From assembly GCF_039696035.1 (NCBI RefSeq), contig NZ_CP155567.1:2475001-2539000 (forward strand): a DNA stretch of 64,000 nucleotides, written 5' to 3'. The stretch is from Microbulbifer sp. SAOS-129_SWC. Its GTDB lineage: Bacteria > Pseudomonadota > Gammaproteobacteria > Pseudomonadales > Cellvibrionaceae. A program made the position numbers and the translations under genes. Under the pieces are notes generated by a model that did not search any database, was not told the origin of the DNA, and was given only the letters and a program-made list of their open reading frames with translations. Below, piece after piece: positions 1 to 64,000 of this stretch. Numbering within the stretch: position 1 is the first letter of the stretch; every line of letters starts with the position of its first letter.

Positions 1-1206
1 TTTGAGTCGCACCAGGTCTTCTTCCCCTTTGTGCAACAGTTTCTGCAATACCTCTGCGGTGTGCTCCCCCAACATCGGCGGCCCCTGCTCATACTCCAGT
101 GCTGTGTCGGAAAACACCACCGGATTGCGCACCGTTTTCACCTTGCCTGCCTGCGGATGCGGCTGTTCGACCACCATGCCGCGCGCCTGCACCTGCGGAT
201 CGGCGAAGACCTGATCCAGTGTGTTGATCGGGCCACAGGGTACGTGGGCGTCGCTGAGCTTTTCCAGCCACCAGGCAGACGGCTGCTCGCGGGTAGCAGC
301 CTCCACCAGCGGTACCAGTTGTTCGCGCGCGAGTACGCGCGCGGCGTTGGTGGCGTAGGCGGGGTTTTCCGCCAGCTCGCCGACACCGGCGATCGCGCAG
401 AACCGCTTGAACTGGTCGTCGTTACCGATCGCCAACATGAAGTAGCCATCGGCGGACGGCACTGCCTGATAGGGCACGATATTCGGGTGGCCGGTACCCT
501 GGCGCTCCGGGCTCTTGCCGGACTGCAGGAAATTCTGTGCCTGGTTGGCAAGCCAGGCCACCTGGGTGTCCAGCAGTGCCAGGTCGATATGCTGGCCGGT
601 ACCGGTTTCGTTGCGGTGCACGATGGCGGCGAGCACCGCGGAAACCGCGTACATTCCGGTCATCAGGTCCGCCACCGCCACCCCGACTTTCTGCGGGCCG
701 GCACCGGGCTGCCCCTCCGGTATGCCGGTGATGCTCATCAGCCCGCCCATGCCCTGGATCATGGCATCGTAGCCGGCGCGGTTTTTATACGGGCCTGTCT
801 GGCCGAAACCGGTAATCGAGCAGTAGACGATTCCGGGATTCACCGCTTTGATGCTGGCATAATCCAGGCCATATTTTTCCAGGCCGCCGACCTTGTAGTT
901 TTCCAGCACGATGTCGCACTTTGCCGCCAGCTCGCGGATCAGCGCCTGTCCCTCCGCGGTGGTGATATCCACGGTGATGGACTTCTTGCCGCGATTGGCA
1001 CTGAGGTAATAAGCGGCGTCGGTGGTATCGGCGCCGTCGCGATCTTTCAGGTAGGGAGGGCCCCAGTGGCGGGTATCGTCGCCGCGCTCGGGGCGTTCCA
1101 CCTTGATGACTTCAGCGCCGAAATCGGCGAACACCTGGCCGGCCCAGGGGCCCGCCAGGATGCGGCTCAGATCGAGCACTTTGAGATGCGAGAGTGGACC
1201 GGCCAT
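1..1206 (-). CDS. CaiB/BaiF (class III) CoA-transferase, GcdG-like, 3' end cut by window edge
   Basis: Transfers CoA between acyl-CoA thioesters and carboxylic acids in the cytoplasm. The reverse strand from the ATG at 1206 reads 402 codons without a stop, opening with MAGPLSHLKVLDLSRILAGP and a typical FADFGAEVIKVERP segment. The family's active-site aspartate is in the VAVADLMTGMYA segment. Class III enzymes are about 400 residues, so only a few C-terminal residues are missing. The N-terminus resembles the glutarate CoA-transferase GcdG, and a glutaryl-CoA dehydrogenase lies at 14.2 kb, so a role in glutarate/lysine catabolism is plausible but inferred. Substrate cannot be fixed from sequence. 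The overlapping plus-strand open frame is antisense. Confidence 0.9.
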   Translation of the reverse strand, partial: MAGPLSHLKVLDLSRILAGPWAGQVFADFGAEVIKVERPERGDDTRHWGPPYLKDRDGADTTDAAYYLSANRGKKSITVDITTAEGQALIRELAAKCDIVLENYKVGGLEKYGLDYASIKAVNPGIVYCSITGFGQTGPYKNRAGYDAMIQGMGGLMSITGIPEGQPGAGPQKVGVAVADLMTGMYAVSAVLAAIVHRNETGTGQHIDLALLDTQVAWLANQAQNFLQSGKSPERQGTGHPNIVPYQAVPSADGYFMLAIGNDDQFKRFCAIAGVGELAENPAYATNAARVLAREQLVPLVEAATREQPSAWWLEKLSDAHVPCGPINTLDQVFADPQVQARGMVVEQPHPQAGKVKTVRNPVVFSDTALEYEQGPPMLGEHTAEVLQKLLHKGEEDLVRLK

Positions 1207-1370
1207 AACTTCCTCTTCAATGACGCCACTGAAACAGCTCCCGGCACCGGCCGGGAGCGGCAAAAAACCCGCGCAGACTAACAGATTGGGGCCTGCCGCG
1301 ACCATCTTGGAGCGGCCGGCATTTCACCGTAAACTGCCGCCAAGTGATGAGAATAACAAGGAACCGCGCC

Positions 1371-1688
1371 ATGGCTGCCGGCGAACCGAAAACCTTCAAC
1401 CGCTTCAGCGACTTCTATCCCTTCTACCTGCAGGAACACCGCAATCTCACCTGCCGCCGCCTGCACTTTGTCGGCACCGGCCTGGTCATCGCGCTGGTGT
1501 TGATCGCACTGTTCAGCGGCAACTACCGCTGGTTGGCCGCGGTGCCGCTGGCCGGTTACGGCTTTGCCTGGGTGGGCCACTTTTTCTTCGAGCACAACCG
1601 CCCGGCCACATTCAAAAACCCCCTGTACAGCCTCTGGGGCGACTTCGTGATGTTCAAGGATATGCTGCTCGGACGCATCGAGCGCTGA
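1371..1688 (+). CDS. DUF962/Mpo1-like small membrane protein
   Basis: A 105-residue protein with the DUF962 pattern: FNRFSDFYPFYLQEHRN near the N-terminus, then a hydrophobic pair of helices (about residues 33-70) and WVGHFFFEHNRPATFKNP. In yeast Mpo1 this family is an Fe(II)-dependent dioxygenase acting in 2-hydroxy fatty acid alpha-oxidation; activity of the short bacterial members is not settled. The ATG at 1371 is chosen because AAGGA sits about 8 nt upstream; an in-frame ATG at 1344 has no good ribosome site. It is divergent from the CoA-transferase and convergent with phhR. Confidence 0.85.
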   Translation: MAAGEPKTFNRFSDFYPFYLQEHRNLTCRRLHFVGTGLVIALVLIALFSGNYRWLAAVPLAGYGFAWVGHFFFEHNRPATFKNPLYSLWGDFVMFKDMLLGRIER

Positions 1689-1719
1689 AGCCCCCCTCCT
1701 TGGCCCTCCCTGGCGCGCG

Positions 1720-3174
1720 TCAGGGTGCGGTTGTCGTGAGGCCGTGCCTGCGCAACTTGTTCGCCACCGCGGTATGGGAAATACCCAGCCGTTTGGCCAA
1801 CTCGCGCGTCGAGTGGCATTCCGCCAGCAACTCCTGCAGCAGCGCGCGCTCGACCCGCGCCATGATCTGCCGATAATCCAGCCCGCGACTCCACGCCTGC
1901 CACGGCGGCAGGGCCCGCGCGTCGAGTTCCGGCAGATCGAGCGGCTCGATCGATTCGCTGCCGCGGCGCCGGCAGCGCTGCCTCGCGGCCAACAGGTAAT
2001 CCCGCAAGCCGGCGAAATTGTCCGGCCAGTCGTGGCGCTCCATTTGCGCCAGCGCGTCCGCCGCCAGCGCCGGCGCCGCGCTGTCGCCGCACTCGCTGCG
2101 CAGCAGCGCGCCGGCGAAGCGCCCCAGCGCCGGGCGCATGGCGCGCAGCGGCGGCAGGTTCAGTACCAGAGTGGAAAACACCTGCAGCAGTGCCGGCACC
2201 AGGGACGCGCGCTGCGCCGCCGTGGCCACGGCGCGCAAGCCCGGCGGCAGCGACTGCAACGCCACTGCCAGCGCGCGCTGGGCACCGTCGTCCAGGCACT
2301 GCAGATCTTCGATCACCAGGGTGCCGCGCTGCGGCCAGTGCGCCGGCAACGAGAGTTCACTCCCGTCGCCGGTGGGCTGCAAGCGATAGCAGTCGCCCCC
2401 CGCCGCCAGTGGCGACAGGTAGTGCACCGCGGCGGCAAAGGTACTCTTGCCGCTGCCCTGCTCGCCACGAATCAGCAGCGGCGCGCCGAACGCCGCCATC
2501 TCCTGCAGCTGCAGGCAGCTCTCGCGGCGCAGGTCGAAATCCCACAGCGCCGCCACTGGTGGCGGCTCACTGAGGCTGCCGGCCACTTCACGGGGCTCCA
2601 GGGTCAACACCGCACCGGCCAGAGATTCCACGGCACCGGCGCCCTCCGCGGCCGACGCGGGAACCTCCGCCAGCGCAATCGGCGACCACTCCAGCTGGTA
2701 GCTGCGGCCGCGCACTTCGACCGGCATGCCATAGCGCGGCACGGCGAAATCCCGCAACAGCTCCGCCACCTGCAGTAGCGGCAGAAAACGCTGCAGCTGC
2801 AGGCCCGGCACGCGATCGAGATTGACGCCGAACGCGCGCGCAGCCGCCAGGTTGGCCGCCACCACGCGGCCCTCGCGATCCACCGACAGCACCGGCGATG
2901 CGACGTGGCGCAGCAGGATATCCAGCTCAAAGTGGCGCCGCTCCGACGGTATCAATGCGATGCGTCGCACGCGGCGCACGCCCGGCACCCGCGCCAGAGA
3001 TTTCTCGATCGCCTGGTACTGGGTGGTCAACATCGACGGCGCAGACAGGTAGACCTTGTCCCCGCTATCGCCACCCAGCTCGCCGGACGTCACGTTGATC
3101 CGAAAATCTGCAAATATCTGCATAATTTCATGCAAGATACCCACACGATTATCGCAAGTAATCTCTACCCTCAC
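1720..3174 (-). CDS. phhR: TyrR/PhhR-type regulator of aromatic amino acid metabolism
   Basis: Transcription factor sensing aromatic amino acids. Domain order: ACT domain (about residues 1-75), PAS (about 80-170), an AAA+ core with Walker A GEQGSGKS (237-244) and a Walker B-like LVIEDL, and a TyrR-type C-terminal helix-turn-helix (about 440-480, STRELAKRLGISHTAVANKL). No GAFTGA sigma-54 contact loop is visible, as in E. coli TyrR. At 484 residues it is slightly shorter than TyrR/PhhR (about 515). The start is a GTG preceded by AGGTGG. It is divergent from phhA, the same pairing as Pseudomonas phhR/phhA, and a perfect TyrR box lies 9 bp upstream of its start, so autoregulation and control of phhA are likely. 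Confidence 0.9.
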   Translation of the reverse strand: MRVEITCDNRVGILHEIMQIFADFRINVTSGELGGDSGDKVYLSAPSMLTTQYQAIEKSLARVPGVRRVRRIALIPSERRHFELDILLRHVASPVLSVDREGRVVAANLAAARAFGVNLDRVPGLQLQRFLPLLQVAELLRDFAVPRYGMPVEVRGRSYQLEWSPIALAEVPASAAEGAGAVESLAGAVLTLEPREVAGSLSEPPPVAALWDFDLRRESCLQLQEMAAFGAPLLIRGEQGSGKSTFAAAVHYLSPLAAGGDCYRLQPTGDGSELSLPAHWPQRGTLVIEDLQCLDDGAQRALAVALQSLPPGLRAVATAAQRASLVPALLQVFSTLVLNLPPLRAMRPALGRFAGALLRSECGDSAAPALAADALAQMERHDWPDNFAGLRDYLLAARQRCRRRGSESIEPLDLPELDARALPPWQAWSRGLDYRQIMARVERALLQELLAECHSTRELAKRLGISHTAVANKLRRHGLTTTAP

Positions 3175-3182
3175 CGGCCACC

Positions 3183-3200
3183 TGTAAACTTTTATTTACA
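3183..3200. promoter_or_regulatory. Perfect TyrR box in the phhR-phhA intergenic region
   Basis: TGTAAA-N6-TTTACA, the exact TyrR consensus palindrome (TGTAAACTTTTATTTACA). It lies 9 bp upstream of the phhR GTG start, abutting its ribosome binding region, and 163 bp upstream of phhA. This position fits tight autorepression of phhR, with activation or repression of phhA at a distance. Confidence 0.85.
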
Positions 3201-3363
3201 AAAAGTGTAGCTCGGGCGCCGCTGCGGCAGCAAGAGTGCCGTCATTAACCTCCCCAGCAACGCCGGCGCCGCCTAAAAATAGAGGCAAGCGATAACAACA
3301 AATGCCAGCAGGCGCCAGGCCCAGTGGCCGCGCCGGTACAGGCGACTACGCCCGGAGAGCACC

Positions 3364-4179
3364 ATGCAAGAAAAGACTGCCAAAAGCGCCAAGAAGCCCA
3401 GCAAGTATGTGGCCCGCGAGCCCGACGCGCAGGGCTTCATTCACTACAGCGAGCAGGAGCACCAGACCTGGCAGCACCTGATCGAGCGCCAGCTGCAGGT
3501 GGTGCCCGGACGCGCCTGTGACGAATACCTGCACGGCCTGGAACTGCTCGACCTGCCCCGTGACCGCATCCCGCAACTGGCCGAAATCAGCGACGTGCTG
3601 CGTCGCGAAACCGGCTGGGAAGTCGCGCGCGTTCCAGCGCTGATCGGCTTCGAGACTTTCTTCGGCCTGCTCGCCGATCGCAAGTTTCCGGTGGCCACCT
3701 TTATCCGCACCCCCGAGGAGTTCGACTACCTGCAGGAACCGGATATCTTTCACGAGATCTTCGGTCACTGCGCCATGCTGACCAACCCGGCATTTGCCAA
3801 CTTCACGCAGAAGTATGGCGAGCTCGGGCTCAAAGCCTCGCCCAAGGAGCGCGCCTATCTCGCCCGCCTCTACTGGTTTACGGTGGAGTTCGGCCTGCTG
3901 CAGACCGATGACGGCCTGCGCATCTACGGCGGCGGCATCCTGTCCTCACCGAAGGAAACCCTGTACGCACTGGGCAGCGAACCGGCCCGCTATGACTTCG
4001 ACGCGCTCGACGCGCTGCGCACCCCCTATCGCATCGATATCGTGCAGCCGATCTACTATGTGCTGCAGGACCTGCAGCAACTGCAGGAACTGACCGAAAT
4101 CGATCTGATGGCGCAGGTGCACAAGGCCATCGAGCTGGGCCTGTTCGAGCCGCGCTTCCCACCCAAAGACGCCGCCTGA
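3364..4179 (+). CDS. phhA: Phenylalanine 4-monooxygenase
   Basis: Hydroxylates phenylalanine to tyrosine with Fe(II) and tetrahydropterin. The 271-residue single-domain bacterial form carries the iron ligands H130 and H135 in the HEIFGHC motif and E175 in the WFTVEFGLL segment. The ATG at 3364 follows GGAGAG at 8 nt. It is divergent from phhR with a TyrR box between. The pterin-4a-carbinolamine dehydratase gene (phhB), which follows phhA in Pseudomonas, is not next to it; an Lrp regulator comes next instead. A GC-rich hairpin just downstream (4188-4204) may end transcription. Confidence 0.97.
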   Translation: MQEKTAKSAKKPSKYVAREPDAQGFIHYSEQEHQTWQHLIERQLQVVPGRACDEYLHGLELLDLPRDRIPQLAEISDVLRRETGWEVARVPALIGFETFFGLLADRKFPVATFIRTPEEFDYLQEPDIFHEIFGHCAMLTNPAFANFTQKYGELGLKASPKERAYLARLYWFTVEFGLLQTDDGLRIYGGGILSSPKETLYALGSEPARYDFDALDALRTPYRIDIVQPIYYVLQDLQQLQELTEIDLMAQVHKAIELGLFEPRFPPKDAA

Positions 4180-4187
4180 TAGCGTCG

Positions 4188-4204
4188 GCCCGCCAACGGC
4201 GGGC
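4188..4204 (+). terminator. GC-rich hairpin after phhA, possible terminator
   Basis: GCCCGCC-AAC-GGCGGGC, a 7-bp perfect stem 9 bp after the phhA stop. It is followed by TCCCTCCC rather than a T run, so intrinsic termination is uncertain. The rest of the 4180-4512 gap holds one copy of the CAGG(C/T)TG(C/T)TGAA motif (4238-4252) and no gene. Confidence 0.45.
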
Positions 4205-4237
4205 TCCCTCCCCGGGCGACCATCCGCGTCGCCCCGG

Positions 4238-4252
4238 CAGGTTGCTGAAAAA
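4238..4252. repeat. Copy of dispersed CAGGYTGYTGAAMAA motif
   Basis: CAGGTTGCTGAAAAA. The same degenerate 15-mer recurs in the intergenic spaces at 35418-35432 and once in each of the three tandem repeat units at 33.76, 33.93 and 34.09 kb. It is always intergenic in this window. Confidence 0.5.
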
Positions 4253-4512
4253 AGATTCTCAACCGCCTGCCTTCCAGAGCACCACCCCTATCGCCGGAGA
4301 AAATTCCACTACCGACGCCAACTTTGGGAGCCTATCGTTACAGTGGCATGCGGAGTGTGAGCCCAAGCATCCCGCTCGGGTCCATCGGCGGCAGGTCTCT
4401 CTCGGACCGCGCCAATCCGCAAAAAATGGCCGGGGTATTTTGTTGCCAACGATGGCACCGGAAAGCCACCGTGAGAGACTTATTCCGGCAAAATTGGGAG
4501 CTTTGTAGAATC

Positions 4513-4983
4513 ATGTCCTCACTAGACGCAATTGATCGACAACTTCTTGCCATTCTACAGTCAGATGTTAGCCTCTCCATCGAAGAGCTCGCCGAGCGCG
4601 TGGGACTGACGAAAACGCCCTGCTGGCGCCGGGTGCAGAAACTCGAGAAAAGCGGCATCATCCGTCGCAAGGTGGCGCTGCTCAATGCGGAAATCCTGGG
4701 GCTCCCGGTTTCGGTGTTTGCCCAGGTAAAGACCGATCAGCACACCGCGGAATGGGCCGAAACCTTTGCCCGGCAGATGGCGGATATGCCAGAGGTGGTG
4801 GATTGTTACCGCATGGCCGGAGACTACGACTACCTGCTGCGCGTCGTGGTCAGCGATATCGGCGCTTACGACCGCTTCTATAAAGAACTGATCCGCCATG
4901 TCGGTATCAGCGATATTGTTTCGAACTTCGCCATGGAGCAGATCAAGAGCACTACGGAGCTGCCGATCCCCAGCGGCGAATAA
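4513..4983 (+). CDS. Lrp/AsnC family transcriptional regulator
   Basis: A 156-residue Lrp/AsnC protein. The N-terminal winged HTH (about 1-60, LDAIDRQLLAILQSDVSLSIEELAERVGL) is followed by the RAM/ACT-like effector domain with MPEVVDCYRMAGDYDYLLRVVV. Such regulators usually sense an amino acid and control a neighbouring catabolic gene. Here the neighbour is the class-V PLP enzyme 143 bp downstream on the same strand, with a long inverted repeat between them. The ATG at 4513 is used because homologues start at this MSSLDxIDRxLL point; its ribosome site (GGGAG, 12 nt away) is weak. Confidence 0.9.
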   Translation: MSSLDAIDRQLLAILQSDVSLSIEELAERVGLTKTPCWRRVQKLEKSGIIRRKVALLNAEILGLPVSVFAQVKTDQHTAEWAETFARQMADMPEVVDCYRMAGDYDYLLRVVVSDIGAYDRFYKELIRHVGISDIVSNFAMEQIKSTTELPIPSGE

Positions 4984-5011
4984 CGCGCACAGGACGCACA
5001 GGGAAATTTAC

Positions 5012-5075
5012 CGCAGCAGCGGTCGTTTCCCGCAATGACGCCAATTGGCGATTGCGGGAAACGACCGCTTCTGCG
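5012..5075. repeat. 64-bp near-perfect inverted repeat between the Lrp regulator and the class-V enzyme
   Basis: Arms 5012-5036 and 5051-5075 are reverse complements over 25 bp with a single mismatch (core GCGGTCGTTTCCCGCAAT). The 14-bp centre contains its own palindrome, CGCCAATTGGCG (5039-5050). There is no T run for a terminator. It ends 51 bp before the aminotransferase start, so it could be a regulator binding site, a leader hairpin or a palindromic repeat element. Confidence 0.8.
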
Positions 5076-5126
5076 TTGTATAGGCGAAAACACAATAACA
5101 ACCAGATGTAGAGACTTGAGGTAAAC

Positions 5127-6752
5127 ATGACCTGTAACGAATCCCTGCTCACGCAAATTCGCACCAGTGTGATCGGCGAACGCATGGCACTGGCCACTCC
5201 CTTCGGTACCCGGCCACTGGTCTATGCCGACTACACCGCCTCCGGCCGCGGACTGACCTTTATCGAAGACAGCATTCGCGATCAGGTGCTGCCCTGGTAC
5301 GCCAACACCCACACCGAAACTTCCGCTACCGGCCGCCAGACCACCGCGTTCCGCGAACAGGCGCGCGCCGCCATTCGCCGTTCGGTCAACGCTGGCGACG
5401 ATCACGCGGTAATTTTCTGTGGCGCCGGTGCCACCGCCGCCATCAACCGCCTGGTCGACAGCCTCGGCCTGCGCGCTGCACATTTCGAGCGCTTCGGCGC
5501 CGACCCGGCAAAGCTGCCGCAGGACCAGCGGCCGGTCGTCTTTATCGGCCCCTACGAACACCATTCCAACGACCTGCCCTGGCGCGAGTCTATTGCGGAC
5601 GTGGTGACAATTCCGCAAAACGACGCCGGCGGTGTCGACCTGCAGGCGCTGGAAGAGGCGCTGGAACTCTACAGCCAGCGCCCACTGAAAATCGGCAGCT
5701 TCTCCGCCGCCTCCAATGTCACCGGCATTCGCACCGATGTGGATGCGGTCACCGCCCAGCTGCACCGCCACGGCGCGCTGTCGTTCTGGGATTACGCCGC
5801 GGCAGCGCCCTATGTGGCCATTGATGTCAACGGCGATGGCGACAGCACCCGCAAGGACGCGCTGTTTATCTCCCCGCACAAATTTGTCGGCGGTCCGGGC
5901 ACGCCGGGGATCCTGATTGTGCGAAAGTCCCTGCTGCCCAAAGAGCAACCGGCAGTGCCCGGCGGCGGTACCGTGTCCTGGGTGGGACCGGACAAACACA
6001 CCTACCTGCCCGCGGGCGAACGCCGCGAGGAGGCCGGCACGCCGGCCATCGTTGAATCGGTGCGCGCCGGACTGGTGTTCGCGCTGAAGGATCGCGTCGG
6101 CGCCGAGACCATCGAGAGACGCGAGACACAGTGGCTCGAGCGTGCCTTTGCGCGCTGGCGCGACAACGCCAATATCGAGATTCTGGGCGGTACCGAATTG
6201 CCGCGGGTCAGCATTGTCTCCATGCACATCCTCAGGGAAGGCAAACCCCTGCACCACGGCTTTGTCGTCGCGCTGCTGAACGACCTGTTCGGTATTCAGG
6301 TGCGCGGCGGCTGCTCCTGCGCCGGGCCCTACGGCCACTCACTACTGCACCTGACGCCGGAGTTGAGCGAAGCGCTGGAACAGGTGGTTAGCGAGGGCGA
6401 GAGCCTGTTGAAGCCGGGCTGGGTGCGCCTGAATTTCAACTATTTCCTCGACGAGGAAACCGTCGACTACCTGATTGAGGCGATGGAGATCATCGCCGAA
6501 CACGGTTACCGGCTGCTGCCCTATTACCAGTACGACGCCCCGGCTGGCGTGTGGCGCTACCAGGGCCAGAGCGGGGACGCTGTACTGCCGCTGTCACTGG
6601 ATGCCAACTCAGGCGCACCACGCACCGTCGACACGCCGCTGGCAAGGTTCCTCGAACAGGCGCGCGAGATACTGGAACAGCCCAGTGGCGAGTTCTGCGC
6701 GCAACCGATTCTGTCACCGCAGGCGGAGAACCTGCGCTGGTTTAATCTGTAA
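5127..6752 (+). CDS. Class-V aminotransferase / cysteine desulfurase-like PLP enzyme
   Basis: Large (541 residues) fold-type I PLP enzyme of the class-V family. Visible features are the phosphate-binding GAGATAAINRLVDSL segment, the PLP lysine in SPHKF (K252), and a cysteine-rich loop RGGCSCAGPYGH (C396, C398) placed where cysteine desulfurases carry their catalytic Cys. Typical cysteine desulfurases are about 400 residues; this one has about 130 extra C-terminal residues. The presence of the active-site-like Cys suggests Cys or selenocysteine lyase-type chemistry, but the substrate is unknown. The upstream Lrp gene suggests amino-acid-responsive control. Confidence 0.85.
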   Translation: MTCNESLLTQIRTSVIGERMALATPFGTRPLVYADYTASGRGLTFIEDSIRDQVLPWYANTHTETSATGRQTTAFREQARAAIRRSVNAGDDHAVIFCGAGATAAINRLVDSLGLRAAHFERFGADPAKLPQDQRPVVFIGPYEHHSNDLPWRESIADVVTIPQNDAGGVDLQALEEALELYSQRPLKIGSFSAASNVTGIRTDVDAVTAQLHRHGALSFWDYAAAAPYVAIDVNGDGDSTRKDALFISPHKFVGGPGTPGILIVRKSLLPKEQPAVPGGGTVSWVGPDKHTYLPAGERREEAGTPAIVESVRAGLVFALKDRVGAETIERRETQWLERAFARWRDNANIEILGGTELPRVSIVSMHILREGKPLHHGFVVALLNDLFGIQVRGGCSCAGPYGHSLLHLTPELSEALEQVVSEGESLLKPGWVRLNFNYFLDEETVDYLIEAMEIIAEHGYRLLPYYQYDAPAGVWRYQGQSGDAVLPLSLDANSGAPRTVDTPLARFLEQAREILEQPSGEFCAQPILSPQAENLRWFNL

Positions 6753-6803
6753 CGCGCATTTGCACGTGATACGCGTGTAGACCACCAGGCAACGCTGCGC
6801 CAT

Positions 6804-6843
6804 CGGCCGCAGGGGTGAACCAATGGGTCCGTCCCTGCGGCCG
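6804..6843. repeat. REP-like palindrome with 11-bp arms
   Basis: CGGCCGCAGGG (6804-6814) pairs perfectly with CCCTGCGGCCG (6833-6843) around an 18-nt loop. It lies between the class-V enzyme and the antiporter. It may act as a terminator for the former but has no T run. Similar GCGGCC-containing palindromes occur at 30268 and 32198. Confidence 0.6.
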
Positions 6844-6909
6844 CCCCTATTCCCGCTGCACTACCATCTATGGATAATGGGACTCAAACCCACGTAGCAA
6901 GGATGTCCG

Positions 6910-8079
6910 GTGGTGGAAACCTCTCTGTTCCAGTCGTTTTTCCTGATCTTCAGCGGCGCCGCCATTGTCGCCTCGCTGGCGCTGTTCGGGCGCCAGCCGC
7001 TGCTGGTGGCGTATATCGCGCTGGGTATACTACTGGGCCCTTCGGGCGCGGGCGTGATCAATAATGTGAGCCTGCTGGCGGACATGTCCAATGTCGGCAT
7101 CATCTTCCTGTTGTTCCTGCTCGGCCTCGACATGCAGCCACAGGCGCTGTTGTCGGTGTTGCGCAAAGCCACTTTTGTCGGCCTGATCAGCTGCGCAATC
7201 TTCCTCGGGCTGGGTTTTGCCATCGGCCAGCTGTTCGGCTTCACCCGCATCGAGTCGTGGGTGATCGGCATGGCCATGATGTTCTCCAGTACCATCATCG
7301 GCATCAAGCTGCTGCCCACCACCGTGCTGCACCACAAACATCTGGGCGAGCTGATGGTGGGCCTGCTGCTGTTTCAGGATTTTGTCGCTATCACCTGCCT
7401 GATGATCCTGCTGTCCGGCAGTACCGGCGAGGTGGACCTGGCGCAGCTGGGGCTGTCGTTTGCCGCACTGCCGCTGCTGGTTGGTTGCGCCTGGGTGGTG
7501 GTGAAATATGTGCTGCTACCCCTGTTTACCCGCTTCGACCGCTTTCACGAGTACGTTTTCCTGCTGGCGCTGGGCTGGTGTATGGGGCTTGCCGAACTGG
7601 CCGAGGTACTGGGGCTGTCGCGGGAGATCGGCGCCTTTATTGCCGGTATTACCCTGGCCACCAGCCCCATCTCCCAGTACATCGCGCTGAGCCTGAAACC
7701 GTTGCGGGACTTTTTCCTGATCCTGTTTTTCTTCAGTATCGGCGCCCAGTTCCATCTGGATATGCTGCCGCGCATTGCACTGCCGGCGCTGGTCACCGCC
7801 GCCGCGGTACTACTGGTCAAGCCCGCGGTGTTCCGCTACCTGCTCGGCAACCAGAGCGAACACACGGTGCTGGCCTGGGATATCGGATTCCGCCTGGGAC
7901 AGATCAGTGAATTCTCGTTGCTGATCGCGTTTCTGTCGTTCAACCAGAAGCTGATCGGCATCGAGGCCTCGCACCTGATCCAGGCGACGGCGATTCTGAC
8001 CTTCTTGGTATCGTCGTATATCGTGGTGCTGAACTTCCCCAACCCGATCGCGATCAAGGATCACCTGCGGCGCGATTGA
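6910..8079 (+). CDS. CPA2-family monovalent cation:proton antiporter
   Basis: Integral inner-membrane Na+/H+-exchanger-domain protein (389 residues, about 12 hydrophobic segments). It shows the family's LLFLLGLDMQPQALL and FSSTIIGIKLLP segments, and GAFIAGITLATSPI near TM8-9. It ends after the transporter domain, with no RCK/TrkA-N domain, so it is shorter than KefB/KefC. Likely K+/H+ or Na+/H+ exchange. The GTG at 6910 follows AAGGA; a second GTG immediately follows. It is convergent with the RND operon, 18 bp away. Confidence 0.88.
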   Translation: MVETSLFQSFFLIFSGAAIVASLALFGRQPLLVAYIALGILLGPSGAGVINNVSLLADMSNVGIIFLLFLLGLDMQPQALLSVLRKATFVGLISCAIFLGLGFAIGQLFGFTRIESWVIGMAMMFSSTIIGIKLLPTTVLHHKHLGELMVGLLLFQDFVAITCLMILLSGSTGEVDLAQLGLSFAALPLLVGCAWVVVKYVLLPLFTRFDRFHEYVFLLALGWCMGLAELAEVLGLSREIGAFIAGITLATSPISQYIALSLKPLRDFFLILFFFSIGAQFHLDMLPRIALPALVTAAAVLLVKPAVFRYLLGNQSEHTVLAWDIGFRLGQISEFSLLIAFLSFNQKLIGIEASHLIQATAILTFLVSSYIVVLNFPNPIAIKDHLRRD

Positions 8080-8097
8080 TACGCCCGCGGCGCGCGG

Positions 8098-11000
8098 TCA
8101 CTGCATATCCGCCGCCGCGATATCCTTGCGCCGCAACAGACCGAAGCGCGCCGGAATGTCCTGCGCGAACACCAGGTACAGGCACGGCACCAGCAGCAGC
8201 GAAATGGCGGTGGCGGCGAGGATGCCGTAGCCGAGGGAAATTGCCATCGGGATCATAAAACGCGCCTGTACCGAGGTTTCGAAAATCATCGGCATCAGCC
8301 CGCAGAAAGTGGTCACGGTGGTGAGAATGATCGGGCGGAAACGGCGCAGCGCCGCCTGGCGGATTGACTCGCCGACACTGGCGCCCTCCTCGTGCAACCG
8401 GTTGCTGTACTCGATCATCACCAGCGTATCGTTGATCACCACACCGGCGAGCGCCACGATACCCAGCAGGCTCACCATGCTCAGGCCGTAGCCCATGATC
8501 ATATGGCCCAACAGCGCACCGATAATGCCGAACGGAATCGCCACCATCACTGTCAGTGGCTGGATGTAACTTTTCAGCGGAATCGCCAGCAGCAGGTAAA
8601 GCGCCGCCATGGTGAGCGAAAAGGTCAGCCCCAGTGACGCCAGCCCCTGGCGCTCATCCGCCTGACGCCCCTCGTAGGACACGCTGAGCCCCGCAAACTC
8701 GGCCTGCATCTGCGGAATCACACTGCGATTCAGTTCGTTGATCACCAGGGCCGCCTGATCCGGCGGATCCACATTCGCGGTCACCGTCATCACCCGGCGC
8801 CCGGCGCGGCGGTTGATGGTGGCGTAGGCGCGCCCCTTGTGAATCTCCACCAGGTCGGGCAGCGGCAACCACAGGCCGTTGCCGGCGCGAATCATGAGGT
8901 CGGACACATCGTCGAGCGACACCCGCTGGTCCTCCGGCAAACGCACCATCACCTTGACCTGGTCGCGGCCGCGCTGCTGGCGCACGGCTTCGGCGCCGTA
9001 GAGCGCGGCGCGCAACTGGCGGCCGATCTCCTCGGCGGAAAGCCCCAGGCTCTTGGCGCGGTCGGTGAGCTTCAAGTCGAGCTGGCGTTTGCCCAGCGAA
9101 ATACCCGGATCGATATCGCTGACCGCGGGAAATTTTTCCAGCTCTTTGGCCAGGCGCCTGGAGGCCTGCTCCAGCACCCTGGTATCCGTATGGCGCAGCT
9201 CGATGGTCAACGCCGCACCGGCGCCGGGACCACCGCGGTCGGAGGCAAAGCTGGAACTCATGGCGCCGGGCACGGCCCCCACCGCGCGGCGCCAATCGCG
9301 CACAAATTCGCCGGTGGTAAACGGGCGCTGATCCGCCGGCACCAGATACACATCCACTCGCACCGAGCCCTCGCGCACCAGCCCGCGCATGCCGAGAAAC
9401 ACCTTGTCGCGGTCATGGCCGTCGAGCACTTTGTCCGCCGCCGCCATGATCTGGCTGCGCGCAGCGCGCAGCCGGCTCTCCGCGGTGCCGGGAGGGAAAG
9501 TGACCTGTACGCGGCCCGAATCCCGCTCCACTTTCGGCATCAGGGTAAAGCCCATACGCCCGCTGGCAGCGTAGCCGCCCACCAGCAACAGCACTGCCAC
9601 GGCGGTGGCGATGGTCAGGTAGCGGTGGCGGATACACAGATCCAGCAGCGGCCGGAAACGCTGCTCGACAAAGCGGTCAAATCCCTTCGCCAGGCGCTCC
9701 TGGCGCGCGGCGATGCGCCGCGCCCACGCACTGCGGTGACCGCGGCGCGAATGCGCCAGGTGTGCCGGCAGGATAAACAGCGCCTCGATCCAGGAAATCA
9801 CAAATACCGTGCCGACCACAAACGGGATAATGCCGAAAATCTTGCCCATAAAACCGGGCAATTCCATCAGCGGCAGGAAGGCCACCACGTTGGTCAGGAT
9901 CGCAAATGTCAGCGGCACCGCCACCTGGCGGGCGCCGGCGATCGCCGCCTCCAGATTGCTGTAGCCGCGGTTGCGCCACTCGTGGATGTTTTCACCGGCA
10001 ATAATCGCGTCGTCCACCACAATGCCGAGGGCAATGATGAACGCAAACATGCTCACCATATTGATGGAGATATCCATCGCCGGCAGAAACAGCAGCGCAC
10101 CGAGGAAACTGGTGGGAATACCCAGCGTCACCCAGAAAGCCAGGCGCAATTCAAGGAAAGCGCCAAGGACCACAAACACCAGCAACAGGCCAAAGAAACC
10201 GTTTTTCAACAGCAGCGTCAGGCGTTCCTTGAAGATCAGTGAGTCGTCATCGCGAATGCTGACATGCACCCCCGGCGGCAGCGTCCTGGTCACTTCTGCC
10301 AGCACTTGCCGCACCGCAGTGCTGACACTCATCGGCGTCTGGTCGCCGATGCGGTAGATATCGATCCCCACCGCCGGCTCGCCATTGAACACCATGTCCT
10401 TGGGCACATCGACCAGCGCATCGCGAATGGTGGCGATATCACTCAGGTGCACGGCACCGCCATCGCTGCCTTCGGCCACCACGATATTGCGAAACTCGCG
10501 CGCCCAGTCGCGCCGCTCGGTGACGCGCACGAGAATTTCCCCGGCTTTCGACTTGACGCCACCAGCGGGGACATCCACTGCCGCATTGCGGATCAGCTGG
10601 GCCACCTCCGACAGCGTCAGGCCGTAGCGGCGCAGATCGTCGCGGCTGATTTCCACCGCCACCTCAAAGTCGCGGATACCGGACGTGGACAGCTGGGTGA
10701 TATCCGGGTGCGCTTCCAGGCGACTGTAGATCTGCATCGCCACATCGCGCAGCGTGCGCGCATCCAGATTGCCGTGAATCACCAGGTTCATTACATCGCG
10801 CTGGTGATCCGCCAGGCTCACCTGCGGGCGCTCGATATCCTTGGGAAAGGTCGACACCCGGTCGATGGCCTGCTGTACATCCTGGTATACCTGATTGCCA
10901 TTGGCGTCCTCCTGCAACTCCAGCGTCAGCGAAGCACTGCCCTCGCCGGCCGAACCGCGCATTTCCTTGATGCCGGGAATCCCCTGTAGCGCCTGCTCGG

Positions 11001-11241
11001 CCGCCACCAGTACACCGCGTTCCACTTCCGCCGGACTCGCGCCCGGATAGGAGATCTGCACGGTGATCATATCGAGGCTGAATTCGGGGAAGACCTCTTT
11101 CTTGACCACCATGGAAAAGATCAGGCCGCCGACGATAAACACCAGCATCAGCAGGTTGGCGGGCACGTGATTGTGGGTCATCCACGCGATGGCACCGCCG
11201 CGGGTCTCGACCGGCGGCTGCGGTGACGAGTGCTCGCTCAT
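8098..11241 (-). CDS. RND-family efflux pump, inner-membrane permease
   Basis: Proton-driven inner-membrane transporter of 1047 residues, the usual RND length. The N-terminal TM1 is followed by the porter segment (ISYPGASPAEVERGVLVAAEQAL), and TM4 carries the proton-relay aspartate pair in LGIVVDDAII. The start is the ATG at 11241, which overlaps the stop of the adaptor gene as ATGA; the open frame continues further upstream but that part is antisense or out of frame with the adaptor. It forms a tripartite system with the two preceding genes. The VxxAE-type sequence is HAE1-like, so export of hydrophobic compounds is likelier than metals. Substrate unknown. Confidence 0.95.
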   Translation of the reverse strand: MSEHSSPQPPVETRGGAIAWMTHNHVPANLLMLVFIVGGLIFSMVVKKEVFPEFSLDMITVQISYPGASPAEVERGVLVAAEQALQGIPGIKEMRGSAGEGSASLTLELQEDANGNQVYQDVQQAIDRVSTFPKDIERPQVSLADHQRDVMNLVIHGNLDARTLRDVAMQIYSRLEAHPDITQLSTSGIRDFEVAVEISRDDLRRYGLTLSEVAQLIRNAAVDVPAGGVKSKAGEILVRVTERRDWAREFRNIVVAEGSDGGAVHLSDIATIRDALVDVPKDMVFNGEPAVGIDIYRIGDQTPMSVSTAVRQVLAEVTRTLPPGVHVSIRDDDSLIFKERLTLLLKNGFFGLLLVFVVLGAFLELRLAFWVTLGIPTSFLGALLFLPAMDISINMVSMFAFIIALGIVVDDAIIAGENIHEWRNRGYSNLEAAIAGARQVAVPLTFAILTNVVAFLPLMELPGFMGKIFGIIPFVVGTVFVISWIEALFILPAHLAHSRRGHRSAWARRIAARQERLAKGFDRFVEQRFRPLLDLCIRHRYLTIATAVAVLLLVGGYAASGRMGFTLMPKVERDSGRVQVTFPPGTAESRLRAARSQIMAAADKVLDGHDRDKVFLGMRGLVREGSVRVDVYLVPADQRPFTTGEFVRDWRRAVGAVPGAMSSSFASDRGGPGAGAALTIELRHTDTRVLEQASRRLAKELEKFPAVSDIDPGISLGKRQLDLKLTDRAKSLGLSAEEIGRQLRAALYGAEAVRQQRGRDQVKVMVRLPEDQRVSLDDVSDLMIRAGNGLWLPLPDLVEIHKGRAYATINRRAGRRVMTVTANVDPPDQAALVINELNRSVIPQMQAEFAGLSVSYEGRQADERQGLASLGLTFSLTMAALYLLLAIPLKSYIQPLTVMVAIPFGIIGALLGHMIMGYGLSMVSLLGIVALAGVVINDTLVMIEYSNRLHEEGASVGESIRQAALRRFRPIILTTVTTFCGLMPMIFETSVQARFMIPMAISLGYGILAATAISLLLVPCLYLVFAQDIPARFGLLRRKDIAAADMQ

Positions 11242-12425
11242 TTGCGCTCCCCCGCACCGCGCACTGGCCTGCCACCCTCGGCCGGCACGGCGCCGGCAAT
11301 GCGCACCGGCATGCCATTGGTTACCGTCGTCAGCCGCGTGGTAATCACCTGTTCGCCGCCAGCGAGACCACTTTTCAGCACGGCGTAGTCGCCACTCTGG
11401 TAATCGATCTGCACCGGCCGAATGGCGACCTTGCCCTGCTCGACCACCCAGACCCGGTCGCCGTCCTGCACGGCGGCGACCGGAATACGCACGGCATCGG
11501 GCGCACTGCGGCCGGTCAGCTCCACCTGTGCCAGGTCGTTCAACAGCAGTGGCGGCATGCCCGGGTGGTCGGCGGCCAGCGGGTCCGGCAGTTCCAGCAA
11601 CACCTTGGCCAGGCGCCCCTGCTCCTGCAGTACCGGGATGGCGCGCAAGAACTCGGCGCTGCGGTACTGGTTGGCCGGCCACTGGCTGCCGCGCACACGC
11701 ACCTTGAGCTGCGGCTGGTTGAGGCGCGCCAGCTGTGTCGCACTCACTTCCACTTCAATCTGGAAGCGGTCGGCGCCGGCCAGGGAGTAAAGCGCGGTAC
11801 CCGGGGCCACCCGATCGCCCACATCGACACTGCGACTAACCAGCAACGCGCGCAACGGACTCTTGATTTCGGTCAGGCGCAGGTCGCGCTGGGCCAGCTT
11901 GACCTGCGCCGCGGCCGCATCCACCCGCGCCTCGGCAGCGGCCAGTTGCGGCTCGCGCAATACCAGTGCCCGGTCCGTCTTCGGCAGCGACGAGCCCAGC
12001 AGTTTGTACTCTTCCTTGGCGACTTCGCGCTGGCCCTGTTCCTGCTGCAACTCTGCACGGCGCTCGGCCAGCGAACTGCGCGCGGTCTGTAGGGCCAGTT
12101 CGTAGGGCTCGCGCTCGATACGCAGCAGTGGCGCACCGGCGGCCAGGATCGAGCCCGGCCCCAGGTCGTAGTCGAGCCACGCCACGCGGCCATCCACTTG
12201 CGGCTGCAGCTCCACCAGTTCCCGCGCCCTGACCTTGCCCAGCGCCGTCACGGTCAGCGGGAACTGGCCGCGCTCGGCCCGCGCCACCTCCACCGTCGGC
12301 GGCGGTGCGCGGTGGGCGCCGCGATGCAGGGTGGGCTTTTCCCGCAACATCCAGGCGGCGATCGCCAGCGCGAGCAGGATCACCAACACCGGTAGCGCGA
12401 ATTCCCAGTTAAGTCGTTTGAACAT
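11238..12425 (-). CDS. RND efflux periplasmic adaptor (MFP) subunit
   Basis: Membrane-fusion protein (395 residues) linking the pump to the outer-membrane channel. One N-terminal membrane anchor (about residues 9-27), a biotinyl-lipoyl-like segment (ELVELQPQVDGRVAWLDYDLGPGS), an alpha-helical hairpin rich in Gln/Glu/Ala/Arg (about 110-175), then beta-barrel and membrane-proximal domains. Its last 4 nt overlap the permease start, and its own start shares a base with the upstream stop (TGATG), showing translational coupling across the operon. Confidence 0.95.
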   Translation of the reverse strand: MFKRLNWEFALPVLVILLALAIAAWMLREKPTLHRGAHRAPPPTVEVARAERGQFPLTVTALGKVRARELVELQPQVDGRVAWLDYDLGPGSILAAGAPLLRIEREPYELALQTARSSLAERRAELQQEQGQREVAKEEYKLLGSSLPKTDRALVLREPQLAAAEARVDAAAAQVKLAQRDLRLTEIKSPLRALLVSRSVDVGDRVAPGTALYSLAGADRFQIEVEVSATQLARLNQPQLKVRVRGSQWPANQYRSAEFLRAIPVLQEQGRLAKVLLELPDPLAADHPGMPPLLLNDLAQVELTGRSAPDAVRIPVAAVQDGDRVWVVEQGKVAIRPVQIDYQSGDYAVLKSGLAGGEQVITTRLTTVTNGMPVRIAGAVPAEGGRPVRGAGERK

Positions 12426-13927
12426 CAGCCTTGCCCCTCCCGGTACAGCTCCAGTTCTACCGGCTGTGGCTCCGGCAGGTCCTCCTGCGGCAAGCCGCCG
12501 GACAGCGCGCGGTACAGTGTCACGCGGTTTTCCATCAATTCGCGCCGGGCGGTCAGCAGCTGCCGCGCCAGGCTCTGTTGGCTATTGGTGGCGGTCAGTA
12601 CGTTGAGGAAGTCGACCGAACCACCGCTGTAGGCGCGCCGCTGGCGCACCACGATTTCATCCGCCAGCCGCGCCCGCTCACCCAGGTGGTGTATGCGGTC
12701 GCGCAGGGCGCGCTCCTGCACCAGCGCCTGCTCCACTTCCGCCAGCGCATTGTTGACTACCGCGCGGTAATTGGCCCAGCGCTCCTGCAGCACCGCGTCC
12801 TGGCGATCCTGCGCCAACTTGAGCTGGCCGCCGTCGAACAATACCCCTTCGGCCGCGGCAGTCAGGGTCAGCAGCCAGTCCTGGAACAGATTGGCGAACG
12901 AAGCCCCGTCGCTGGCCACTGCGGACAGGCTGATCACCGGCAGGCGGTCGGCCCAGGCCCGATCTGCGAGATAGTAGCCCGCGAGCAGCTGGCGCTGGGC
13001 GCGCTGTACGTCCGGGCGCCGCAACAGCAGCTGTGAGGGTACCCCGGTGGCCGGCAGCGCCGGCAATACCGGCAGCCCCTGTTCCCGCTGCAGCACCTGC
13101 GCGAGGCGCTCGCCGGTGACGCCGAGCAGCGCCGCCAGCTGCACCTTGAGGGATTCGAGATTCTGCTCCGCGGCCTGCAGTTCCTGCTCTGACTGCTGCA
13201 CCAGCTGGCGTTGCTGCAGCACATCGGCAGCACTCGTCACACCGCCGCCAAAACGGAGCTCCAGTACCCGCAGGGATTTCCGGTTGGTGTCCAGCTGTTG
13301 TGCCAGCAGCGCATGCTGGCCCCACTGTTCGCGCAGTTGCAGCCAGGTATTGGAGACCTCCGCGGCGAGGCTCAGCGCCGCCGTCTGCAGGTCCTGCTGC
13401 TGCGCCAGGCGATCGGCCTCCGCAGCGCGCGCACCGGCGCGCACACGCCCCCACAGATCCACCTCATAGCGGGCAGCGAGGCGGCCGCTCCAGAGGTTGC
13501 CATCGCCCTGACCACCGGAGACATCCGCATCGCTGCCGGAGGAGCGGTGCTGCTGGGTATTTTCCAGTGACGCGGTAATGCCGGGCCAGAGCCCCGAGCG
13601 GGCGCCGCGGGCGCTCGCCTCGGCCTGGCGCAGGCGCCACAGGGTCGCCTGCAGATCCGGGCTGCCGTGCAGGGCCATCTGGACCAGGCGGTCCAGTTCC
13701 GGATCATCGAAGCTTTGCCACCAACGCGGCCTGGCGACCTGCTTGCCGCTCGCGCGAAAGTGATCCGGCAAGCCGAGACTGTGCGCCGGCAGATCCGGCG
13801 GCAGTGGCGGGCTCGCACAGGCGATAGTGAACAGTGGCAACGTTATTGCTAAAAGGCGGAACAGAAACAAGAAAAAACCACCAAAATGTCCGTATAGGGC
13901 TCGAACTTGGAAATTTATTGCGTCCAT
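12425..13927 (-). CDS. NodT/TolC-type outer-membrane efflux lipoprotein
   Basis: Outer-membrane factor (500 residues) of the same tripartite system. The hydrophobic leader ends in FTIAC-ASPP, a plausible but imperfect lipobox with C37 as lipidated residue. The mature part shows the repeated OEP helical pattern (WWQSFDDPELDRLVQMALHGSPDLQATLWRLRQAEA). First gene of the minus-strand operon OMF-MFP-RND, so the promoter should lie in 13928-14160. The start at 13927 has no clear ribosome site, and the leader is long; a start a few codons downstream is possible. Confidence 0.92.
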   Translation of the reverse strand: MDAINFQVRALYGHFGGFFLFLFRLLAITLPLFTIACASPPLPPDLPAHSLGLPDHFRASGKQVARPRWWQSFDDPELDRLVQMALHGSPDLQATLWRLRQAEASARGARSGLWPGITASLENTQQHRSSGSDADVSGGQGDGNLWSGRLAARYEVDLWGRVRAGARAAEADRLAQQQDLQTAALSLAAEVSNTWLQLREQWGQHALLAQQLDTNRKSLRVLELRFGGGVTSAADVLQQRQLVQQSEQELQAAEQNLESLKVQLAALLGVTGERLAQVLQREQGLPVLPALPATGVPSQLLLRRPDVQRAQRQLLAGYYLADRAWADRLPVISLSAVASDGASFANLFQDWLLTLTAAAEGVLFDGGQLKLAQDRQDAVLQERWANYRAVVNNALAEVEQALVQERALRDRIHHLGERARLADEIVVRQRRAYSGGSVDFLNVLTATNSQQSLARQLLTARRELMENRVTLYRALSGGLPQEDLPEPQPVELELYREGQG

Positions 13928-14164
13928 TATGGAATGCGCACCCTACACTGCAAGAAAATTTACGCTCATTTACCCTTGATTCGAGTTAAACGGACCTGAA
14001 CAGCTGGAAAATTGTCGATGCCGGGAGTGCTCCTGCACGGCGACTTAGGTATCATGCGACACACTTTTCACTGATCGGTCGCCGGTGCCCCGGAACCGCA
14101 ATGAACCGTCAGCCGGCCGGAGACGCCGGCGCCCTAAATACGGAAGAAGTAGACGAGAGAAATC

Positions 14165-15349
14165 ATGAGTAAACACCAGCCACTGGCCCACTGGGACGAT
14201 ATCCTGCTACTGGATCGCCAACTGACCGACGAAGAGCGCATGGTGCGCGATACCGCGCGCGAATATTGCCAGAGCAAACTGATGCCGCGTGTCCTCGAGG
14301 CCAACCGCCACGAAATTTTCGATCGGGAAATTATGAACGAGATGGGCGAGCTGGGCCTGCTCGGTTCCACGATCCACGGCTACGGCTGTGCCGGGCTCAA
14401 TTACGTTTCCTACGGCCTGGTGGCACGGGAAGTCGAGCGCGTCGATTCCGGCTACCGCTCTGCAATGAGCGTGCAGTCCAGCCTGGTGATGTACCCGATT
14501 TCCGCCTACGGCAGTGAAGCGCAAAAAGAAAAGTACCTGCCTAAACTCGCCACTGGTGAGTGGGTCGGCTGTTTCGGCCTGACCGAACCCGACGCCGGTT
14601 CCGATCCGGGCGGCATGAAAACCCGCGCGAAAAAAGTCGACGGTGGCTATCGCCTGAGCGGTTCGAAAATGTGGATCACCAACAGCCCCATTGCGGATGT
14701 TTTCGTGGTCTGGGCCAAAGATGACGACGACGTGATCCGCGGCTTCGTGCTCGATAAAGGCATGGAAGGCCTGTCGGCGCCGAAAATCGAGGGCAAATTC
14801 TCCCTGCGCGCCTCTATTACCGGCGAAATTGTCATGGACAACGTCTTCGTACCGGAAGAAAACAAATTTCCGCACATCGGTGGCCTGCGCGGCCCGTTCG
14901 GCTGCCTGAATCGCGCCCGCTACGGCATTTCCTGGGGCGCAATCGGCGCGGCAGAATTCTGCTGGCACGCCGCACGCCAGTACGGCCTCGACCGCAAACA
15001 GTTCAACAAGCCGCTGGCACAGACGCAGCTGTTCCAGAAAAAGCTCGCCGATATGCAGACCGAAATCGCGCTGGGCCTGCAGGCCTCGCTGCGCGTCGGC
15101 CGCATCATGGACGAAGACCAGGCTTTCGATCCGACGATGATTTCTCTGGTGAAACGCAACAACTGCGGCAAGTCCCTGGACATCGCGCGCGTCGCCCGCG
15201 ACATGCACGGCGGTAACGGTATTGCCGACGAGTTCCACGTGATCCGTCACGTAATGAACCTGGAAGCGGTCAATACTTATGAGGGCACCCACGACGTACA
15301 CGCGCTGATCCTCGGCCGCGCCCAGACCGGCCTGCAGGCGTTCGTTTGA
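14165..15349 (+). CDS. gcdH: Glutaryl-CoA dehydrogenase
   Basis: FAD-dependent acyl-CoA dehydrogenase (394 residues) that dehydrogenates and decarboxylates glutaryl-CoA to crotonyl-CoA in lysine/tryptophan catabolism. Recognised from the family-specific N-terminus ([21 protein letters not shown]), the FAD segment [17 protein letters not shown], the [17 protein letters not shown] region, and the catalytic Glu in [20 protein letters not shown] (E373). The CaiB-type transferase at the window start could supply glutaryl-CoA. A hairpin follows 37 bp after the stop. Confidence 0.96.
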
Positions 15350-15386
15350 TAGCGAACCCCGCACCGGGATGCCGACAACCGCTTCG

Positions 15387-15413
15387 GCGGGGCGAACATG
15401 AGGTTCGCCCCGC
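15387..15413. terminator. Stem-loop downstream of gcdH
   Basis: An 11-bp perfect stem (GCGGGGCGAAC with its complement GTTCGCCCCGC) and a 5-nt loop. No T run follows, so it may be a rho-dependent or stabilising hairpin rather than an intrinsic terminator. Confidence 0.5.
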
Positions 15414-15469
15414 ACCGCGCAGGATGCGCGGGCGCTGACACCGGCGGCCAACCGTGAAAGACAACTGAT

Positions 15470-16096
15470 ATGTCGATGGAACAACTCCTGCACTGGTGCG
15501 ACCTGACTGGCATAGTGGTATTTGCCTTCAGCGGCGTACTGGCCGCCGGTCACAAGCAGATGGACCTGTTCGGTGCGGTGGTGCTCGCCTGTGTCACCGC
15601 CACCGGCGGCGGCACCACGCGGGACATGATCCTGAATATCCCAGTCTTCTGGCTCGAAGACAGTTACTACCTGTGGATTGCCGCCGGCACCGGCGTGATC
15701 AGCTTTTATCTGATCCGCTATCTGCAGGTACCCATGCGGCTGCTGAAAGTGGCCGATGCCATGGGGCTGGCCGTGTTTGCGGTAATCGGCACCCAGAAGG
15801 TACTGGCGCTGGGGCACTCCCCCGCGATCGCCATCGTGATGGGGGTGATGACCGGCACCTTCGGCGGCCTGATCCGCGATGTGCTGGCCGGGGATATCCC
15901 CCTGCTACTGCGCCGCGAGATCTACGCCACCGCAGCGCTCAGTGGTGCCGCGGTACTGGTGCTGCTCGATGCCACCGGCCAGCTGCCGGGCAAGGTCGTC
16001 GTGTCCACGGCGATTCTGGTAACCTTGGGTATTCGCCTGGCGGCTCTGCGCTGGAATCTGTCCGCACCCATCGCCCGTTTCGGCAACCACCCGTAA
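15470..16096 (+). CDS. TRIC/UPF0126 family cation-channel membrane protein
   Basis: A 208-residue, seven-helix inner-membrane protein made of two UPF0126 repeats. Each carries the glycine-rich signature: FAFSGVLAAGHKQMDLFG with ATGGGTTRDMIL, and FAVIGTQKVLALG with GTFGGLIRDVL. Prokaryotic TRIC homologues form trimeric K+/cation channels; the physiological role in bacteria is unclear. It follows gcdH by 120 bp on the same strand, probably as a separate unit, and precedes the lipoprotein hydrolase by 37 bp. Confidence 0.9.
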   Translation: MSMEQLLHWCDLTGIVVFAFSGVLAAGHKQMDLFGAVVLACVTATGGGTTRDMILNIPVFWLEDSYYLWIAAGTGVISFYLIRYLQVPMRLLKVADAMGLAVFAVIGTQKVLALGHSPAIAIVMGVMTGTFGGLIRDVLAGDIPLLLRREIYATAALSGAAVLVLLDATGQLPGKVVVSTAILVTLGIRLAALRWNLSAPIARFGNHP

Positions 16097-16133
16097 TCAA
16101 GCCCCGCCCAACCAGAGACAGGTACACCCCGCA

Positions 16134-17750
16134 GTGAGTCAATCGCGTTTTTTCTCCGCAGCACTTCTCTTCCTGGGACTGGTTTCCCTCAGCGCGTGCG
16201 AGCGCGGCAGCCAGGGGGAAGTCGCCGCCGCAGATCCCGAGCGGCTGATCCCCAAGCCCTGCTGGTTCCAGAGTGACGACAACTGGCCCGATGCCCAGTG
16301 CTTCATGATGGAAGTGCCGGAAAATTACGCCAAACCCGCCGGCCGCAAGATCCGCTTCCCGGTGGTGCGTTTCAAGGCGGTGACACCCGATCCGACCAAA
16401 CGCCCGCTGCTGCACCTGGGCGCCGGTGGCCCCGGCGCAAGCATGGGGCTGGAGCCGGAAAATGCCAGCGACTGGCTGTGGCTCAACTACGCCAAGATGA
16501 CCGTCGAGGACGGCCGCGACCTGATCATCATGGATCCGCGCGGCAGCGGCATGGCGGAGCCGCGCCTGAACTGCAAGGAATTTATCAAGGATGCCAACAC
16601 GGCCTTCCAGCGCAAACTGACTTCGGACGAAGAAGTCCGTGTTTTCACCTACTCAATGGAGCGCTGCTACAACCGCCTGAGCCAGATCGCCGACCTGGCC
16701 GAGTACAACAGCGCCACCGTCGCCCACGATGTAGAAGCCCTGCGCGAGGAAATGGGCGTGCCGCAATTCAATCTTTACGGTGTCTCCTACGCATCCCGCT
16801 ACGCACTCACTGTGGCTCGCGACTACCCCAATGCGGTCCGCGCACTGGTGCTGAACAGCGCCGTCTTCCCCAATATTACCTACACCCAACACCTGGCTGA
16901 CGACACCGTTGCCGCATTCAAGCGCGGGTTCGAATACTGCCGCGACGACAAACAGTGTCACGAGCAGTACCCACACCTGCAGAGCCGTCTCGAGAGCCTG
17001 GTACAGGCACTGGATGACAACCCGCGCACCATTACCGTCAAACACCACTTCTCGGAGCAGGAATACCCCTTCGTACTCACCGGCCAGCGTTTGCTGCGTG
17101 TCCTGTTTCAATCACTCTATAACGAGCAGTTCTACCCGGACCTGCCGCGGGTGATCGCGGCACTGGAGTCCGACGACAGCGATGCAGAGGCCATGGCTCC
17201 GGTGAAAAAGGCGGTGGCGAAGTTCATGGATATCGTGCTCGATCCCTATTTTGGCGATGCCGCCGGGGTCAGCCATTACTGCTATGAAGAGGCGCCCTTT
17301 GTCGACTTCGACAAGGCCCGCGCCAAGGCCGATGACACCGGGGTTCTGGGCGGTGCGGTGCGCACCGATCTGGAACTGATGCAGGTGCAGTGCCGCATCT
17401 GGGCCATTCCCGGGGCCTCGATGCTCGAGTCCCAGCCGGTACACACCTCGCTGCCGGTTCTGCTGCTGCACGGCGGGCTGGACCCTATCCTCGCCGCCGC
17501 GGATGTCGACAAGGCACGCCACGAGCTGCCCAATCACCAGTGGCTGCTGTTCCCCCACCTCGCCCACGACGTGATCTCGGCGAGTAACTGTGCCGAGAAC
17601 GCGGCCGCGCGCTTTCTCGACCACCCCGAGGAACCCCAGCGGGACTCTGCCCTCGCCTGCCGCCAGCGCGAGCTGGCGCAGCAAAGCGGGGACGCAGACA
17701 CCACACCGCCGCCGTCGAGTCCGCAGCCCGCCACTGCCCCGGCGCCGTGA
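16134..17750 (+). CDS. Alpha/beta-hydrolase lipoprotein (TAP-like peptidase family)
   Basis: Predicted lipoprotein hydrolase of 538 residues. The signal ends in LSAC with C22 as lipidated residue. Fold markers are the oxyanion region HLGAGGPGASMG, nucleophile elbow GVSYAS (S218), acid in HGGLDPILAA, and histidine in FPHLAHDVI. The TAP-like C-terminal arrangement and the paired cysteines resemble SlpD/E-type tripeptidyl aminopeptidases and proline iminopeptidase relatives. It probably trims peptides in the envelope; the substrate is not shown. The start is GTG at 16134; the ribosome site is weak. The C-terminus ends in a Pro/Ser/Ala tail. Confidence 0.87.
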   Translation: MSQSRFFSAALLFLGLVSLSACERGSQGEVAAADPERLIPKPCWFQSDDNWPDAQCFMMEVPENYAKPAGRKIRFPVVRFKAVTPDPTKRPLLHLGAGGPGASMGLEPENASDWLWLNYAKMTVEDGRDLIIMDPRGSGMAEPRLNCKEFIKDANTAFQRKLTSDEEVRVFTYSMERCYNRLSQIADLAEYNSATVAHDVEALREEMGVPQFNLYGVSYASRYALTVARDYPNAVRALVLNSAVFPNITYTQHLADDTVAAFKRGFEYCRDDKQCHEQYPHLQSRLESLVQALDDNPRTITVKHHFSEQEYPFVLTGQRLLRVLFQSLYNEQFYPDLPRVIAALESDDSDAEAMAPVKKAVAKFMDIVLDPYFGDAAGVSHYCYEEAPFVDFDKARAKADDTGVLGGAVRTDLELMQVQCRIWAIPGASMLESQPVHTSLPVLLLHGGLDPILAAADVDKARHELPNHQWLLFPHLAHDVISASNCAENAAARFLDHPEEPQRDSALACRQRELAQQSGDADTTPPPSSPQPATAPAP

Positions 17751-17798
17751 AGCTCCTTTTGACGACTGGACAAAGCGGCGACTTCAGCTTAATTTCAG

Positions 17799-17823
17799 CG
17801 CCATAACCACTATAAATATGGCG
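17799..17823. promoter_or_regulatory. Short inverted repeat upstream of the sulfurtransferase gene
   Basis: CGCCATA (17799-17805) and TATGGCG (17817-17823) flank an AT-rich 11-bp centre, 8 bp before the start codon. It could be a small operator or an mRNA hairpin affecting initiation. There is no independent support. Confidence 0.3.
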
Positions 17824-17831
17824 ACGGGATC

Positions 17832-18686
17832 ATGAGCGAACAGTCAGTAATAGATGCACGGCAATTGGCCGCATTGCTAACCGACACCAAACTGGTGATC
17901 CTCGACTGCCGCTACGACCTGGCGGATAAGGAAGCCGGCGCGCGCGCCTTTGCCGAAGGCCATATTCCCGGCGCCCGCTACGCCAGCCTCCATCAGGACC
18001 TGTCCGCCCCACTGGGCCGTTATGGCGGCCGCCACCCGCTGCCGGAGGCGGAGCAATTCCAGCAATTCGCCCGCGCCGCCGGCATCGACACCGACAGCCG
18101 CGTGATCGTCTATGACGACCAGCGCCTGGCCTTCGCCGCCCGCGCCTGGTGGCTGCTGCGTTATTTCGGCCACGAGCGCGTCAGTATTCTCGATGGCGGC
18201 TTCAGCGCCTGGCAGAACGCCGGCCTGCCGATTGCCAAAGGTCCGGCCGACCCCGTGTCCCCCGGCGACTTCAGTGCGACTCCTTCCCCGGAACGCCTGC
18301 TCGATCACACCACCATCTACCGCCAGCTGGACAATCCTCCCTGGCAACTGGTGGACGCGCGCGATGCGGCGCGCTTTGCCGGCACGTCCGAGCCCATCGA
18401 CCCGATCGCCGGGCACATCCCCACCGCCATCAACAAACCCTGGATCGGCGTCACCCGGGAGGATGGCAGCCTCAAGTCCGTGGGCGAGCTGCGCGCCCAC
18501 TGGGGAGACCTGCCCGCCGACGACCTGCTGGCCAACTACTGCGGCTCCGGCGTCACCGCGTGCGTCAATCTGTTTTCCCTGCACCTGATCGGCCGCGACG
18601 CACTACTGTATCCCGGCAGCTGGAGCGACTGGTGCGCACATATCGTCTATCCAGAGACTGAGACGGCTGAGAAGCCGGCAATGTGA
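17832..18686 (+). CDS. sseA: 3-mercaptopyruvate sulfurtransferase (tandem rhodanese)
   Basis: Two-domain rhodanese (284 residues). The inactive N-terminal domain (about 1-135) is followed by the catalytic domain with the loop CGSGVTAC (catalytic C237). CGSGVT is the loop typical of mercaptopyruvate rather than thiosulfate sulfurtransferases. The enzyme moves sulfur from 3-mercaptopyruvate to thiophilic acceptors such as cyanide or thioredoxin. It sits alone between the lipoprotein hydrolase and the convergent msrA. Confidence 0.92.
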   Translation: MSEQSVIDARQLAALLTDTKLVILDCRYDLADKEAGARAFAEGHIPGARYASLHQDLSAPLGRYGGRHPLPEAEQFQQFARAAGIDTDSRVIVYDDQRLAFAARAWWLLRYFGHERVSILDGGFSAWQNAGLPIAKGPADPVSPGDFSATPSPERLLDHTTIYRQLDNPPWQLVDARDAARFAGTSEPIDPIAGHIPTAINKPWIGVTREDGSLKSVGELRAHWGDLPADDLLANYCGSGVTACVNLFSLHLIGRDALLYPGSWSDWCAHIVYPETETAEKPAM

Positions 18687-18779
18687 TGAGCCCAAAAGCA
18701 TACAGCGGGCTCCGGGGAAGGATTTGGGGAAGGATTTGTCAGGGCGAAAGCCGGCCAGCGCCGGCTTCCGCATAGCGCA

Positions 18780-19409
18780 TCAGCGCAACAGGCAGGCGCC
18801 GGTGCCGGCGAGGCCGCAGTATCCTTCGGGATTCTTGGCCAGGTACTGCTGGTGATCCTCCTCGGCATAGTAGAAAGTCGGTGCCGGCGCCATCTCGGTG
18901 GTAATCGCTCCCAGCCCCTTCTCCTGCAACGCGGCCTGGAACTGCGCCTCGGTCTCCCGCGCCAGCTGCAACTGTTCGTCGCCGTAGCAATAGATGCACG
19001 AGCGGTACTGGGTACCCAGATCGTTACCCTGGCGCATGCCCTGGGTCGGATCGTGCTCTTCCCAGAAGCGCTGCAGCAACTCGCCGTAACTTACCTTGGC
19101 GGGATCGAATACCACCAGCACCACTTCCGCGTGGCCAGTGCCACCGCTGCACACTTCGCGATAATTCGGATTCGGCGTGCTGCCGCCGGCATAGCCCGCG
19201 GCCGTGCTGTAGACGCCGTCAATCTCCCAGAACAGCCGTTCGGCGCCCCAGAAACACCCCATGCCGAATACGGCTTTTTCCAGCCCCGCCGGAAACGGCT
19301 CCACCATGGTGTGACCGGATACAAAATGCACACCGCTGATCGGCATCGCCGTATCGCGGCCCGGCAACGCATCTGCCGGTGTAGGAATCGAAAACTTGTC
19401 GTACTGCAT
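18780..19409 (-). CDS. msrA: Peptide methionine sulfoxide reductase A
   Basis: Reduces the S-epimer of methionine sulfoxide in proteins and free Met. The 209-residue protein carries the catalytic motif GMGCFWGAE (C52), AGYAGG and the EVxxVxxDP segment. C-terminal cysteines in [14 protein letters not shown] are candidates for the resolving residues. The ATG at 19409 is preferred over an earlier in-frame start because AGAGG lies just upstream and the preceding gene ends 2 nt before it. It is the second gene of a two-gene unit after the methyltransferase. Confidence 0.96.
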
Positions 19410-19411
19410 CT

Positions 19412-20032
19412 CTACCTCTGCTCTGCAATCATCAGGCAGCCACTGGCCGCCATTGGCCGGCTGACACGCCACTCGCAATAGGTGGCATCGAGTTTATCTG
19501 CCGCGCGCTCCGCCAGGCGGCGAAACGGCGAGCGACCGGGGTCTGCCAGTACCACCCGCCCGACTCCGGCCTGCATGGCGCGGCGGGTAAGATTGTACAA
19601 CGGCTCCTCGAGCTTATCCCAGAAGCAGATATCCGTGCCGATCACGGCGTCGAAGCCGGCCAGATCCTGCTTGCGGACTCTTTCGTAGTAACAGCGCCAG
19701 GTTTTTACCGCCACGCCGTTCAGTTCAGCGTGATACTCGAGGAAGGGAAACACGCTAGGGTCCGCATCCAGCCCGGTCACTTTGGCATCGAAATGTTTCG
19801 CGCAAAAAATTCCACCCAACCCCCAGCCGCAACCGAGATCCAGCACCCGGGCACCCTGCTGCAGCGGGTTACGTTTCAGGTAGTCCATTATCAGGCAGGA
19901 ACTCTTCCAAAATTTATTGCCATGCAGGCTGGGATCACCCGCCTCTCTGCGCAACCTGCGCATGTCCGGGTGAGCATTCTGACGCACCGTCAAGCCGAAT
20001 AGCCGACGACTGCTGTTCGTACCGGAGGGCAT
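19412..20032 (-). CDS. Class I SAM-dependent methyltransferase
   Basis: A 206-residue Rossmann-fold methyltransferase with motif [13 protein letters not shown] and the acidic loop [10 protein letters not shown], then [16 protein letters not shown]. The pattern resembles protein-lysine methyltransferase relatives of the METTL/ETFBKMT type, but the substrate is not known. The ATG at 20032 begins the conserved part; the open frame upstream has no homology-like content. It is followed at 2 nt by msrA, so the two are co-transcribed. Confidence 0.82.
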
Positions 20033-20546
20033 ATCGTTATAACCATCCTCATTGTTACTGGAAATTTTATAGGTCGACGAACATCGACCGCGCCAGTTTA
20101 CCGCTTTTCCATCGAGGTTACAGCCGCCAGAAATCACCCACAGTCTCAGACCTCGTTGAAAGTGACGTTGAAATCCCGCTTTCCGTATCCGCCCCAACCT
20201 CATCAATTGCGAACCTCACCGCCACCAGTGACGCCCAGGGATACCCAATATGAACACGATTCATCAGGCATAACAGTGCACACCAAACCTCCCGAGAAGC
20301 TAGAAAAATCTTTTAGAAGTCTCCCCGGATGGCACTGCCGTTTAAATTACGGCGCTTTGATCCACTTTACTGACATTACTCTCAACTAAAATTCCCATCG
20401 CCAAGCGACAGGCAAAAAATTAACCGTCACCCCGAATAACGCGCAGACCCGAGCGAAGACGGAAAAAACTTTTTCGACACCCACAGCGAAACGAGACCCT
20501 GGACAGGGTTCACACAGACGCCAATCAAGGATTTGAGGCTTAACCA
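20033..20546. other. 514-bp intergenic region between divergent genes, no gene seen
   Basis: It must hold promoters for the methyltransferase-msrA unit (minus) and the amidohydrolase-porin group (plus). Short open frames here show no coding character or recognisable domain. No strong palindrome or known operator was seen. Confidence 0.5.
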
Positions 20547-21671
20547 ATGAATTATCTCCACCGAAAGATTCTCTACATCGCTGGCGCCTTCATTCTGGCC
20601 TTGTCGTGCACCTGTGCTGCAGCGCAGAGCAACAAGGAATATCTCTTTAACGATTCGCACTTTCACCTGACCAACTATGTGCAGAAAGGTACGGATATTC
20701 ATAAATACCTGGAGATCATGGGTGACAAGGTCGGCCGCTCCACACTCTTTGGCATTCCACTGCAGCAGACCTGGTCGTATGAGAACTCCGGCGACTATGC
20801 GCCCACTTACTATCTCGAAACCGACGCACCACTCTACTACTACTCATTTACCGATGCCTTTATTGCCAAGGCTTACGAGTCACTCTCCAAGGAGCAACAA
20901 GCCCGGCTCGACCCGATGATTACCGGCTTCAACCCGGCGGACATGTATGCAGTCGACCACATTCGCCGGGTTCTGGAGCTCTTTCCCGGAGTTTTCACCG
21001 GCATTGGCGAGTTTACGATTCACAAGGAGTTTGTTTCCTCCAAGGTGGCCGGGGATGTTGCCAGCCTCACCGACCCCGCGCTCGATCGAATCCTGGATTT
21101 CGCCGGCAAGGTTGGCCTGGTCGTCATCCTGCACAGCGATATCGACATGCCCTTCTCGAAACCGGGCAAGGAGCCGATTTTCCTGAAGCAAATGAAGGAG
21201 CTGCTTGCGCGACACCCCAAAACCACCATCATCTGGGCGCACACCGGGCTCGGCCGCGTCGTTCACCCAGCCGAGGATCAGGCAATAGCCGAACCGAAGG
21301 TTGAGCGCAACCCGAGGCACCTCGAGTACATCGAAGGGATGATCAAGGATCCCAAACTGAGCCATGTCTATTTCGACATTTCCTGGGATGAAGTGGCCAA
21401 ATATGCCGTAGCAACTCCCGAGGCCACAAAAAACACGGCCGGCATGTTCGACCGCCACCCTGATCGCTTCCTGTTTGGCACCGACGTTGTTGCGCCGTCC
21501 GACCAGGCTGCGCAGCTCAGGGTTTATAACCTGTGGGACCCGGTTTTCGCCCTGACAAAATCGGCGACCAAGGAAAAGATCATGAAGGCGAACTATGAGC
21601 GCTTGTTTGACGCTGCGCGTAAAAAAGTGCGTGCCTGGGAGAAAGCCAACGTAAAAGCCGCTAAAAATTGA
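20547..21671 (+). CDS. Secreted amidohydrolase-family TIM-barrel protein
   Basis: A 374-residue amidohydrolase-2 type protein with a signal peptide (about 1-26, ending CAAA-QS). The metal-binding HxH of the first strand is at H38/H40 (DSHFH). Further candidate ligands are in LHSDID, WAHTGLGR and the Asp in FGTDVVAP. It probably cleaves a C-C, C-N or ester bond in a small molecule in the periplasm; the substrate is unknown. It is followed 17 nt later by a porin and then by a second porin, suggesting uptake and processing of one nutrient class. Confidence 0.8.
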   Translation: MNYLHRKILYIAGAFILALSCTCAAAQSNKEYLFNDSHFHLTNYVQKGTDIHKYLEIMGDKVGRSTLFGIPLQQTWSYENSGDYAPTYYLETDAPLYYYSFTDAFIAKAYESLSKEQQARLDPMITGFNPADMYAVDHIRRVLELFPGVFTGIGEFTIHKEFVSSKVAGDVASLTDPALDRILDFAGKVGLVVILHSDIDMPFSKPGKEPIFLKQMKELLARHPKTTIIWAHTGLGRVVHPAEDQAIAEPKVERNPRHLEYIEGMIKDPKLSHVYFDISWDEVAKYAVATPEATKNTAGMFDRHPDRFLFGTDVVAPSDQAAQLRVYNLWDPVFALTKSATKEKIMKANYERLFDAARKKVRAWEKANVKAAKN

Positions 21672-21688
21672 TTTCACAGAGGTGCGCC

Positions 21689-23137
21689 ATGCATAAGGAA
21701 ATAATTGCAAAGCTTGCCCTGCTGTGCCTCCTGGCATATCCGTCCATCGGCTTCCCGGCCGATGCCAGGACAGAAAAAAGGCTTCGCGAGCTGGAAGAAA
21801 AGCAGCGCCAGCTCGAGCGTGCCGTTAAGGATCGCGACGAGGTAATCAAGGATCTAGAAAGGGCCAGGAGGGAAGCGAGGTCGGCAGGATCCCGCTCCCC
21901 GCAAACCACCGGTCTCGCCTCTGATTACCCGCAGGATGATTTCTGGAGCCGATACGAACCCGGCAACGGCTTTAAACTGGCACAAACCCCGTATGGCGAC
22001 CTCACCTGGTCGGCGTTCACTTATGCCCGCTACCTGAATCAGAGATCGCTCGATCCCTACTATACCGACAGCTTTGGTAGAGAATTCGAACTGGATCGAC
22101 GCCATGACATGCAGCTGCAGAAAGTCACCATGTATTTCAAGGGATGGCTTTTAGATCCAAAGTTCCACTACCTGCTCTACACATGGACCAGCAACTCCAA
22201 CCAGGGCCAATCAGCCCAGGTGGTGGTGGCGGGCAACCTCGGCTACAAATTCAATGACAACTTCAACCTCAGCGCCGGCATTAACAGTTTGCCCAGCACC
22301 CGAAGTACCCAGGGCACCTTCCCCGACTGGCTGCGGGTAGACCACCGAACGATTGCCGATGAATTTTTTCGTGCTTCTTATACCAGCGGTATTTGGGCAA
22401 GTGGCGACATCACCAAAAAATCTCGCTATCAACTGATGCTGGGCAACAACCTCAGCCAGCTCGGGGTTGATGCCAACCAGCTCGATGAACAATTCAATAC
22501 TGTTTCTGGCGCAGCGTGGGTGATGCCGACCACGGGCGAGTATGGTCCGAAGTCTGGCTTTGGCGACTATGAATACCATGAAAACCTGGCAACACTGTTC
22601 GGCGCAAGCTACACCCGCAGCCGTGAAGATGCACAAGCACAACCGGGGATCAACAGCTTCGAGAACAGCCAAATCCGGCTTTCCGATGGAACGCTCCTGT
22701 TCCAGCTGGATCCTTTTGACGTGGGCTCACAGGTTGACCGGGCCACCTATCAGATGGCATCAGTCAATGGCGGCCTCAAAAAATGCGGCTACTCTCTCGA
22801 CGCAGAATATTACTGGCGCAAGGTAGACAATTTCGAGACATCTGGCCCGATCCCTGTCGACGCGTTGCATGACCATGGATTTCAGTTGCAGGCATCCGCG
22901 ATGCTTGTACCCAGCTTATTGCAGCTGTACCTGTCCGGATCAAAAATCTATGGCGATTACGGCAATCCGTGGGACGTAGCTCTCGGAGCGAATATTTATC
23001 CCTTCAAAAGACGGGAAGTACGGGTAAATACACAGGTTTTATACCTGAAAGATTCCCCCGTAGGCTACAACAGCGTGCCATTTATCGTCGGTGGTGACGG
23101 GGCAGTGCTCTCCATTGATCTGATGCTTGCTTTCTAG
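21689..23137 (+). CDS. Outer-membrane porin with N-terminal coiled coil (phosphate-selective porin O/P-like)
   Basis: A 482-residue beta-barrel protein. The signal peptide (about 1-24) is followed by a charged coiled coil (about 27-72, EKRLRELEEKQRQLERAV). Many alternating aromatic strands follow, and the protein ends in a terminal Phe (LSIDLMLAF), the outer-membrane assembly signal. The layout matches OprO/OprP-like porins in which the coiled coil trimerises in the periplasm. The ATG at 21689 has AGAGGTG upstream. It is probably co-transcribed with the amidohydrolase (17-nt gap). Confidence 0.8.
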   Translation: MHKEIIAKLALLCLLAYPSIGFPADARTEKRLRELEEKQRQLERAVKDRDEVIKDLERARREARSAGSRSPQTTGLASDYPQDDFWSRYEPGNGFKLAQTPYGDLTWSAFTYARYLNQRSLDPYYTDSFGREFELDRRHDMQLQKVTMYFKGWLLDPKFHYLLYTWTSNSNQGQSAQVVVAGNLGYKFNDNFNLSAGINSLPSTRSTQGTFPDWLRVDHRTIADEFFRASYTSGIWASGDITKKSRYQLMLGNNLSQLGVDANQLDEQFNTVSGAAWVMPTTGEYGPKSGFGDYEYHENLATLFGASYTRSREDAQAQPGINSFENSQIRLSDGTLLFQLDPFDVGSQVDRATYQMASVNGGLKKCGYSLDAEYYWRKVDNFETSGPIPVDALHDHGFQLQASAMLVPSLLQLYLSGSKIYGDYGNPWDVALGANIYPFKRREVRVNTQVLYLKDSPVGYNSVPFIVGGDGAVLSIDLMLAF

Positions 23138-23497
23138 CCTTCCCCCTACCGTCCGGAAACACCACTACACAGGAATTGAACTTCGGTACCAACGCAAAAT
23201 GCTCCCACTACGGTTTGGCACAAAATGGACGCCCGCCGGGGTTACTCCTCGCAGACAGAGAGTAACTTCCCTGGATTTCGCAGCCTCTCCCGATCACGGG
23301 GTCTCGATCAGGTTTCATCAAAGGTCGAGGCTCAGAGGCTGTGGTAAAAGCAGCAGGCGAGGAAAAGTATCCGCGCCAAAAATCTGGCATGGCATGCCGA
23401 TTATGCCTATGAATCGCCCGCGTAAACTACCTTTTAGTTCGATGCAACATGCATTTCCCCTGGTGTACGCCGACAAGAAAGCAAGGAAGGCCTCAAA
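23138..23497. other. 360-bp gap between the two porin genes, no supported gene
   Basis: One plus-strand open frame crosses it, but its composition is Arg/Lys-rich and lacks domain features, so I do not call it. The second porin may be expressed from its own promoter here. Confidence 0.45.
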
Positions 23498-24769
23498 ATG
23501 AGCATACGTAAGCTAATACCGCTCGGCATTGTCGTAGCCACCACTGCTAGCGCCCCATACACCCACGCCCTACCAGTGTACGAATCCAATCTGGTGGCGC
23601 TCTATATCCAGGGCTACCTGGAGGTCAACCAGGTCAATATCGAGGGCAATACCGTCATGAACGACGGCCCCTCCCGTATTGGCTTCAACCTCGATGTGCC
23701 CGCTTATCACGACTGGAATGTCGGTTTCAATGTCGAGTGGGGAATCCGGGCAGTTTCGCCCAACCAGCGACTGGACATTTCCGGCGACCAGCAGGCCTCC
23801 CCCGGCGAGCGACAGGCCCCACTCTACGTGAGACAGGGACATGTCTACGCGAAACACCCGTTGTATGGCGATTTTGCGGCGGGAAAACAATGGGCGGTCT
23901 ACTACGACGTCGCCGGCATTACCGACTGGTATAACGTTTCCGGCGGCCTGGCCAGTGGCGCCTTCGCCCTCGGCGGTGACGGCGGTATAACCGGCACCGG
24001 CCGGGCGGATGCCGCTCTCACCTGGCGCAAAGATTGGGAGGCGCTGGGCGGTACATTCCAGGTGGGGCTGCAGCGCGCTGCCCATGTCGCCAGTTTGAAT
24101 ATTGAGGTCGAGGATGTCGCCGGTCCCAATACGCTGCTGGTGTGCCCGCCCGGCGATTGCGAGTACGGCCTCAGTCGCGGTATTTCACTCAGTTACAAAG
24201 CGGATCTTGGGGACGGCCTGTTTCTCGGCACCGCCTACCAGCGCACGAATCTGGATATTTCCACCGATCGCGGCATCGTGACCGATATTTCCGACCCTTT
24301 CGATCCCGTCGTGATTCAAAACGACTATGTGATCCGCGCCAGCAGTAACGATTTCGCCTTTATCGGCGGCATCGCCTATGGCAAAGGCGCGTATGAAAAA
24401 GGGATCTACGCAGCCTTCAACTGGCATCGCTCCCACAACAACGAGCTGGCTCCCCCCGGATCCACCATGGGTGCCACCAACTTTTTCAATGCTGTCGGTT
24501 CAGAGAGCTTCGTGAGTTATACCTGGGGAGCCAACAACTGCTACAGCATTTACGGTGGCCACAACTTGCTGAAATCCCACAACGACAAGATCTTCGAAGA
24601 CGCACTGATCACCGGCGACAAGTATGTTCTGGCCAAATATTACCTCGGCTTTCAATATCTCTGGAACGAGCGGGTAAAGGTGTTCTTTGAAGGTGCCGCA
24701 GACAACAGCAATACCGTTGCACAGCAGGATAACGGCTTTGCCAGCGTCGGCATCAGAGTCGACATCTGA
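23498..24769 (+). CDS. General porin-like outer-membrane protein
   Basis: A 423-residue predicted 16-strand porin of the gram-negative (OmpC/Porin_4-like) type. The signal peptide (about 1-24) ends near THA-LP, followed by SNLVALYIQGYLEVNQVNIEG and repeated amphipathic strands such as FAAGKQWAVYYDV. It ends GFASVGIRVDI, with a terminal Ile rather than Phe, somewhat unusual for barrel assembly. A strong AAGGAAGG ribosome site precedes the ATG. It lies downstream of the amidohydrolase and the first porin, with a 360-bp gap. Confidence 0.78.
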   Translation: MSIRKLIPLGIVVATTASAPYTHALPVYESNLVALYIQGYLEVNQVNIEGNTVMNDGPSRIGFNLDVPAYHDWNVGFNVEWGIRAVSPNQRLDISGDQQASPGERQAPLYVRQGHVYAKHPLYGDFAAGKQWAVYYDVAGITDWYNVSGGLASGAFALGGDGGITGTGRADAALTWRKDWEALGGTFQVGLQRAAHVASLNIEVEDVAGPNTLLVCPPGDCEYGLSRGISLSYKADLGDGLFLGTAYQRTNLDISTDRGIVTDISDPFDPVVIQNDYVIRASSNDFAFIGGIAYGKGAYEKGIYAAFNWHRSHNNELAPPGSTMGATNFFNAVGSESFVSYTWGANNCYSIYGGHNLLKSHNDKIFEDALITGDKYVLAKYYLGFQYLWNERVKVFFEGAADNSNTVAQQDNGFASVGIRVDI

Positions 24770-24807
24770 TACGCTAGCGAGCCGACAGATAACAACAAGG
24801 ACGGCCT

Positions 24808-25302
24808 GTGGCTCGCCTGATCCTGCTGCTGGCAGTCGGCATCATTGCCTGGCTGGCATGGCAAAAATTCCGTAGCAGTACCCCCGCCGAGCGGCGCAAG
24901 CTGCTGTTGCACTGGCTGCTGATCGGCGTCGCGGTGGTGGCGGTACTGGCGGCCATTGGCGGCCGCCTGAACTGGGTGGGCGCGGCGGTGGCGGCGGCGC
25001 TACCCTTTGCCGGTCGCGCGGTGCGCTGGCTGGCCCGCTACCTCCCCTGGCTGGCGCCGCTGCTGGCAAAACACGCCCGCGCGCGACAGCGACAGAACGC
25101 CCACCAGGCTGACAGCTCCCCCCAACTGACGCCGGAAGAGGCGCGGCAGATTCTGGGCGTCTCCGCCGATGCCGGCAGCGAGGAAATCATTGCCGCCCAT
25201 CGCAAGCTGATCCAGCGCCTGCATCCGGACCGTGGCGGAAACGATTACCTTGCGTCCCGCATCAATGCCGCCAAAGAGTTGCTACTCAAAAAAGGAAGTT
25301 AG
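24808..25302 (+). CDS. Membrane-anchored J-domain (DnaJ-like) co-chaperone
   Basis: A 164-residue protein with one or two N-terminal hydrophobic helices (about 2-18 and 33-52), a basic linker, and a compact C-terminal J domain (about 107-164) with the HPD motif at 139-141 (LHPDRGG). The organisation resembles DjlB/Tim14-type proteins, which recruit Hsp70 to a membrane site. The start is a GTG with AAGGA upstream. It is convergent with cmoM, 18 bp apart. Confidence 0.87.
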   Translation: MARLILLLAVGIIAWLAWQKFRSSTPAERRKLLLHWLLIGVAVVAVLAAIGGRLNWVGAAVAAALPFAGRAVRWLARYLPWLAPLLAKHARARQRQNAHQADSSPQLTPEEARQILGVSADAGSEEIIAAHRKLIQRLHPDRGGNDYLASRINAAKELLLKKGS

Positions 25303-25320
25303 GCGGAATCACCACTTCGA

Positions 25321-26103
25321 CTATAGCGGTGCGCGGCACAGCAGGTGAATATAGCGCGCCAGCTGGCGGTAAGGATCTGTGCGGGAATAGGCCAGCTCTT
25401 TCGACACAATCGCCGCCGTGGGCAGCTTGTCGCGGATCTGCGGTGTCATGAAATCGTGAAAGCAGCGAATACCGCTGTGCGCTACTACCGTCAGCCCTAC
25501 CTGGGCCAGCCAGTCCTCCACCCACTCCAGCAGTAACGGGTTTTGCGGTGTCAGGCTGCCCGGATGGCCGCCCCAGTCACCGGATTCGATATTGCGGTCG
25601 AGCTGGTAGAAACTGCCGCGCTGCAATAAGCGAAATTCCAGCGCGCGGCGATTGTAGAAGGTGAGAGACAGGTAGCCGCCCGGGCGCAGCAGGCGGCGCA
25701 GGCTCACCAGCGCGCCGTGCGGATCATCGAGCCACTCCAGCACCGCGTGGCACAGCACCAGGTCTGCACCGCACAATTCCGGCAGGGCCGGCAGCGCCTG
25801 TAGCGGCTTGTGCAGCAGGGTCACGCGATTTTCGAGGCCGCGTTCGGCAACCGCCTCCGCGGCCTGCTCGAGCATCGCCGCAGAGATATCGGCGATATGC
25901 ACGCGGTGGCCGGCGGCGGCCAGCTCCAGCGCAAACTGCCCCTGACCGCCGCCGGCATCGACGACGCGCAAGGGGCTTTCGCCCTCTGCCAGCACTGCGG
26001 CCAGATCGCGGTTCAGCACCGCCAGGCGGACTTCGCCCTTGGCGCCGCCGTAGATACGCTTGCGAAAACGGTGCGCCAGGTCGTCGAAGTTGCGATCAGT
26101 CAT
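25321..26103 (-). CDS. cmoM: tRNA 5-carboxymethoxyuridine methyltransferase
   Basis: Methylates cmo5U34 to mcmo5U in tRNA wobble positions. The 260-residue protein opens with the CmoM-type MTDRNFDDLAHRFRKRIYGGAKGEVR, has SAM motif I VVDAGGGQGQFAL, then CHAVLEWLDDP and LSLTFYNRRALEF. It overlaps the upstream MazG-like gene by 8 nt, forming a minus-strand operon with it and the DUF599 gene. Its pathway partners cmoA and cmoB lie 4-7 kb away on the other strand. Confidence 0.93.
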   Translation of the reverse strand: MTDRNFDDLAHRFRKRIYGGAKGEVRLAVLNRDLAAVLAEGESPLRVVDAGGGQGQFALELAAAGHRVHIADISAAMLEQAAEAVAERGLENRVTLLHKPLQALPALPELCGADLVLCHAVLEWLDDPHGALVSLRRLLRPGGYLSLTFYNRRALEFRLLQRGSFYQLDRNIESGDWGGHPGSLTPQNPLLLEWVEDWLAQVGLTVVAHSGIRCFHDFMTPQIRDKLPTAAIVSKELAYSRTDPYRQLARYIHLLCRAPL

Positions 26104-26425
26104 CGCCGCCCTGCTCCGCCGCCTCGGCGCGCAGGCGGTTTACCGCAATCTTGTCCCGCAGTGCGGTGTCCAGATCCACATCAAGCGTATCGGCAAGCTT
26201 GACCAGGTACATCTGGATATCCGCCAGTTCCGCCGCCACCTGGGCGGCATCTGCGCTGTGCATCAGCGCGGTGATGCCGGCGTCATCGCGCCACTGCAAA
26301 TGCCGCCCCAGCTCCGCGACTTCCACCGCCAGGGCCATGGCCAGGTTCTTCGGGGTGTGCAGCCGCGACCAGTCGCGGCGCTCGGCGATTTCATTGAAGG
26401 CCGCGAGGATCTCCCTGTGCTTCAT
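26096..26425 (-). CDS. MazG-like / dCTPase-type nucleotide pyrophosphohydrolase
   Basis: A 109-residue all-alpha NTP pyrophosphohydrolase of the MazG/RS21-C6 group. It carries HTPKNLAMALAVEVAELGRHLQW and the second acidic segment VAAELADIQMYLVKLADTLDVD, which together coordinate Mg2+. Probable role: hydrolysis of (d)CTP or modified dNTPs. The stop overlaps the cmoM start by 8 nt, and 1 nt separates it from the DUF599 gene. Confidence 0.88.
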   Translation of the reverse strand: MKHREILAAFNEIAERRDWSRLHTPKNLAMALAVEVAELGRHLQWRDDAGITALMHSADAAQVAAELADIQMYLVKLADTLDVDLDTALRDKIAVNRLRAEAAEQGGDD

Positions 26426-26426
26426 G

Positions 26427-27149
26427 CTATTTCGCCTTATGTGCCTTCAGCTGTTCCGGCGCACGGCCACCGGCGGCCAGGATCGACTGCAGGGTGCGCG
26501 AGCGGAACTCGCGCAGGTACAGCACCCAGGCCACCAGCAGGTAGCTGCCAACAAACACCAGCGGGTGGATAAACCAGCCCAGTACCGACATGGCGAAATA
26601 ATAGGAGCGCAGGCCGTAGTTGTAGCTGTGGCCGGCCTGGTCAATCACCTTCGCGGCGCTGATGGCGAAGCGGCGGCGCGCCTGGTCGGTGAGTTCCTCG
26701 GCGTCTGCCGCCGGTGCCGCGCCGATCAGCACATTGGCGAAGGAGTACTGGCGCAGCGACCAGGTAAAATTGAAGAAGGCGAAAATGAAGATCACGATCA
26801 GCAACAGGATCTGCATCTCGAACTGCTCCTTCGTCGTGGAGCCGGTCAGCGGCAGGCTGCTCAACAGCTCGATCGCCGCCTCGTTGGCGGTAAGCGCAGT
26901 GACCAGACCGGCCAGGATCAGGATACTGGTGGAAGCGAAAAAGCCAATCACCCGCTCGAGGTTGCTGATAATCGCGGCGTCCGGTACGCGCAGGTCCCGC
27001 TCCAGCATACGCAGCATCCACTCCACCCGGTACCACTGCATCGAGGATGCCAGGCACCAGGACACCTTGGCCTTGCGGCGCGCAAAGACGGTATAGCCCG
27101 CCCAGGTGATAAAGAAACCGGCGAGGCTCGCGAAATCCATCCAGGTCAA
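26427..27149 (-). CDS. DUF599 family inner-membrane protein
   Basis: A 240-residue membrane protein with about four hydrophobic segments (around 8-22, 66-90, 112-135 and 186-212) and the DUF599 pattern (WYRVEWMLRMLERDLRVPDAAIISNL; FTWSLRQYSFANVLIGA). Function unknown in the family. It heads the minus-strand operon DUF599-MazG-like-cmoM; the promoter should lie in the 190 bp shared with the PreP-type gene. Confidence 0.85.
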   Translation of the reverse strand: MTWMDFASLAGFFITWAGYTVFARRKAKVSWCLASSMQWYRVEWMLRMLERDLRVPDAAIISNLERVIGFFASTSILILAGLVTALTANEAAIELLSSLPLTGSTTKEQFEMQILLLIVIFIFAFFNFTWSLRQYSFANVLIGAAPAADAEELTDQARRRFAISAAKVIDQAGHSYNYGLRSYYFAMSVLGWFIHPLVFVGSYLLVAWVLYLREFRSRTLQSILAAGGRAPEQLKAHKAK

Positions 27150-27338
27150 CGTCTGTCTCCGTGTTCGTCTATTTTATATCCCGGGGGACACCAGAGAAGT
27201 CTTTGCCCTGCTGACACCTATGTCAACACTATTCTTTTGGCCGCAGTGCTGTTTTTCCGGCGGGACCCGGCGTTAAAATGGCGCCCCACTCGCCGGCACC
27301 CGCGGCCGCAATCAATCGAAAAACCAGGGAGCTGTCTT

Positions 27339-30251
27339 TTGAACAACGCACACCCCGCTTTTGAACTGGTCATCAGTGCAGAAATCGAATCCCTCGGCGT
27401 GCGCGTGGAGGAATATCGCCACACCACGACCGGCGCGCAACACCTGCATATCGCCGCCGACAACCCGGAGAACGTCTTCCTGGTAGCACTGCGCACCGTA
27501 CCGCAGGATTCCACCGGCGTGGCCCATATTCTCGAGCACACCGCGCTGTGCGGGAGCGACAAATACCCGGTGCGCGATCCCTTCTTCATGATGATCCGGC
27601 GCTCCCTGAACACCTTCATGAACGCCTTCACCAGTTCCGACTGGACCGCCTACCCGTTCGCCAGCCAGAACCGCAAGGACTTCGGCAATCTGCTCGATGT
27701 CTACCTGGACGCGGTGTTCTTCGCGCGCCTCGATCCGCTCGACTTCGCCCAGGAGGGCCACCGCCTGGAGTTCACCGAAATCGACAACCCGGACAGTGAA
27801 CTGGTCTACAAAGGCGTCGTCTACAACGAAATGAAGGGCGCCATGAGCTCGGTCGGCTCGCAGCTGTGGCAGACCCTGAGCAAGTACCTGTTCCCGACCA
27901 CTACCTATCACCACAATTCCGGCGGCGAACCGGCCGATATCCCCAAGCTCACCTACGAGCAGCTGCAGGACTTCTACCGCAGCCACTACCACCCGAGCAA
28001 CGCCATTTTCATGACCTATGGCGATATCGACGCCGCGGAGCACCAGGCGGTGATCGAGGAGAAAGTGCTGCACAAGTTCGAGCCGCTGCACAAGACCATC
28101 GCCGTGGGGCGCGAAGACCACTATCTGGCGCCGGTATCGGTCGAGGAATTCTACCCGGTCAGCGAAGAGGACGGCCTCGAAGAGAAGACCCATATCGTGC
28201 TGTCGTGGCTGATGGGCGATGTCACCGATCTGGAGGAGGCGCTGACTGCCCACCTGCTCGCCGGTGTGCTGCTCGACAACAGCGCCTCGCCGCTGATGAA
28301 GTTACTGGAGACCAGCGATCTCGGCACCTCGCCGTCACCGCTAGTGGGACTGGACGATTCCCAGCGCGAGCTGGTGTTTGTCTGCGGGATCGAAGGCAGT
28401 GAGCGCAACCGTGCCGACGAGTTTGAACAACAGGTGCTGGCGGTGCTCGAGGACGTGGCCGACAACGGCGTACCCTACGAGCAGGTGGCTGCGGCACTGC
28501 ACCAGCTGGAACTGCAACAGCGCGAGATCGGCGGCGACGGCTTCCCCTACGGGCTGCAGCTGATCCTCACCGCGCTCACCGGCGCCACCCACCGCGGCGA
28601 CCCCATCGGCCTGCTCAATATTGACGCGACCCTGGAAAAGCTGCGCGAGCAGATCAAGGATCCGCGCTTTATCGCCGACAAGGCGCGCCACTTGCTGCTG
28701 GACAACCAGCACCGCGTGCGCCTCGTTCTGTCACCGGACGGCAAGCTGGCCGAGCGCCGCGAAGCGGCCGAGAAAGCGCGCCTGGCAGAGATCAAGGCCG
28801 CCCTCAGCGACGGCGAAAAGCAGCAGATCGTGCAGACCGCGCAGGCCCTGCTCGAGCGCCAGCAGCGCGAAGACGACGAATCCATCCTGCCCAAGGTCGG
28901 CGTCGAGGATATCCCGCCGGAGATGCCCCGCGTCGATGGCGAGACCATCGCCGTGGGCCCGCAGAAGCTGACCCGCTACAGTGCCGGCACCAACGGCCTC
29001 GTCTACCAGCAGATGATCTGCGCCCTGCCCGACTTCAGCGAGGAAGAGAAACAGCTGCTGCCTTACTACTGCCAGGTACTGAGCGAAGTGGGCCTCGGCG
29101 ACAAGGACTACCTCGAGGTGCAGCAGTGGCAGGCCAGTGTGGCCGGCGCGCTGCACGGCTTTACCAGCAGCCGCACCGCGATTGACGACCTGCAGGCGCT
29201 GACCGGGCACTTTGTGCTGTCCGGCAAGGCACTGGCCGCCAACCAGGCGCCCCTGACCGAGCTGATGCAGGCCACCCTGGAGCAGGTGCGCTTCGACGAG
29301 CTGCCGCGCATCAAGGAACTGCTGCTGCAGACCCTGGCCCGGCGCGAACAGGGCGTCGTCGGCAGCGGCCATGCGCTGGCCATGGCTGCTGCCAGTGCCG
29401 GCTTCAATCGCGCGGCGTTTGAAAGCCACGCCACCGGCGGGCTGCTCGGCCTGCGCCACCTGAAAGGCCTGGTACACGGGTTTGACAGCGAGGGCAGTCT
29501 CGACACGCTGGCGGAAAAACTGCACACCATCCATCGCAAGATTACCGGCGCCGAGCGCCAATTCCTGCTGGTGGGCGAAGAGGAACGACTGGCGGACTTC
29601 AGCGGTGCGCTGGCGAGCCTGGCCAACGACGCCAGCGGCACTGCCGCCGCGGCCGAAGCACCGTTCGCCACATCGCGCATCCAGGATCTGTGGATCGCCA
29701 ACAGCCAGGTGAATTTCTGTGCCAAGGCCTACCCCACCGTACCCATGAGCCACCCGGATGCCGCACCGCTGTCGGTACTCGGCGGTTTCCTGCGCAACGG
29801 CTTCCTGCACCGCACCATTCGCGAACAGGGCGGCGCCTACGGTGGCGGCGCCAGTCACGACAGCAATATCGGCGTGTTCCGCTTTTACTCCTATCGCGAT
29901 CCGCGTATGGGTGAAACCCTGCAGGACTTCGACGCCTCCATCGACTGGCTGCAGAGCCACAAGCACAAAAGCGAACAGGTCGAAGAGGCCATCCTCGGCG
30001 TGGTCGGCGCGCTGGACAAACCCAGCTCCCCCTCCGGCGAAGCCAAGAAAGCGTTCCACTCGGCGCTGTACGGCCGCACGCACGAGGTACGCGAGGAATT
30101 CCGCCGCCGCGTGGCCCAGGTGCAACTGGAGGATCTGCAGCGGGTCGGCGCCACCTACCTGAAACCGGAGCGCGCCGGCAGTGCCGTAGTCACCGGCGCC
30201 CAGGGCCGCGAGGCCGGGCTCAAACTGGATCTACAGGAAGAAAAACTGTAG
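27339..30251 (+). CDS. M16C zinc metallopeptidase, presequence-protease (PreP) type
   Basis: A 970-residue two-half clamshell peptidase. The inverted zinc motif HxxEH is at 63-67 (VAHILEHTALCGS), with the distal Glu region in VVYNEMKGAMSS and the C-terminal half holding REQGGAYGGGAS. The family degrades unstructured peptides such as signal or transit peptides. The start is a TTG at 27339 preceded by AGGGAG at 8 nt; this gives the same N-terminus (NNAHPAFELV) and length as relatives. The frame stays open far upstream, but that part is antisense to three minus-strand genes. Confidence 0.92.
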   Translation: MNNAHPAFELVISAEIESLGVRVEEYRHTTTGAQHLHIAADNPENVFLVALRTVPQDSTGVAHILEHTALCGSDKYPVRDPFFMMIRRSLNTFMNAFTSSDWTAYPFASQNRKDFGNLLDVYLDAVFFARLDPLDFAQEGHRLEFTEIDNPDSELVYKGVVYNEMKGAMSSVGSQLWQTLSKYLFPTTTYHHNSGGEPADIPKLTYEQLQDFYRSHYHPSNAIFMTYGDIDAAEHQAVIEEKVLHKFEPLHKTIAVGREDHYLAPVSVEEFYPVSEEDGLEEKTHIVLSWLMGDVTDLEEALTAHLLAGVLLDNSASPLMKLLETSDLGTSPSPLVGLDDSQRELVFVCGIEGSERNRADEFEQQVLAVLEDVADNGVPYEQVAAALHQLELQQREIGGDGFPYGLQLILTALTGATHRGDPIGLLNIDATLEKLREQIKDPRFIADKARHLLLDNQHRVRLVLSPDGKLAERREAAEKARLAEIKAALSDGEKQQIVQTAQALLERQQREDDESILPKVGVEDIPPEMPRVDGETIAVGPQKLTRYSAGTNGLVYQQMICALPDFSEEEKQLLPYYCQVLSEVGLGDKDYLEVQQWQASVAGALHGFTSSRTAIDDLQALTGHFVLSGKALAANQAPLTELMQATLEQVRFDELPRIKELLLQTLARREQGVVGSGHALAMAAASAGFNRAAFESHATGGLLGLRHLKGLVHGFDSEGSLDTLAEKLHTIHRKITGAERQFLLVGEEERLADFSGALASLANDASGTAAAAEAPFATSRIQDLWIANSQVNFCAKAYPTVPMSHPDAAPLSVLGGFLRNGFLHRTIREQGGAYGGGASHDSNIGVFRFYSYRDPRMGETLQDFDASIDWLQSHKHKSEQVEEAILGVVGALDKPSSPSGEAKKAFHSALYGRTHEVREEFRRRVAQVQLEDLQRVGATYLKPERAGSAVVTGAQGREAGLKLDLQEEKL

Positions 30252-30267
30252 CGGGGACATCCCCCGC

Positions 30268-30290
30268 GGGAGCGGCCACCGGCCGCTCCC
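30268..30290. repeat. Perfect GC palindrome after the PreP-type gene (REP-like or terminator)
   Basis: GGGAGCGGCC-ACC-GGCCGCTCCC, a 10-bp stem with a 3-nt loop, 17 bp after the stop. No T run follows. It probably insulates the peptidase gene from cmoA. Confidence 0.55.
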
Positions 30291-30322
30291 GACCTTGACT
30301 GTATTGAGATGAACAAGCATCA

Positions 30323-31066
30323 ATGAGTAAACGCGACAACATCTATGCCAACCCGCTCGGCGACGTAGCCGGGTTCCAGTTCGACCAGTCGGTGGTCGAG
30401 GTTTTTCCCGACATGATCCAGCGCTCGGTGCCCGGCTACACCACCATTGTGGCCATGATCGGCACCCTGGCGGAACGCTACGCCCAGGCCGGCAGCCGCT
30501 GTTACGACCTGGGCAGCTCGCTGTGCGCAGCCACTTTGGCGATGCGCCATCGCATTCCGGCTGCGGACTGCGAGATTGTCGCCGTGGACAACTCGCCGGC
30601 GATGGTGGAACGGGCGCGCACGGTGCTCGCGGCAGACAGCGGCCAGATTCCGGTACAGCTGGTCTGCGACGACCTGCAGCAGGTGGCGATTGAAAATGCC
30701 TCGGTCGTGGTGCTGAACTTCACCCTGCAGTTTATTCCGGTGGAGCAGCGCCGCGAGATCCTGCAGAGAATCTGCGACGGTCTGCGCCCCGGCGGCGTGC
30801 TGATCCTGTCGGAAAAAGTGGCCTTCGCCGATACCGCCCACCAGGAGTTGATGATCGACCTGCACCACGCCTTCAAGCGCGCCAATGGTTACAGCGAGCT
30901 GGAAGTGGCACAGAAGCGCGCTTCGCTGGAAAACGTACTGATCCCGGAAACCCTCGACACCCACCGCGAACGCCTCAAGGGCGTCGGCTTCGGCAGTGTC
31001 GATGTCTGGTTCCAGTGTTTTAATTTCGCCTCCCTGATCGCCATCAAGCCCCGAGGCGAACAATGA
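30323..31066 (+). CDS. cmoA: Carboxy-S-adenosyl-L-methionine synthase
   Basis: Makes carboxy-SAM from SAM and prephenate, the donor used by CmoB. The 247-residue protein shows the CmoA N-terminus ([35 protein letters not shown]), SAM-binding [15 protein letters not shown], and [10 protein letters not shown]. Its stop overlaps the cmoB start (ATGA), the usual cmoAB arrangement. Confidence 0.97.
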
Positions 31067-32034
31067 TTGATTACACGCAACTCTACGCCGGCCTGCAGCA
31101 TGTGCCGGCACTGCGGCAATGGCTGGCGCAATTGCCGGGCCAGGTGGCCGAGGGGCTGAGTCCGCACCGCTGGGGCGACCTCCCCGACTGGCGCGCCGCG
31201 TTGCAGGCCCTGCCGGACATCCCTCACGGCGTAGTAGAGCTGGAAGACAGAGTACGCGTCAGCGGTGACATCACCGCGCAGCAGCGCAGACAACTGGAAA
31301 CCCAGCTGCGCCAACTGCACCCGTGGCGCAAGGGGCCGTGGGAAATCTTTGACCTGTTTATCGATACCGAGTGGCGTTCCGACTGGAAGTGGGAGCGGCT
31401 GCTGCCACACCTGGAACCGCTGCAAAACCGGCTGGTGCTCGACGTCGGCTGCGGCAATGGCTACCACTGCTGGCGCAGCTATGGCGCCGGTGCGCGGCGC
31501 GTACTGGGCATAGATCCATCAGCCAAATTCGTCGCCCAGTTCTATGCACTGAAAAAGTATCTCGGCAGTGACGCGCCGGTGGATCTGCTGCCGCTGGGGA
31601 TCGAGGCCCTGCCGGAAAACCTGCGCGCCTTCGACACCACTTTCTCCATGGGCGTGCTCTACCACCGCCGCTCGCCGATGGACCATCTGCGCGAACTGCG
31701 CGACACGCTGCGCCCTGGCGGCCAACTGGTGCTCGAAACCCTGGTGATCGACGGCGGCGTCGGAGAGTGCCTGGTGCCCGAGGGACGCTACGCCAAAATG
31801 CGCAATGTCTGGTTTATTCCCAGCAGCGCCACACTGGAAAGCTGGCTGCGCAAATGCGGTTTCGAGCAGCCGCGCACGGTCAACCTCGACACCACCAGCC
31901 TCGGCGAGCAGCGCCGTACGGAGTGGATGCATTTCGAGTCCCTCGCCGACTTCCTGGACCCCGAGTCACCGGATCGCACGGTGGAAGGTCACCCCGCGCC
32001 CAAACGGGCCCTTCTGGTCGCGACAGCGCCATAG
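31063..32034 (+). CDS. cmoB: tRNA U34 carboxymethyltransferase
   Basis: Transfers a carboxymethyl group from carboxy-SAM to ho5U34 of tRNA, giving cmo5U. 323 residues, with [17 protein letters not shown], motif [21 protein letters not shown], and [20 protein letters not shown]. Translationally coupled to cmoA by a 4-nt overlap. cmoM, the following methylation step, is encoded at 25.3 kb. Confidence 0.97.
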
Positions 32035-32066
32035 CTTCTGTGCCACAAGCGCGCTAAACCTGCAAA

Positions 32067-32107
32067 AATCCCGGCAAAAACCATTTTGGAAGAATTTTGT
32101 CGGGATT
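32067..32107. repeat. Imperfect 13-bp inverted repeat between cmoB and sdaA
   Basis: AATCCCGGCAAAA (32067-32079) pairs with TTTTGTCGGGATT (32095-32107), one G-T wobble, with a 15-nt loop. It could terminate cmoB or form part of the sdaA leader. No glycine-type riboswitch core was found in this 211-bp space. Confidence 0.5.
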
Positions 32108-32245
32108 GGCGGCGGGATACTTGAACAGCGCGCTTTTCTTGGCAAAGTCCGCCCCCAAATGGTGCGACTCCTCCACCACAAACGATTCTACCGGTAGGCA
32201 CGGGCTGCGGCCGTCCCTACACTGTCTTCGGGCCAGAGTAATTCT

Positions 32246-33631
32246 ATGAGCATCAGCGTATTCGAACTCTTCAAGGTCGGTGTCGGCCCCTCCAGCTCCC
32301 ACACGGTGGGCCCGATGGTGGCCGCACGGCAATTCGTGCAGGACCTCCGCGAGCAGCACAAGCTGGCGCAGACCGATCGCGTTGAGGTACACCTGTACGG
32401 CTCCCTGGCCCTGACCGGTATCGGTCACGGCACCGACATGGCCGTGCTGATGGGCCTGCTCGGTGAAGCCCCCGATACCATCGATGTGGATACCATCGAC
32501 GACAAACTGGAACAGATCGCGCAGAACGCATCACTGAATCTCGCCAGCGATCACGCGATCGAATTCAATCGCGAACGCGACCTGCAGTTCCACAATGACG
32601 AATTCCTGCCCCAGCACGCCAACGGCATGACCTGCCGTGCCTTCGACGGCGAAACACTGCTGTTCGAGCGCAGCTACTTTTCCATCGGCGGCGGCTTCGT
32701 ACTGTCGGAAGAGGATTTCGCCCACAAGGAACAGATCGCCACACTGCTGCCCTACGATTTCAGTTCCGCGGAAGAACTGATGAACCTGTGCGAGCGCCAT
32801 GGCTGGACCATTGCCGAGCTGGCGATGGCCAACGAAAAAGCGTTTCACACCGAAGCGGAGGTCAAAGCAATGCTGTGGCATATCTGGCAGGTCATGGACG
32901 CCTCGATCCAGCGCGGCTGTCGCCAGCACGGCACCCTGCCCGGCGGCCTGAAGGTGCGCCGCCGCGCCGCAGAGCTCTACCGCGAACTCAGCAAGCAGTC
33001 GGAAGAGGAGCGCCGTAACGGCCTCGCCATTCTCGACTGGGTAAGCCTGTACGCGCTCGCGGTCAACGAAGAAAACGCAGCCCGCGGCCGTATCGTCACC
33101 GCGCCGACCAATGGCGCCGCCGGCGTGATTCCCGCCGCCATCGCCTACTACGTCGACTTCGTCCACGACCCGGACATCCACGGCGACCTGAAAGACCAGG
33201 TGGTGAAATTCCTGCTCACCGCCGGCGCCATCGGCATGCTGTTCAAGAAGAATGCCTCCATCTCCGCCGCCGAAGTGGGCTGCCAGGGGGAAATCGGCGT
33301 GGCCTGCTCCATGGCCTCCGCCGGCCTGGCCGCAGTCCAGGGCGGCAGCAACCAGCAGATCGAAAATGCCGCCGAGATCGGCATGGAACACAACCTCGGC
33401 CTGACCTGCGATCCCATCGGCGGCCTGGTACAGGTGCCGTGTATCGAGCGCAACACCATGGGCGCGGTCAAGGCCATCAACGCCGCGCGCCTCGCCCTGC
33501 GCGGCGACGGCGCCCATATCGTACCGCTCGACAGCGTCATCGAAACCATGCGCCAGACCGGTATCGATATGCAGAGCAAGTACAAGGAAACCTCCCAGGG
33601 CGGGCTCGCGGTCAACGCGGTCAACTGCTGA
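32246..33631 (+). CDS. sdaA: L-serine ammonia-lyase (single chain, Fe-S)
   Basis: Deaminates L-serine to pyruvate and ammonia using a [4Fe-4S] cluster. The 461-residue protein joins the beta ([22 protein letters not shown]) and alpha ([15 protein letters not shown]) parts. Cluster-binding cysteines are in the CSMASAG and TCDPIGG segments, and the last residue is also Cys, as in SdaA/SdaB. No partner gene is adjacent. Just after it lies the tandem repeat block. Confidence 0.96.
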
Positions 33632-33646
33632 TCGGGCTTCCACGTA

Positions 33647-34137
33647 GTGGTGCGCACGGCGCACCCTGCGGCTGCAGTTCGAAAAAATTGCGAAGCCCAA
33701 TGCGCGGGCGGTGATGCCGGGAAGCGTTTGAGAAAAGCGCCAGCGGCCGACTGTTAGACCGATCAGGCTGTTGAACAAACGGTTACCGGCAGCGACACCG
33801 CCAACGAACCGTCTACAGAACCCCGACGGCGTGCACGGCGTTCCCCAACGGTACCAGCTCGAAAAATTCACGAAATCCGATGCGCAGGCGGCGATGCCGG
33901 GAACCGTTTGAGAAACGGTTGCCGATCAGGCTGTTGAACAAACGGTTACCGGCAGCGGCGCCGCCACCGATCCATTCAGGAACTTTCGGTGGTGCACACG
34001 GCGCACCCTACAATTGCAGATCTAAGGAACCACAGAGCCAGATGTGAAGGCGGCGATGCGCGGAACCGTTTGAGCAACGATTGCCGATCAGGCTGTTGAA
34101 CAAACGGTTACCGGCAGCGGCGCCGCCACCCACGCCG
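33647..34137. repeat. Three tandem imperfect repeats, period 162-163 bp
   Basis: Units start near 33647, 33825 and 33988. Each opens with a GGTGCGCACGGCGCACC-like palindrome, then a GCGG(C/T)GATGC(C/G)(G/C)GGAA(C/G)CGTTTGAG segment. Each ends with the almost invariant GATCAGGCTGTTGAACAA plus ACGGTTACCGGCAGCG, beginning at 33761, 33924 and 34086. Unit 2 contains a perfect hairpin, AACCGTTT-GAG-AAACGGTT. No credible gene lies here. Conservation is strongest in the 3' half of each unit. Confidence 0.88.
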
Positions 34138-34187
34138 CTACAGAGTGACCAGCCAGCGCCGTAACAGCGAAAAGTGTTGGCCCGCAG

Positions 34188-35000
34188 TCACCCCGGCACA
34201 CCGTGTTTGGTGTAGATATCAAAGCGCCCCGACTTGCCTGCCAGCTCCAGCGCCGGCTTTTGCCCGGCCAGATAAGGCGCACCCTTGGGGCGTTTGACCA
34301 CCACGCGGTAATAGCAGGCCGCCAGCGCCGGCGCGAGCAGCGCGTCCGCATCTTCATCTGCGCCCACCAGCGCATGAAAAGCCGCCATGTCTTTTTTCAC
34401 CTTGGCACTCTTGCCCCGCTCCGGGAACATCGGATCCAGGTAAACCACCGGCTGCGATTCCGGCGCCTGCCGGGCCAGCCACTGCGCCGCCGGCTCCAGC
34501 GACTCCTCCAGCACCAGGCGCGCAGCGATCGCCGTCAGCTCCGTATCGTCCGCAGCCGCACGCCGCAGCCACTGCAGACCGTCGTCGAGCAGCGCGCGCA
34601 CTACCGGATTGCGCTCGAGCATTGTCACTTCGCAACCGAGCGAAGCCAGCACAAAGGCATCGCGCCCCAGCCCCGCCGTGGCATCCAGTACGCGCGGATA
34701 AAAACCCCCGCGCAAACCCACCGCCTTGGCGATTGACTGGCCCTTGCCACCGCCGTATTTGCGCCGGTGCGCCGCCACTCCCGAGACAAAATCCACCGCG
34801 ACCGGGCCCGGCGCACCGCGCCCGGTGGCGCACAGCTGCAGCCGCTCGCCGAGCTCCAGAACGTAGGCCGGTGCATCCAGATGCTTGGGAGAGAGATCGC
34901 CGAGAAACGGCAGTTGTAATTCTGTCGCCAGGGCTTCAGCGGCCACCGCAAAGGGTTCCGCCGCGACTACGGCCAGGCGCTTGGCCAGGGGAATTTCCAC
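34188..35000 (-). CDS. rsmJ: 16S rRNA (guanine1516-N2)-methyltransferase
   Basis: RsmJ-family rRNA methyltransferase (270 residues). Motifs: [29 protein letters not shown]-binding [20 protein letters not shown], catalytic-loop-like YLDPMFPER, and [14 protein letters not shown]. The ATG at 35000 gives the expected length. It lies 32 bp after the SpoIIAA-like gene on the same strand. Its 3' side faces the tandem repeat block. Confidence 0.93.
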
Positions 35001-35032
35001 ATCGAATCCGTCGTGACTGTTTCACGCGGATG

Positions 35033-35401
35033 CTAACCCGGCGCGCCCAGCCATTCCAGCGCCTCGCGCCGCTCATCAACGGCAAACGGACGCACCTCGG
35101 CACCCACAAAGTGATTGACCAACTGCGGCATGAACGCGAGCAGCGAGCGATCGGCAATCACGGCGACCTTGTGAATATGACGGTGCTGATCGCGGGTAAA
35201 GCGGCAGTAATCGAGCATTTCGGCAAATTGATCCCAGTGCCGGAAGTGCCCCGTATCGATCAATAGCCCCAGCAGGCGCCCGTGTGTCACAAGGACAGGA
35301 TTCACCTGCCCCGCAAGAATGGCAAAATCCTCGCGACTCAAGGGATCCCGAGGCTGCATTTCGAGAACCTGATGTTCCCGGTACCAGTGGTGTTCAATCA
35401 T
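35033..35401 (-). CDS. SpoIIAA-like (STAS-fold) protein
   Basis: A 122-residue SpoIIAA-like family protein with alternating beta/alpha pattern (LSREDFAILAGQVNPVLVTHGRLLGLLIDTGHFRHWDQFAEML; HIHKVAVIADRSLLAFMP). Bacterial members are small lipid- or ligand-binding STAS-like proteins of unclear role. It is upstream of rsmJ and may be co-transcribed. Confidence 0.85.
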   Translation of the reverse strand: MIEHHWYREHQVLEMQPRDPLSREDFAILAGQVNPVLVTHGRLLGLLIDTGHFRHWDQFAEMLDYCRFTRDQHRHIHKVAVIADRSLLAFMPQLVNHFVGAEVRPFAVDERREALEWLGAPG

Positions 35402-35417
35402 CGGACTCAGCTACAAA

Positions 35418-35432
35418 CAGGCTGCTGAAAAA
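35418..35432. repeat. Copy of dispersed CAGGYTGYTGAAMAA motif
   Basis: CAGGCTGCTGAAAAA, 17 bp upstream of the SpoIIAA-like start codon. It matches the copies at 4238 and in the tandem repeat units. Confidence 0.5.
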
Positions 35433-35513
35433 ACTGGCCCAGCCTATATAACAAGGCGGGAGCCGCCCTCAAGGCAGCCCCCGGCCCCCAATCGCCAGTG
35501 GGGAAAACGAAAC

Positions 35514-35975
35514 TCAGTTCTGTGGTTCGTCGTCTTTGCCCTTCATCTTGTCCATCGCATCTTCGGCCGCATCCTTGGTGGCTTCACCGGCATCTTTCAC
35601 CGCTTCACCCGCCTTTTTAGCCGCTTTGTCGACTTCCTCACCCGCTTGTTCCGCGGCCCCTTTCATGGTGTCACCCATGTCTTTGGCCGCGTCTTTACTC
35701 TTGTCCATCATGTTGTCCTGGCTACCGGGCGGTGTGGTATCCGGCTGGTCGCTCTGCATGTTGGAATCCGGCTCGTCTCCCATCTGGTCGGGAGGCGTCG
35801 ACATCTCCTCTTCGGACTGGTTCTGGTTTTGGTTCTGATCCTGGTTTTGCATGTTCTCGCTCTTCGGCTTCTCGAGCGACTTGTATGCATCCTTGGCCTC
35901 GTGATGACCACCGCGAGACATGAAGTAACCAATAATCAGCAGCAAAATAATCAGTGGAAGCAGTAGCTTTTTCAT
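35514..35975 (-). CDS. Membrane-anchored, low-complexity acidic/amphipathic helical protein
   Basis: 153 residues from the ATG at 35975, which has AAGGTGG 7 nt upstream. One N-terminal membrane helix (LLLPLIILLLIIGYF) is followed by a Gln/Asn run (NQDQNQNQNQ), an acidic Pro-rich linker, and a C-terminal series of KDAAxD/AxxxMKG-like 11-residue repeats (about 95-145). These resemble YtxH/LEA-type amphipathic helices. Probably a periplasmic or stress-related protein; no enzyme motif. I do not recognise a named family. Confidence 0.7.
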   Translation of the reverse strand: MKKLLLPLIILLLIIGYFMSRGGHHEAKDAYKSLEKPKSENMQNQDQNQNQNQSEEEMSTPPDQMGDEPDSNMQSDQPDTTPPGSQDNMMDKSKDAAKDMGDTMKGAAEQAGEEVDKAAKKAGEAVKDAGEATKDAAEDAMDKMKGKDDEPQN

Positions 35976-36301
35976 AAACCCACCTTGTGACCCCTGGCTG
36001 TTGCAGAATTTGAGATACAGAGAGCAGTATGCCCACCTGCCGCTCCATGGCACCAAGCGATTCTTCACCATCTGAAACTTTACAGAAGAAGTTGACGCCA
36101 ATATTGATAAGAATAACCCGCCAATGGGGTTCTTCAAGGAACATTATTCCTCTACGCCAGTATGGATTGCTGTAAAAAAGGAGATTGTTAGAGCGGCAGG
36201 TTTTATGCCGCAGAGCGGCAGCAGCTCTCAATGATCAAAGGAGAGAGCACAGGGGGACGGCAGCGATGCTGAAATTGCTGATCGCCGCCGGGTAGAGGGA
36301 T
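35976..36301. other. 326-bp intergenic region, no gene seen
   Basis: Upstream region of the low-complexity protein, lower in GC than its surroundings. I see no palindrome, RNA or coding signal that I can support. Confidence 0.45.
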
Positions 36302-36778
36302 TCAGCCCGGTTGTTGGATCTGCTTGATTCGGGCCACCAGCGGGCCCGCCTCGGATTCCGGCACCGCCGCCTTGCAGCTGTGCAGTTGCAGGCGACCAAA
36401 GCTGTCGGGGCTGGCGAAAATCAGGTAGCGGCCGCCCTTTTTCAGCTTTATTTCACAGGCATCGAGCCCCAGGCGGAACGCGATCAGGCGGTTGGCCTCG
36501 CCCTTCCAGACCTGCCGCGAGACGGCGGAATAGACATAGCCAAGTATCGCCGTCATGCCCGGTTCCGACAGGGCGTTGTCGACATCGCGGTGGACCCCGG
36601 CAATCTGCACCTCGGCCACCAGATCGGCGGCGGCGTAGCGGGCACCGAGATCGTCCTCGCCCACCTCGGCGCTCTGCGCCGCTGCGGGTGTTTCATCGGC
36701 AAGTGGCGCCAAACTGCAGGCCCAGCCCAGCAGTAGGCCCGCGGCCACACAGCCGGATCGCATCCAAGCCTTGTTCAT
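36302..36778 (-). CDS. Secreted or lipoprotein of unknown function, NTR/TIMP-like pattern
   Basis: 158 residues. The hydrophobic leader ends LGWAC (C21), which could be a lipobox or simply a signal peptide. The remainder has SRQVWKGEANRLIAFRLGLDACEIKLKKGGRYLIFASP and GRLQLHSCKA. The Cys spacing and the W-K-G / G-x-x-YL-I-F pattern recall the OB-fold NTR (tissue-inhibitor-like) domain. That assignment is tentative. It stands alone between two envelope-protein genes on the same strand. Confidence 0.6.
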   Translation of the reverse strand: MNKAWMRSGCVAAGLLLGWACSLAPLADETPAAAQSAEVGEDDLGARYAAADLVAEVQIAGVHRDVDNALSEPGMTAILGYVYSAVSRQVWKGEANRLIAFRLGLDACEIKLKKGGRYLIFASPDSFGRLQLHSCKAAVPESEAGPLVARIKQIQQPG

Positions 36779-36881
36779 CTCGCTTCTCTCCCGTTTGCCA
36801 TTTTCCCTGTCCTTGTCCGTGCCTGCTGCCCGCGCTCGTAATCACGCTGGCGTCGCCACAAAATATTGGCGCCGACACAAA

Positions 36882-36905
36882 AAAAGGGCACCGCAGTGCC
36901 CTTTT
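36882..36905 (-). terminator. Rho-independent terminator of the OmpA-like lipoprotein gene
   Basis: AAAAGGGCAC-CGCA-GTGCCCTTTT, a 10-bp stem and tetraloop. On the minus strand it is followed by a run of T, and it lies 82 bp after the OmpA-like stop. Confidence 0.85.
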
Positions 36906-36986
36906 CTCTTCACCGGATTGGATACCGGTTGTCGGGCCCGCGATCCCCGTCAGTGCGGGGGCGTGGACCCTGCCGTTTGTCTCATA

Positions 36987-37637
36987 TTATTTGAGCGGCA
37001 GCAACTCCAGCTCTACACGGCGGTTGGCCTGGCGGCCAGCCTCGGTGTCATTGCTGGCCAGCGGGTAGCGTTCGCCGTAACCCACCGCCTGCACACGTCC
37101 GGAGGCTACGCCACGGCCGGTGAAGAAGTTGGCGACAGATTGGGCGCGCTGTTCACTCAGGGTCTGGTTGTAGACGTCGGAACCGGTGCTGTCGGTGTGG
37201 CCGCTGACGCGAATAGCGGTCTGGTCGAACTCTTTCAGCACCAGGATCACAGAGTCCAGGGTGTCGTAGAAGTCGGTGCGGATATTCGACTTGTTGCTGC
37301 CGAAGGTAATATTGCCCGGCATGATCAGGCGAATATTGTCGCCCTCACGCTGTACACGCACACCAGTGCCTTCGAGACGCTGGCGCAGAGCCATCTCCTG
37401 GCGGTCCATGTAGTAGCCGATACCGCCACCGATGGCCGCGCCACCGAGAGCACCGGTGATCGCGCCCTTCTTGCGATCCTTTTTGCTCGCCGTCGCTGCA
37501 CCGATGATGGCACCCGCCACAGCACCGGCACCGGCACCCTTGGCCGCATTACTGGTCTTGCTTTCGCCAGTGTAAGGGTCGAGCGTGCTGCAGCCTACCA
37601 GCGAGCCCAGGGCGAGAATTGCTACCCATTTTTTCAT
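36987..37637 (-). CDS. OmpA-family lipoprotein with glycine zipper
   Basis: A 216-residue outer-membrane-associated lipoprotein. The signal ends LGSLVGC (C16). A glycine-zipper stretch (about 33-75, GAGAGAVAGAIIG and GALGGAAIGGGIGYYMD) is followed by an OmpA C-terminal peptidoglycan-binding domain (about 110-216, SGHTDSTGSDVYNQTLSEQRA, and NRRVELELLPLK). It resembles YiaD/Pal-like proteins that tether the outer membrane to peptidoglycan. The ATG at 37637 has GGAGAA upstream. Confidence 0.92.
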   Translation of the reverse strand: MKKWVAILALGSLVGCSTLDPYTGESKTSNAAKGAGAGAVAGAIIGAATASKKDRKKGAITGALGGAAIGGGIGYYMDRQEMALRQRLEGTGVRVQREGDNIRLIMPGNITFGSNKSNIRTDFYDTLDSVILVLKEFDQTAIRVSGHTDSTGSDVYNQTLSEQRAQSVANFFTGRGVASGRVQAVGYGERYPLASNDTEAGRQANRRVELELLPLK

Positions 37638-38310
37638 GTAAGGTTCTCCTAACGCTTTATATCGGAACAACGGGTGTCTAGAGGTAAACAGTCATTCCGC
37701 AGTAACGGCAAAAACCGATCGCCACACTGCAAATCACTGCTACCGGAATCGGGAGGGAAGTATCGACCGGTTCAGCTGACTCGCAGCTGAACCGGTCGCC
37801 CCAGTTCGGTACGGAAGCCTAGGCGGAAACGACGCCGAGGTCTACCGATCACCGTGCAAATTTGTGCAGTCGCTCGCGTGCAAGCCCAACGTTTGGCCGC
37901 CACTGCAGCCGCCGAAAGAAACTTTGTCACACACCGACAAGCCTGCAGGCCGTCCACATATTCTGTGGATAACTCTGTGCACTAAACGGCAACAGAGCGC
38001 GCCATGCGGCGTCTTGGCTGGGTTCCAGCATTTTGCGCACTTTTTAAACGCGCCTATTTTTTGCTTATAAAACAATAACTTACAAGATTTCCGCGCCGCG
38101 GCGTACCAATTTTGCGGCTGTGACTAACTTGTGCCGAACGCTACTACGCGATGTGGAAAAAGCTTGTCAATGGTTGATGCGGGGCCTGCAAATAATTTTT
38201 TTAGAAAAATTTTAAATGACAGAAACTGAAACCCAATCCTTCGACTATTAGAGTACGTTCGTGCTACACGGGTGCAGCGCATCCGGTCTCATCGGTCGAT
38301 GCCTGCCCCC
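37638..38310. other. 673-bp non-coding region with a strong hairpin, DnaA-box-like sites and AT-rich stretches
   Basis: Upstream of the OmpA-like gene and downstream of slyX. It contains the 15-bp hairpin at 37764-37798, an exact DnaA box complement TGTGGATAA (37964-37972), a one-mismatch box TGTGGAAAA (38152-38160), and AT-rich segments around 38045-38085 and 38190-38220. No credible ORF was seen. Confidence 0.5.
37764..37798. repeat. Perfect 15-bp hairpin
   Basis: CGACCGGTTCAGCTG (37764-37778) and its exact reverse complement (37784-37798) around ACTCG. It lies 127 bp upstream of the OmpA-like start. It could be an operator or a 5'-leader structure. Confidence 0.75.
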
Positions 38311-38538
38311 TCAGTAGTGCGGCGGCTTTTCCTGCCCGGACTTGTCGCCCGTCTGCAGCTCGAAGGATAGATCCCGGTATCTGTCGCCGAGTTCCCTCAG
38401 CCGTGCCACCAACCCACGGATCTGCACATCCTGTGCCGCAATGACATCGTTCAGCTGCGACAGGGTATCTTCCTGGAAGGCCACGCGGCTCTCCAGCTCC
38501 TCGACACGCATCGCCAGGTTGTTCAGCGTCTTATCCAT
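38311..38538 (-). CDS. slyX: SlyX family protein
   Basis: A 75-residue coiled-coil protein (MDKTLNNLAMRVEELESRVAFQEDTLSQLN) ending in the family's Pro-rich PPHY. Function is undefined in all species. The ATG at 38538 shares its first bases with the stop of the upstream serine hydrolase gene (TGATG), indicating coupling; a GTG one codon earlier is an alternative. Confidence 0.92.
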   Translation of the reverse strand: MDKTLNNLAMRVEELESRVAFQEDTLSQLNDVIAAQDVQIRGLVARLRELGDRYRDLSFELQTGDKSGQEKPPHY

Positions 38539-39683
38539 CACAGTAACCCGTACAGTTGTTCCAGTAGTGACACACAGCGGCGATCCATAAACAGGCTCTG
38601 CCCGAGGCGCGTAGTGACGTAGCCGCAGCCAATCCCGTTTTCCGGATCGGCAAAGCCCACACTACCGCCGGCCCCGGGGTGCCCGAATCCCCGTGCACTG
38701 CCGAAACGCAGATCCGCAGCGCTGCCACTGAGGATAAAGCCGCTGCCGAAACGCACCTCCGCCTGCAGGATTGCATCGCGCGCGCAGCTCTGCTCGCGGG
38801 TAGCATCCGCTACCAGTGCCGGCGGCAGCAGCGTCGGCACATCCTGTGCCAGGTCGCCATACACCGCCGCCAGGTCGCGGGCGCTGAAATGGCCATTGGC
38901 AGCGGGAATCAGCGCGCGGCGCCAGGCGTCGTTGTTGGTGCCCATCATCAGGCTGACCGGGTTGGTGAAGGCCTGCGCCACCGGCCCGCCGCGCTCTTCT
39001 TTGATCGCGCGGCCCACCGCGTTCTCGCGCAGCTCCGGCAGCGGCTGCTTGAGCGGCGCGACGTCGGCGATACGCGTGGAGTGATGCCCGTGCGCGCCGT
39101 AACCGCCATCCAGCTGCAGCGGTGCCGCCAGGCCCGTGCGATAGAGATCTCGCAGAGATTGACCGGCAGCGCGCTCGATCAGGCCACCGACGCTCCAGCC
39201 ATACAGAAATGGCGCGTAGCCCTGATGGGAACCGGGCGGCCACCAGGGCTCGGTAGCGGCGACCTGTGCGCAGGCAGCATCCCAGTCGTAGATCAGGTTG
39301 TCGGCGACCTTTTCCCGGAAGGCCACCAGCCCCGCGCGGTGGCACAGCAGCTGGCGCCCGGTGACGCCCTCCTTGCCCGCGGCGGCAAATTCCGGCCAGT
39401 AGTCGGCGACCGGACGATCCAGGTCCAGGGTACCGGCCGCCACCTGCTGCAATGCCAGGACCGCCAGTATGCCTTTGGAGGAAGAAAAGACATTGGCCAG
39501 GGTATCCTCGGTATAGGGCACCTGCCCGTCGCGGTCGGCGCTGCCGGCCCACAGGGAGACAATCAGTTCACCGTGCTGGCGCACGGCGAACCCCGCGCCG
39601 GTATCGCCGCAGTGGCGAAAGTTGTCCGCAAAGCGGTCGTAAAGCGCCTCGAAACCGGGGGCACAGAAGCCGTATATTTCCAT
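38538..39683 (-). CDS. Beta-lactamase-family serine hydrolase (class C / EstB-like)
   Basis: A 381-residue serine hydrolase without a clear signal peptide, so likely cytoplasmic. The SxxK nucleophile motif is SSSK (S67-K70). The second-motif Tyr is in YGWSVGGLIERAAG, and a C-terminal HPGAGGSVGFADPENGIG replaces the KTG box, as in EstB/LACTB-type esterases. Probably an esterase or peptidase rather than a lactamase. It is coupled to slyX downstream. Confidence 0.88.
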   Translation of the reverse strand: MEIYGFCAPGFEALYDRFADNFRHCGDTGAGFAVRQHGELIVSLWAGSADRDGQVPYTEDTLANVFSSSKGILAVLALQQVAAGTLDLDRPVADYWPEFAAAGKEGVTGRQLLCHRAGLVAFREKVADNLIYDWDAACAQVAATEPWWPPGSHQGYAPFLYGWSVGGLIERAAGQSLRDLYRTGLAAPLQLDGGYGAHGHHSTRIADVAPLKQPLPELRENAVGRAIKEERGGPVAQAFTNPVSLMMGTNNDAWRRALIPAANGHFSARDLAAVYGDLAQDVPTLLPPALVADATREQSCARDAILQAEVRFGSGFILSGSAADLRFGSARGFGHPGAGGSVGFADPENGIGCGYVTTRLGQSLFMDRRCVSLLEQLYGLL

Positions 39684-39807
39684 GAGTAACCATCCAACAG
39701 CACAGTGAGGCGCGCTAGTTTACCGATTTGGACATGCGGGTGGTATCCGCATTAGCATTGCCCCGCCCTCCCGGGGCAGACTCGAATTCACACTGAGGAA
39801 GTAAAGC

Positions 39808-40272
39808 ATGGGCGAACAGACGGCCATCCAGGACCAGATACCGGACAACCACTGCTTCGGCTGCGGACCACACAACCAGAACGGGCTGCAGATCAAGAGC
39901 TATTGGACCGGCGACGACACCAGCCGCTGCGAGTTCGTGCCGCAGGCGCACCAGTGTGCTGGCCCCACTCACTACCTGAACGGGGGCATCATTGCCACTG
40001 CGATCGACTGCCACACCATTTGCACGGCGATCGCCGACGGCTATCGCCAGGCAGGCCGCGCCACCGGCAGTGGCGACAAGATCTGGTACGCAACCGGCAA
40101 ACTCGACGTCAGCTACCGGGCGCCGGCAGCGATCGACAAACCGGCCGTGCTGGAGGCCACCATCGTGGAGCGCAGCCCCAAGAAAACCCGGCTGCAGTGC
40201 ACCCTGTCCAGCGACGGGCGCGTCTGCGCGACGGCGGAAGTGGTGGCGGTGCGCGTACCGGACAATTGGTAA
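39808..40272 (+). CDS. Hotdog-fold thioesterase (PaaI-like)
   Basis: 154 residues. The N-terminal CFGCGPHNQNGLQIKSYW segment, the central helix YLNGGIIATAIDCHTICTAIADG, and the strand KLDVSYRAPAAIDKPAVLEATIVE fit the 4HBT/PaaI hotdog fold. It likely hydrolyses an acyl-CoA; the substrate is unknown. It is divergent from the serine hydrolase gene and convergent with the channel gene (4-bp gap). Confidence 0.85.
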   Translation: MGEQTAIQDQIPDNHCFGCGPHNQNGLQIKSYWTGDDTSRCEFVPQAHQCAGPTHYLNGGIIATAIDCHTICTAIADGYRQAGRATGSGDKIWYATGKLDVSYRAPAAIDKPAVLEATIVERSPKKTRLQCTLSSDGRVCATAEVVAVRVPDNW

Positions 40273-40276
40273 GCCG

Positions 40277-41113
40277 TCAGTGGCCGCGCGTTAGCACCCG
40301 TTCCTCGGCCAGCTTGTAGCCGCAGTGCTTGCAGTACTCGGCATCCGCGTCGTGGCCGGCATGGCTGCAGTTGTCGCAGCGGCGCAGGCTGCGCTCGCGG
40401 CTAATCTCCGAGGCCAGCTCCGCCGTCACGATGCCGGTGGGGACTGCAATAATCGAGTAACCGATCAGCATCGTCATCGAGGCGATGGTCTGCCCCAGTG
40501 AAGTCTGCGGCGTGATATCGCCAAAACCGACCGTAGTGATGGTGACGATCGTCCAGTAGACACTCTTGGGGATACTGGTGTAGCCGTTCGCCGGTCCCTC
40601 CACCAGATACATGATGGCGCCGAAGATAATGCACAGCACCAGCACGCTGGAATAGAACACCAGGATCCGGCGCCGCGACTGCCACAGGGAGCGCATCAGT
40701 ATGTTGGCGTCGTTGGTAAAGTGGATCAGCTTGAGGATCCGGAAAATCCTCAGCACCCGCAGCATGCGGATCACCAGCAGCGTACTGGCGCCGGTGAAAA
40801 TCAGGGCCAGGTAGCTGGGGAGTATCGCCATCAGATCCACAAGCCCGTAGAAACTGAAAATATAGGCGCGGCGATTCACCGAACAGTAGATGCGCAGCAT
40901 GTACTCAACTGTGAACAGACCGGTGAAAACCCATTCCAGCAGGAAGAACACTTCGCGGTGGCGGGAGCCAACCCGCTCTACCGTGACCATCAGCACCAGG
41001 GCCACGCTGGCCAGGATCGCCCAGATCAGAAAGACATCGAAGGCTTTGCCGGCCGGGGTATCCGTACCGAAGATCACTTCGTTCAGCCATTTGCGCACAC
41101 CGGTCTGTGGCAT
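40277..41113 (-). CDS. Voltage-gated-type potassium channel with C-terminal zinc ribbon
   Basis: A 278-residue six-helix ion channel. The S4 voltage-sensor-like helix RMLRVLRIFRILKL (116-129) and the K+ selectivity filter TVGFGD (194-199) are clear. After S6 the soluble tail has CDNC (246-249) and CKHC (261-264), an apparent C4 zinc ribbon. That tail is unusual for small bacterial Kv-like channels and may be regulatory. It is convergent with the thioesterase gene. Confidence 0.92.
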   Translation of the reverse strand: MPQTGVRKWLNEVIFGTDTPAGKAFDVFLIWAILASVALVLMVTVERVGSRHREVFFLLEWVFTGLFTVEYMLRIYCSVNRRAYIFSFYGLVDLMAILPSYLALIFTGASTLLVIRMLRVLRIFRILKLIHFTNDANILMRSLWQSRRRILVFYSSVLVLCIIFGAIMYLVEGPANGYTSIPKSVYWTIVTITTVGFGDITPQTSLGQTIASMTMLIGYSIIAVPTGIVTAELASEISRERSLRRCDNCSHAGHDADAEYCKHCGYKLAEERVLTRGH

Positions 41114-41311
41114 AAAGTCTCCATCGCGCCCGCGGATTGGTTGGCGGCAGTGCCGCCACCTCTGCGCCCGGCAGCCTGTTCAGTTGCCGGGTTAATATAG
41201 CGCCAGTGCGCCGCGGCTGCCACAGGCGCCGCTGGCATCTGCCGCCACTTACCGCTAACCTCTGCGCGCTCACACGCCACCAACCAGACTCTCTAGCCGG
41301 AAGTTGCCGTT

Positions 41312-41635
41312 ATGAAAAAAGACAGCCGCCTCGTCTACTCCACCGACCGCGGCCGCATCAAAGAGGAAGCACAGGCGCCGCGCCGGCACAGCGGTGACGG
41401 CTTCGTGCGGATACAGCGGGAGACCAAGGGTCGCAAGGGCAAGGGCGTCACCTGCGTGCGCGGCCTGCCGGGTACCGACGCGGAGCTGAAGCTGCTGCTG
41501 GCGGAAATGAAAAAGCGCTGCGGCTGCGGCGGCGCTCTGAAAGATGGCGTGATTGAAATTCAGGGCGACAAACGCGCCGAACTCAAGGCGCTGCTGGAAG
41601 CCCGCGATTTCAAGGTGAAACTCGCAGGCGGCTGA
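41312..41635 (+). CDS. yciH: SUI1/eIF1-like translation factor
   Basis: A 107-residue YciH protein with the SUI1 fold: VRIQRETKGRKGKGVTCVRGLPG, then LKLLLAEMKKRCGCGGALKDGVIEIQGDKRAELKALLEARDFKVKLAGG. Bacterial YciH influences start-site selection in vitro and modulates stress translation. Convergent with the large M48-like gene downstream. Confidence 0.95.
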   Translation: MKKDSRLVYSTDRGRIKEEAQAPRRHSGDGFVRIQRETKGRKGKGVTCVRGLPGTDAELKLLLAEMKKRCGCGGALKDGVIEIQGDKRAELKALLEARDFKVKLAGG

Positions 41636-41660
41636 CCCCCCCTTCGAACCTCGACAGTCG

Positions 41661-44279
41661 TCAGGCGAGGCTGGCCACCAGCCGCAATGGGCGTATATCG
41701 AGCGCGCGCTCACGCTCCAGGCACAGGCCCAACAGTTCGGCGAGCTGAATCCGGTACTGCTCCATCACCGCCGCACCGGCACTCTTGCAGCGGATTTCCA
41801 GCGCCCGCAAGGCATCCAGTGTGCCCTGGCGCTCCGCCGGCAGCGCCGGTGCCGGCGCCCGACCGATCCGAGTTTCCAGCGCGCCGGCCAGGCCCTGTTC
41901 GCGCAGGCTGGTGCTGGTATCAACCGCACTGAACAGCGCATCCAGTTCCGCTGCTGCCAGCTGGTGGAATTTGAGCACCAGCTCCCGCTGCGTGGCGTCC
42001 AGAGCCAGGCGCTCGATCATCAAGGCGATAATGTCGCCGTAGCGTTTTATTTTTTCCAGCCGCGGAGCCAGTGCGGAATAGTCGCGCACCCGCGACAGCT
42101 GCTGTCCGGCCGCCTGCTGTGCCGCCCCGCCCATCGCCGCCACTGCGCGCTCGATACGCAGCACAAACACCGCAAACACCTGCCGGTATTGCTGTTGCAG
42201 TTCTGCACAGCGAGTGCGGTTATCGCGCAGGCTGTCATCCGCCGCCGCCGGGGTGACGCCGCTCAGGAAGTAGTCCTGCGGCTGGATCTTGCCGGGCAGG
42301 CGCGCCAGCGCAGCACCGAGCTGAATCGCGGCGCCGCGCGCCAGTAACTCGCTGCGCCGCTGATCCAGCTCGCGCGCATCCACTAGCTTGCCGCGCAGCC
42401 AGTCGATGGATGCCTGCAGGTCCATGGCGGCAAACTCGTCACCCGCCGGTATCGCCTGCGGGAGAAACTCGCGCAGCGGCAGCCGATTGAAGTACTCGTC
42501 GACCCGCTGCTGCGAGGCCTCGGACTCTTTGCTCGCGCACAGCAGCTTGCGGTTTTCCACCGCCTCGGCGTCACCCTGCGCGCTGAGCGAGACACACAGT
42601 GCCGGCAGTTCGTCGATCAGTTTCTGCACCGAAAACTCCCGCGCCAGCATGGGCTCCAGTGCCAGCGCCTCGACCCGGGCAACGCGCTCGTTATCCGCCG
42701 CCTGGGCGCTGTCCCAGACATCGGAGGTCTGCGCCATGGCCAGCTCGATATTGGAGCGGGTTTCCTTGTCGAGGTTGTCCAGGGTCCAGCGAATCGCTGC
42801 GGGGACATCCTCCAGCCGCTGGCCGGCCACCGCCGCCTCGCGATTGATTTCCGCGACCACCAGTTCTGCGTGCACCAGCTGGTGCCACTTTTCCGCAAAG
42901 CGCACAAACCCGTCGCTACCCAGCAATTGCGCGGCACAGGCATCGCCCTCACATTCCAACAGCCTTGCCGCAGCGCCGCTCAACCTGCAGTGCAGAGCGC
43001 CCACCCGATCCAGCAGCGGAATCAATGGCCGCCCGCAGAGCGCCAGCACCCGGTGCAGTGGGCGCAGCAGCGCGGGACACTGCCCCTGCGGTGCCAGTGC
43101 CGTGCGCTCATTCTCCAGTGCCCACTGCATTTTCTGCAGCCGCTGGGCATTGCCCAGCACCATGCGCGCGGTCGTGCCGTGCAGGGAAGTCCGGTAGCTC
43201 CCCAGCGCACGCGCCACCAGGGCCAGCAGTTCACCACCGCTGAGGCTGCACACCGCGCCCAGACCGAGACTCAGTGGCAACTGCCGTGCGCGCAGTGCCG
43301 CCAGGTCCACCGGACCCGCCACAACCTCGGCGCCGGCATGCAGCGACAGCCGCGACACACCCGGCAGTCCGGTTTTTTCCGCCAGCACCTCGAGCAGCAG
43401 GTAGAGTCCCTGCGCGCGCTGCTTCGGCAACGGTTGCCCGCCCTGTCCGGCACCACCGTCAAAGCGGTCGCTAAAAAAGAAGGGCCACAGCAACAGTGCT
43501 GCAACAAAACCAATCAGCAACAGCGACACCAGGCAACCGATCACCGTGGTCGCACTGAATTCACCGGCCATCACTGCCGCGGGTATCTGCCACAGGGCGC
43601 GGCCCGCACTGTAGAGGCAGAATACCGCGAGCAACGCGAACAGCCCCGGCACCACCGCGCCGGCGACAGTACCGGCGATCAGCTGCAGTCGCCTGCCAGT
43701 GGAGATACCGTTGTCGACGCCGCGGTCCGCGAACAGAGCCTGGACCTGTGACCGCGCGCGGCCGCCGGCGGTGTTCGCCGGCGCCGCACTGTCGGCTTGC
43801 GTCTCGGACTGAGGTTGAGAGGGAGACGGAGATGGAGACGGGGATTGCGACGGTGCAGCGGGCCGCGACTGGGCGGCCTCGTTGGCGGCCGTGTTTTTCT
43901 TTGCGGGGCCTTTCTTTGGCTCTGCGCCACTCTCGGCCGCCGCCGCGGTCTCCACAGCCCCGACGCCAGTGTCGGCTGCGGCGCCGCGGGCGCGGCGTTT
44001 CTGGGCAAACTGCATGCGCGCCACCAGTGCGCGGTTGTCGTATTTTCCCGCGGGGAACACCTCCACACGCAGGCCAATCTGCTGTAGCCGCGCGCGGTAA
44101 TCCACCACCTGTTTGGAGGTCAGCTGATCCTTGATCACCCATCCCTTGACCAGCAGGCGCCGGGCCTGCGCGGCCGGAATGGCAAAGACCCGCGCCGCCG
44201 CCTCGATAACCTCTCCAGGCGGCTTGGCCTTCAGGGTCTTGCCCGCAGACACGACTTGATATTTTTCCTGGCCAGACAT
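41661..44279 (-). CDS. Large membrane protein, degenerate M48-like peptidase lacking the zinc motif
   Basis: 872 residues from the ATG at 44279 (GGAG upstream). Order: an N-terminal alpha/beta domain (1-80, SAGKTLKAKPPGEVIEAAARVF) seen in front of other membrane proteins; a low-complexity Ala/Ser/Pro linker (90-185) with SPSPSPSPS; two membrane helices (about 201-232 and 245-268); then an M48-like segment (about 290-400). There, SLSGGELLALVARALGSY (345-362) sits where M48 enzymes have HExxH, so both metal histidines and the catalytic Glu context are lost. A long helical, Leu/Ala/Gln-rich C-terminus follows. Probably a scaffold rather than an active protease. Confidence 0.7.
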   Translation of the reverse strand: MSGQEKYQVVSAGKTLKAKPPGEVIEAAARVFAIPAAQARRLLVKGWVIKDQLTSKQVVDYRARLQQIGLRVEVFPAGKYDNRALVARMQFAQKRRARGAAADTGVGAVETAAAAESGAEPKKGPAKKNTAANEAAQSRPAAPSQSPSPSPSPSQPQSETQADSAAPANTAGGRARSQVQALFADRGVDNGISTGRRLQLIAGTVAGAVVPGLFALLAVFCLYSAGRALWQIPAAVMAGEFSATTVIGCLVSLLLIGFVAALLLWPFFFSDRFDGGAGQGGQPLPKQRAQGLYLLLEVLAEKTGLPGVSRLSLHAGAEVVAGPVDLAALRARQLPLSLGLGAVCSLSGGELLALVARALGSYRTSLHGTTARMVLGNAQRLQKMQWALENERTALAPQGQCPALLRPLHRVLALCGRPLIPLLDRVGALHCRLSGAAARLLECEGDACAAQLLGSDGFVRFAEKWHQLVHAELVVAEINREAAVAGQRLEDVPAAIRWTLDNLDKETRSNIELAMAQTSDVWDSAQAADNERVARVEALALEPMLAREFSVQKLIDELPALCVSLSAQGDAEAVENRKLLCASKESEASQQRVDEYFNRLPLREFLPQAIPAGDEFAAMDLQASIDWLRGKLVDARELDQRRSELLARGAAIQLGAALARLPGKIQPQDYFLSGVTPAAADDSLRDNRTRCAELQQQYRQVFAVFVLRIERAVAAMGGAAQQAAGQQLSRVRDYSALAPRLEKIKRYGDIIALMIERLALDATQRELVLKFHQLAAAELDALFSAVDTSTSLREQGLAGALETRIGRAPAPALPAERQGTLDALRALEIRCKSAGAAVMEQYRIQLAELLGLCLERERALDIRPLRLVASLA

Positions 44280-44499
44280 GGTGCGCTCCACTGTTGCGAA
44301 GTGACATCCCATGTCACTATTTGGCTACTGAACGCAGCGGAGCCTAAAAGATTCCCGCAGCCGGGGGTGGGTACTGGTTCTCACCGGCGCAGCGAAATAG
44401 CCACATAACTGAAAAAGGTGGTGGTGCGCACATCGCGTACGTGAAGCAGGTCGCCACCGCGCGTACCAAGTCGTTGTCTGCTCACGACAGGCCGCAAAT

Positions 44500-45237
44500 T
44501 CACTCTGCAGCGGCAAACAATTGCAGTGTTTCGTCCGCCAGCTGCGCGATGCTCAGGCCGCGCCCGCGGGGTTTGAACCAGCTGTGCGTGTGTATCAGCG
44601 CCCCCACTAACAGGCGCCGCAACAGCGCCGCATCGGCCCCGCGCCGCCCCGCCGCGGCCAGCACCTGGCACCAGTACGCCTCGTAGGCATCGCGCAGTTT
44701 CAATACCTGCTTCTGGCTGGCATCCGACAGGCTGCGCCACTCCACTACCAGCATGGAAAACCCGGGTACCGCCAGTCCGTGGATGGCCTCCAGCTCACAC
44801 AGAATACAGGCACGCAGCTGTTCCCGCGGCGACGACGCCCGCGCCACTGCGGAGACCATCCGCGCATGGGCGAAATGAATCACCTCGACCATCACATTGC
44901 GCAGTATGTCCTCCTTGCTGGAAAAGTGATGAAAGATGCTGCCGGAAAGAATCCCCACCTCGGAGGCGATATCCCGCACCGTGGTGCGCGCAAAGCCCTT
45001 CTGCTCGAACAGCCGTGCCGCTGCGTTGAGCAGGCGCCCGCGCGGCGCTTGTGGCGCGGTCAACACGCCCTCGGCTACCAGCGCGGCCATCAACTGTTCC
45101 GTTGCCGCGCCGGCACTTCCCACAGAGCGCGCGGCGCGCTCGGCGGCGGACAGCGACTCGGTATCGATATTTCCCGCGCGCTTGCCAGCGGCCCCCTTGA
45201 TAGCCGAACTCAAGGCAGCAGTATTCTTCGCGACCAC
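44500..45237 (-). CDS. atuR: TetR family repressor of the atu operon (AtuR-like)
   Basis: A 245-residue TetR-type regulator. The HTH is unusually far in (about residues 64-112: GRLLNAAARLFEQKGFARTTVRDIASEVGILSGSIFHHFSSKEDIL), after a roughly 60-residue Ala-rich extension. The GTG start at 45237 is supported by a strong AAGGGGG 8 nt upstream. It is divergent from atuB with an 18-bp palindromic operator between, and an identical operator sits upstream of the BKACE gene. The name rests on context; the ligand is probably a terpene-derived acyl-CoA. Confidence 0.85.
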   Translation of the reverse strand: MVAKNTAALSSAIKGAAGKRAGNIDTESLSAAERAARSVGSAGAATEQLMAALVAEGVLTAPQAPRGRLLNAAARLFEQKGFARTTVRDIASEVGILSGSIFHHFSSKEDILRNVMVEVIHFAHARMVSAVARASSPREQLRACILCELEAIHGLAVPGFSMLVVEWRSLSDASQKQVLKLRDAYEAYWCQVLAAAGRRGADAALLRRLLVGALIHTHSWFKPRGRGLSIAQLADETLQLFAAAE

Positions 45238-45282
45238 GCCTTTTACCCCCTTACGCTCTGTTGACGGTACGCCCTATTGAAT

Positions 45283-45300
45283 ACCAAGCGCTTGCTTGGT
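45283..45300. promoter_or_regulatory. AtuR/TetR operator 1
   Basis: ACCAAGC-GCTT-GCTTGGT, perfect 7-bp arms. It lies 46 bp from the repressor start and 72 bp from the atuB start. An identical 18-mer is at 55500-55517. Confidence 0.85.
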
Positions 45301-45371
45301 AGCGTTAGACCATTCTGCGCATTCAATGGCTGCGGCGCAAGCGCCGCCACAATAACAACGGAAGCGACACC

Positions 45372-46268
45372 ATGAGCTACCACAGCCAGCTGCGCCCGGG
45401 CAGCTTCGACGGCACCACCCAGATAGTCACCGGCGGCGGCAGCGGTATCGGCCGCTGTATCGCCCACGAGCTGGCGAGTCTCGGTGCCCACGTGGTGCTG
45501 CTCGGCCGCAGTGCCGACAAGCTGGCGACAGTGGCGGCGGAAATCCGCACCGACGGCGGCGCCTGCAGCGAGTACAGCCTGGATATCCGCGATGAGGAAG
45601 CGGTGCGCGAGACGGTGGCAGAGATAGTCCAGGCCCGCGGCGCGATTCACGGGCTGGTCAACAATGCCGGTGGCCAGTACCCGGCACCACTGGAGCAGAT
45701 TAACGCCAAGGGTTTCCAGGCGGTGTTCAACAGCAACCTGCTCGGCGGCTTCCTGATGGCGCGCGAGGCCTTCAGCCAGTCGATGAAAGAAACCGGCGGC
45801 AGTATCGTCAGTATCACCGCCGACAATTGCGGCGGCATGCCGATGATGGGCCACTCCGGCGCCGCCCGCGCCGGCATGGAAAACCTGACCCACACCGCCG
45901 CGGTGGAATGGGCCCGTTGCGGCGTGCGCGTCAATGCGGTGGCGCCGGGCTATATTCTCTCCAGCGGCTTTGACACCTACGACCCGGCCTTCCTGCGCGA
46001 ACTGTTGCCAGGCTTCCGCGACAGCATTCCGCTATACCGCCTCGGCGAAGAGGCGGAGATCAGCGGCGCCGTGTGTTTCCTGCTGTCGGACGCCGCCAGC
46101 TATATCACCGGCCAGGTGCTGCGCATCGACGGCGGCTCCAGCCTCAAGCACCACTCGCCGCTGTGGCAGCCGCCCGCCACGGCGCACAACCGCAAAACCT
46201 TTGACGGTTTCCACCGCCGCAACAAGCCGCAGGTGGTCGAGGAACTGGAAGCAGAGGGCAAACTCTGA
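45372..46268 (+). CDS. atuB: SDR-family oxidoreductase of the atu operon (AtuB-like)
   Basis: A 298-residue short-chain dehydrogenase-like protein. The NAD(P) motif TGGGSGIG and the NNAG motif are intact. In the active-site region the usual Ser is in SITADN, but the YxxxK motif reads HSGAAR (His for Tyr, Arg for Lys). Tyr loss is known in 2,4-dienoyl-CoA reductase-like SDRs, so it may act on an unsaturated acyl-CoA. First gene of the operon; its last base overlaps the atuC start. Confidence 0.85.
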   Translation: MSYHSQLRPGSFDGTTQIVTGGGSGIGRCIAHELASLGAHVVLLGRSADKLATVAAEIRTDGGACSEYSLDIRDEEAVRETVAEIVQARGAIHGLVNNAGGQYPAPLEQINAKGFQAVFNSNLLGGFLMAREAFSQSMKETGGSIVSITADNCGGMPMMGHSGAARAGMENLTHTAAVEWARCGVRVNAVAPGYILSSGFDTYDPAFLRELLPGFRDSIPLYRLGEEAEISGAVCFLLSDAASYITGQVLRIDGGSSLKHHSPLWQPPATAHNRKTFDGFHRRNKPQVVEELEAEGKL

Positions 46269-47896
46269 TGCAGCCCTTCGCAACGGAAGTGGATAGCAGC
46301 GCGGCCGAATTCAACGACAACCGCGCGGCCATGCTGGAAGCGATCGAGCGTTTCCGCAACGCGGAACGTTTACCCGCCGACGCCGAACAGGCCAAAGCCG
46401 CGCGCTACCGCGAGCGCGGCTGGCTGCTGCCACGCGAACGCCTGAACCGCCTGCTCGACCCCGGCGCGCCGTTTATCGAGCTGTGCGCCCTGGCCGGCTA
46501 CAAACTCTACGACGACCGCGACGGCAGCGGTGCCGGCGGCGGCGCCATCTGCGGTATCGGCCGTATTGGCGGTCGCCGCTGCCTGGTGCGCGTCGACAAC
46601 TATGCCGTGAAAGGCGGCACCATTTCCCCGGCGGGTATGGACAAGGCGCTGCGCATGCAGCAGATCGCGCTGGAAAACCGCCTGCCCATCGTCACCCTGG
46701 CGCAGAGTGGCGGCGCCAACCTGATGTACGCCAGTGAAACTTTCGCGCCCGGCGGGCGCGGCTTCGCCAACCAGGCGCGGATGTCGGCCGCGGGCATTCC
46801 GCAGATCACCGTGGTGCACGGCAGCGCGACTGCCGGCGGCGCCTACCAGCCAGGCCTGTCGGATTACGTGGTGATGGTGCGCGGCCAGAGCGGCATGTAC
46901 CTGGCCGGGCCGCCGCTACTGAAAGCGGCCACCGGCGAAATCGCCGATGCGGAAAGTCTCGGCGGCGCCGTGATGCACTGCCAGCAGGCCGGCAGTGGCG
47001 ACTATCTGGCGGAAGACGATGCCGACGGCATTCGCATCGCGCGCGAAATCGTCGCCAGCCTGCCGCCCCATCCCCAACAGTTACAACAGTCACCCTACTC
47101 CAGCGCTATCGGGGAATGGTGCGAGCCGCGCTATCCCGCTGACGACCTGCTGGGGCTGGTACCCGCGGACAGCAAGAAGCCCTACGACGTGCGCGAACTG
47201 CTCGCGCGCATCGCCGACGGCTCCGCGCTGCTGGATTTCAAGCCGGAGTTCGATCGCCAGACCTACTGCGGCCACCTGCGCATCGAGGGCCAGACCGTCG
47301 GTGCCATCGGCAACAACGGCCCCATCACACCCAAGGGCGCCAACAAAGCGGCGCAGTTTATCCAGCTGTGTGAACAGAGCGGCACGCCGCTGCTGTTCCT
47401 GCACAACACCACCGGCTTTATGGTCGGCACCGAGGTGGAGCAGCAGGGCATCATCAAGCACGGCTCGAAGATGATTCAGGCAGTGGCTAACGCCAGCGTA
47501 CCCAAGTTCAGCATCGTCGTCGGCGGCTCCTATGGTGCCGGCAACTACGCCATGTGCGGGCGCGGGTTCGATCCGCGCTTTATTTTCGCCTGGCCCAATT
47601 CCCGTACCGCAGTCATGGGCGCGGCCCAGGCCGGCAAGGTACTGCGCATTGTCAGCGAACAGAAGATGCAGCGCGCCGGCCAGGTGGACGAGGCAGCGCT
47701 GCAAAAGCTGGAAACCGACACCAGCGCATTTATGCAGGCCAGCTCCGATGCGCTGGCCTGCAGCGCGCGTCTGTGGGACGACGGCATTATCGATCCGCGC
47801 GACACGCGCCGGCTGCTGGGCATGCTGCTGGAAATCTGGCGCGAGGCAGAAGCGGCGACGCCGCGGCGCAACAGCTTCGGGGTTGCGCGCTTCTGA
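46268..47896 (+). CDS. atuC: Geranyl-CoA carboxylase carboxyltransferase (beta) subunit
   Basis: The 542-residue carboxyltransferase subunit that carboxylates geranyl-CoA with biotin supplied by AtuF. It reads GGSYGAGNYAMCGRGFDP and FAWPNSRTAVMGAAQAGKVL, the AtuC version, where methylcrotonyl-CoA carboxylase has a bulkier residue at the Gly after CGR. LFLHNTTGFMVGTEVEQQG is present. Start and order match P. aeruginosa atuC. Downstream there is a 177-bp gap filled with hairpins before atuD. Confidence 0.92.
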   Translation: MQPFATEVDSSAAEFNDNRAAMLEAIERFRNAERLPADAEQAKAARYRERGWLLPRERLNRLLDPGAPFIELCALAGYKLYDDRDGSGAGGGAICGIGRIGGRRCLVRVDNYAVKGGTISPAGMDKALRMQQIALENRLPIVTLAQSGGANLMYASETFAPGGRGFANQARMSAAGIPQITVVHGSATAGGAYQPGLSDYVVMVRGQSGMYLAGPPLLKAATGEIADAESLGGAVMHCQQAGSGDYLAEDDADGIRIAREIVASLPPHPQQLQQSPYSSAIGEWCEPRYPADDLLGLVPADSKKPYDVRELLARIADGSALLDFKPEFDRQTYCGHLRIEGQTVGAIGNNGPITPKGANKAAQFIQLCEQSGTPLLFLHNTTGFMVGTEVEQQGIIKHGSKMIQAVANASVPKFSIVVGGSYGAGNYAMCGRGFDPRFIFAWPNSRTAVMGAAQAGKVLRIVSEQKMQRAGQVDEAALQKLETDTSAFMQASSDALACSARLWDDGIIDPRDTRRLLGMLLEIWREAEAATPRRNSFGVARF

Positions 47897-47902
47897 TTTG
47901 TT

Positions 47903-48018
47903 ATTGAAAAGGCCCTCCCGGCCTTTTCAATCCGGGTTTGCGACGCTTGTCCGCAAACCCTCCACGACAAATCAAGCACTGCGTGCTCGATTTGCGGGTC
48001 CGGCCGTCCTGGCCGGAC
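47903..48018. repeat. Array of four consecutive stem-loops between atuC and atuD
   Basis: (1) 47903-47931, 12-bp perfect arms ATTGAAAAGGCC. (2) 47934-47960, 9-bp perfect arms GGGTTTGCG. (3) 47968-47994, 12-bp arms with one mismatch, CAAATCAAGCAC. (4) 47998-48018, 8-bp perfect arms GTCCGGCC with a 5-nt loop. They occupy nearly the whole spacer. Confidence 0.85.
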
Positions 48019-48073
48019 TGGCAAAGAGCAGCGGTCGATACAAATTCTCTTTAATAACGGCGGGATAAAAATA

Positions 48074-49240
48074 ATGTACCTCACCGACGAACACCGCGAA
48101 CTGCAGCGCACCGTGCGCAACTTCGTGCAGCAGGAAATCAATCCGTATATTCCCGAGTGGGAAGCGGCCGGTGCATTCCCCATCCGCGAGCTGTTCCGCA
48201 AGCTGGGCGACCTGGGCCTGCTCGGCATCAGCAAGCCCACCGAGTACGGCGGCCTGGGGCTGGACTTCAGCTACGAAACCGTGTTTCTGGAAGAGCTGGG
48301 CGCGGCCCACTGCGGCGGCGTGCCGCTGTCGATCGCCGTGCAGACTTCGATGTCGACGCCGGCGCTGGCCAATTTCGCCAGTGACGCACTGAAAGAAGAG
48401 TTTCTTGCCCCCGCCGTGCGCGGCGACATGATCGCCTCCATCGCCGTGTCCGAGCCCGGTGCCGGCTCCGATGTGGCCGGTGTCAAGACCCAGGCGGTGG
48501 CCGACGGTGACGACTATATCGTCAACGGCTCCAAGATGTGGATCACCAACGCCCCCAATGCAGACTTCTTCTGTACCCTGGTCAACACCGGCCCGGGCAA
48601 GCCGCACCGCAATAAATCCCTACTGGTTATTCCGGCGAATACGCCCGGCGTGCGCGTGGGCGAAAAGCTGAAAAAACTCGGCATGCGCTCCTCGGAAACC
48701 GCGCCGGTATTTTTCGATGATGTGCGTGTGCCGCAGCGTTTCCGCATCGGCAATGAGGGCGATGGTTTCCTGTTGCAGATGCTGCAGTTCCAGGAGGAGC
48801 GACTGGCCGGCGCTGCGCTGACGATCAAGGGGCTGGAAAACTGTGTCAGCACCACCATCGATTATGTTCGCGAGCGCCATGCGTTCGACGCACCGCTGCT
48901 CGACAACCAGGCAATCCATTTTTCACTGGCGGAAATGCAGACCGAGGTAGAGTGCCTGCGTGCACTCACCTGGCAGGCGGTGGAGGCCTATGTGCGCGGC
49001 GAGGATGTCACCACCCTCGCTTCCATGGCCAAACTGAAGGCCGGGCGCCTGTCGCGCAGCATTCCCGACCAGTGCCTGCAGTTCTGGGGCGGCATGGGCT
49101 ATATCGAGGAAACGTCGATCAACCGCGCCTACCGCGACAGCCGCCTGACGGCGATCGGCGGCGGCGCCGACGAGGTGATGCTCGGCATCATCTGCAAACT
49201 GATGGGCATACTGCCCGGCCGGCGCAAGACCGGCGCGTGA
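48074..49240 (+). CDS. atuD: Citronellyl-CoA dehydrogenase
   Basis: An FAD acyl-CoA dehydrogenase of 388 residues that converts citronellyl-CoA to geranyl-CoA. It has the FAD motifs ASIAVSEPGAGSDVAGVKT and SKMWITNAPNADF, and ends GADEVMLGIICKLMGILP, typical of the AtuD group. Fourth in the atuB-C-D-E-F order. The ribosome site is AACGGCGGGAT, weak; translation may depend on the upstream stem-loops. Confidence 0.9.
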   Translation: MYLTDEHRELQRTVRNFVQQEINPYIPEWEAAGAFPIRELFRKLGDLGLLGISKPTEYGGLGLDFSYETVFLEELGAAHCGGVPLSIAVQTSMSTPALANFASDALKEEFLAPAVRGDMIASIAVSEPGAGSDVAGVKTQAVADGDDYIVNGSKMWITNAPNADFFCTLVNTGPGKPHRNKSLLVIPANTPGVRVGEKLKKLGMRSSETAPVFFDDVRVPQRFRIGNEGDGFLLQMLQFQEERLAGAALTIKGLENCVSTTIDYVRERHAFDAPLLDNQAIHFSLAEMQTEVECLRALTWQAVEAYVRGEDVTTLASMAKLKAGRLSRSIPDQCLQFWGGMGYIEETSINRAYRDSRLTAIGGGADEVMLGIICKLMGILPGRRKTGA

Positions 49241-49251
49241 GGGCAGGAAAA

Positions 49252-50073
49252 ATGCAAACCCTGCTCATCGAAGACCGCGGCCACGCCCGCTGTATCACCC
49301 TGAACCGGCCGCAGCAGCGCAATGCAATGAGCCTGCAGATGGTGGAGGAACTGCTGCAGCAACTGGAGGCGGCGGAAACCGATAGAAACCTGCGCGCGCT
49401 GGTATTGCGCGGCAGCGGTGGCCACTTCTGTGCCGGCGGCGATATCGCCGATATGCTCAGTGCGCAGCAGCGGGCTGCCGACGGTGACAGCGATGCCTTC
49501 TATAACATGAACCGCCGCTTCGGCGAGCTGCTGTGCCGCTTCAACGATACCCACCTCGTAGTGATTGCCGCACTCGAAGGTGCGGTGATGGGCGGCGGTT
49601 TCGGTCTCGCCTGTATCGCCGACCTGTGCCTGGCCGCACACAGTGCGCGCTTCTCCCTGCCGGAAACCCGCCTGGGCCTGCCGCCGGCACAAATCGCCCC
49701 GTTTGTCGCCGCGCGCCTGGGCCAGTTCCAGGCCCGGCGCCTGGCTCTGGGCGGCCGCGCCATCGATGCCGCCGAGGCGGCGCGAATCGGCCTGGTGCAC
49801 CAGCTGGCCGACAACAGCGCCGACCTGGAAACAGCGCTCGACGAACAACTGCAGGCGATCCGCGCCTGCGCACCCGCCGCACTGGCCACCACCAAACAGT
49901 TACTGCGCAATACGGCCACTGCAAGTGATCGCGAGAGTCTCAGCAGCCTACTCGACAGCGCCGCACGGGATTTTGCCCGCGCGATCGCCGGCGAGGGCCG
50001 CGAGGGCGCGCAGGCGTTTATCGAGAAACGCCCGCCGGACTGGGACAAAGCACCGCAGGGGAAGCAGTCTTGA
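49252..50073 (+). CDS. atuE: Isohexenylglutaconyl-CoA hydratase
   Basis: A 273-residue enoyl-CoA hydratase/isomerase-family protein (crotonase fold). It has the HFCAGGDIADM oxyanion segment and EGAVMGGGFGLACIADLCLA. By position between atuD and atuF it should hydrate isohexenylglutaconyl-CoA. The ATG at 49252 follows AGGAAAA and lies 11 bp after atuD. It ends overlapping the first bases of an upstream TTG in the atuF frame. Confidence 0.9.
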   Translation: MQTLLIEDRGHARCITLNRPQQRNAMSLQMVEELLQQLEAAETDRNLRALVLRGSGGHFCAGGDIADMLSAQQRAADGDSDAFYNMNRRFGELLCRFNDTHLVVIAALEGAVMGGGFGLACIADLCLAAHSARFSLPETRLGLPPAQIAPFVAARLGQFQARRLALGGRAIDAAEAARIGLVHQLADNSADLETALDEQLQAIRACAPAALATTKQLLRNTATASDRESLSSLLDSAARDFARAIAGEGREGAQAFIEKRPPDWDKAPQGKQS

Positions 50074-50087
50074 GCAGGAAAACAGCC

Positions 50088-52076
50088 ATGAGCGAAACAA
50101 CAGCATCCGGCGAACGCCCCGCCCTACTGATCGCCAACCGCGGCGAAATTGCCGTGCGCATTGCGCACAGCGCCCGCGCCGAGGGCTACCGCACCATCGC
50201 CATCCACAGCGATGCCGACCGCGATGCTTTGCATGTGCAGGTCGCCGACAGCGCCGTCGCCATCGGCGGCAACACGCCGGCGGAATCCTACCTGGATATC
50301 GGCAAGGTCATCGCCGCCGCGCACCGCAGTGGCGCCACCGCCGTGCACCCGGGTTACGGCTTCCTGGCCGAGAACGCCGACTTTGCCCGCGCCTGTAGTG
50401 ATGCCGGCCTGCAGTTTGTCGGCCCGGCGGCGGAGGCCATCGAACTGATGGGCAACAAGCGCCGCGCCAAGGACTTTGTCGCCGCCGCCGGCGTCCCCTG
50501 CATTCCCGGTTTTCAGGGCAGCCAGGACGACGACGTATTGATCGAGGCGGCACAACAGATCGGTTTCCCGCTGATGATCAAGGCTGCCGCCGGCGGCGGT
50601 GGTCGCGGCATGCGCCTGGCCCACGATAGCAATGAATTGCCGGCGCAATTGCGCTCGGCGCGCAGCGAAGCGCAGAGCGCCTTCGGCAGCGGCGAGCTGA
50701 TTCTGGAAAAGGCATTGATCGACGCGCGCCATATCGAGATCCAGGTATTTGCCGATAACCTCGGCAACGCCATCCACCTGGGTGAGCGCGACTGCTCGAT
50801 TCAACGGCGCCACCAGAAAATCGTCGAGGAGTCCCCCTCCCCCGCTGTCGACCCGGCGCTGCGGGAAAGAATGGGCGCGGCTGCCGTGGCCGCCGCGCGC
50901 GCGTGCGATTACAGCGGCGCGGGCACGGTCGAGTTCCTGCTCGACGGCAACGGCGATTTCTATTTTTTGGAAATGAACACCCGCCTGCAGGTGGAACATC
51001 CAGTAACGGAAATGGTGACTGGGCTGGACCTGGTGGCGTGGCAACTGGCGGTGGCGCGCGGCGAGCCGCTGCCGATCACGCAGGAACAGGTACAGCAGCG
51101 CGGCCACGCCATCGAGGTGCGCCTCTACGCCGAAGACCCGGAGCAGCACTTCCTGCCACAGACCGGCGAGATACTGCACTGGCGCGCGCCGCAGGGCGAC
51201 GGCATCCGCATCGACCACGGCATTCGCGCGGGCTGCGCCGTTTCCCCCTACTACGATCCGATGCTGGGCAAGCTGATCGCCTGGGGCGACAACCGCGAAC
51301 AGGCGCGGCGGCGCCTGTGCGCGGCGCTGGAGCAGCTGGAATTGATCGGGCCGAAAAACAATCTGCCGTTCCTGCATCAGATTCTCGAGCATCCGCTGTT
51401 TTGCAGCGGCGGCGCCACCACCGCGTTTATCGAACAGGTCTTTCCCGATCTCAATCGCGACAATTCAGCGGCGCCAGCGGATGCGGAAACCCTGGCCACG
51501 GCCGCGGCGCTGCTGCACGAGGCCGGCCTGTCGGCAGCGGACCGCCGCAGCGGCCGCGCCAACTGGCGCAGCGACGACCACCGCCTGCCGTTCAACTACC
51601 GCTTACAGAACGGCGACGAAACCTACGAGTGCCTGCTGCACTGCGGCGGCGCTCACAGTTACCGTATCGCCGTTAATGAGGCGGCAATCGATGTGGAAAT
51701 CATCGACAGCGAGGCCGCCCTGCTGCGCATCGACGGCGCACAGCAGCGGCAACTGTACCGCCTGCACAACGGCACACTGCACCTGCCCCGCAACGGTTAT
51801 CAATGGCAGTTCCGCAATGCCACCCAGGCCCCGGCCAACCGCGGCAGTAGCGCCGGCAATGGCCGCATTACTGCGCCGATGGACGGCTGTATCGTCGAAG
51901 TACTGGTGCAGCCGCAACAGGCGGTAAAACACGGGGAAACGCTGGCGGTCATGGAGGCGATGAAAATGGAGCATCCGTTGAAAGCCGACCGCGATGGCAC
52001 TATCGCGACCATCGCTGCCGGCACCGGTGACCAGGTGCGCGGTGGGCAGCTGCTGGTGCAGATCGAGGCAGATTAG
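50088..52076 (+). CDS. atuF: Geranyl-CoA carboxylase biotin-containing (alpha) subunit
   Basis: A 662-residue acyl-CoA carboxylase alpha chain. The N-terminal biotin carboxylase domain (LLIANRGEIAVRI, KAAAGGGGRGMRLA, FLEMNTRLQVEHPVTE) is followed by a BT linker and a C-terminal biotinyl domain with MEAMKMEH (biotin Lys626). Pairs with AtuC. The ATG at 50088 is preferred over a TTG at 50070 because AGGAA lies just upstream. Last gene of the operon; 74 bp separates it from the convergent AGCS gene. Confidence 0.94.
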   Translation: MSETTASGERPALLIANRGEIAVRIAHSARAEGYRTIAIHSDADRDALHVQVADSAVAIGGNTPAESYLDIGKVIAAAHRSGATAVHPGYGFLAENADFARACSDAGLQFVGPAAEAIELMGNKRRAKDFVAAAGVPCIPGFQGSQDDDVLIEAAQQIGFPLMIKAAAGGGGRGMRLAHDSNELPAQLRSARSEAQSAFGSGELILEKALIDARHIEIQVFADNLGNAIHLGERDCSIQRRHQKIVEESPSPAVDPALRERMGAAAVAAARACDYSGAGTVEFLLDGNGDFYFLEMNTRLQVEHPVTEMVTGLDLVAWQLAVARGEPLPITQEQVQQRGHAIEVRLYAEDPEQHFLPQTGEILHWRAPQGDGIRIDHGIRAGCAVSPYYDPMLGKLIAWGDNREQARRRLCAALEQLELIGPKNNLPFLHQILEHPLFCSGGATTAFIEQVFPDLNRDNSAAPADAETLATAAALLHEAGLSAADRRSGRANWRSDDHRLPFNYRLQNGDETYECLLHCGGAHSYRIAVNEAAIDVEIIDSEAALLRIDGAQQRQLYRLHNGTLHLPRNGYQWQFRNATQAPANRGSSAGNGRITAPMDGCIVEVLVQPQQAVKHGETLAVMEAMKMEHPLKADRDGTIATIAAGTGDQVRGGQLLVQIEAD

Positions 52077-52149
52077 CCGGGATTACATTAAAGCTTTAGT
52101 GAGGAATGCAGAAAAGGGCATAGCCGCGGCACCCCTGCTTTGCATTCCA

Positions 52150-53628
52150 TCACGCGCCTCCCCCATCCCAAACATCGTGCTGCACCCCTTTGATATTGTA
52201 CTGGCGCGCATCAAACACCGGTTCCGCAATCCCCTTGGCCAGCTGCGCCTCGTAGTCACCGAGCACCTTGAACGCCACACCGGAGAGCAACAGTATCGCC
52301 AGCAGGTTGGCCGAAGCCATAAAGCCCATCGACATATCCGCCATGCTCCACAACAGCGCGAAGTTGTCCGATCGCCCGCTGGCGGCAATCCAGGCACCGA
52401 AGAGGATAAACAGGATATACAGCGCGCGGTAACAGAAGATCGAGGTGCGCGTATGCCAGAGGAAGAAGATATTGGTTTCCGCGTAGTAGTAGTTGGCGAT
52501 AATCGAGGTGAAGGCAAAAAACAGCAGCGCGATGGCCACAAAACTGCCGCCCCAGCTACCTACCTCGCTGGCTAGCGCGTCCTGGGTCAGTGTCACACCC
52601 TCCACGGTGCCCACGGAATGCATATCCGCCAGCAGAATGATCGACGCCGTGGCGGTGCAGATCAGGATGGTATCGAGAAATACCGAGGCCATCTGCACAT
52701 AGCCCTGGATGACCGGGTGCTTGACGTCCGCCACGGCACCGACGTTCGGCGACGAACCCATCCCCGCTTCGTTGGAAAACAGACCGCGCTTGATACCGTT
52801 GGCCACCACCGCACCAAAGGCCCCCGCTCCCGCCTGCTCCATACCAAAGGCATTGCCGAATATGTGCGCGAAAACCTGTGGCAACTCCCCCAGGTTGGTG
52901 AAAATTACATAGAGGGCAACCAGAATGTAGGCCAGCGCCATAAACGGCACCACGATGCCCGCGAAGCGGCCGATCGAGTGAATGCCGCCGAATACGATGA
53001 TCGCTGCCAGAATGGCCACCAGCGCGCCCACTAACAGCGGATTGATCCCCCAGGCGCCGTGGATCGCCGACGCCATCGCATTTGCCTGTACCGCGTTGAA
53101 GACAAAACCGAAACAGATCACCAGGAAAATGGAAAACAGCACCGACAGCCATTTCCAGTTATGCCCCAACCCCTTCTCGATGTAGTAGGCCGGCCCGCCG
53201 CGAAAGGTACCGTGTTCCTCGCCGCGCTCCTTGTAGACCTGCGCCAGGGTGTTTTCGACAAAGCTGGTGGCCATGCCCACCCAGGCCACGATCCACATCC
53301 AGAAGACTGCCCCCGGGCCGCCCGCGGTAATCGCCACCGCCACGCCGGCGATATTGCCGGTACCGACCCGCGCCGCAGCGCTGGTGGCAAAGGCCTCGAA
53401 GGACGACACCGAATCGCCGTGCTCCTTGCGCAGGCTCAGGCGCATTACGTGGAGCATATGGCCGAAGTGACGAAACTGGATAAAGCGGCTGTGCCAGGTG
53501 AAATAGAGCCCCGCCGGCAATAGTGCCACAATCAGGATGCCCAGCCACCAGAAGCCACCGAGTCCGCCCCAGGTGATCGCATTGCCCCAGTCGACAAAAT
53601 GCGCAAAGGTATCCAGAAAGCCCTGCAT
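52150..53628 (-). CDS. Sodium:alanine/glycine symporter (AGCS family)
   Basis: A 492-residue inner-membrane Na+-coupled amino acid transporter, about 10-11 helices. AGCS signatures: AARVGTGNIAGVAVAITAGGPGAVFWMW and GIKRGLFSNEAGMGSSPNVGAVADVKHP. The ATG at 53628 follows GGGAG; an upstream in-frame start has no ribosome site. No glycine riboswitch could be seen in the upstream region. Convergent with the atu operon; probably an independent unit. Confidence 0.94.
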   Translation of the reverse strand: MQGFLDTFAHFVDWGNAITWGGLGGFWWLGILIVALLPAGLYFTWHSRFIQFRHFGHMLHVMRLSLRKEHGDSVSSFEAFATSAAARVGTGNIAGVAVAITAGGPGAVFWMWIVAWVGMATSFVENTLAQVYKERGEEHGTFRGGPAYYIEKGLGHNWKWLSVLFSIFLVICFGFVFNAVQANAMASAIHGAWGINPLLVGALVAILAAIIVFGGIHSIGRFAGIVVPFMALAYILVALYVIFTNLGELPQVFAHIFGNAFGMEQAGAGAFGAVVANGIKRGLFSNEAGMGSSPNVGAVADVKHPVIQGYVQMASVFLDTILICTATASIILLADMHSVGTVEGVTLTQDALASEVGSWGGSFVAIALLFFAFTSIIANYYYAETNIFFLWHTRTSIFCYRALYILFILFGAWIAASGRSDNFALLWSMADMSMGFMASANLLAILLLSGVAFKVLGDYEAQLAKGIAEPVFDARQYNIKGVQHDVWDGGGA

Positions 53629-53940
53629 CGCCCGCTCCCGCACAGGCGCCTGCCGCGCAGACGCGGTTGGCGCAAAAAGTTGCCTGTGCAATAAAGACTA
53701 GCCGACAACCGGGCATGCGGAATAAAAGTACAGTGTCCCGGCGGTCGAAAAAACGCAACCGCTATCAATATGGGAAATTGAAGGCAAGTTTCACAAACCC
53801 TACTTCGCGTGGGATCCGACCAACCCTGCAGATGTCGTATTTTTCTTTTGTTGGCTATGCTGCATACAAGATCGCGATCGCGTCAGCGCCGGCGAACAAT
53901 TCAACAGCGAACTTCCTTGTGGACACTTCCAAGGCAGCTA

Positions 53941-54429
53941 ATGATGTACAGGTCAATTCGCGAAAACACTATCCGCAAGGCATATGGACACGAGTTTGCG
54001 ACCCTGTTTGCCTTAATCTCGATAGGAATCGTTGTGGCCACAACGATTGATGCGGTCCACGAAGTGCTCTTTCTGAAAGACATCTATGATTTCAACGCGA
54101 TCACGCAGATTTTCGTCAAGACCGTCAGTAATCTGGTTGTCGCCCTGACGATTTTCGAGCTGGCGTTAGTCATTGACTCGGAACTCTCGACGCCACACCC
54201 GACGGACGCGACGCGTTTTACCAACGAGTCATTGCGCCGCGGAGTGCCCCGGTTTATCGCTACCGTCGCCTGCGCGCTCGCCCTGGAAGGTCTGATCCTG
54301 ATCATAAAATACAATTCAGAGGGCGCTTATGACCGCATCTATATTGCCATCGCCGTTATCTTGAGCTCTGCGGCCCTCGTGGGGGCACTGGCGCTCTTTC
54401 TCAAGTTGCACAAACCTGAGCAGGCTTGA
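53941..54429 (+). CDS. Small four-helix membrane protein, unknown function
   Basis: 162 residues from tandem ATGs at 53941/53944 with AAGG upstream. Four hydrophobic segments: FATLFALISIGIVVATTI, VSNLVVALTIFELALVI, FIATVACALALEGLILII and IAIAVILSSAALVGALALF. Between the second and third is a short acidic loop, DSELSTPHPTDATRF. No recognised domain; it recalls stress-induced phosphate-starvation-type small membrane proteins, but I cannot name a family. It is divergent from the AGCS gene. Confidence 0.7.
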   Translation: MMYRSIRENTIRKAYGHEFATLFALISIGIVVATTIDAVHEVLFLKDIYDFNAITQIFVKTVSNLVVALTIFELALVIDSELSTPHPTDATRFTNESLRRGVPRFIATVACALALEGLILIIKYNSEGAYDRIYIAIAVILSSAALVGALALFLKLHKPEQA

Positions 54430-54565
54430 CCAATCCACGATGAACGGCCCCGTACATGCCGCACGAATGGTCGCCCGCTCGCGTGGACGAACATAAACCC
54501 GGGAAGGACAGTTTCCCAGCTAACATCCGGAGACTATGCGGGATAGGTGCCCGGACTACGCCGAC

Positions 54566-55420
54566 TCACAAAAACAGCTCGCGCGCACGCCCCGGCGACA
54601 CGACCTTACGCCCCGCTTCCTCAGCAATCCCGACCAGCGCCTCGATCAGCTGGCCATTGCCGCTGGTGCGCACGCCATCGGGCAGGTAGAAAGTGTCCTC
54701 GACGCCGCTGCGCAGGTGTCCGCCCAGCTCCGCCGTTTTGCGATGCACCGGCCAGATCTCCTCGCGACCGATCACCGTGCTCTGCCACAGCGCGCCGGGC
54801 TTCATGTACTTCGGCAACAGCTGCAGGAGTTCAGGATCCGCCGGCATGCCGGAGGCCACGCCCATCACCAGGTTGTAGTTGGGCGCGTCCACCATACCCA
54901 CATCGGCAAACATGCCCACCGAGCGCACGATGCCCAGGTCGAAACACTCAAACTCCGGCCGCGTACCGGTCTCGCGGCACACCGCCAGCAGCTCCTCGAC
55001 CTTGTCCACCGGATTCTCGAATACCATCGGCGGCCAGGCCCAGGTGCCGTTGGAGCGCGCCTTCAGATAATTGAGGCTACCCGCATTGCACGCGGCAATT
55101 TCCGGGCGCCCGGCGCGAATGCAATCCAACGGCCCCTGCTGATCGCGGCCAATGGTGCCGGTGGTGAAGTTCAGGATCACGCCGGGACAGGCCGCGCGGA
55201 TTTCATCCGCAATCGCCAGCGCCACCTGCGGATCCCAGCTGGGCAGATGGCCCTTGCCTTCCTCCTGGGCGCGGAAGTGAATATGCATCACCGAAGCGCC
55301 GGCGTCGTAGGCCTCGCGCGCCGACGCCGCCATTTGTTTTGGCGTCACCGGCACCGGATGTTGTTGCGGGTTGGTCAGCACGCCGGTCAGGGCGCAGGTA
55401 ATGACCACTTCATCAGACAT
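54566..55420 (-). CDS. BKACE (beta-keto acid cleavage enzyme, DUF849)
   Basis: A 284-residue Zn-dependent TIM-barrel enzyme that condenses a beta-keto acid with acetyl-CoA to give acetoacetate and a CoA ester. It has the family pattern VITCALTGVLTNPQQHP, VMHIHFRAQEEGKG (metal HxH), ILNFTTG, and FGMFADVG-like segments, and ends with the ELGGHLRSGVEDTFY motif (zinc Glu/His region). AGGAGA precedes the ATG. An AtuR operator 80 bp upstream puts it in the terpene regulon. Substrate unknown. Confidence 0.92.
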   Translation of the reverse strand: MSDEVVITCALTGVLTNPQQHPVPVTPKQMAASAREAYDAGASVMHIHFRAQEEGKGHLPSWDPQVALAIADEIRAACPGVILNFTTGTIGRDQQGPLDCIRAGRPEIAACNAGSLNYLKARSNGTWAWPPMVFENPVDKVEELLAVCRETGTRPEFECFDLGIVRSVGMFADVGMVDAPNYNLVMGVASGMPADPELLQLLPKYMKPGALWQSTVIGREEIWPVHRKTAELGGHLRSGVEDTFYLPDGVRTSGNGQLIEALVGIAEEAGRKVVSPGRARELFL

Positions 55421-55499
55421 GGACGCTTCTCCTGCATTATCTTTCTTGTGTCAGGCAATTCTTGCAGGCACCTCTTACAGGCAACCTATTGCGCCATTT

Positions 55500-55517
55500 A
55501 CCAAGCGCTTGCTTGGT
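55500..55517. promoter_or_regulatory. AtuR/TetR operator 2, upstream of BKACE
   Basis: ACCAAGC-GCTT-GCTTGGT, identical in all 18 positions to the site at 45283-45300. It lies 80 bp upstream of the BKACE start codon. Confidence 0.85.
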
Positions 55518-55596
55518 GCAGGCTAGCATAGGCCGAAGACGAGAGAAAGAATGCAGGCGGCGGGCTCCGCTAGTCACAACAGCACTTGCCGCGAAG

Positions 55597-55707
55597 GTGA
55601 CGCTACCGGCTACCGCTTTGTGAGACTTTATGAGCCATGGATGGCGATTAAAGCCCCCAAGGATGGGTTCACGGCGTGTCTCACAAAGCGGCACCCGGTA
55701 GCGTCAC
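55597..55707. mobile_element. 111-bp MITE-like palindromic element with 30-bp terminal inverted repeats
   Basis: Arms 55597-55626 and 55678-55707 are complementary at 27 of 30 positions (outer 13 GTGACGCTACCGG, inner 14 CCGCTTTGTGAGAC). The 51-bp centre contains a GCCATGGATGGC-type segment and a GGATGGGTTCACGG stretch, which I recall as a common intergenic pattern in marine gammaproteobacteria (unverified). No transposase is present. Confidence 0.7.
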
Positions 55708-55816
55708 TGCCACTCAAACCGTTCAATAGACCACATCCGCTGGATAAAGGCGGCTTGTCACTCCCCCGTGGCACCGGCAGAATGCGCCGCACAACAAACG
55801 CGAGGACAGGAACCCC

Positions 55817-57757
55817 ATGAGCGACAATGCGAGCGTGCACACCGCCCCCTACGGCAGCTGGAAATCCGACATCGACGCCGACCTGCTGGTACAGGGCAGC
55901 GTGCGGCTCGGCGAAGCGAGCCTGGTGGACGGGCGCTATTACTGGCTGGAGTCACGCCCCGCAGAAAAAGGCCGCTCTGTGCTGGTTCAGCACTGCCCCC
56001 ATAATGGCCGCCGCGATGTGATTCCGGCACCCCTCAGTATCCGCTCCAAGGCGCACGAATACGGCGGCGCCAGCTACCTGGTCAGTGGCGATACCGTCTA
56101 TTTCGCGCTCGCCGACGACCAGCGCCTGTACCGCATGCCGCTGGACAACCCGGTACCCGAGGCGATCACCGCCGAGGGCGACTACCGCTACGCGGACCTG
56201 CACCTGGATCGCCGCCGCAACCGCCTGCTCTGCGTGCAGGAAGACTGTTCCGGCGACGGCGAACCCCGCGCGCGGATCCTCGCCATTGATCTCGACAGTC
56301 CGCTGGGCTCAACGCCGGCGATACTGGCCGAGGGCGCCGACTTCTATTCCAACCCGGCACTGAGCCCCGACGGCAAGCAGCTCAGCTTCCTGCGCTGGCA
56401 GCACCCGAACATGCCCTGGGACGCCACCGAGCTGTGCCTGGCGCAACTGGATGACGATGGGCAACCGCAGCACACTGACGTGGCCGCCGGCGGCGCCGAC
56501 GAATCCATTTTCCAGCCGCAGTGGTCGCCGGAAGGCGAACTCTTCTATGTGTCCGACCGCAGCAACTGGTGGAACCTGTATCGCCGCGGTGACGACAAGC
56601 CGGTGTGGGCCCTCGAAGCCGAATTCGCCACACCGCAGTGGGTGTTCGGCATGTCCACCTACGGCTTCCTGAACTCCGACGAGATCCTGTGCACCTACAC
56701 CGAAGGCGGGCGCTGGCACCTGGCGGTACTCGACATCCACAGCGGCAGCCACAAACGGCTGGACGCGCCCTACTGCGATATCGAAAGCCTGCGCTGCGAA
56801 AGCCACAAGGCGGTCATGATCGCCGCCGGCGCCAGCCAGTTTCCGGCGGTGGTGGCCTACGATAACCACAGTGGCCAGTTCAGCCAGATCGCCAGCAGCA
56901 ACCGCTGCGATCTGTCCGACAACCTATTTTCCCTCGCCCAGGCGATCGAATTCCCCGCCGGTGAACGCAGCGTGCACGGCTTCTACTATCCGCCGCACAA
57001 TCCCGCGTTTACCGCCCCGGACGGCGAGCTGCCGCCGCTGATCGTGTTCAGCCACGGCGGGCCGACCGGCGCCACCTGCGCCGGGCTGAACCTGAAGATC
57101 CAGTACTGGACCAGCCGCGGCTTTGCCATCCTCGACGTCAACTATTCCGGCAGCACCGGCTACGGCCGCGCCTACCGCGACCGCCTCAAGGACAACTGGG
57201 GCATCTGGGATGTGGAGGATGTCTGCGCCGGTGCCGAATACCTGGTAGCCAAGGGCCTCGCCGACCCCGAGCGGCTGCTGATCAAGGGCGGCAGTGCCGG
57301 CGGTTACACCGTGCTGGCCGCCCTGACCTTCCACAGTACCTTCAAGGCCGGCGCCAGCCACTACGGTATCGGCGACCTGACCACACTGGCGCGCGACACG
57401 CACAAATTCGAATCCCGCTACCTGGACAAACTGGTCGGCCCCTGGCCGGACACAGAGGCAGTTTACCGCCAGCGCTCGCCGATCGAACACGTGGAGCAGC
57501 TGAGCTGCCCGGTGATTTTTTTCCAGGGCCTGGAAGACAAGGTGGTGCCGCCCAACCAGGCACAGACCATGGTCGACGCGCTGAAACACCAGGGGATCCC
57601 GGTGGCCTATATCACCTTCGAAAACGAGGGCCACGGCTTCCGCGGCGGCGATGCGATCAAGATGGCTTTGGAAGGCGAGCTGGAATTCTACAGCCGCGTA
57701 TTCAAGTTCCCGCTGCCGCAGCCCGGCCCGGGCATCACCATCGAAAACCTGGATTGA
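55817..57757 (+). CDS. S9-family prolyl oligopeptidase / acylaminoacyl-peptidase
   Basis: A 646-residue cytoplasmic serine peptidase. The N-terminal beta-propeller (about 40-370) is followed by the alpha/beta-hydrolase domain with FSHGGPTGAT, the nucleophile elbow GGSAGG (S493), the acid in FFQGLEDKVVPP, and the histidine in NEGHGFRG. Likely cleaves short peptides or N-acyl amino acids. 18 bp upstream of greB on the same strand. Confidence 0.93.
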   Translation: MSDNASVHTAPYGSWKSDIDADLLVQGSVRLGEASLVDGRYYWLESRPAEKGRSVLVQHCPHNGRRDVIPAPLSIRSKAHEYGGASYLVSGDTVYFALADDQRLYRMPLDNPVPEAITAEGDYRYADLHLDRRRNRLLCVQEDCSGDGEPRARILAIDLDSPLGSTPAILAEGADFYSNPALSPDGKQLSFLRWQHPNMPWDATELCLAQLDDDGQPQHTDVAAGGADESIFQPQWSPEGELFYVSDRSNWWNLYRRGDDKPVWALEAEFATPQWVFGMSTYGFLNSDEILCTYTEGGRWHLAVLDIHSGSHKRLDAPYCDIESLRCESHKAVMIAAGASQFPAVVAYDNHSGQFSQIASSNRCDLSDNLFSLAQAIEFPAGERSVHGFYYPPHNPAFTAPDGELPPLIVFSHGGPTGATCAGLNLKIQYWTSRGFAILDVNYSGSTGYGRAYRDRLKDNWGIWDVEDVCAGAEYLVAKGLADPERLLIKGGSAGGYTVLAALTFHSTFKAGASHYGIGDLTTLARDTHKFESRYLDKLVGPWPDTEAVYRQRSPIEHVEQLSCPVIFFQGLEDKVVPPNQAQTMVDALKHQGIPVAYITFENEGHGFRGGDAIKMALEGELEFYSRVFKFPLPQPGPGITIENLD

Positions 57758-57775
57758 GAGACCGGAACTAAGAAT

Positions 57776-58276
57776 ATGGGACGATGGAGACCACCGCGCC
57801 CGCGCGGTTCCCGCTATATCACCCCGGAAGGCGCGCGGCGTATGCGCGCCGAGGTGAAATTCCTGTGGGAAGAGGAACGCCCGCGGGTCACCCAGGCCGT
57901 CAGCGACGCGGCCAAACTGGGCGACCGCTCGGAAAACGCCGACTATATCTACGGCAAGAAACGCCTGCGCGAAATCGACAGCCGCGTGCGCTTTCTGACC
58001 AAGCGCCTGGAAGAGATCACCGTGGTCGACCGTCTGCCGGAAGACCGCGACAAGGTCTTTTTCGGTGCCTGGGTCACGCTCGAAGACGACGACGAAAATA
58101 CGCGCTGCTACCGCATCGTCGGCCCGGATGAGTTCAATGTGAAGGAGGGACTTATTTCGATGGACTCACCGGTGGCCCGCGCCCTGCTCGGGCGGCGGCT
58201 GGATGATGAGGTGGAGCTGATGGTCGACGAAGAGTGGGTGACTTTTTATATTGTGGAGATTCGTTATCAGGAGTGA
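57776..58276 (+). CDS. greB: Transcript cleavage factor GreB
   Basis: A 166-residue Gre factor. The N-terminal coiled coil (SDAAKLGDRSENADYIYGKKRLREIDSRVRFLTKRLEEITVVD) carries the catalytic acidic tip (D and E in LGDRSENADY). The C-terminal FKBP-like domain is intact. The YIYGKK hexad and the basic N-terminus indicate GreB rather than GreA. It rescues backtracked RNA polymerase. A terminator follows. Confidence 0.95.
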   Translation: MGRWRPPRPRGSRYITPEGARRMRAEVKFLWEEERPRVTQAVSDAAKLGDRSENADYIYGKKRLREIDSRVRFLTKRLEEITVVDRLPEDRDKVFFGAWVTLEDDDENTRCYRIVGPDEFNVKEGLISMDSPVARALLGRRLDDEVELMVDEEWVTFYIVEIRYQE

Positions 58277-58344
58277 CGCAGAGATTGCGACACCTCGATT
58301 GGCGTGTCCTCGGTGATGCTCTTGTTCTCAAGAACGCGAGAAAC

Positions 58345-58370
58345 GCCTCTGGAAATCAGAGGCTTGTTTT
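58345..58370 (+). terminator. Rho-independent terminator after greB
   Basis: GCCTCTG-GAAAT-CAGAGGC followed by TTGTTTT. It overlaps the 3' end of the convergent lipoprotein gene. Confidence 0.85.
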
Positions 58371-58721
58371 ATGCCACCCGCGCGTCTCCATGCACTGGAC
58401 ATACATGGTGTCGCGCTGGCTTTTCAGCTTGCTAAGGGATTCTGTATCTTTCATATATTTCTGCTCCTGGACACTTGTATTGGTTTGCGCAACAACTGAG
58501 TAGTAGCCACCGTCGTGCCCGCTGTACGGCTCAGAATAGACACCGAATACCGGGCTGTCCCCGAATACGGACAGGGTTGCATCCACACATTCGCTCTTGT
58601 CCTGCGCAAACAGGGCATCCCGCGCATCTTCAGACAATTCTTCTCGAGTGAAGGTCATGGTCGGGTTATAGGTTGCACATCCGGTGATGGAGAGGATTAT
58701 TATGGCAATCGCGATCCGCAT
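58356..58721 (-). CDS. Small lipoprotein of unknown function
   Basis: 121 residues with a lipoprotein signal (IAIIILSITGC, C15) and no known domain. The mature part is acidic and Tyr/Ser-rich (VYSEPYSGHDGGYYSVVAQTNTS), with two further cysteines in KSECVDATL and MYVQCMETRGW. The last two motifs, C-x-CMxxxGW-like, are common in small periplasmic proteins. It lies just outside the cassette array and shows no adjacent attC-like site of its own. Confidence 0.72.
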   Translation of the reverse strand: MRIAIAIIILSITGCATYNPTMTFTREELSEDARDALFAQDKSECVDATLSVFGDSPVFGVYSEPYSGHDGGYYSVVAQTNTSVQEQKYMKDTESLSKLKSQRDTMYVQCMETRGWHKTSL

Positions 58722-58945
58722 TTAGAGCTGCCCTCTTTCTAAGCTGCAAAAAGGGTGCGGAGTCTGGACTAACCACAACCGAAATTCCAGAGTTTTTCTG
58801 CAGATAACAGCTCATTTTTCGACGCAATTGACGCATAGATCAATGTGATCTTGCCCGGAAAAAAGGGCAAATCACTTCTTCCACTCACGGTCAAGCACCT
58901 CTTTATTTGGTAATGAGGTGTCTACTTTTGGTGGGGAAGTTGGAC
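58722..58945. other. Spacer between the lipoprotein gene and the last cassette attC
   Basis: No gene seen. Two weak hairpins, TTGCCC...GGGCAA (around 58852-58870) and CACCTC...GAGGTG (around 58899-58920), could end transcription from the cassette array running on the minus strand. Confidence 0.4.
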
Positions 58946-59017
58946 CTCTAACGCCGCGCTCTGCGGAAATTTTGGAGCGTAGCGGAAAAATTTTCCGGCA
59001 GAAGCGCCTTATTATAC
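58946..59017 (-). other. attC-like site of cassette 4
   Basis: On the minus strand it runs from GTATAAT (59017-59011, an R''-like box) to GGCGTTAGAG (R' GTTAGAG, 58952-58946). In between is the imperfect palindrome expected of attC, with the CGCTACGCTCC stretch. It lies 6 bp after the stop of the DUF2971 gene. Confidence 0.65.
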
Positions 59018-59023
59018 GCTTTT

Positions 59024-60181
59024 TCATCCAAGGACTTGTATCCGGTTAGACTTGTTTCCCTCAAATTTAATGCCCCAGCCATTCCTCCATCTATCATAAG
59101 CGTGCTCGAAGTTTTTGTGCGATTTGTCAATTTCCTGACCACTAGAAATCATCTTGTCAATTTCTACTTGAATTTCTCTTTTAGATCCAGAAAGGCGGGC
59201 ATTAAAAACAGCGAACTCAAACATTATTCTTTCGTGGTCTTCTGACCTATAAAGCTGTTCTTGACGATAAAGGAGAACTTCCATCAGCCTATCTTTATTT
59301 CCTTTTGGCATTCGAGCACCAAAAATAATACCCACTAATTGCGTTGGCTCATAATAAAACAATCGTTCTAGCGAGCTTAATTCTATATTCTTACCGAAAA
59401 TCCAAGACATTCTAGGAGATATTGAAACTCTTACTTCCTGCTCATAATCCCAAGAAATATGCTTGTGCAAAAACTGTTCAGATTGTAATGTTATTAGATT
59501 AATTCTTTCTTCTTCAGGGAGATCCCCTCCTATAACCGCCACTGGGAGCCTATGGAATCCGCACAAGGACTTGACTTCCTCTTGATAAATAACTTCTTGG
59601 AAGCTGAAACTTTCAGGTAATCCGTAACTACTATTTTGGGCGAGTCCATTAGGCGTCTTTCGGCTAATAGAGCGTTTCTTGAGAGGAGGATATTGCCTTA
59701 GCTTCCCGTCAATAGGCTTAAATATAAGGCTATAACCTTGGTGTTGCGAGGCATAGTGCGACCACATTAGAGGATCGTTATCTGCTTTTGAGAAACAGGC
59801 AAAATAACTTGGTTCTGGTTTGTAAATTTTCAAAAGTTGATTAAAACAAGCCGCAAGACTTTGAGACAAAGTAAAGTCTTTTAATACTTCAAAGCACAAC
59901 CGTGATATATCTAGCAGCAATGCCTCGTCATAGGTCAGAGGACACAAAGACGAAATTTTGCCCGCCACCTCCTTTATTTGCAGGCCACTTACATTGTTAT
60001 TACCTATCTTTCTTACAAGTAAATTTACGAGATTCTCCCAGTAATCCTGGCGACCAGTAAACTCATAGAACCCTTTGCTGTCATAAGGGTCATTACACTC
60101 TTCCGTTGAAGCAAGAAACAGCTCACTATACATGAGTTCCTTGATGCTTAATTCAGAAAATGGCCTGTAACGATAGTACAA
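59024..60181 (-). CDS. DUF2971 family protein, integron cassette gene
   Basis: 385 residues. The DUF2971 pattern is clear: N-terminal YYRYRPFSE, then LFLASTEECNDPYDSKG, YFACFSKADNDPLMWSHYASQHQGYSLIF and GIIFGARMPKGN. The family is found in accessory regions and is unassigned, sometimes near defence genes. The gene is GC-poor compared with its surroundings. The start is TTG with AGAGGA at 8 nt; an ATG further up is followed by a stop. Cassette 4 (last) of the array; its attC follows. Confidence 0.82.
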   Translation of the reverse strand: MYYRYRPFSELSIKELMYSELFLASTEECNDPYDSKGFYEFTGRQDYWENLVNLLVRKIGNNNVSGLQIKEVAGKISSLCPLTYDEALLLDISRLCFEVLKDFTLSQSLAACFNQLLKIYKPEPSYFACFSKADNDPLMWSHYASQHQGYSLIFKPIDGKLRQYPPLKKRSISRKTPNGLAQNSSYGLPESFSFQEVIYQEEVKSLCGFHRLPVAVIGGDLPEEERINLITLQSEQFLHKHISWDYEQEVRVSISPRMSWIFGKNIELSSLERLFYYEPTQLVGIIFGARMPKGNKDRLMEVLLYRQEQLYRSEDHERIMFEFAVFNARLSGSKREIQVEIDKMISSGQEIDKSHKNFEHAYDRWRNGWGIKFEGNKSNRIQVLG

Positions 60182-60226
60182 ACTTTTAATCCTCTAATTC
60201 TGATTTCATGACCGAGCTATTTTCGC

Positions 60227-60341
60227 GTATAACGCCGCAATCAGCCGCGGCTAAGTTTTGCATTTTTTGCGCGATAATGGAGCGTAGCGAAAGCGCAAAA
60301 AGTGCACAAGCTTAGCCGTCGGTTGCATTGTTTGGTTATGC
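60227..60341 (-). other. attC-like site of cassette 3
   Basis: R'' box GCATAAC (60341-60335) overlaps the TAA stop of the cassette-3 gene, and R' GTTATAC (60233-60227) follows GCGGC. The 115-bp site is internally palindromic, including GGCTAAGCTTG/ CTTAGCCG and GCGCAAAA-type arms. This stop overlap is a hallmark of integron cassettes. Confidence 0.78.
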
Positions 60342-60743
60342 GACGCCACCATCTAGATATCCCATGAATCGCAAGCCCGGGTAAAACCACCAAGAAAAAT
60401 ACACTTTATCAGCAATGAAAGGTAGCAGCCCTAGAATACTAGAGAAACCACATACAGACCAAAACACAAACTCAAAAGATTTATGTCTTTTCTGAATCTC
60501 ATTTTCGTAGACCTTAAATGAATAGGTGAGCGTCAAAAAAGATACGCCTAAGAAAATAAGAAAGCTAATAAAAAGCGGTCCGACAAAGACAAAATCCTCT
60601 AATGAAAACGCGACTCCACGCGCATGCCAAGGAATAGGAAACCCGTATACCACGACAACTGGACCTTCTCCGACTATAGCCGAGCTCGCAGAAAAGAAGC
60701 TGGTTAATACCAACAATGAAAACGCCAGGGTAAATATCTTCAT
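60336..60743 (-). CDS. Small membrane protein, integron cassette gene, unknown function
   Basis: 135 residues, GC-poor. The N-terminal signal-like helix (FTLAFSLLVLTSFFSASSA) is followed by two further hydrophobic segments (FVFVGPLFISFLIFLGVSFLTLTY and FVFWSVCGFSSILGLLPFIA). No domain recognised. The stop codon is part of the attC R'' box. Third in the cassette order, read on the minus strand. Confidence 0.7.
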   Translation of the reverse strand: MKIFTLAFSLLVLTSFFSASSAIVGEGPVVVVYGFPIPWHARGVAFSLEDFVFVGPLFISFLIFLGVSFLTLTYSFKVYENEIQKRHKSFEFVFWSVCGFSSILGLLPFIADKVYFSWWFYPGLRFMGYLDGGVA

Positions 60744-60754
60744 TTTATTAAACG

Positions 60755-60841
60755 CTATAACGCCCAGTTTAGGGACGGCTGGAGCATAGCGTCAGCCGTC
60801 CCAGCCGCGTATTTCTCGGCGACTACAACTGCTTTTTAGCT
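60755..60841 (-). other. attC-like site of cassette 2
   Basis: Ends with GGCGTTATAG (R' GTTATAG, 60761-60755). The R'' side reads AGCTAAA (60841-60835), a degenerate version of RYYYAAC, immediately after the PIN gene stop. The centre has a strong palindrome, GGGACGGCTG / CAGCCGTCCC. Weakest of the four but in register. Confidence 0.6.
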
Positions 60842-61384
60842 TTATTGATTGTCAAGATAATCACTTAAAGACTTAACTGTCATTGCACTATCATGCCAGC
60901 CAATTTCCTCTGCTATGCCAGCAATATCTATGAAATCTTTAGCATTGTCAGTGCAAATGGTTGCGAATATATTCCTAGCTGTAGAGTATATTATATGATC
61001 CATGTGCCTCTTTTTAATGCCGCTAGACTGTAGCCCATTTAGCTCTATGTGCTTTGACATTCTATTTGTTGCTGCTTGCCACTCATGATGTGATGGATTG
61101 ACAATGTACAGACCATTAGGAACTTGCCCAGCCCTTCTACCCATTTCAAAGCTCATGCAATCATGCCTCTTTGCTTTAGATATAAGTCCGAGGAGTTCCT
61201 TTTCAGCATCACTGCTCTTGTGCTTAAAGAGTTCAAATTCGTAAAGTGCAGGAGTTGGAATAACAATTTTGTATTGAGATACAAGGCGAGTAATTGCCTT
61301 TTCCCAATCATTTTTCTTAGCAATATTTATGATCGCATTTGTATCGAGTACAACCACATCATCTAGAGACTGATTTTTACCCAT
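60842..61384 (-). CDS. PIN-like domain nuclease, integron cassette gene
   Basis: 180 residues with PIN features: VVLDTNAII (first acidic residue), TPALYEFELFK (Glu), and late Asp residues in RHMDHIIYSTA and CTDNAKDF. PIN nucleases are often VapC-type toxins, but no antitoxin gene is next to it, so it may be a lone cassette nuclease. The ATG at 61384 has GGAG 12 nt upstream; a TTG three codons earlier (61393) is an alternative. Second cassette. GC-poor. Confidence 0.75.
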   Translation of the reverse strand: MGKNQSLDDVVVLDTNAIINIAKKNDWEKAITRLVSQYKIVIPTPALYEFELFKHKSSDAEKELLGLISKAKRHDCMSFEMGRRAGQVPNGLYIVNPSHHEWQAATNRMSKHIELNGLQSSGIKKRHMDHIIYSTARNIFATICTDNAKDFIDIAGIAEEIGWHDSAMTVKSLSDYLDNQ

Positions 61385-61403
61385 GTTTTGCAATAACTCC
61401 GAA

Positions 61404-61484
61404 AGCTAACGCCGCTGAAACGGGCCGAGCGATAGCGAGGTCCAGCCCCAGCTTGCTGGGGCGATGTGCTCGACTTTGTTAAAT
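61404..61484 (-). other. attC site of cassette 1 (best match)
   Basis: On the minus strand R'' ATTTAAC (61484-61478) matches RYYYAAC exactly and contains the TAA stop of the cassette-1 gene. The site ends GCGGCGTTAGCT (R' GTTAGCT, 61410-61404). The middle has the perfect hairpin GCCCCAGC-AA-GCTGGGGC. Confidence 0.82.
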
Positions 61485-62024
61485 ATTTTTAAGGGCACCA
61501 ATGCCAATTTTTCTCCATAAATAAACGTCCAGATCAACTCTGTTACAACGCAACTCGCCCGCTACCAGCCCAGCATATTTTTGATACAACATATTCTCGG
61601 ACTCTTTTAAGCGTTTTATCGCGTCCCATTTCGGTAGTTTCGGCTTATGTTTAGTCAGCTCAAGACCCTTAGCAACATGACTATCTAGTGGCAATTCTAA
61701 AATCGAAGCAATATGATCTAAAGAAAACTCTTCATTTATATATTTGTTGTATAAGCAGTCCCGAAGGTAGATATTTATCGATTTTCTGGCCGCCCCAAAA
61801 TTGTTCGCACCTTTAGGGAACTTCAATCTGAGCTTTTCAGTTAGATTTGCTAAATTTTCGGAAAACTTATCTTTTTCACTAGATAAATGCTGCAAGTCTA
61901 TAGTGCACAAGAAATCTCTAGCAATTTTATTAAGACCTGACGCTCCTTGATTCCTCAGCGTGGAGTTGCCAATTGCTAAATTCGCTGTCCTTTTAATCAA
62001 GTAATTTAGTGCTTCGCGTTCCAT
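61479..62024 (-). CDS. Protein of unknown function, integron cassette gene
   Basis: 181 residues, GC-poor, no enzyme motif recognised. It carries a segment FGAARKSINIYLRDCLYNKYI, then LDHIASILELPLDSHVAKGLELTKH, and WDAIKRLKESENMLYQKYAG. It is predicted mostly helical. I recall similar conserved hypothetical proteins in many bacteria, but no function. The stop codon lies inside the attC R'' box. First cassette of the array, next to a GTTAAAT core site at 62044. Confidence 0.7.
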   Translation of the reverse strand: MEREALNYLIKRTANLAIGNSTLRNQGASGLNKIARDFLCTIDLQHLSSEKDKFSENLANLTEKLRLKFPKGANNFGAARKSINIYLRDCLYNKYINEEFSLDHIASILELPLDSHVAKGLELTKHKPKLPKWDAIKRLKESENMLYQKYAGLVAGELRCNRVDLDVYLWRKIGIGALKNI

Positions 62025-62037
62025 ACGTCACCTATAT

Positions 62038-62044
62038 ATTTAAC
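62038..62044 (-). other. Lone GTTAAAT recombination core site upstream of cassette 1 (attI- or attC-boundary)
   Basis: On the minus strand GTTAAAT (62044-62038) matches GTTRRRY. It lies 14 bp before the cassette-1 start codon, where the insertion boundary of a first cassette should be. The upstream DNA lacks the GGC before GTTA that the other sites have, so it may be an attI-like site. Confidence 0.4.
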
Positions 62045-63074
62045 AGTTTATTAAAGAGCCAATGGCTCACTATCTCTTTGGCTACTATTTCTTGGCAACC
62101 GTTCGGAATGCGATTAAAAAAATTATTTCAAATCAATCAGTTACACGAAACTGAGCACCATTTAACCAATAATAACCAGCCAACGGCTCAAGTCGCCTGC
62201 ATCTACCTATGGCTGTTGAGCATATTTCAAACCCATGCAAAGTCAATGACTTGGGTGGGCTGCCAGGTAGATATGAGCCGCGACTCATTATTTCGGGGCT
62301 TGGCGCCTTGCTCACGGAAAATCTAGTGTATTGCCTTCGGCTTCCTTCAGATTCGACCTTGCGATGGACACCCTTGCCGCTCGGCCAATCGTTCTCTTGC
62401 CAGGCCGGTAGTAAACTTGCACCACCAGGTCATCCAGTCGTGACCACTATCCCCAATTAGCGTGTTATTTCTAACCGATTGATAGGCAGTGGAGTTTCCC
62501 AACCCTCCGCATCCAGGTAGAAATAACGATCGCCGGGAACGATATGAGAATCGCCATGCCAATATTTTTCATTATTCTCCCCTATTTCAATTTCAGAAAA
62601 ACCTCTACTACATTATCCCCGTGAGCTTCTATCAGGGTAACGAAGACTTAAAACAGTTTCGACACTTTCCTTCTGATCCTATTTCACTCAGCAATCTTCG
62701 ATTTTATGTCAGCGCCAGGGGCGATTCATGACACACTCCCGCCAAAGCCGGCCCGACTAAAAATTGATCTCCAACATTGGCTCTATCAGAACAGGAATTT
62801 CGGCGGTCGGCGCAGTGAACCATAAACCCGACGGTCATCTGACCGCGGGATGGAAACGCCGAACCTGCCTACTCTTTGATCAATCATAAACGGGAATGTC
62901 CCTCGGCGGCCGCGGGCAGCGACTTCCGCTGCGAGTTCGACGCCGTCCGGCACAACGCCCTGCCCGTCAAACGGCGTATCGGTTCCCGCGGACTCGCCGC
63001 CAAAGCGCAATAACAGTCAGGTTTTTGCCGGCCGATTCGGCTAATCTTGCGGGCAACGGATCGGCAGAGAAGCC
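62045..63074. other. 1-kb region without a recognisable gene, between cassette array and AraC gene
   Basis: Composition shifts from GC-poor near 62.1 kb to GC-rich near 62.9 kb. Short open frames of 60-105 codons occur on both strands, none with domain character. No integron integrase, transposase or tRNA was seen. It may hold degenerate sequence from past insertions. Confidence 0.5.
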
Positions 63075-63950
63075 ATGGCGGATTATTCACAGCAACTACA
63101 GCGCGTACTGCACTTTATCGACGCGCACCTGCAGGAGCCGCTGTCGGTGGAGCAGCTGAGCGCTGTGGCGCACCTGTCCCGTTATCATTTTCACCGCCTG
63201 TTTTCCGCGCACTGTGGCCATACGCTGTTCGACACCATCACAGCGCTGCGCATGAAGCGCGCGTCCTACCAGCTGGCATTCCGGCGCCGGCAGCGGATTG
63301 TCGATATCGCGCTGGACAACGGTTACGACAGCGCCGAGGCGTTCAGCCGCGCGTTTGTGCGCCGCTTCGGCCAGACCCCGTCGGCGTTTCGCCGCGCGCC
63401 CGATTGGGGCGCCTGGCACCGCGAGCTGCAAACGCTGAATGACCTGAGGAGAAAAATCATGCCTTCCGAGATCACCACTGATGCGGTGGAAATTATCGAA
63501 TTCCCCGGTATCGAGCTGGCGGTACTGGAGCACTGCGGCGATCCCGCCACCCTCGGTGCGTCCATTCAGCGCTTTATCGAATGGCGCCGGGACAACGGCG
63601 TACTGCCGGACCGCAGCCGGACCTTCAATATTGCCTACAACGATCCCGGCACCACGCCGGCGGCGAAGTTTCGCTTCGATCTCGGCGTAGAGATCCGCGG
63701 GCCACTGGCACCGAACGCCCAGGGGCTGGTGGCGAAATCCATTCCGCCCGGGCGCTGTGCGCGCCTGCGCCATGTGGGCGGCGACGACACCTTCGGCGCC
63801 AGTGTCGAGTACCTGTACCGACACTGGCTCAGCGGCAGCAGTGAGGAGCTGCGCGACTTTCCGCTGTTTTTCGAGCGGGTGCGCTTTTACCCGGAAGTAC
63901 CCGAGAGCGAGCGCATCACCGACATCTACCTGCCGCTGCGGTCCCGCTAG
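63075..63950 (+). CDS. AraC-type regulator fused to a GyrI-like effector domain
   Basis: 291 residues. The N-terminal AraC HTH (about 6-105: LQRVLHFIDAHLQEPLSVEQLSAVAHLSRYHFHRLFSAHCG, then IVDIALDNGYDSAEAFSRAFVRRFGQTPSAFRR) is followed by a GyrI/SbmC-like small-molecule-binding domain (about 135-290). It is a Rob/MarA-like one-component regulator, probably sensing amphiphilic or toxic compounds. No target gene is adjacent in the window. Confidence 0.92.
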   Translation: MADYSQQLQRVLHFIDAHLQEPLSVEQLSAVAHLSRYHFHRLFSAHCGHTLFDTITALRMKRASYQLAFRRRQRIVDIALDNGYDSAEAFSRAFVRRFGQTPSAFRRAPDWGAWHRELQTLNDLRRKIMPSEITTDAVEIIEFPGIELAVLEHCGDPATLGASIQRFIEWRRDNGVLPDRSRTFNIAYNDPGTTPAAKFRFDLGVEIRGPLAPNAQGLVAKSIPPGRCARLRHVGGDDTFGASVEYLYRHWLSGSSEELRDFPLFFERVRFYPEVPESERITDIYLPLRSR

Positions 63951-64000
63951 GCCGGCACTTTCCCCGCATCAGCGCCGAACTGCACGGTTGGTACGGCTTT

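Follow-up and report, generated by a model that had tools for sequence, protein, structure and literature searches.

Gene organisation of the locus

The window, the whole 64-kb stretch of Microbulbifer DNA analysed here, carries an atu-like gene cluster, a PF05853 gene some distance downstream, and two copies of one operator-like sequence:

44500..45237, minus strand: TetR-family repressor, AtuR-like (TetR_N and TetR_C_24 domains; listed start GTG)
45283..45300: operator 1, ACCAAGCGCTTGCTTGGT, between atuR and atuB, containing the 13-mer CCAAGCGCTTGCT
45372..46268, plus strand: short-chain dehydrogenase (SDR), atuB homologue (adh_short_C2)
46268..47896, plus strand: carboxyltransferase beta subunit of geranyl-CoA carboxylase type, atuC (from bit scores and pocket glycine)
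48074..49240, plus strand: acyl-CoA dehydrogenase, atuD (Pfam)
49252..50073, plus strand: enoyl-CoA hydratase family, atuE (ECH_1 in frame 48952-50073; start approximate)
50088..52076, plus strand: biotin carboxylase/BCCP alpha subunit, atuF (start taken as the first ATG of frame 50070-52076)
54566..55420, minus strand: PF05853 (BKACE/DUF849) protein of a terpene-linked subfamily (267.5 bits against a cut-off of 24.8)
55500..55517: operator 2, second exact copy of ACCAAGCGCTTGCTTGGT, 79 bp upstream of the PF05853 ATG

The cluster shares with the Pseudomonas atuR/atuABCDEFGH system a TetR gene beside the operon, the B-C-D-E-F order (with its SDR, acyl-CoA dehydrogenase and enoyl-CoA hydratase) together with the sequences of these genes, an operator between regulator and operon, and the recognition-helix pattern of the regulator. 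In 17 AtuA-type loci (L188-L196, L198-L205) the gene that separates atuA from atuC is 54-60% identical to the atuB of the window, and AtuF contains Biotin_carb_N, CPSase_L_D2, Biotin_carb_C, Biotin_lipoyl and BT_MCC_alpha domains. AtuC scores 793 bits against the geranyl-CoA carboxylase beta subunit 5ikl versus 493 against the methylcrotonyl-CoA carboxylase (MCC) beta subunit 3u9r, and has glycine at the published selectivity position in the pocket (chain numbering is off by one); the carboxylase type was tested in this way on the beta subunit. A leucine/isovalerate cluster was rejected because AtuC is much nearer to geranyl-CoA carboxylase and because a separate MCC-like beta gene (C1:455370, 45% identity) and an HMG-CoA lyase homologue lie elsewhere in the genome.

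TetR_N begins only at residue 69 of the AtuR-like protein, so that its actual start may lie further in. In the Pseudomonas-type genome L188, the TetR protein encoded next to atuA shows both of these domains, 51% identity to the window protein and the same recognition-helix pattern. Among 22 chosen TetR proteins the motif GxxSGSxFHH occurs in the recognition-helix region of 17, all from loci with the operator site (0-1 mismatch), and the other five, from loci that lack the site, have FYH or FYY there.

Unlike the Pseudomonas system, the locus has a PF05853 gene preceded by an operator copy of its own, and neither atuG nor atuH was found beside the operon. A profile search of the genome for AtuA (PF07287) gave no match; that run contained no control match, but the same search was positive in 51 of 79 genomes and so works. 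As AtuA was not found, we call the cluster an Atu-like variant.

One operator sequence at two promoters

The earlier note on this DNA had reported that an 18-mer recurs in the atuR-atuB gap and upstream of the BKACE gene, and had held a chance match at two promoters to be unlikely. Both points stand, save that the distance to the gene, given as 80 bp, is 79. The two copies of ACCAAGCGCTTGCTTGGT match without a mismatch, and a scan of the window allowing up to 3 mismatches found no third (shuffled sequences gave a mean of 0.05). The genome-wide search that the note had proposed returned these two as the only exact copies in the whole chromosome (4,634,464 bases); the next-best matches have 3 mismatches, at four places, and the backwards control gave one match. 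The 18-mer is a 7-4-7 inverted repeat, ACCAAGC-N4-GCTTGGT, and the corresponding palindrome ACCAAGCNNNNGCTTGGT occurs exactly at the two operators only, nowhere in the chromosome with 1 mismatch, and with 2 mismatches at 10 places versus 9 for the backwards control. On these counts and their controls a chance repeat was rejected. Operator 1 has on one side the TetR gene, which is transcribed divergently on the minus strand from its listed start at 45237, and on the other the SDR gene, which starts at 45372. The 13-mer CCAAGCGCTTGCT within the operator is an AtuR-binding repeat given in PMC9973270. Scans around operators 1 and 2 found no sigma-70-like promoter.

The operator is kept in relatives of this organism. 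Column majority in 15 Microbulbifer PF05853 promoters (the window and 14 further loci) averages 99.5% over the half-sites, against 77% over the 4-bp spacer and 52% and 39% over the 50-bp flanks. Of 79 loci examined, 34 carry the palindrome with at most one mismatch in the 300 bp that precede the PF05853 gene, and in 26 of these it is exact. Random 300-bp windows from the same loci (n = 16,485) contained 23 exact, no one-mismatch and 9 two-mismatch sites, some of the 23 being expected to represent other operators of those loci. The atu operon and the PF05853 gene each keep an operator even in M. variabilis and Exilibacterium, where 48 and 33 kb separate the two sites. Against this, no operator and no atu genes occur in the stretches fetched from two close relatives, L029 (83%) and L047 (70%). 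Every fetched locus of family f3 (12 of 12; Pseudomonas, judging by name) has the identical 18-mer, as do 16 of 39 fetched AtuA-type loci in the gap that separates TetR from AtuA.

Association of the PF05853 gene with atu genes

AtuC (at least 50% identity) is present in 54 of 80 PF05853 loci, and AtuC or AtuF in 62. Where atuF lies upstream on the same strand (39 loci), the gap to the PF05853 gene, taken between tblastn ends, is 11-61 nt in 35. Of the 17 AtuC-sampled genomes with the PF05853 gene, 15 have it on the atuC strand and no more than 5.1 kb from atuC. Three arrangements recur, spread over gamma-, alpha- and betaproteobacteria: a separate gene with its own operator, the first gene of the operon, or the last. 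In G524 and Pseudoteredinibacter the order is TetR<-site->PF05853-B-C-D-E-F, and in Pseudomonas-type genomes it is TetR<-site->AtuA-B-C-D-E-F.

The chromosome-wide count, the retention of operators at both promoters, the match to the AtuR repeat and the operon fusions elsewhere together indicate that the PF05853 gene very probably belongs to an AtuR-type regulon with atuBCDEF, as the earlier note had suggested. Both here and in many relatives the enzyme is apparently induced together with the genes for geraniol and citronellol degradation. In the part of the literature covered, no link between BKACE and terpene catabolism was found, and an earlier mention is possible; an Acidovorax avenae tetR cluster, from a paper that contains the term 'geranyl-CoA', is a different cluster.

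A distinct PF05853 subfamily

PF05853/DUF849 is reportedly the family of beta-keto acid cleavage enzymes of Bastard et al. 2014. The His, His and Glu metal ligands and the Arg/Asp positions of canonical BKACE, at what we take to be their Kce numbering, are present in all 97 members of the subfamily. Compared with Kce (2y7d-g), all 97 have Leu in place of Glu14 and Phe in place of Tyr145, the latter being the catalytic tyrosine of characterised BKACE according to PMC12871164. Since 10 of 14 other PF05853 paralogues (activities unchecked) also carry Phe, its diagnostic value is doubtful. The motif GVLT, found in 97 of 97 members, and a WAWPP-type loop, found in 95 of 97 members versus none of the 14 paralogues, delimit a group that can be re-annotated from sequence. 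Among 58 sampled genomes, members of the subfamily are at least 61% identical and other PF05853 proteins at most 37%.

Exchange with AtuA

These 58 genomes are those with a geranyl-CoA-carboxylase-like gene, sampled through AtuC. Strong PF07287 matches occur in 2 of the 17 that carry the PF05853 gene versus 40 of the 41 that do not (Fisher test 7e-11, kinship ignored). On a tree of AtuC covering 57 of the 58 genomes (G389 was left out), the PF05853/AtuA label requires 6 changes, at least 4 of them forced by well-supported branches. None of the independent pairs on this tree go the same way; a sign test on four such pairs gives a median p of 0.125, significance being out of reach at that n. Exclusivity is incomplete: two further genomes of the 17 have weak PF07287 matches (E about 1e-8 and 1e-7), strong matches accompany the PF05853 gene in 4 of 21 genomes reached through that gene, and strain 42_54_T18 has the operator at both. 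AtuA itself shares a stretch with atuC in only 27 of 39 fetched AtuA-type loci.

The near-exclusive occurrence of the two genes is new here, went unseen in the earlier note, and is the stronger part of the finding. The two share an operon slot, an upstream operator and near-complementary occurrence, but belong to different Pfam families (PF07287 and PF23544 for AtuA). The PF05853 enzyme thus appears mostly to take the place of AtuA, and it is likely to fill the same pathway slot; the exchange lends support to the suggestion of the earlier note that the enzyme may act on a pathway intermediate. A sequence search of the PDB at E 0.1 gave no relative of AtuA, its AlphaFold model (pLDDT 49.5) is too poor for a fold search, and the best 120 of its 7999 protein relatives are all close copies with at least 83% identity.

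A model for the pathway and its alternatives

HMG-CoA-lyase-type cleavage of 3-hydroxy-3-isohexenylglutaryl-CoA would yield acetyl-CoA and a free beta-keto acid. Published accounts contradict each other on the role of AtuA and on how the skeleton is cut after carboxylation: PMC4847356 gives the lyase step to AtuA, and the review PMC4097962 gives it to LiuE, with acetate and a beta-keto acyl-CoA as products. Neither lyase version gives acetoacetate, and the statement in the earlier note that AtuE and a lyase produce a beta-keto acyl-CoA and acetoacetate is wrong; the acetoacetate would come from BKACE itself. A second family with the place, operator and position of AtuA, and with known family chemistry, allows a concrete proposal for this unsettled step.

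We consider it rather probable that the locus encodes a two-site AtuR-type regulon for a variant acyclic-terpene pathway, in which a BKACE-type PF05853 enzyme plays the role that AtuA has in Pseudomonas. According to this model, the TetR/AtuR protein would bind ACCAAGC-N4-GCTTGGT and repress atuBCDEF and, via the other copy at a distance of 10 kb, also the PF05853 gene, until released, presumably by a pathway acyl-CoA. Geranyl-CoA carboxylase and AtuE would then form 3-hydroxy-3-isohexenylglutaryl-CoA, which HMG-CoA lyase (LiuE) would split into acetyl-CoA and free 7-methyl-3-oxo-6-octenoate. More tentatively, at somewhat under even chances, the exact reaction of the PF05853 enzyme may be 7-methyl-3-oxo-6-octenoate + acetyl-CoA -> 5-methyl-4-hexenoyl-CoA + acetoacetate. 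The gain would be a shortened CoA ester obtained without ATP-dependent activation and thiolysis.

The genome encodes one HMG-CoA-lyase-sized PF00682 protein, 3.4 kb from an MCC-type beta gene and following what reads by eye as a biotin-carboxylase-type frame; of the 17 carboxylase genomes with the PF05853 gene, 15 have an HMG-CoA lyase homologue. No HMG-CoA-lyase-sized protein was found in the other two (G278, G325), nor in three (G344, G096, G023) of 20 further carboxylase genomes tested, AtuA-type or other, and the LiuE step therefore cannot be universal. It is conceivable, if unlikely, that the PF05853 enzyme, like AtuA, cleaves 3-hydroxy-3-isohexenylglutaryl-CoA itself. Aldol addition between the two substrates usual for BKACE, acetyl-CoA and a beta-keto acid, gives this very compound, so the metal site of a BKACE-type enzyme could catalyse the retro-aldol reaction and then perhaps an acyl transfer; the Tyr to Phe change and the two lyase-free genomes are consistent with such a route. 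The many genomes that retain a lyase homologue, the assignment of the step to LiuE in PMC4097962 and the requirement of reported BKACE chemistry for a beta-keto acid and acetyl-CoA (PMC12871164) argue against it. Less likely again is a fuller version, in which one active site of a BKACE-fold enzyme would first split the compound by retro-aldol, keeping acetyl-CoA and the beta-keto acid bound, and then exchange them to give acetoacetate and 5-methyl-4-hexenoyl-CoA. Such an enzyme would stand in for HMG-CoA lyase as well as for AtuA, and AtuA would be an unrelated enzyme for the same conversion.

The invariant Phe also bears on whether the protein is a regulon member with non-canonical chemistry, such as acetyl transfer without C-C cleavage, of the kind seen with BsfD, or the removal of a side product. 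BsfD, with Phe at this position, does not carry out the BKACE reaction (PMC12871164), but Phe is common among the paralogues, and such an activity would have no obvious catabolic use here, yet the gene is kept across classes; we regard this as slightly more remote still. A better contender, though one we put well below even chances, is that the growth substrate is another beta-methyl-branched or isoprenoid acid and not a C10 terpenol, giving a different beta-keto acid. An atu-like dmg cluster of Pseudomonas nitroreducens has been linked to degradation of a DSF fatty-acid signal (PMC9973270), reports of Microbulbifer growth on geraniol are not evident in the part of the literature covered, and atuG and atuH are missing beside the cluster; the geranyl-CoA carboxylase type of AtuC, with its pocket glycine, speaks against this reading. 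This possibility overlaps with our preferred model because only the side chain would differ, and the regulon and the AtuA exchange hold in either case. It is very improbable that the PF05853 gene is simply carried along, with its operator copy kept by chance or hitch-hiking. The 18 of 80 loci without AtuC or AtuF in the fetched stretch, some of which are short contigs, and the genomes with both genes would fit such an association, but the operator is conserved between diverged flanks, the three arrangements span three classes, and the gene exchanges with AtuA.

The genome contains a second PF05853 gene (C1:1240441-1241304), which shares the Pfam family with the window gene and differs from it in sequence (37% identity), context and the lack of an operator, none of the listed chromosomal operator places being nearby. 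Its neighbours, read by eye, are dehydrogenase-like and AraC-like frames, a context that we take to be carnitine-like. A carnitine-type BKACE was rejected for the window gene, and it is the second copy that looks like that type.

A shared operator probably places the PF05853 gene in the atu regulon

On sequence comparison, membership of the PF05853 gene (beta-keto acid cleavage enzyme, BKACE, family) in the atu regulon, as proposed in the earlier note, is well supported by operator counts and by conservation in relatives. The 18-mer ACCAAGCGCTTGCTTGGT occurs at 45283-45300 and 55500-55517, with no third copy in the window at up to three mismatches. The note's claim of two copies was correct, and the genome-wide search it had proposed returned no exact copies beyond these two in the single-contig genome of 4,634,464 bases. 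The exact palindrome ACCAAGC-N4-GCTTGGT is confined to the same two places in the genome. Published AtuR sites in Pseudomonas aeruginosa are the 13-bp repeats AGCAAGCGCTTGG and CCAAGCGCTTGCT (PMC9973270); the latter is contained in the window 18-mer and the former in its reverse complement. The features are arranged as follows.

44500-45237: TetR gene, left of site 1 and divergent from the atu genes
45283-45300: site 1
Rightward of site 1: SDR, geranyl-CoA-type carboxyltransferase (AtuC), acyl-CoA dehydrogenase, enoyl-CoA hydratase and biotin carboxylase (AtuF)
Beyond the biotin carboxylase: Na/alanine symporter, other strand
54566-55420, minus strand: PF05853 gene
55500-55517: site 2
55597-55626 and 55678-55707: arms of a 30-nt inverted repeat, 93% complementary, 51 nt between

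The inverted repeat sits between the PF05853 promoter and a prolyl-oligopeptidase-type gene, and a 14-nt piece of it has no second place in the window at up to one mismatch. The listed TetR start is probably too far upstream, because some 68 residues precede the DNA-binding domain.

The carboxyltransferase scores 793 bits against geranyl-CoA carboxylase beta versus 493 against methylcrotonyl-CoA carboxylase (MCC) beta. The geranyl-CoA pocket is described as being opened by a glycine (PMC4673880), and the aligned position, in a chain record numbered one below the paper, is glycine in the window protein. An MCC-type beta gene lies elsewhere in the genome, at 455370, and the sole HMG-CoA-lyase-sized PF00682 protein is encoded at 460357, away from the atu genes and with a biotin-carboxylase-type frame, identified by eye, immediately before it. 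The genome also holds a second PF05853 gene, in surroundings that we take, by eye, to be carnitine-like.

Conservation of the operator was scored in the best 80 of at least 547 confirmed close relatives of the PF05853 protein, the closest of which, among the matches listed in the genome collection, are from Microbulbifer. Sufficient upstream DNA was present at 79 loci, and in 34 of these the 300 bp before the gene hold the palindrome at no more than one mismatch (26 exactly). All 34 fall within loci L016-L053 and, by their record titles, belong to gammaproteobacteria or Rhodobacter-type alphaproteobacteria. None of loci L054-L095 has the palindrome in that interval at this threshold, and there the PF05853 gene mostly follows atuF; atuF lies upstream on the same strand in 39 loci, with a gap of 11-61 nt in 35 of them. 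At Microbulbifer PF05853 promoters the half-sites are nearly invariant, whereas the spacer and flanks vary. Across 64 genomes the palindrome was found in 33, at one to four sites per genome, while a backwards control matched in one genome. The atu-operon site and the PF05853 site are separated by 48 kb in M. variabilis and by 33 kb in Exilibacterium. Among the 39 AtuA-type loci fetched, 16 also have the exact 18-mer between TetR and AtuA (the PF07287 protein of the Pseudomonas pathway). In a chosen sample of 22 TetR proteins, the recognition-helix region reads GxxSGSxFHH in all 17 from site-bearing loci, and this motif is absent from all five from loci without the site.

Exchange of the PF05853 enzyme with AtuA

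Of 397 genomes searched from the phylum, 52 gave an AtuC match with an E value of 1e-155 or lower; 276 genomes searched within the class added six, giving 58. Seventeen of these encode a PF05853 protein 61-100% identical to that of the window, the remaining PF05853 proteins listed in the 58 genomes being at most 37% identical to it. In 15 of the 17 the gene shares its strand with atuC and is no more than 5.1 kb from it; the exceptions are the window's own genome (about 6.7 kb apart, opposite strands) and another of the same genus, where the two genes are on different contigs. Strong PF07287 matches (E < 1e-100) occur in 2 of the 17 genomes with the PF05853 protein versus 40 of the 41 without it (Fisher's exact p 7e-11, uncorrected for kinship). 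Both exceptional proteins are single-domain and lack the AtuA_ferredoxin domain; two more of the 17 genomes have weak matches (E about 1e-8 and 1e-7). When only PF07287 open frames of at least 590 aa are counted, the figures become 0 of 17 versus 37 of 41. AtuC and AtuA genes share one fetched stretch in 27 of 39 AtuA-type loci. Mapped onto an AtuC tree that holds 57 of the 58 genomes, the label requires six changes, at least four of them forced by starred branches. Among four independent pairs none ran in the same direction and a mean of 3.9 ran in the opposite one (sign test, median p 0.125), four pairs being too few for significance.

The exchange is not exclusive, however, as 4 of 21 genomes reached through the PF05853 gene have strong PF07287 matches. 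In one of these four, strain 42_54_T18 (G663; L277, L287), the operator lies upstream of both genes, apparently a natural case of both enzymes under one regulator. One genome (G396, L206) has a geranyl-CoA-carboxylase-like operon with weak PF07287 matches only, and no PF05853 match was found there at E 1e-20.

In Pseudoteredinibacter (L039) and G524 the regulator and the site are followed, divergently from TetR, by PF05853-B-C-D-E-F and then an SDR, with an AMP-ligase after the SDR in L039. This is the Pseudomonas order, given as atuABCDEFGH (PMC4847356), with the PF05853 gene in place of AtuA. The finding is better summed up as a variant of the Atu pathway, one where a PF05853 enzyme probably stands in for AtuA. 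We found no statement of such a replacement in the literature searched, whose coverage of subscription journals was thin.

A possible reaction for the PF05853 enzyme

HMG-CoA-lyase chemistry on 3-hydroxy-3-isohexenylglutaryl-CoA would yield acetyl-CoA and free 7-methyl-3-oxo-6-octenoate. Were this step to operate here, its products would be the two kinds of substrate that a BKACE uses, and the BKACE reaction on both would give 5-methyl-4-hexenoyl-CoA and acetoacetate. Such a step would explain the presence of a free-acid enzyme within a CoA pathway and, provided that AtuA acts on this compound too, the substitution of one for the other. The model has two weak points: five genomes that bear the carboxylase, of which two have the PF05853 gene and three have AtuA, yielded no HMG-CoA-lyase-sized protein, and the canonical catalytic tyrosine (Tyr145 of Kce, a characterised BKACE) is missing, being Phe in terpene-linked PF05853 members. 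Both points leave room for a less likely alternative, in which the PF05853 enzyme, and AtuA, would act on the hydroxyacyl-CoA itself.

Further operator sites

G096 (L283, L284) carries a pair of exact operators separated by about 50 kb, near which no TetR, AtuA-F, BKACE or HMG-CoA lyase (LiuE) was detected. In four other genomes (G662, G431, G336 and G465; L279, L282, L285 and L286) the palindrome immediately precedes an acyl-CoA dehydrogenase gene, which suggests that this enzyme, 35-39% identical to AtuD, is a further regulon member. A comparable gene follows atuF in other genomes (L187, L274, L275).
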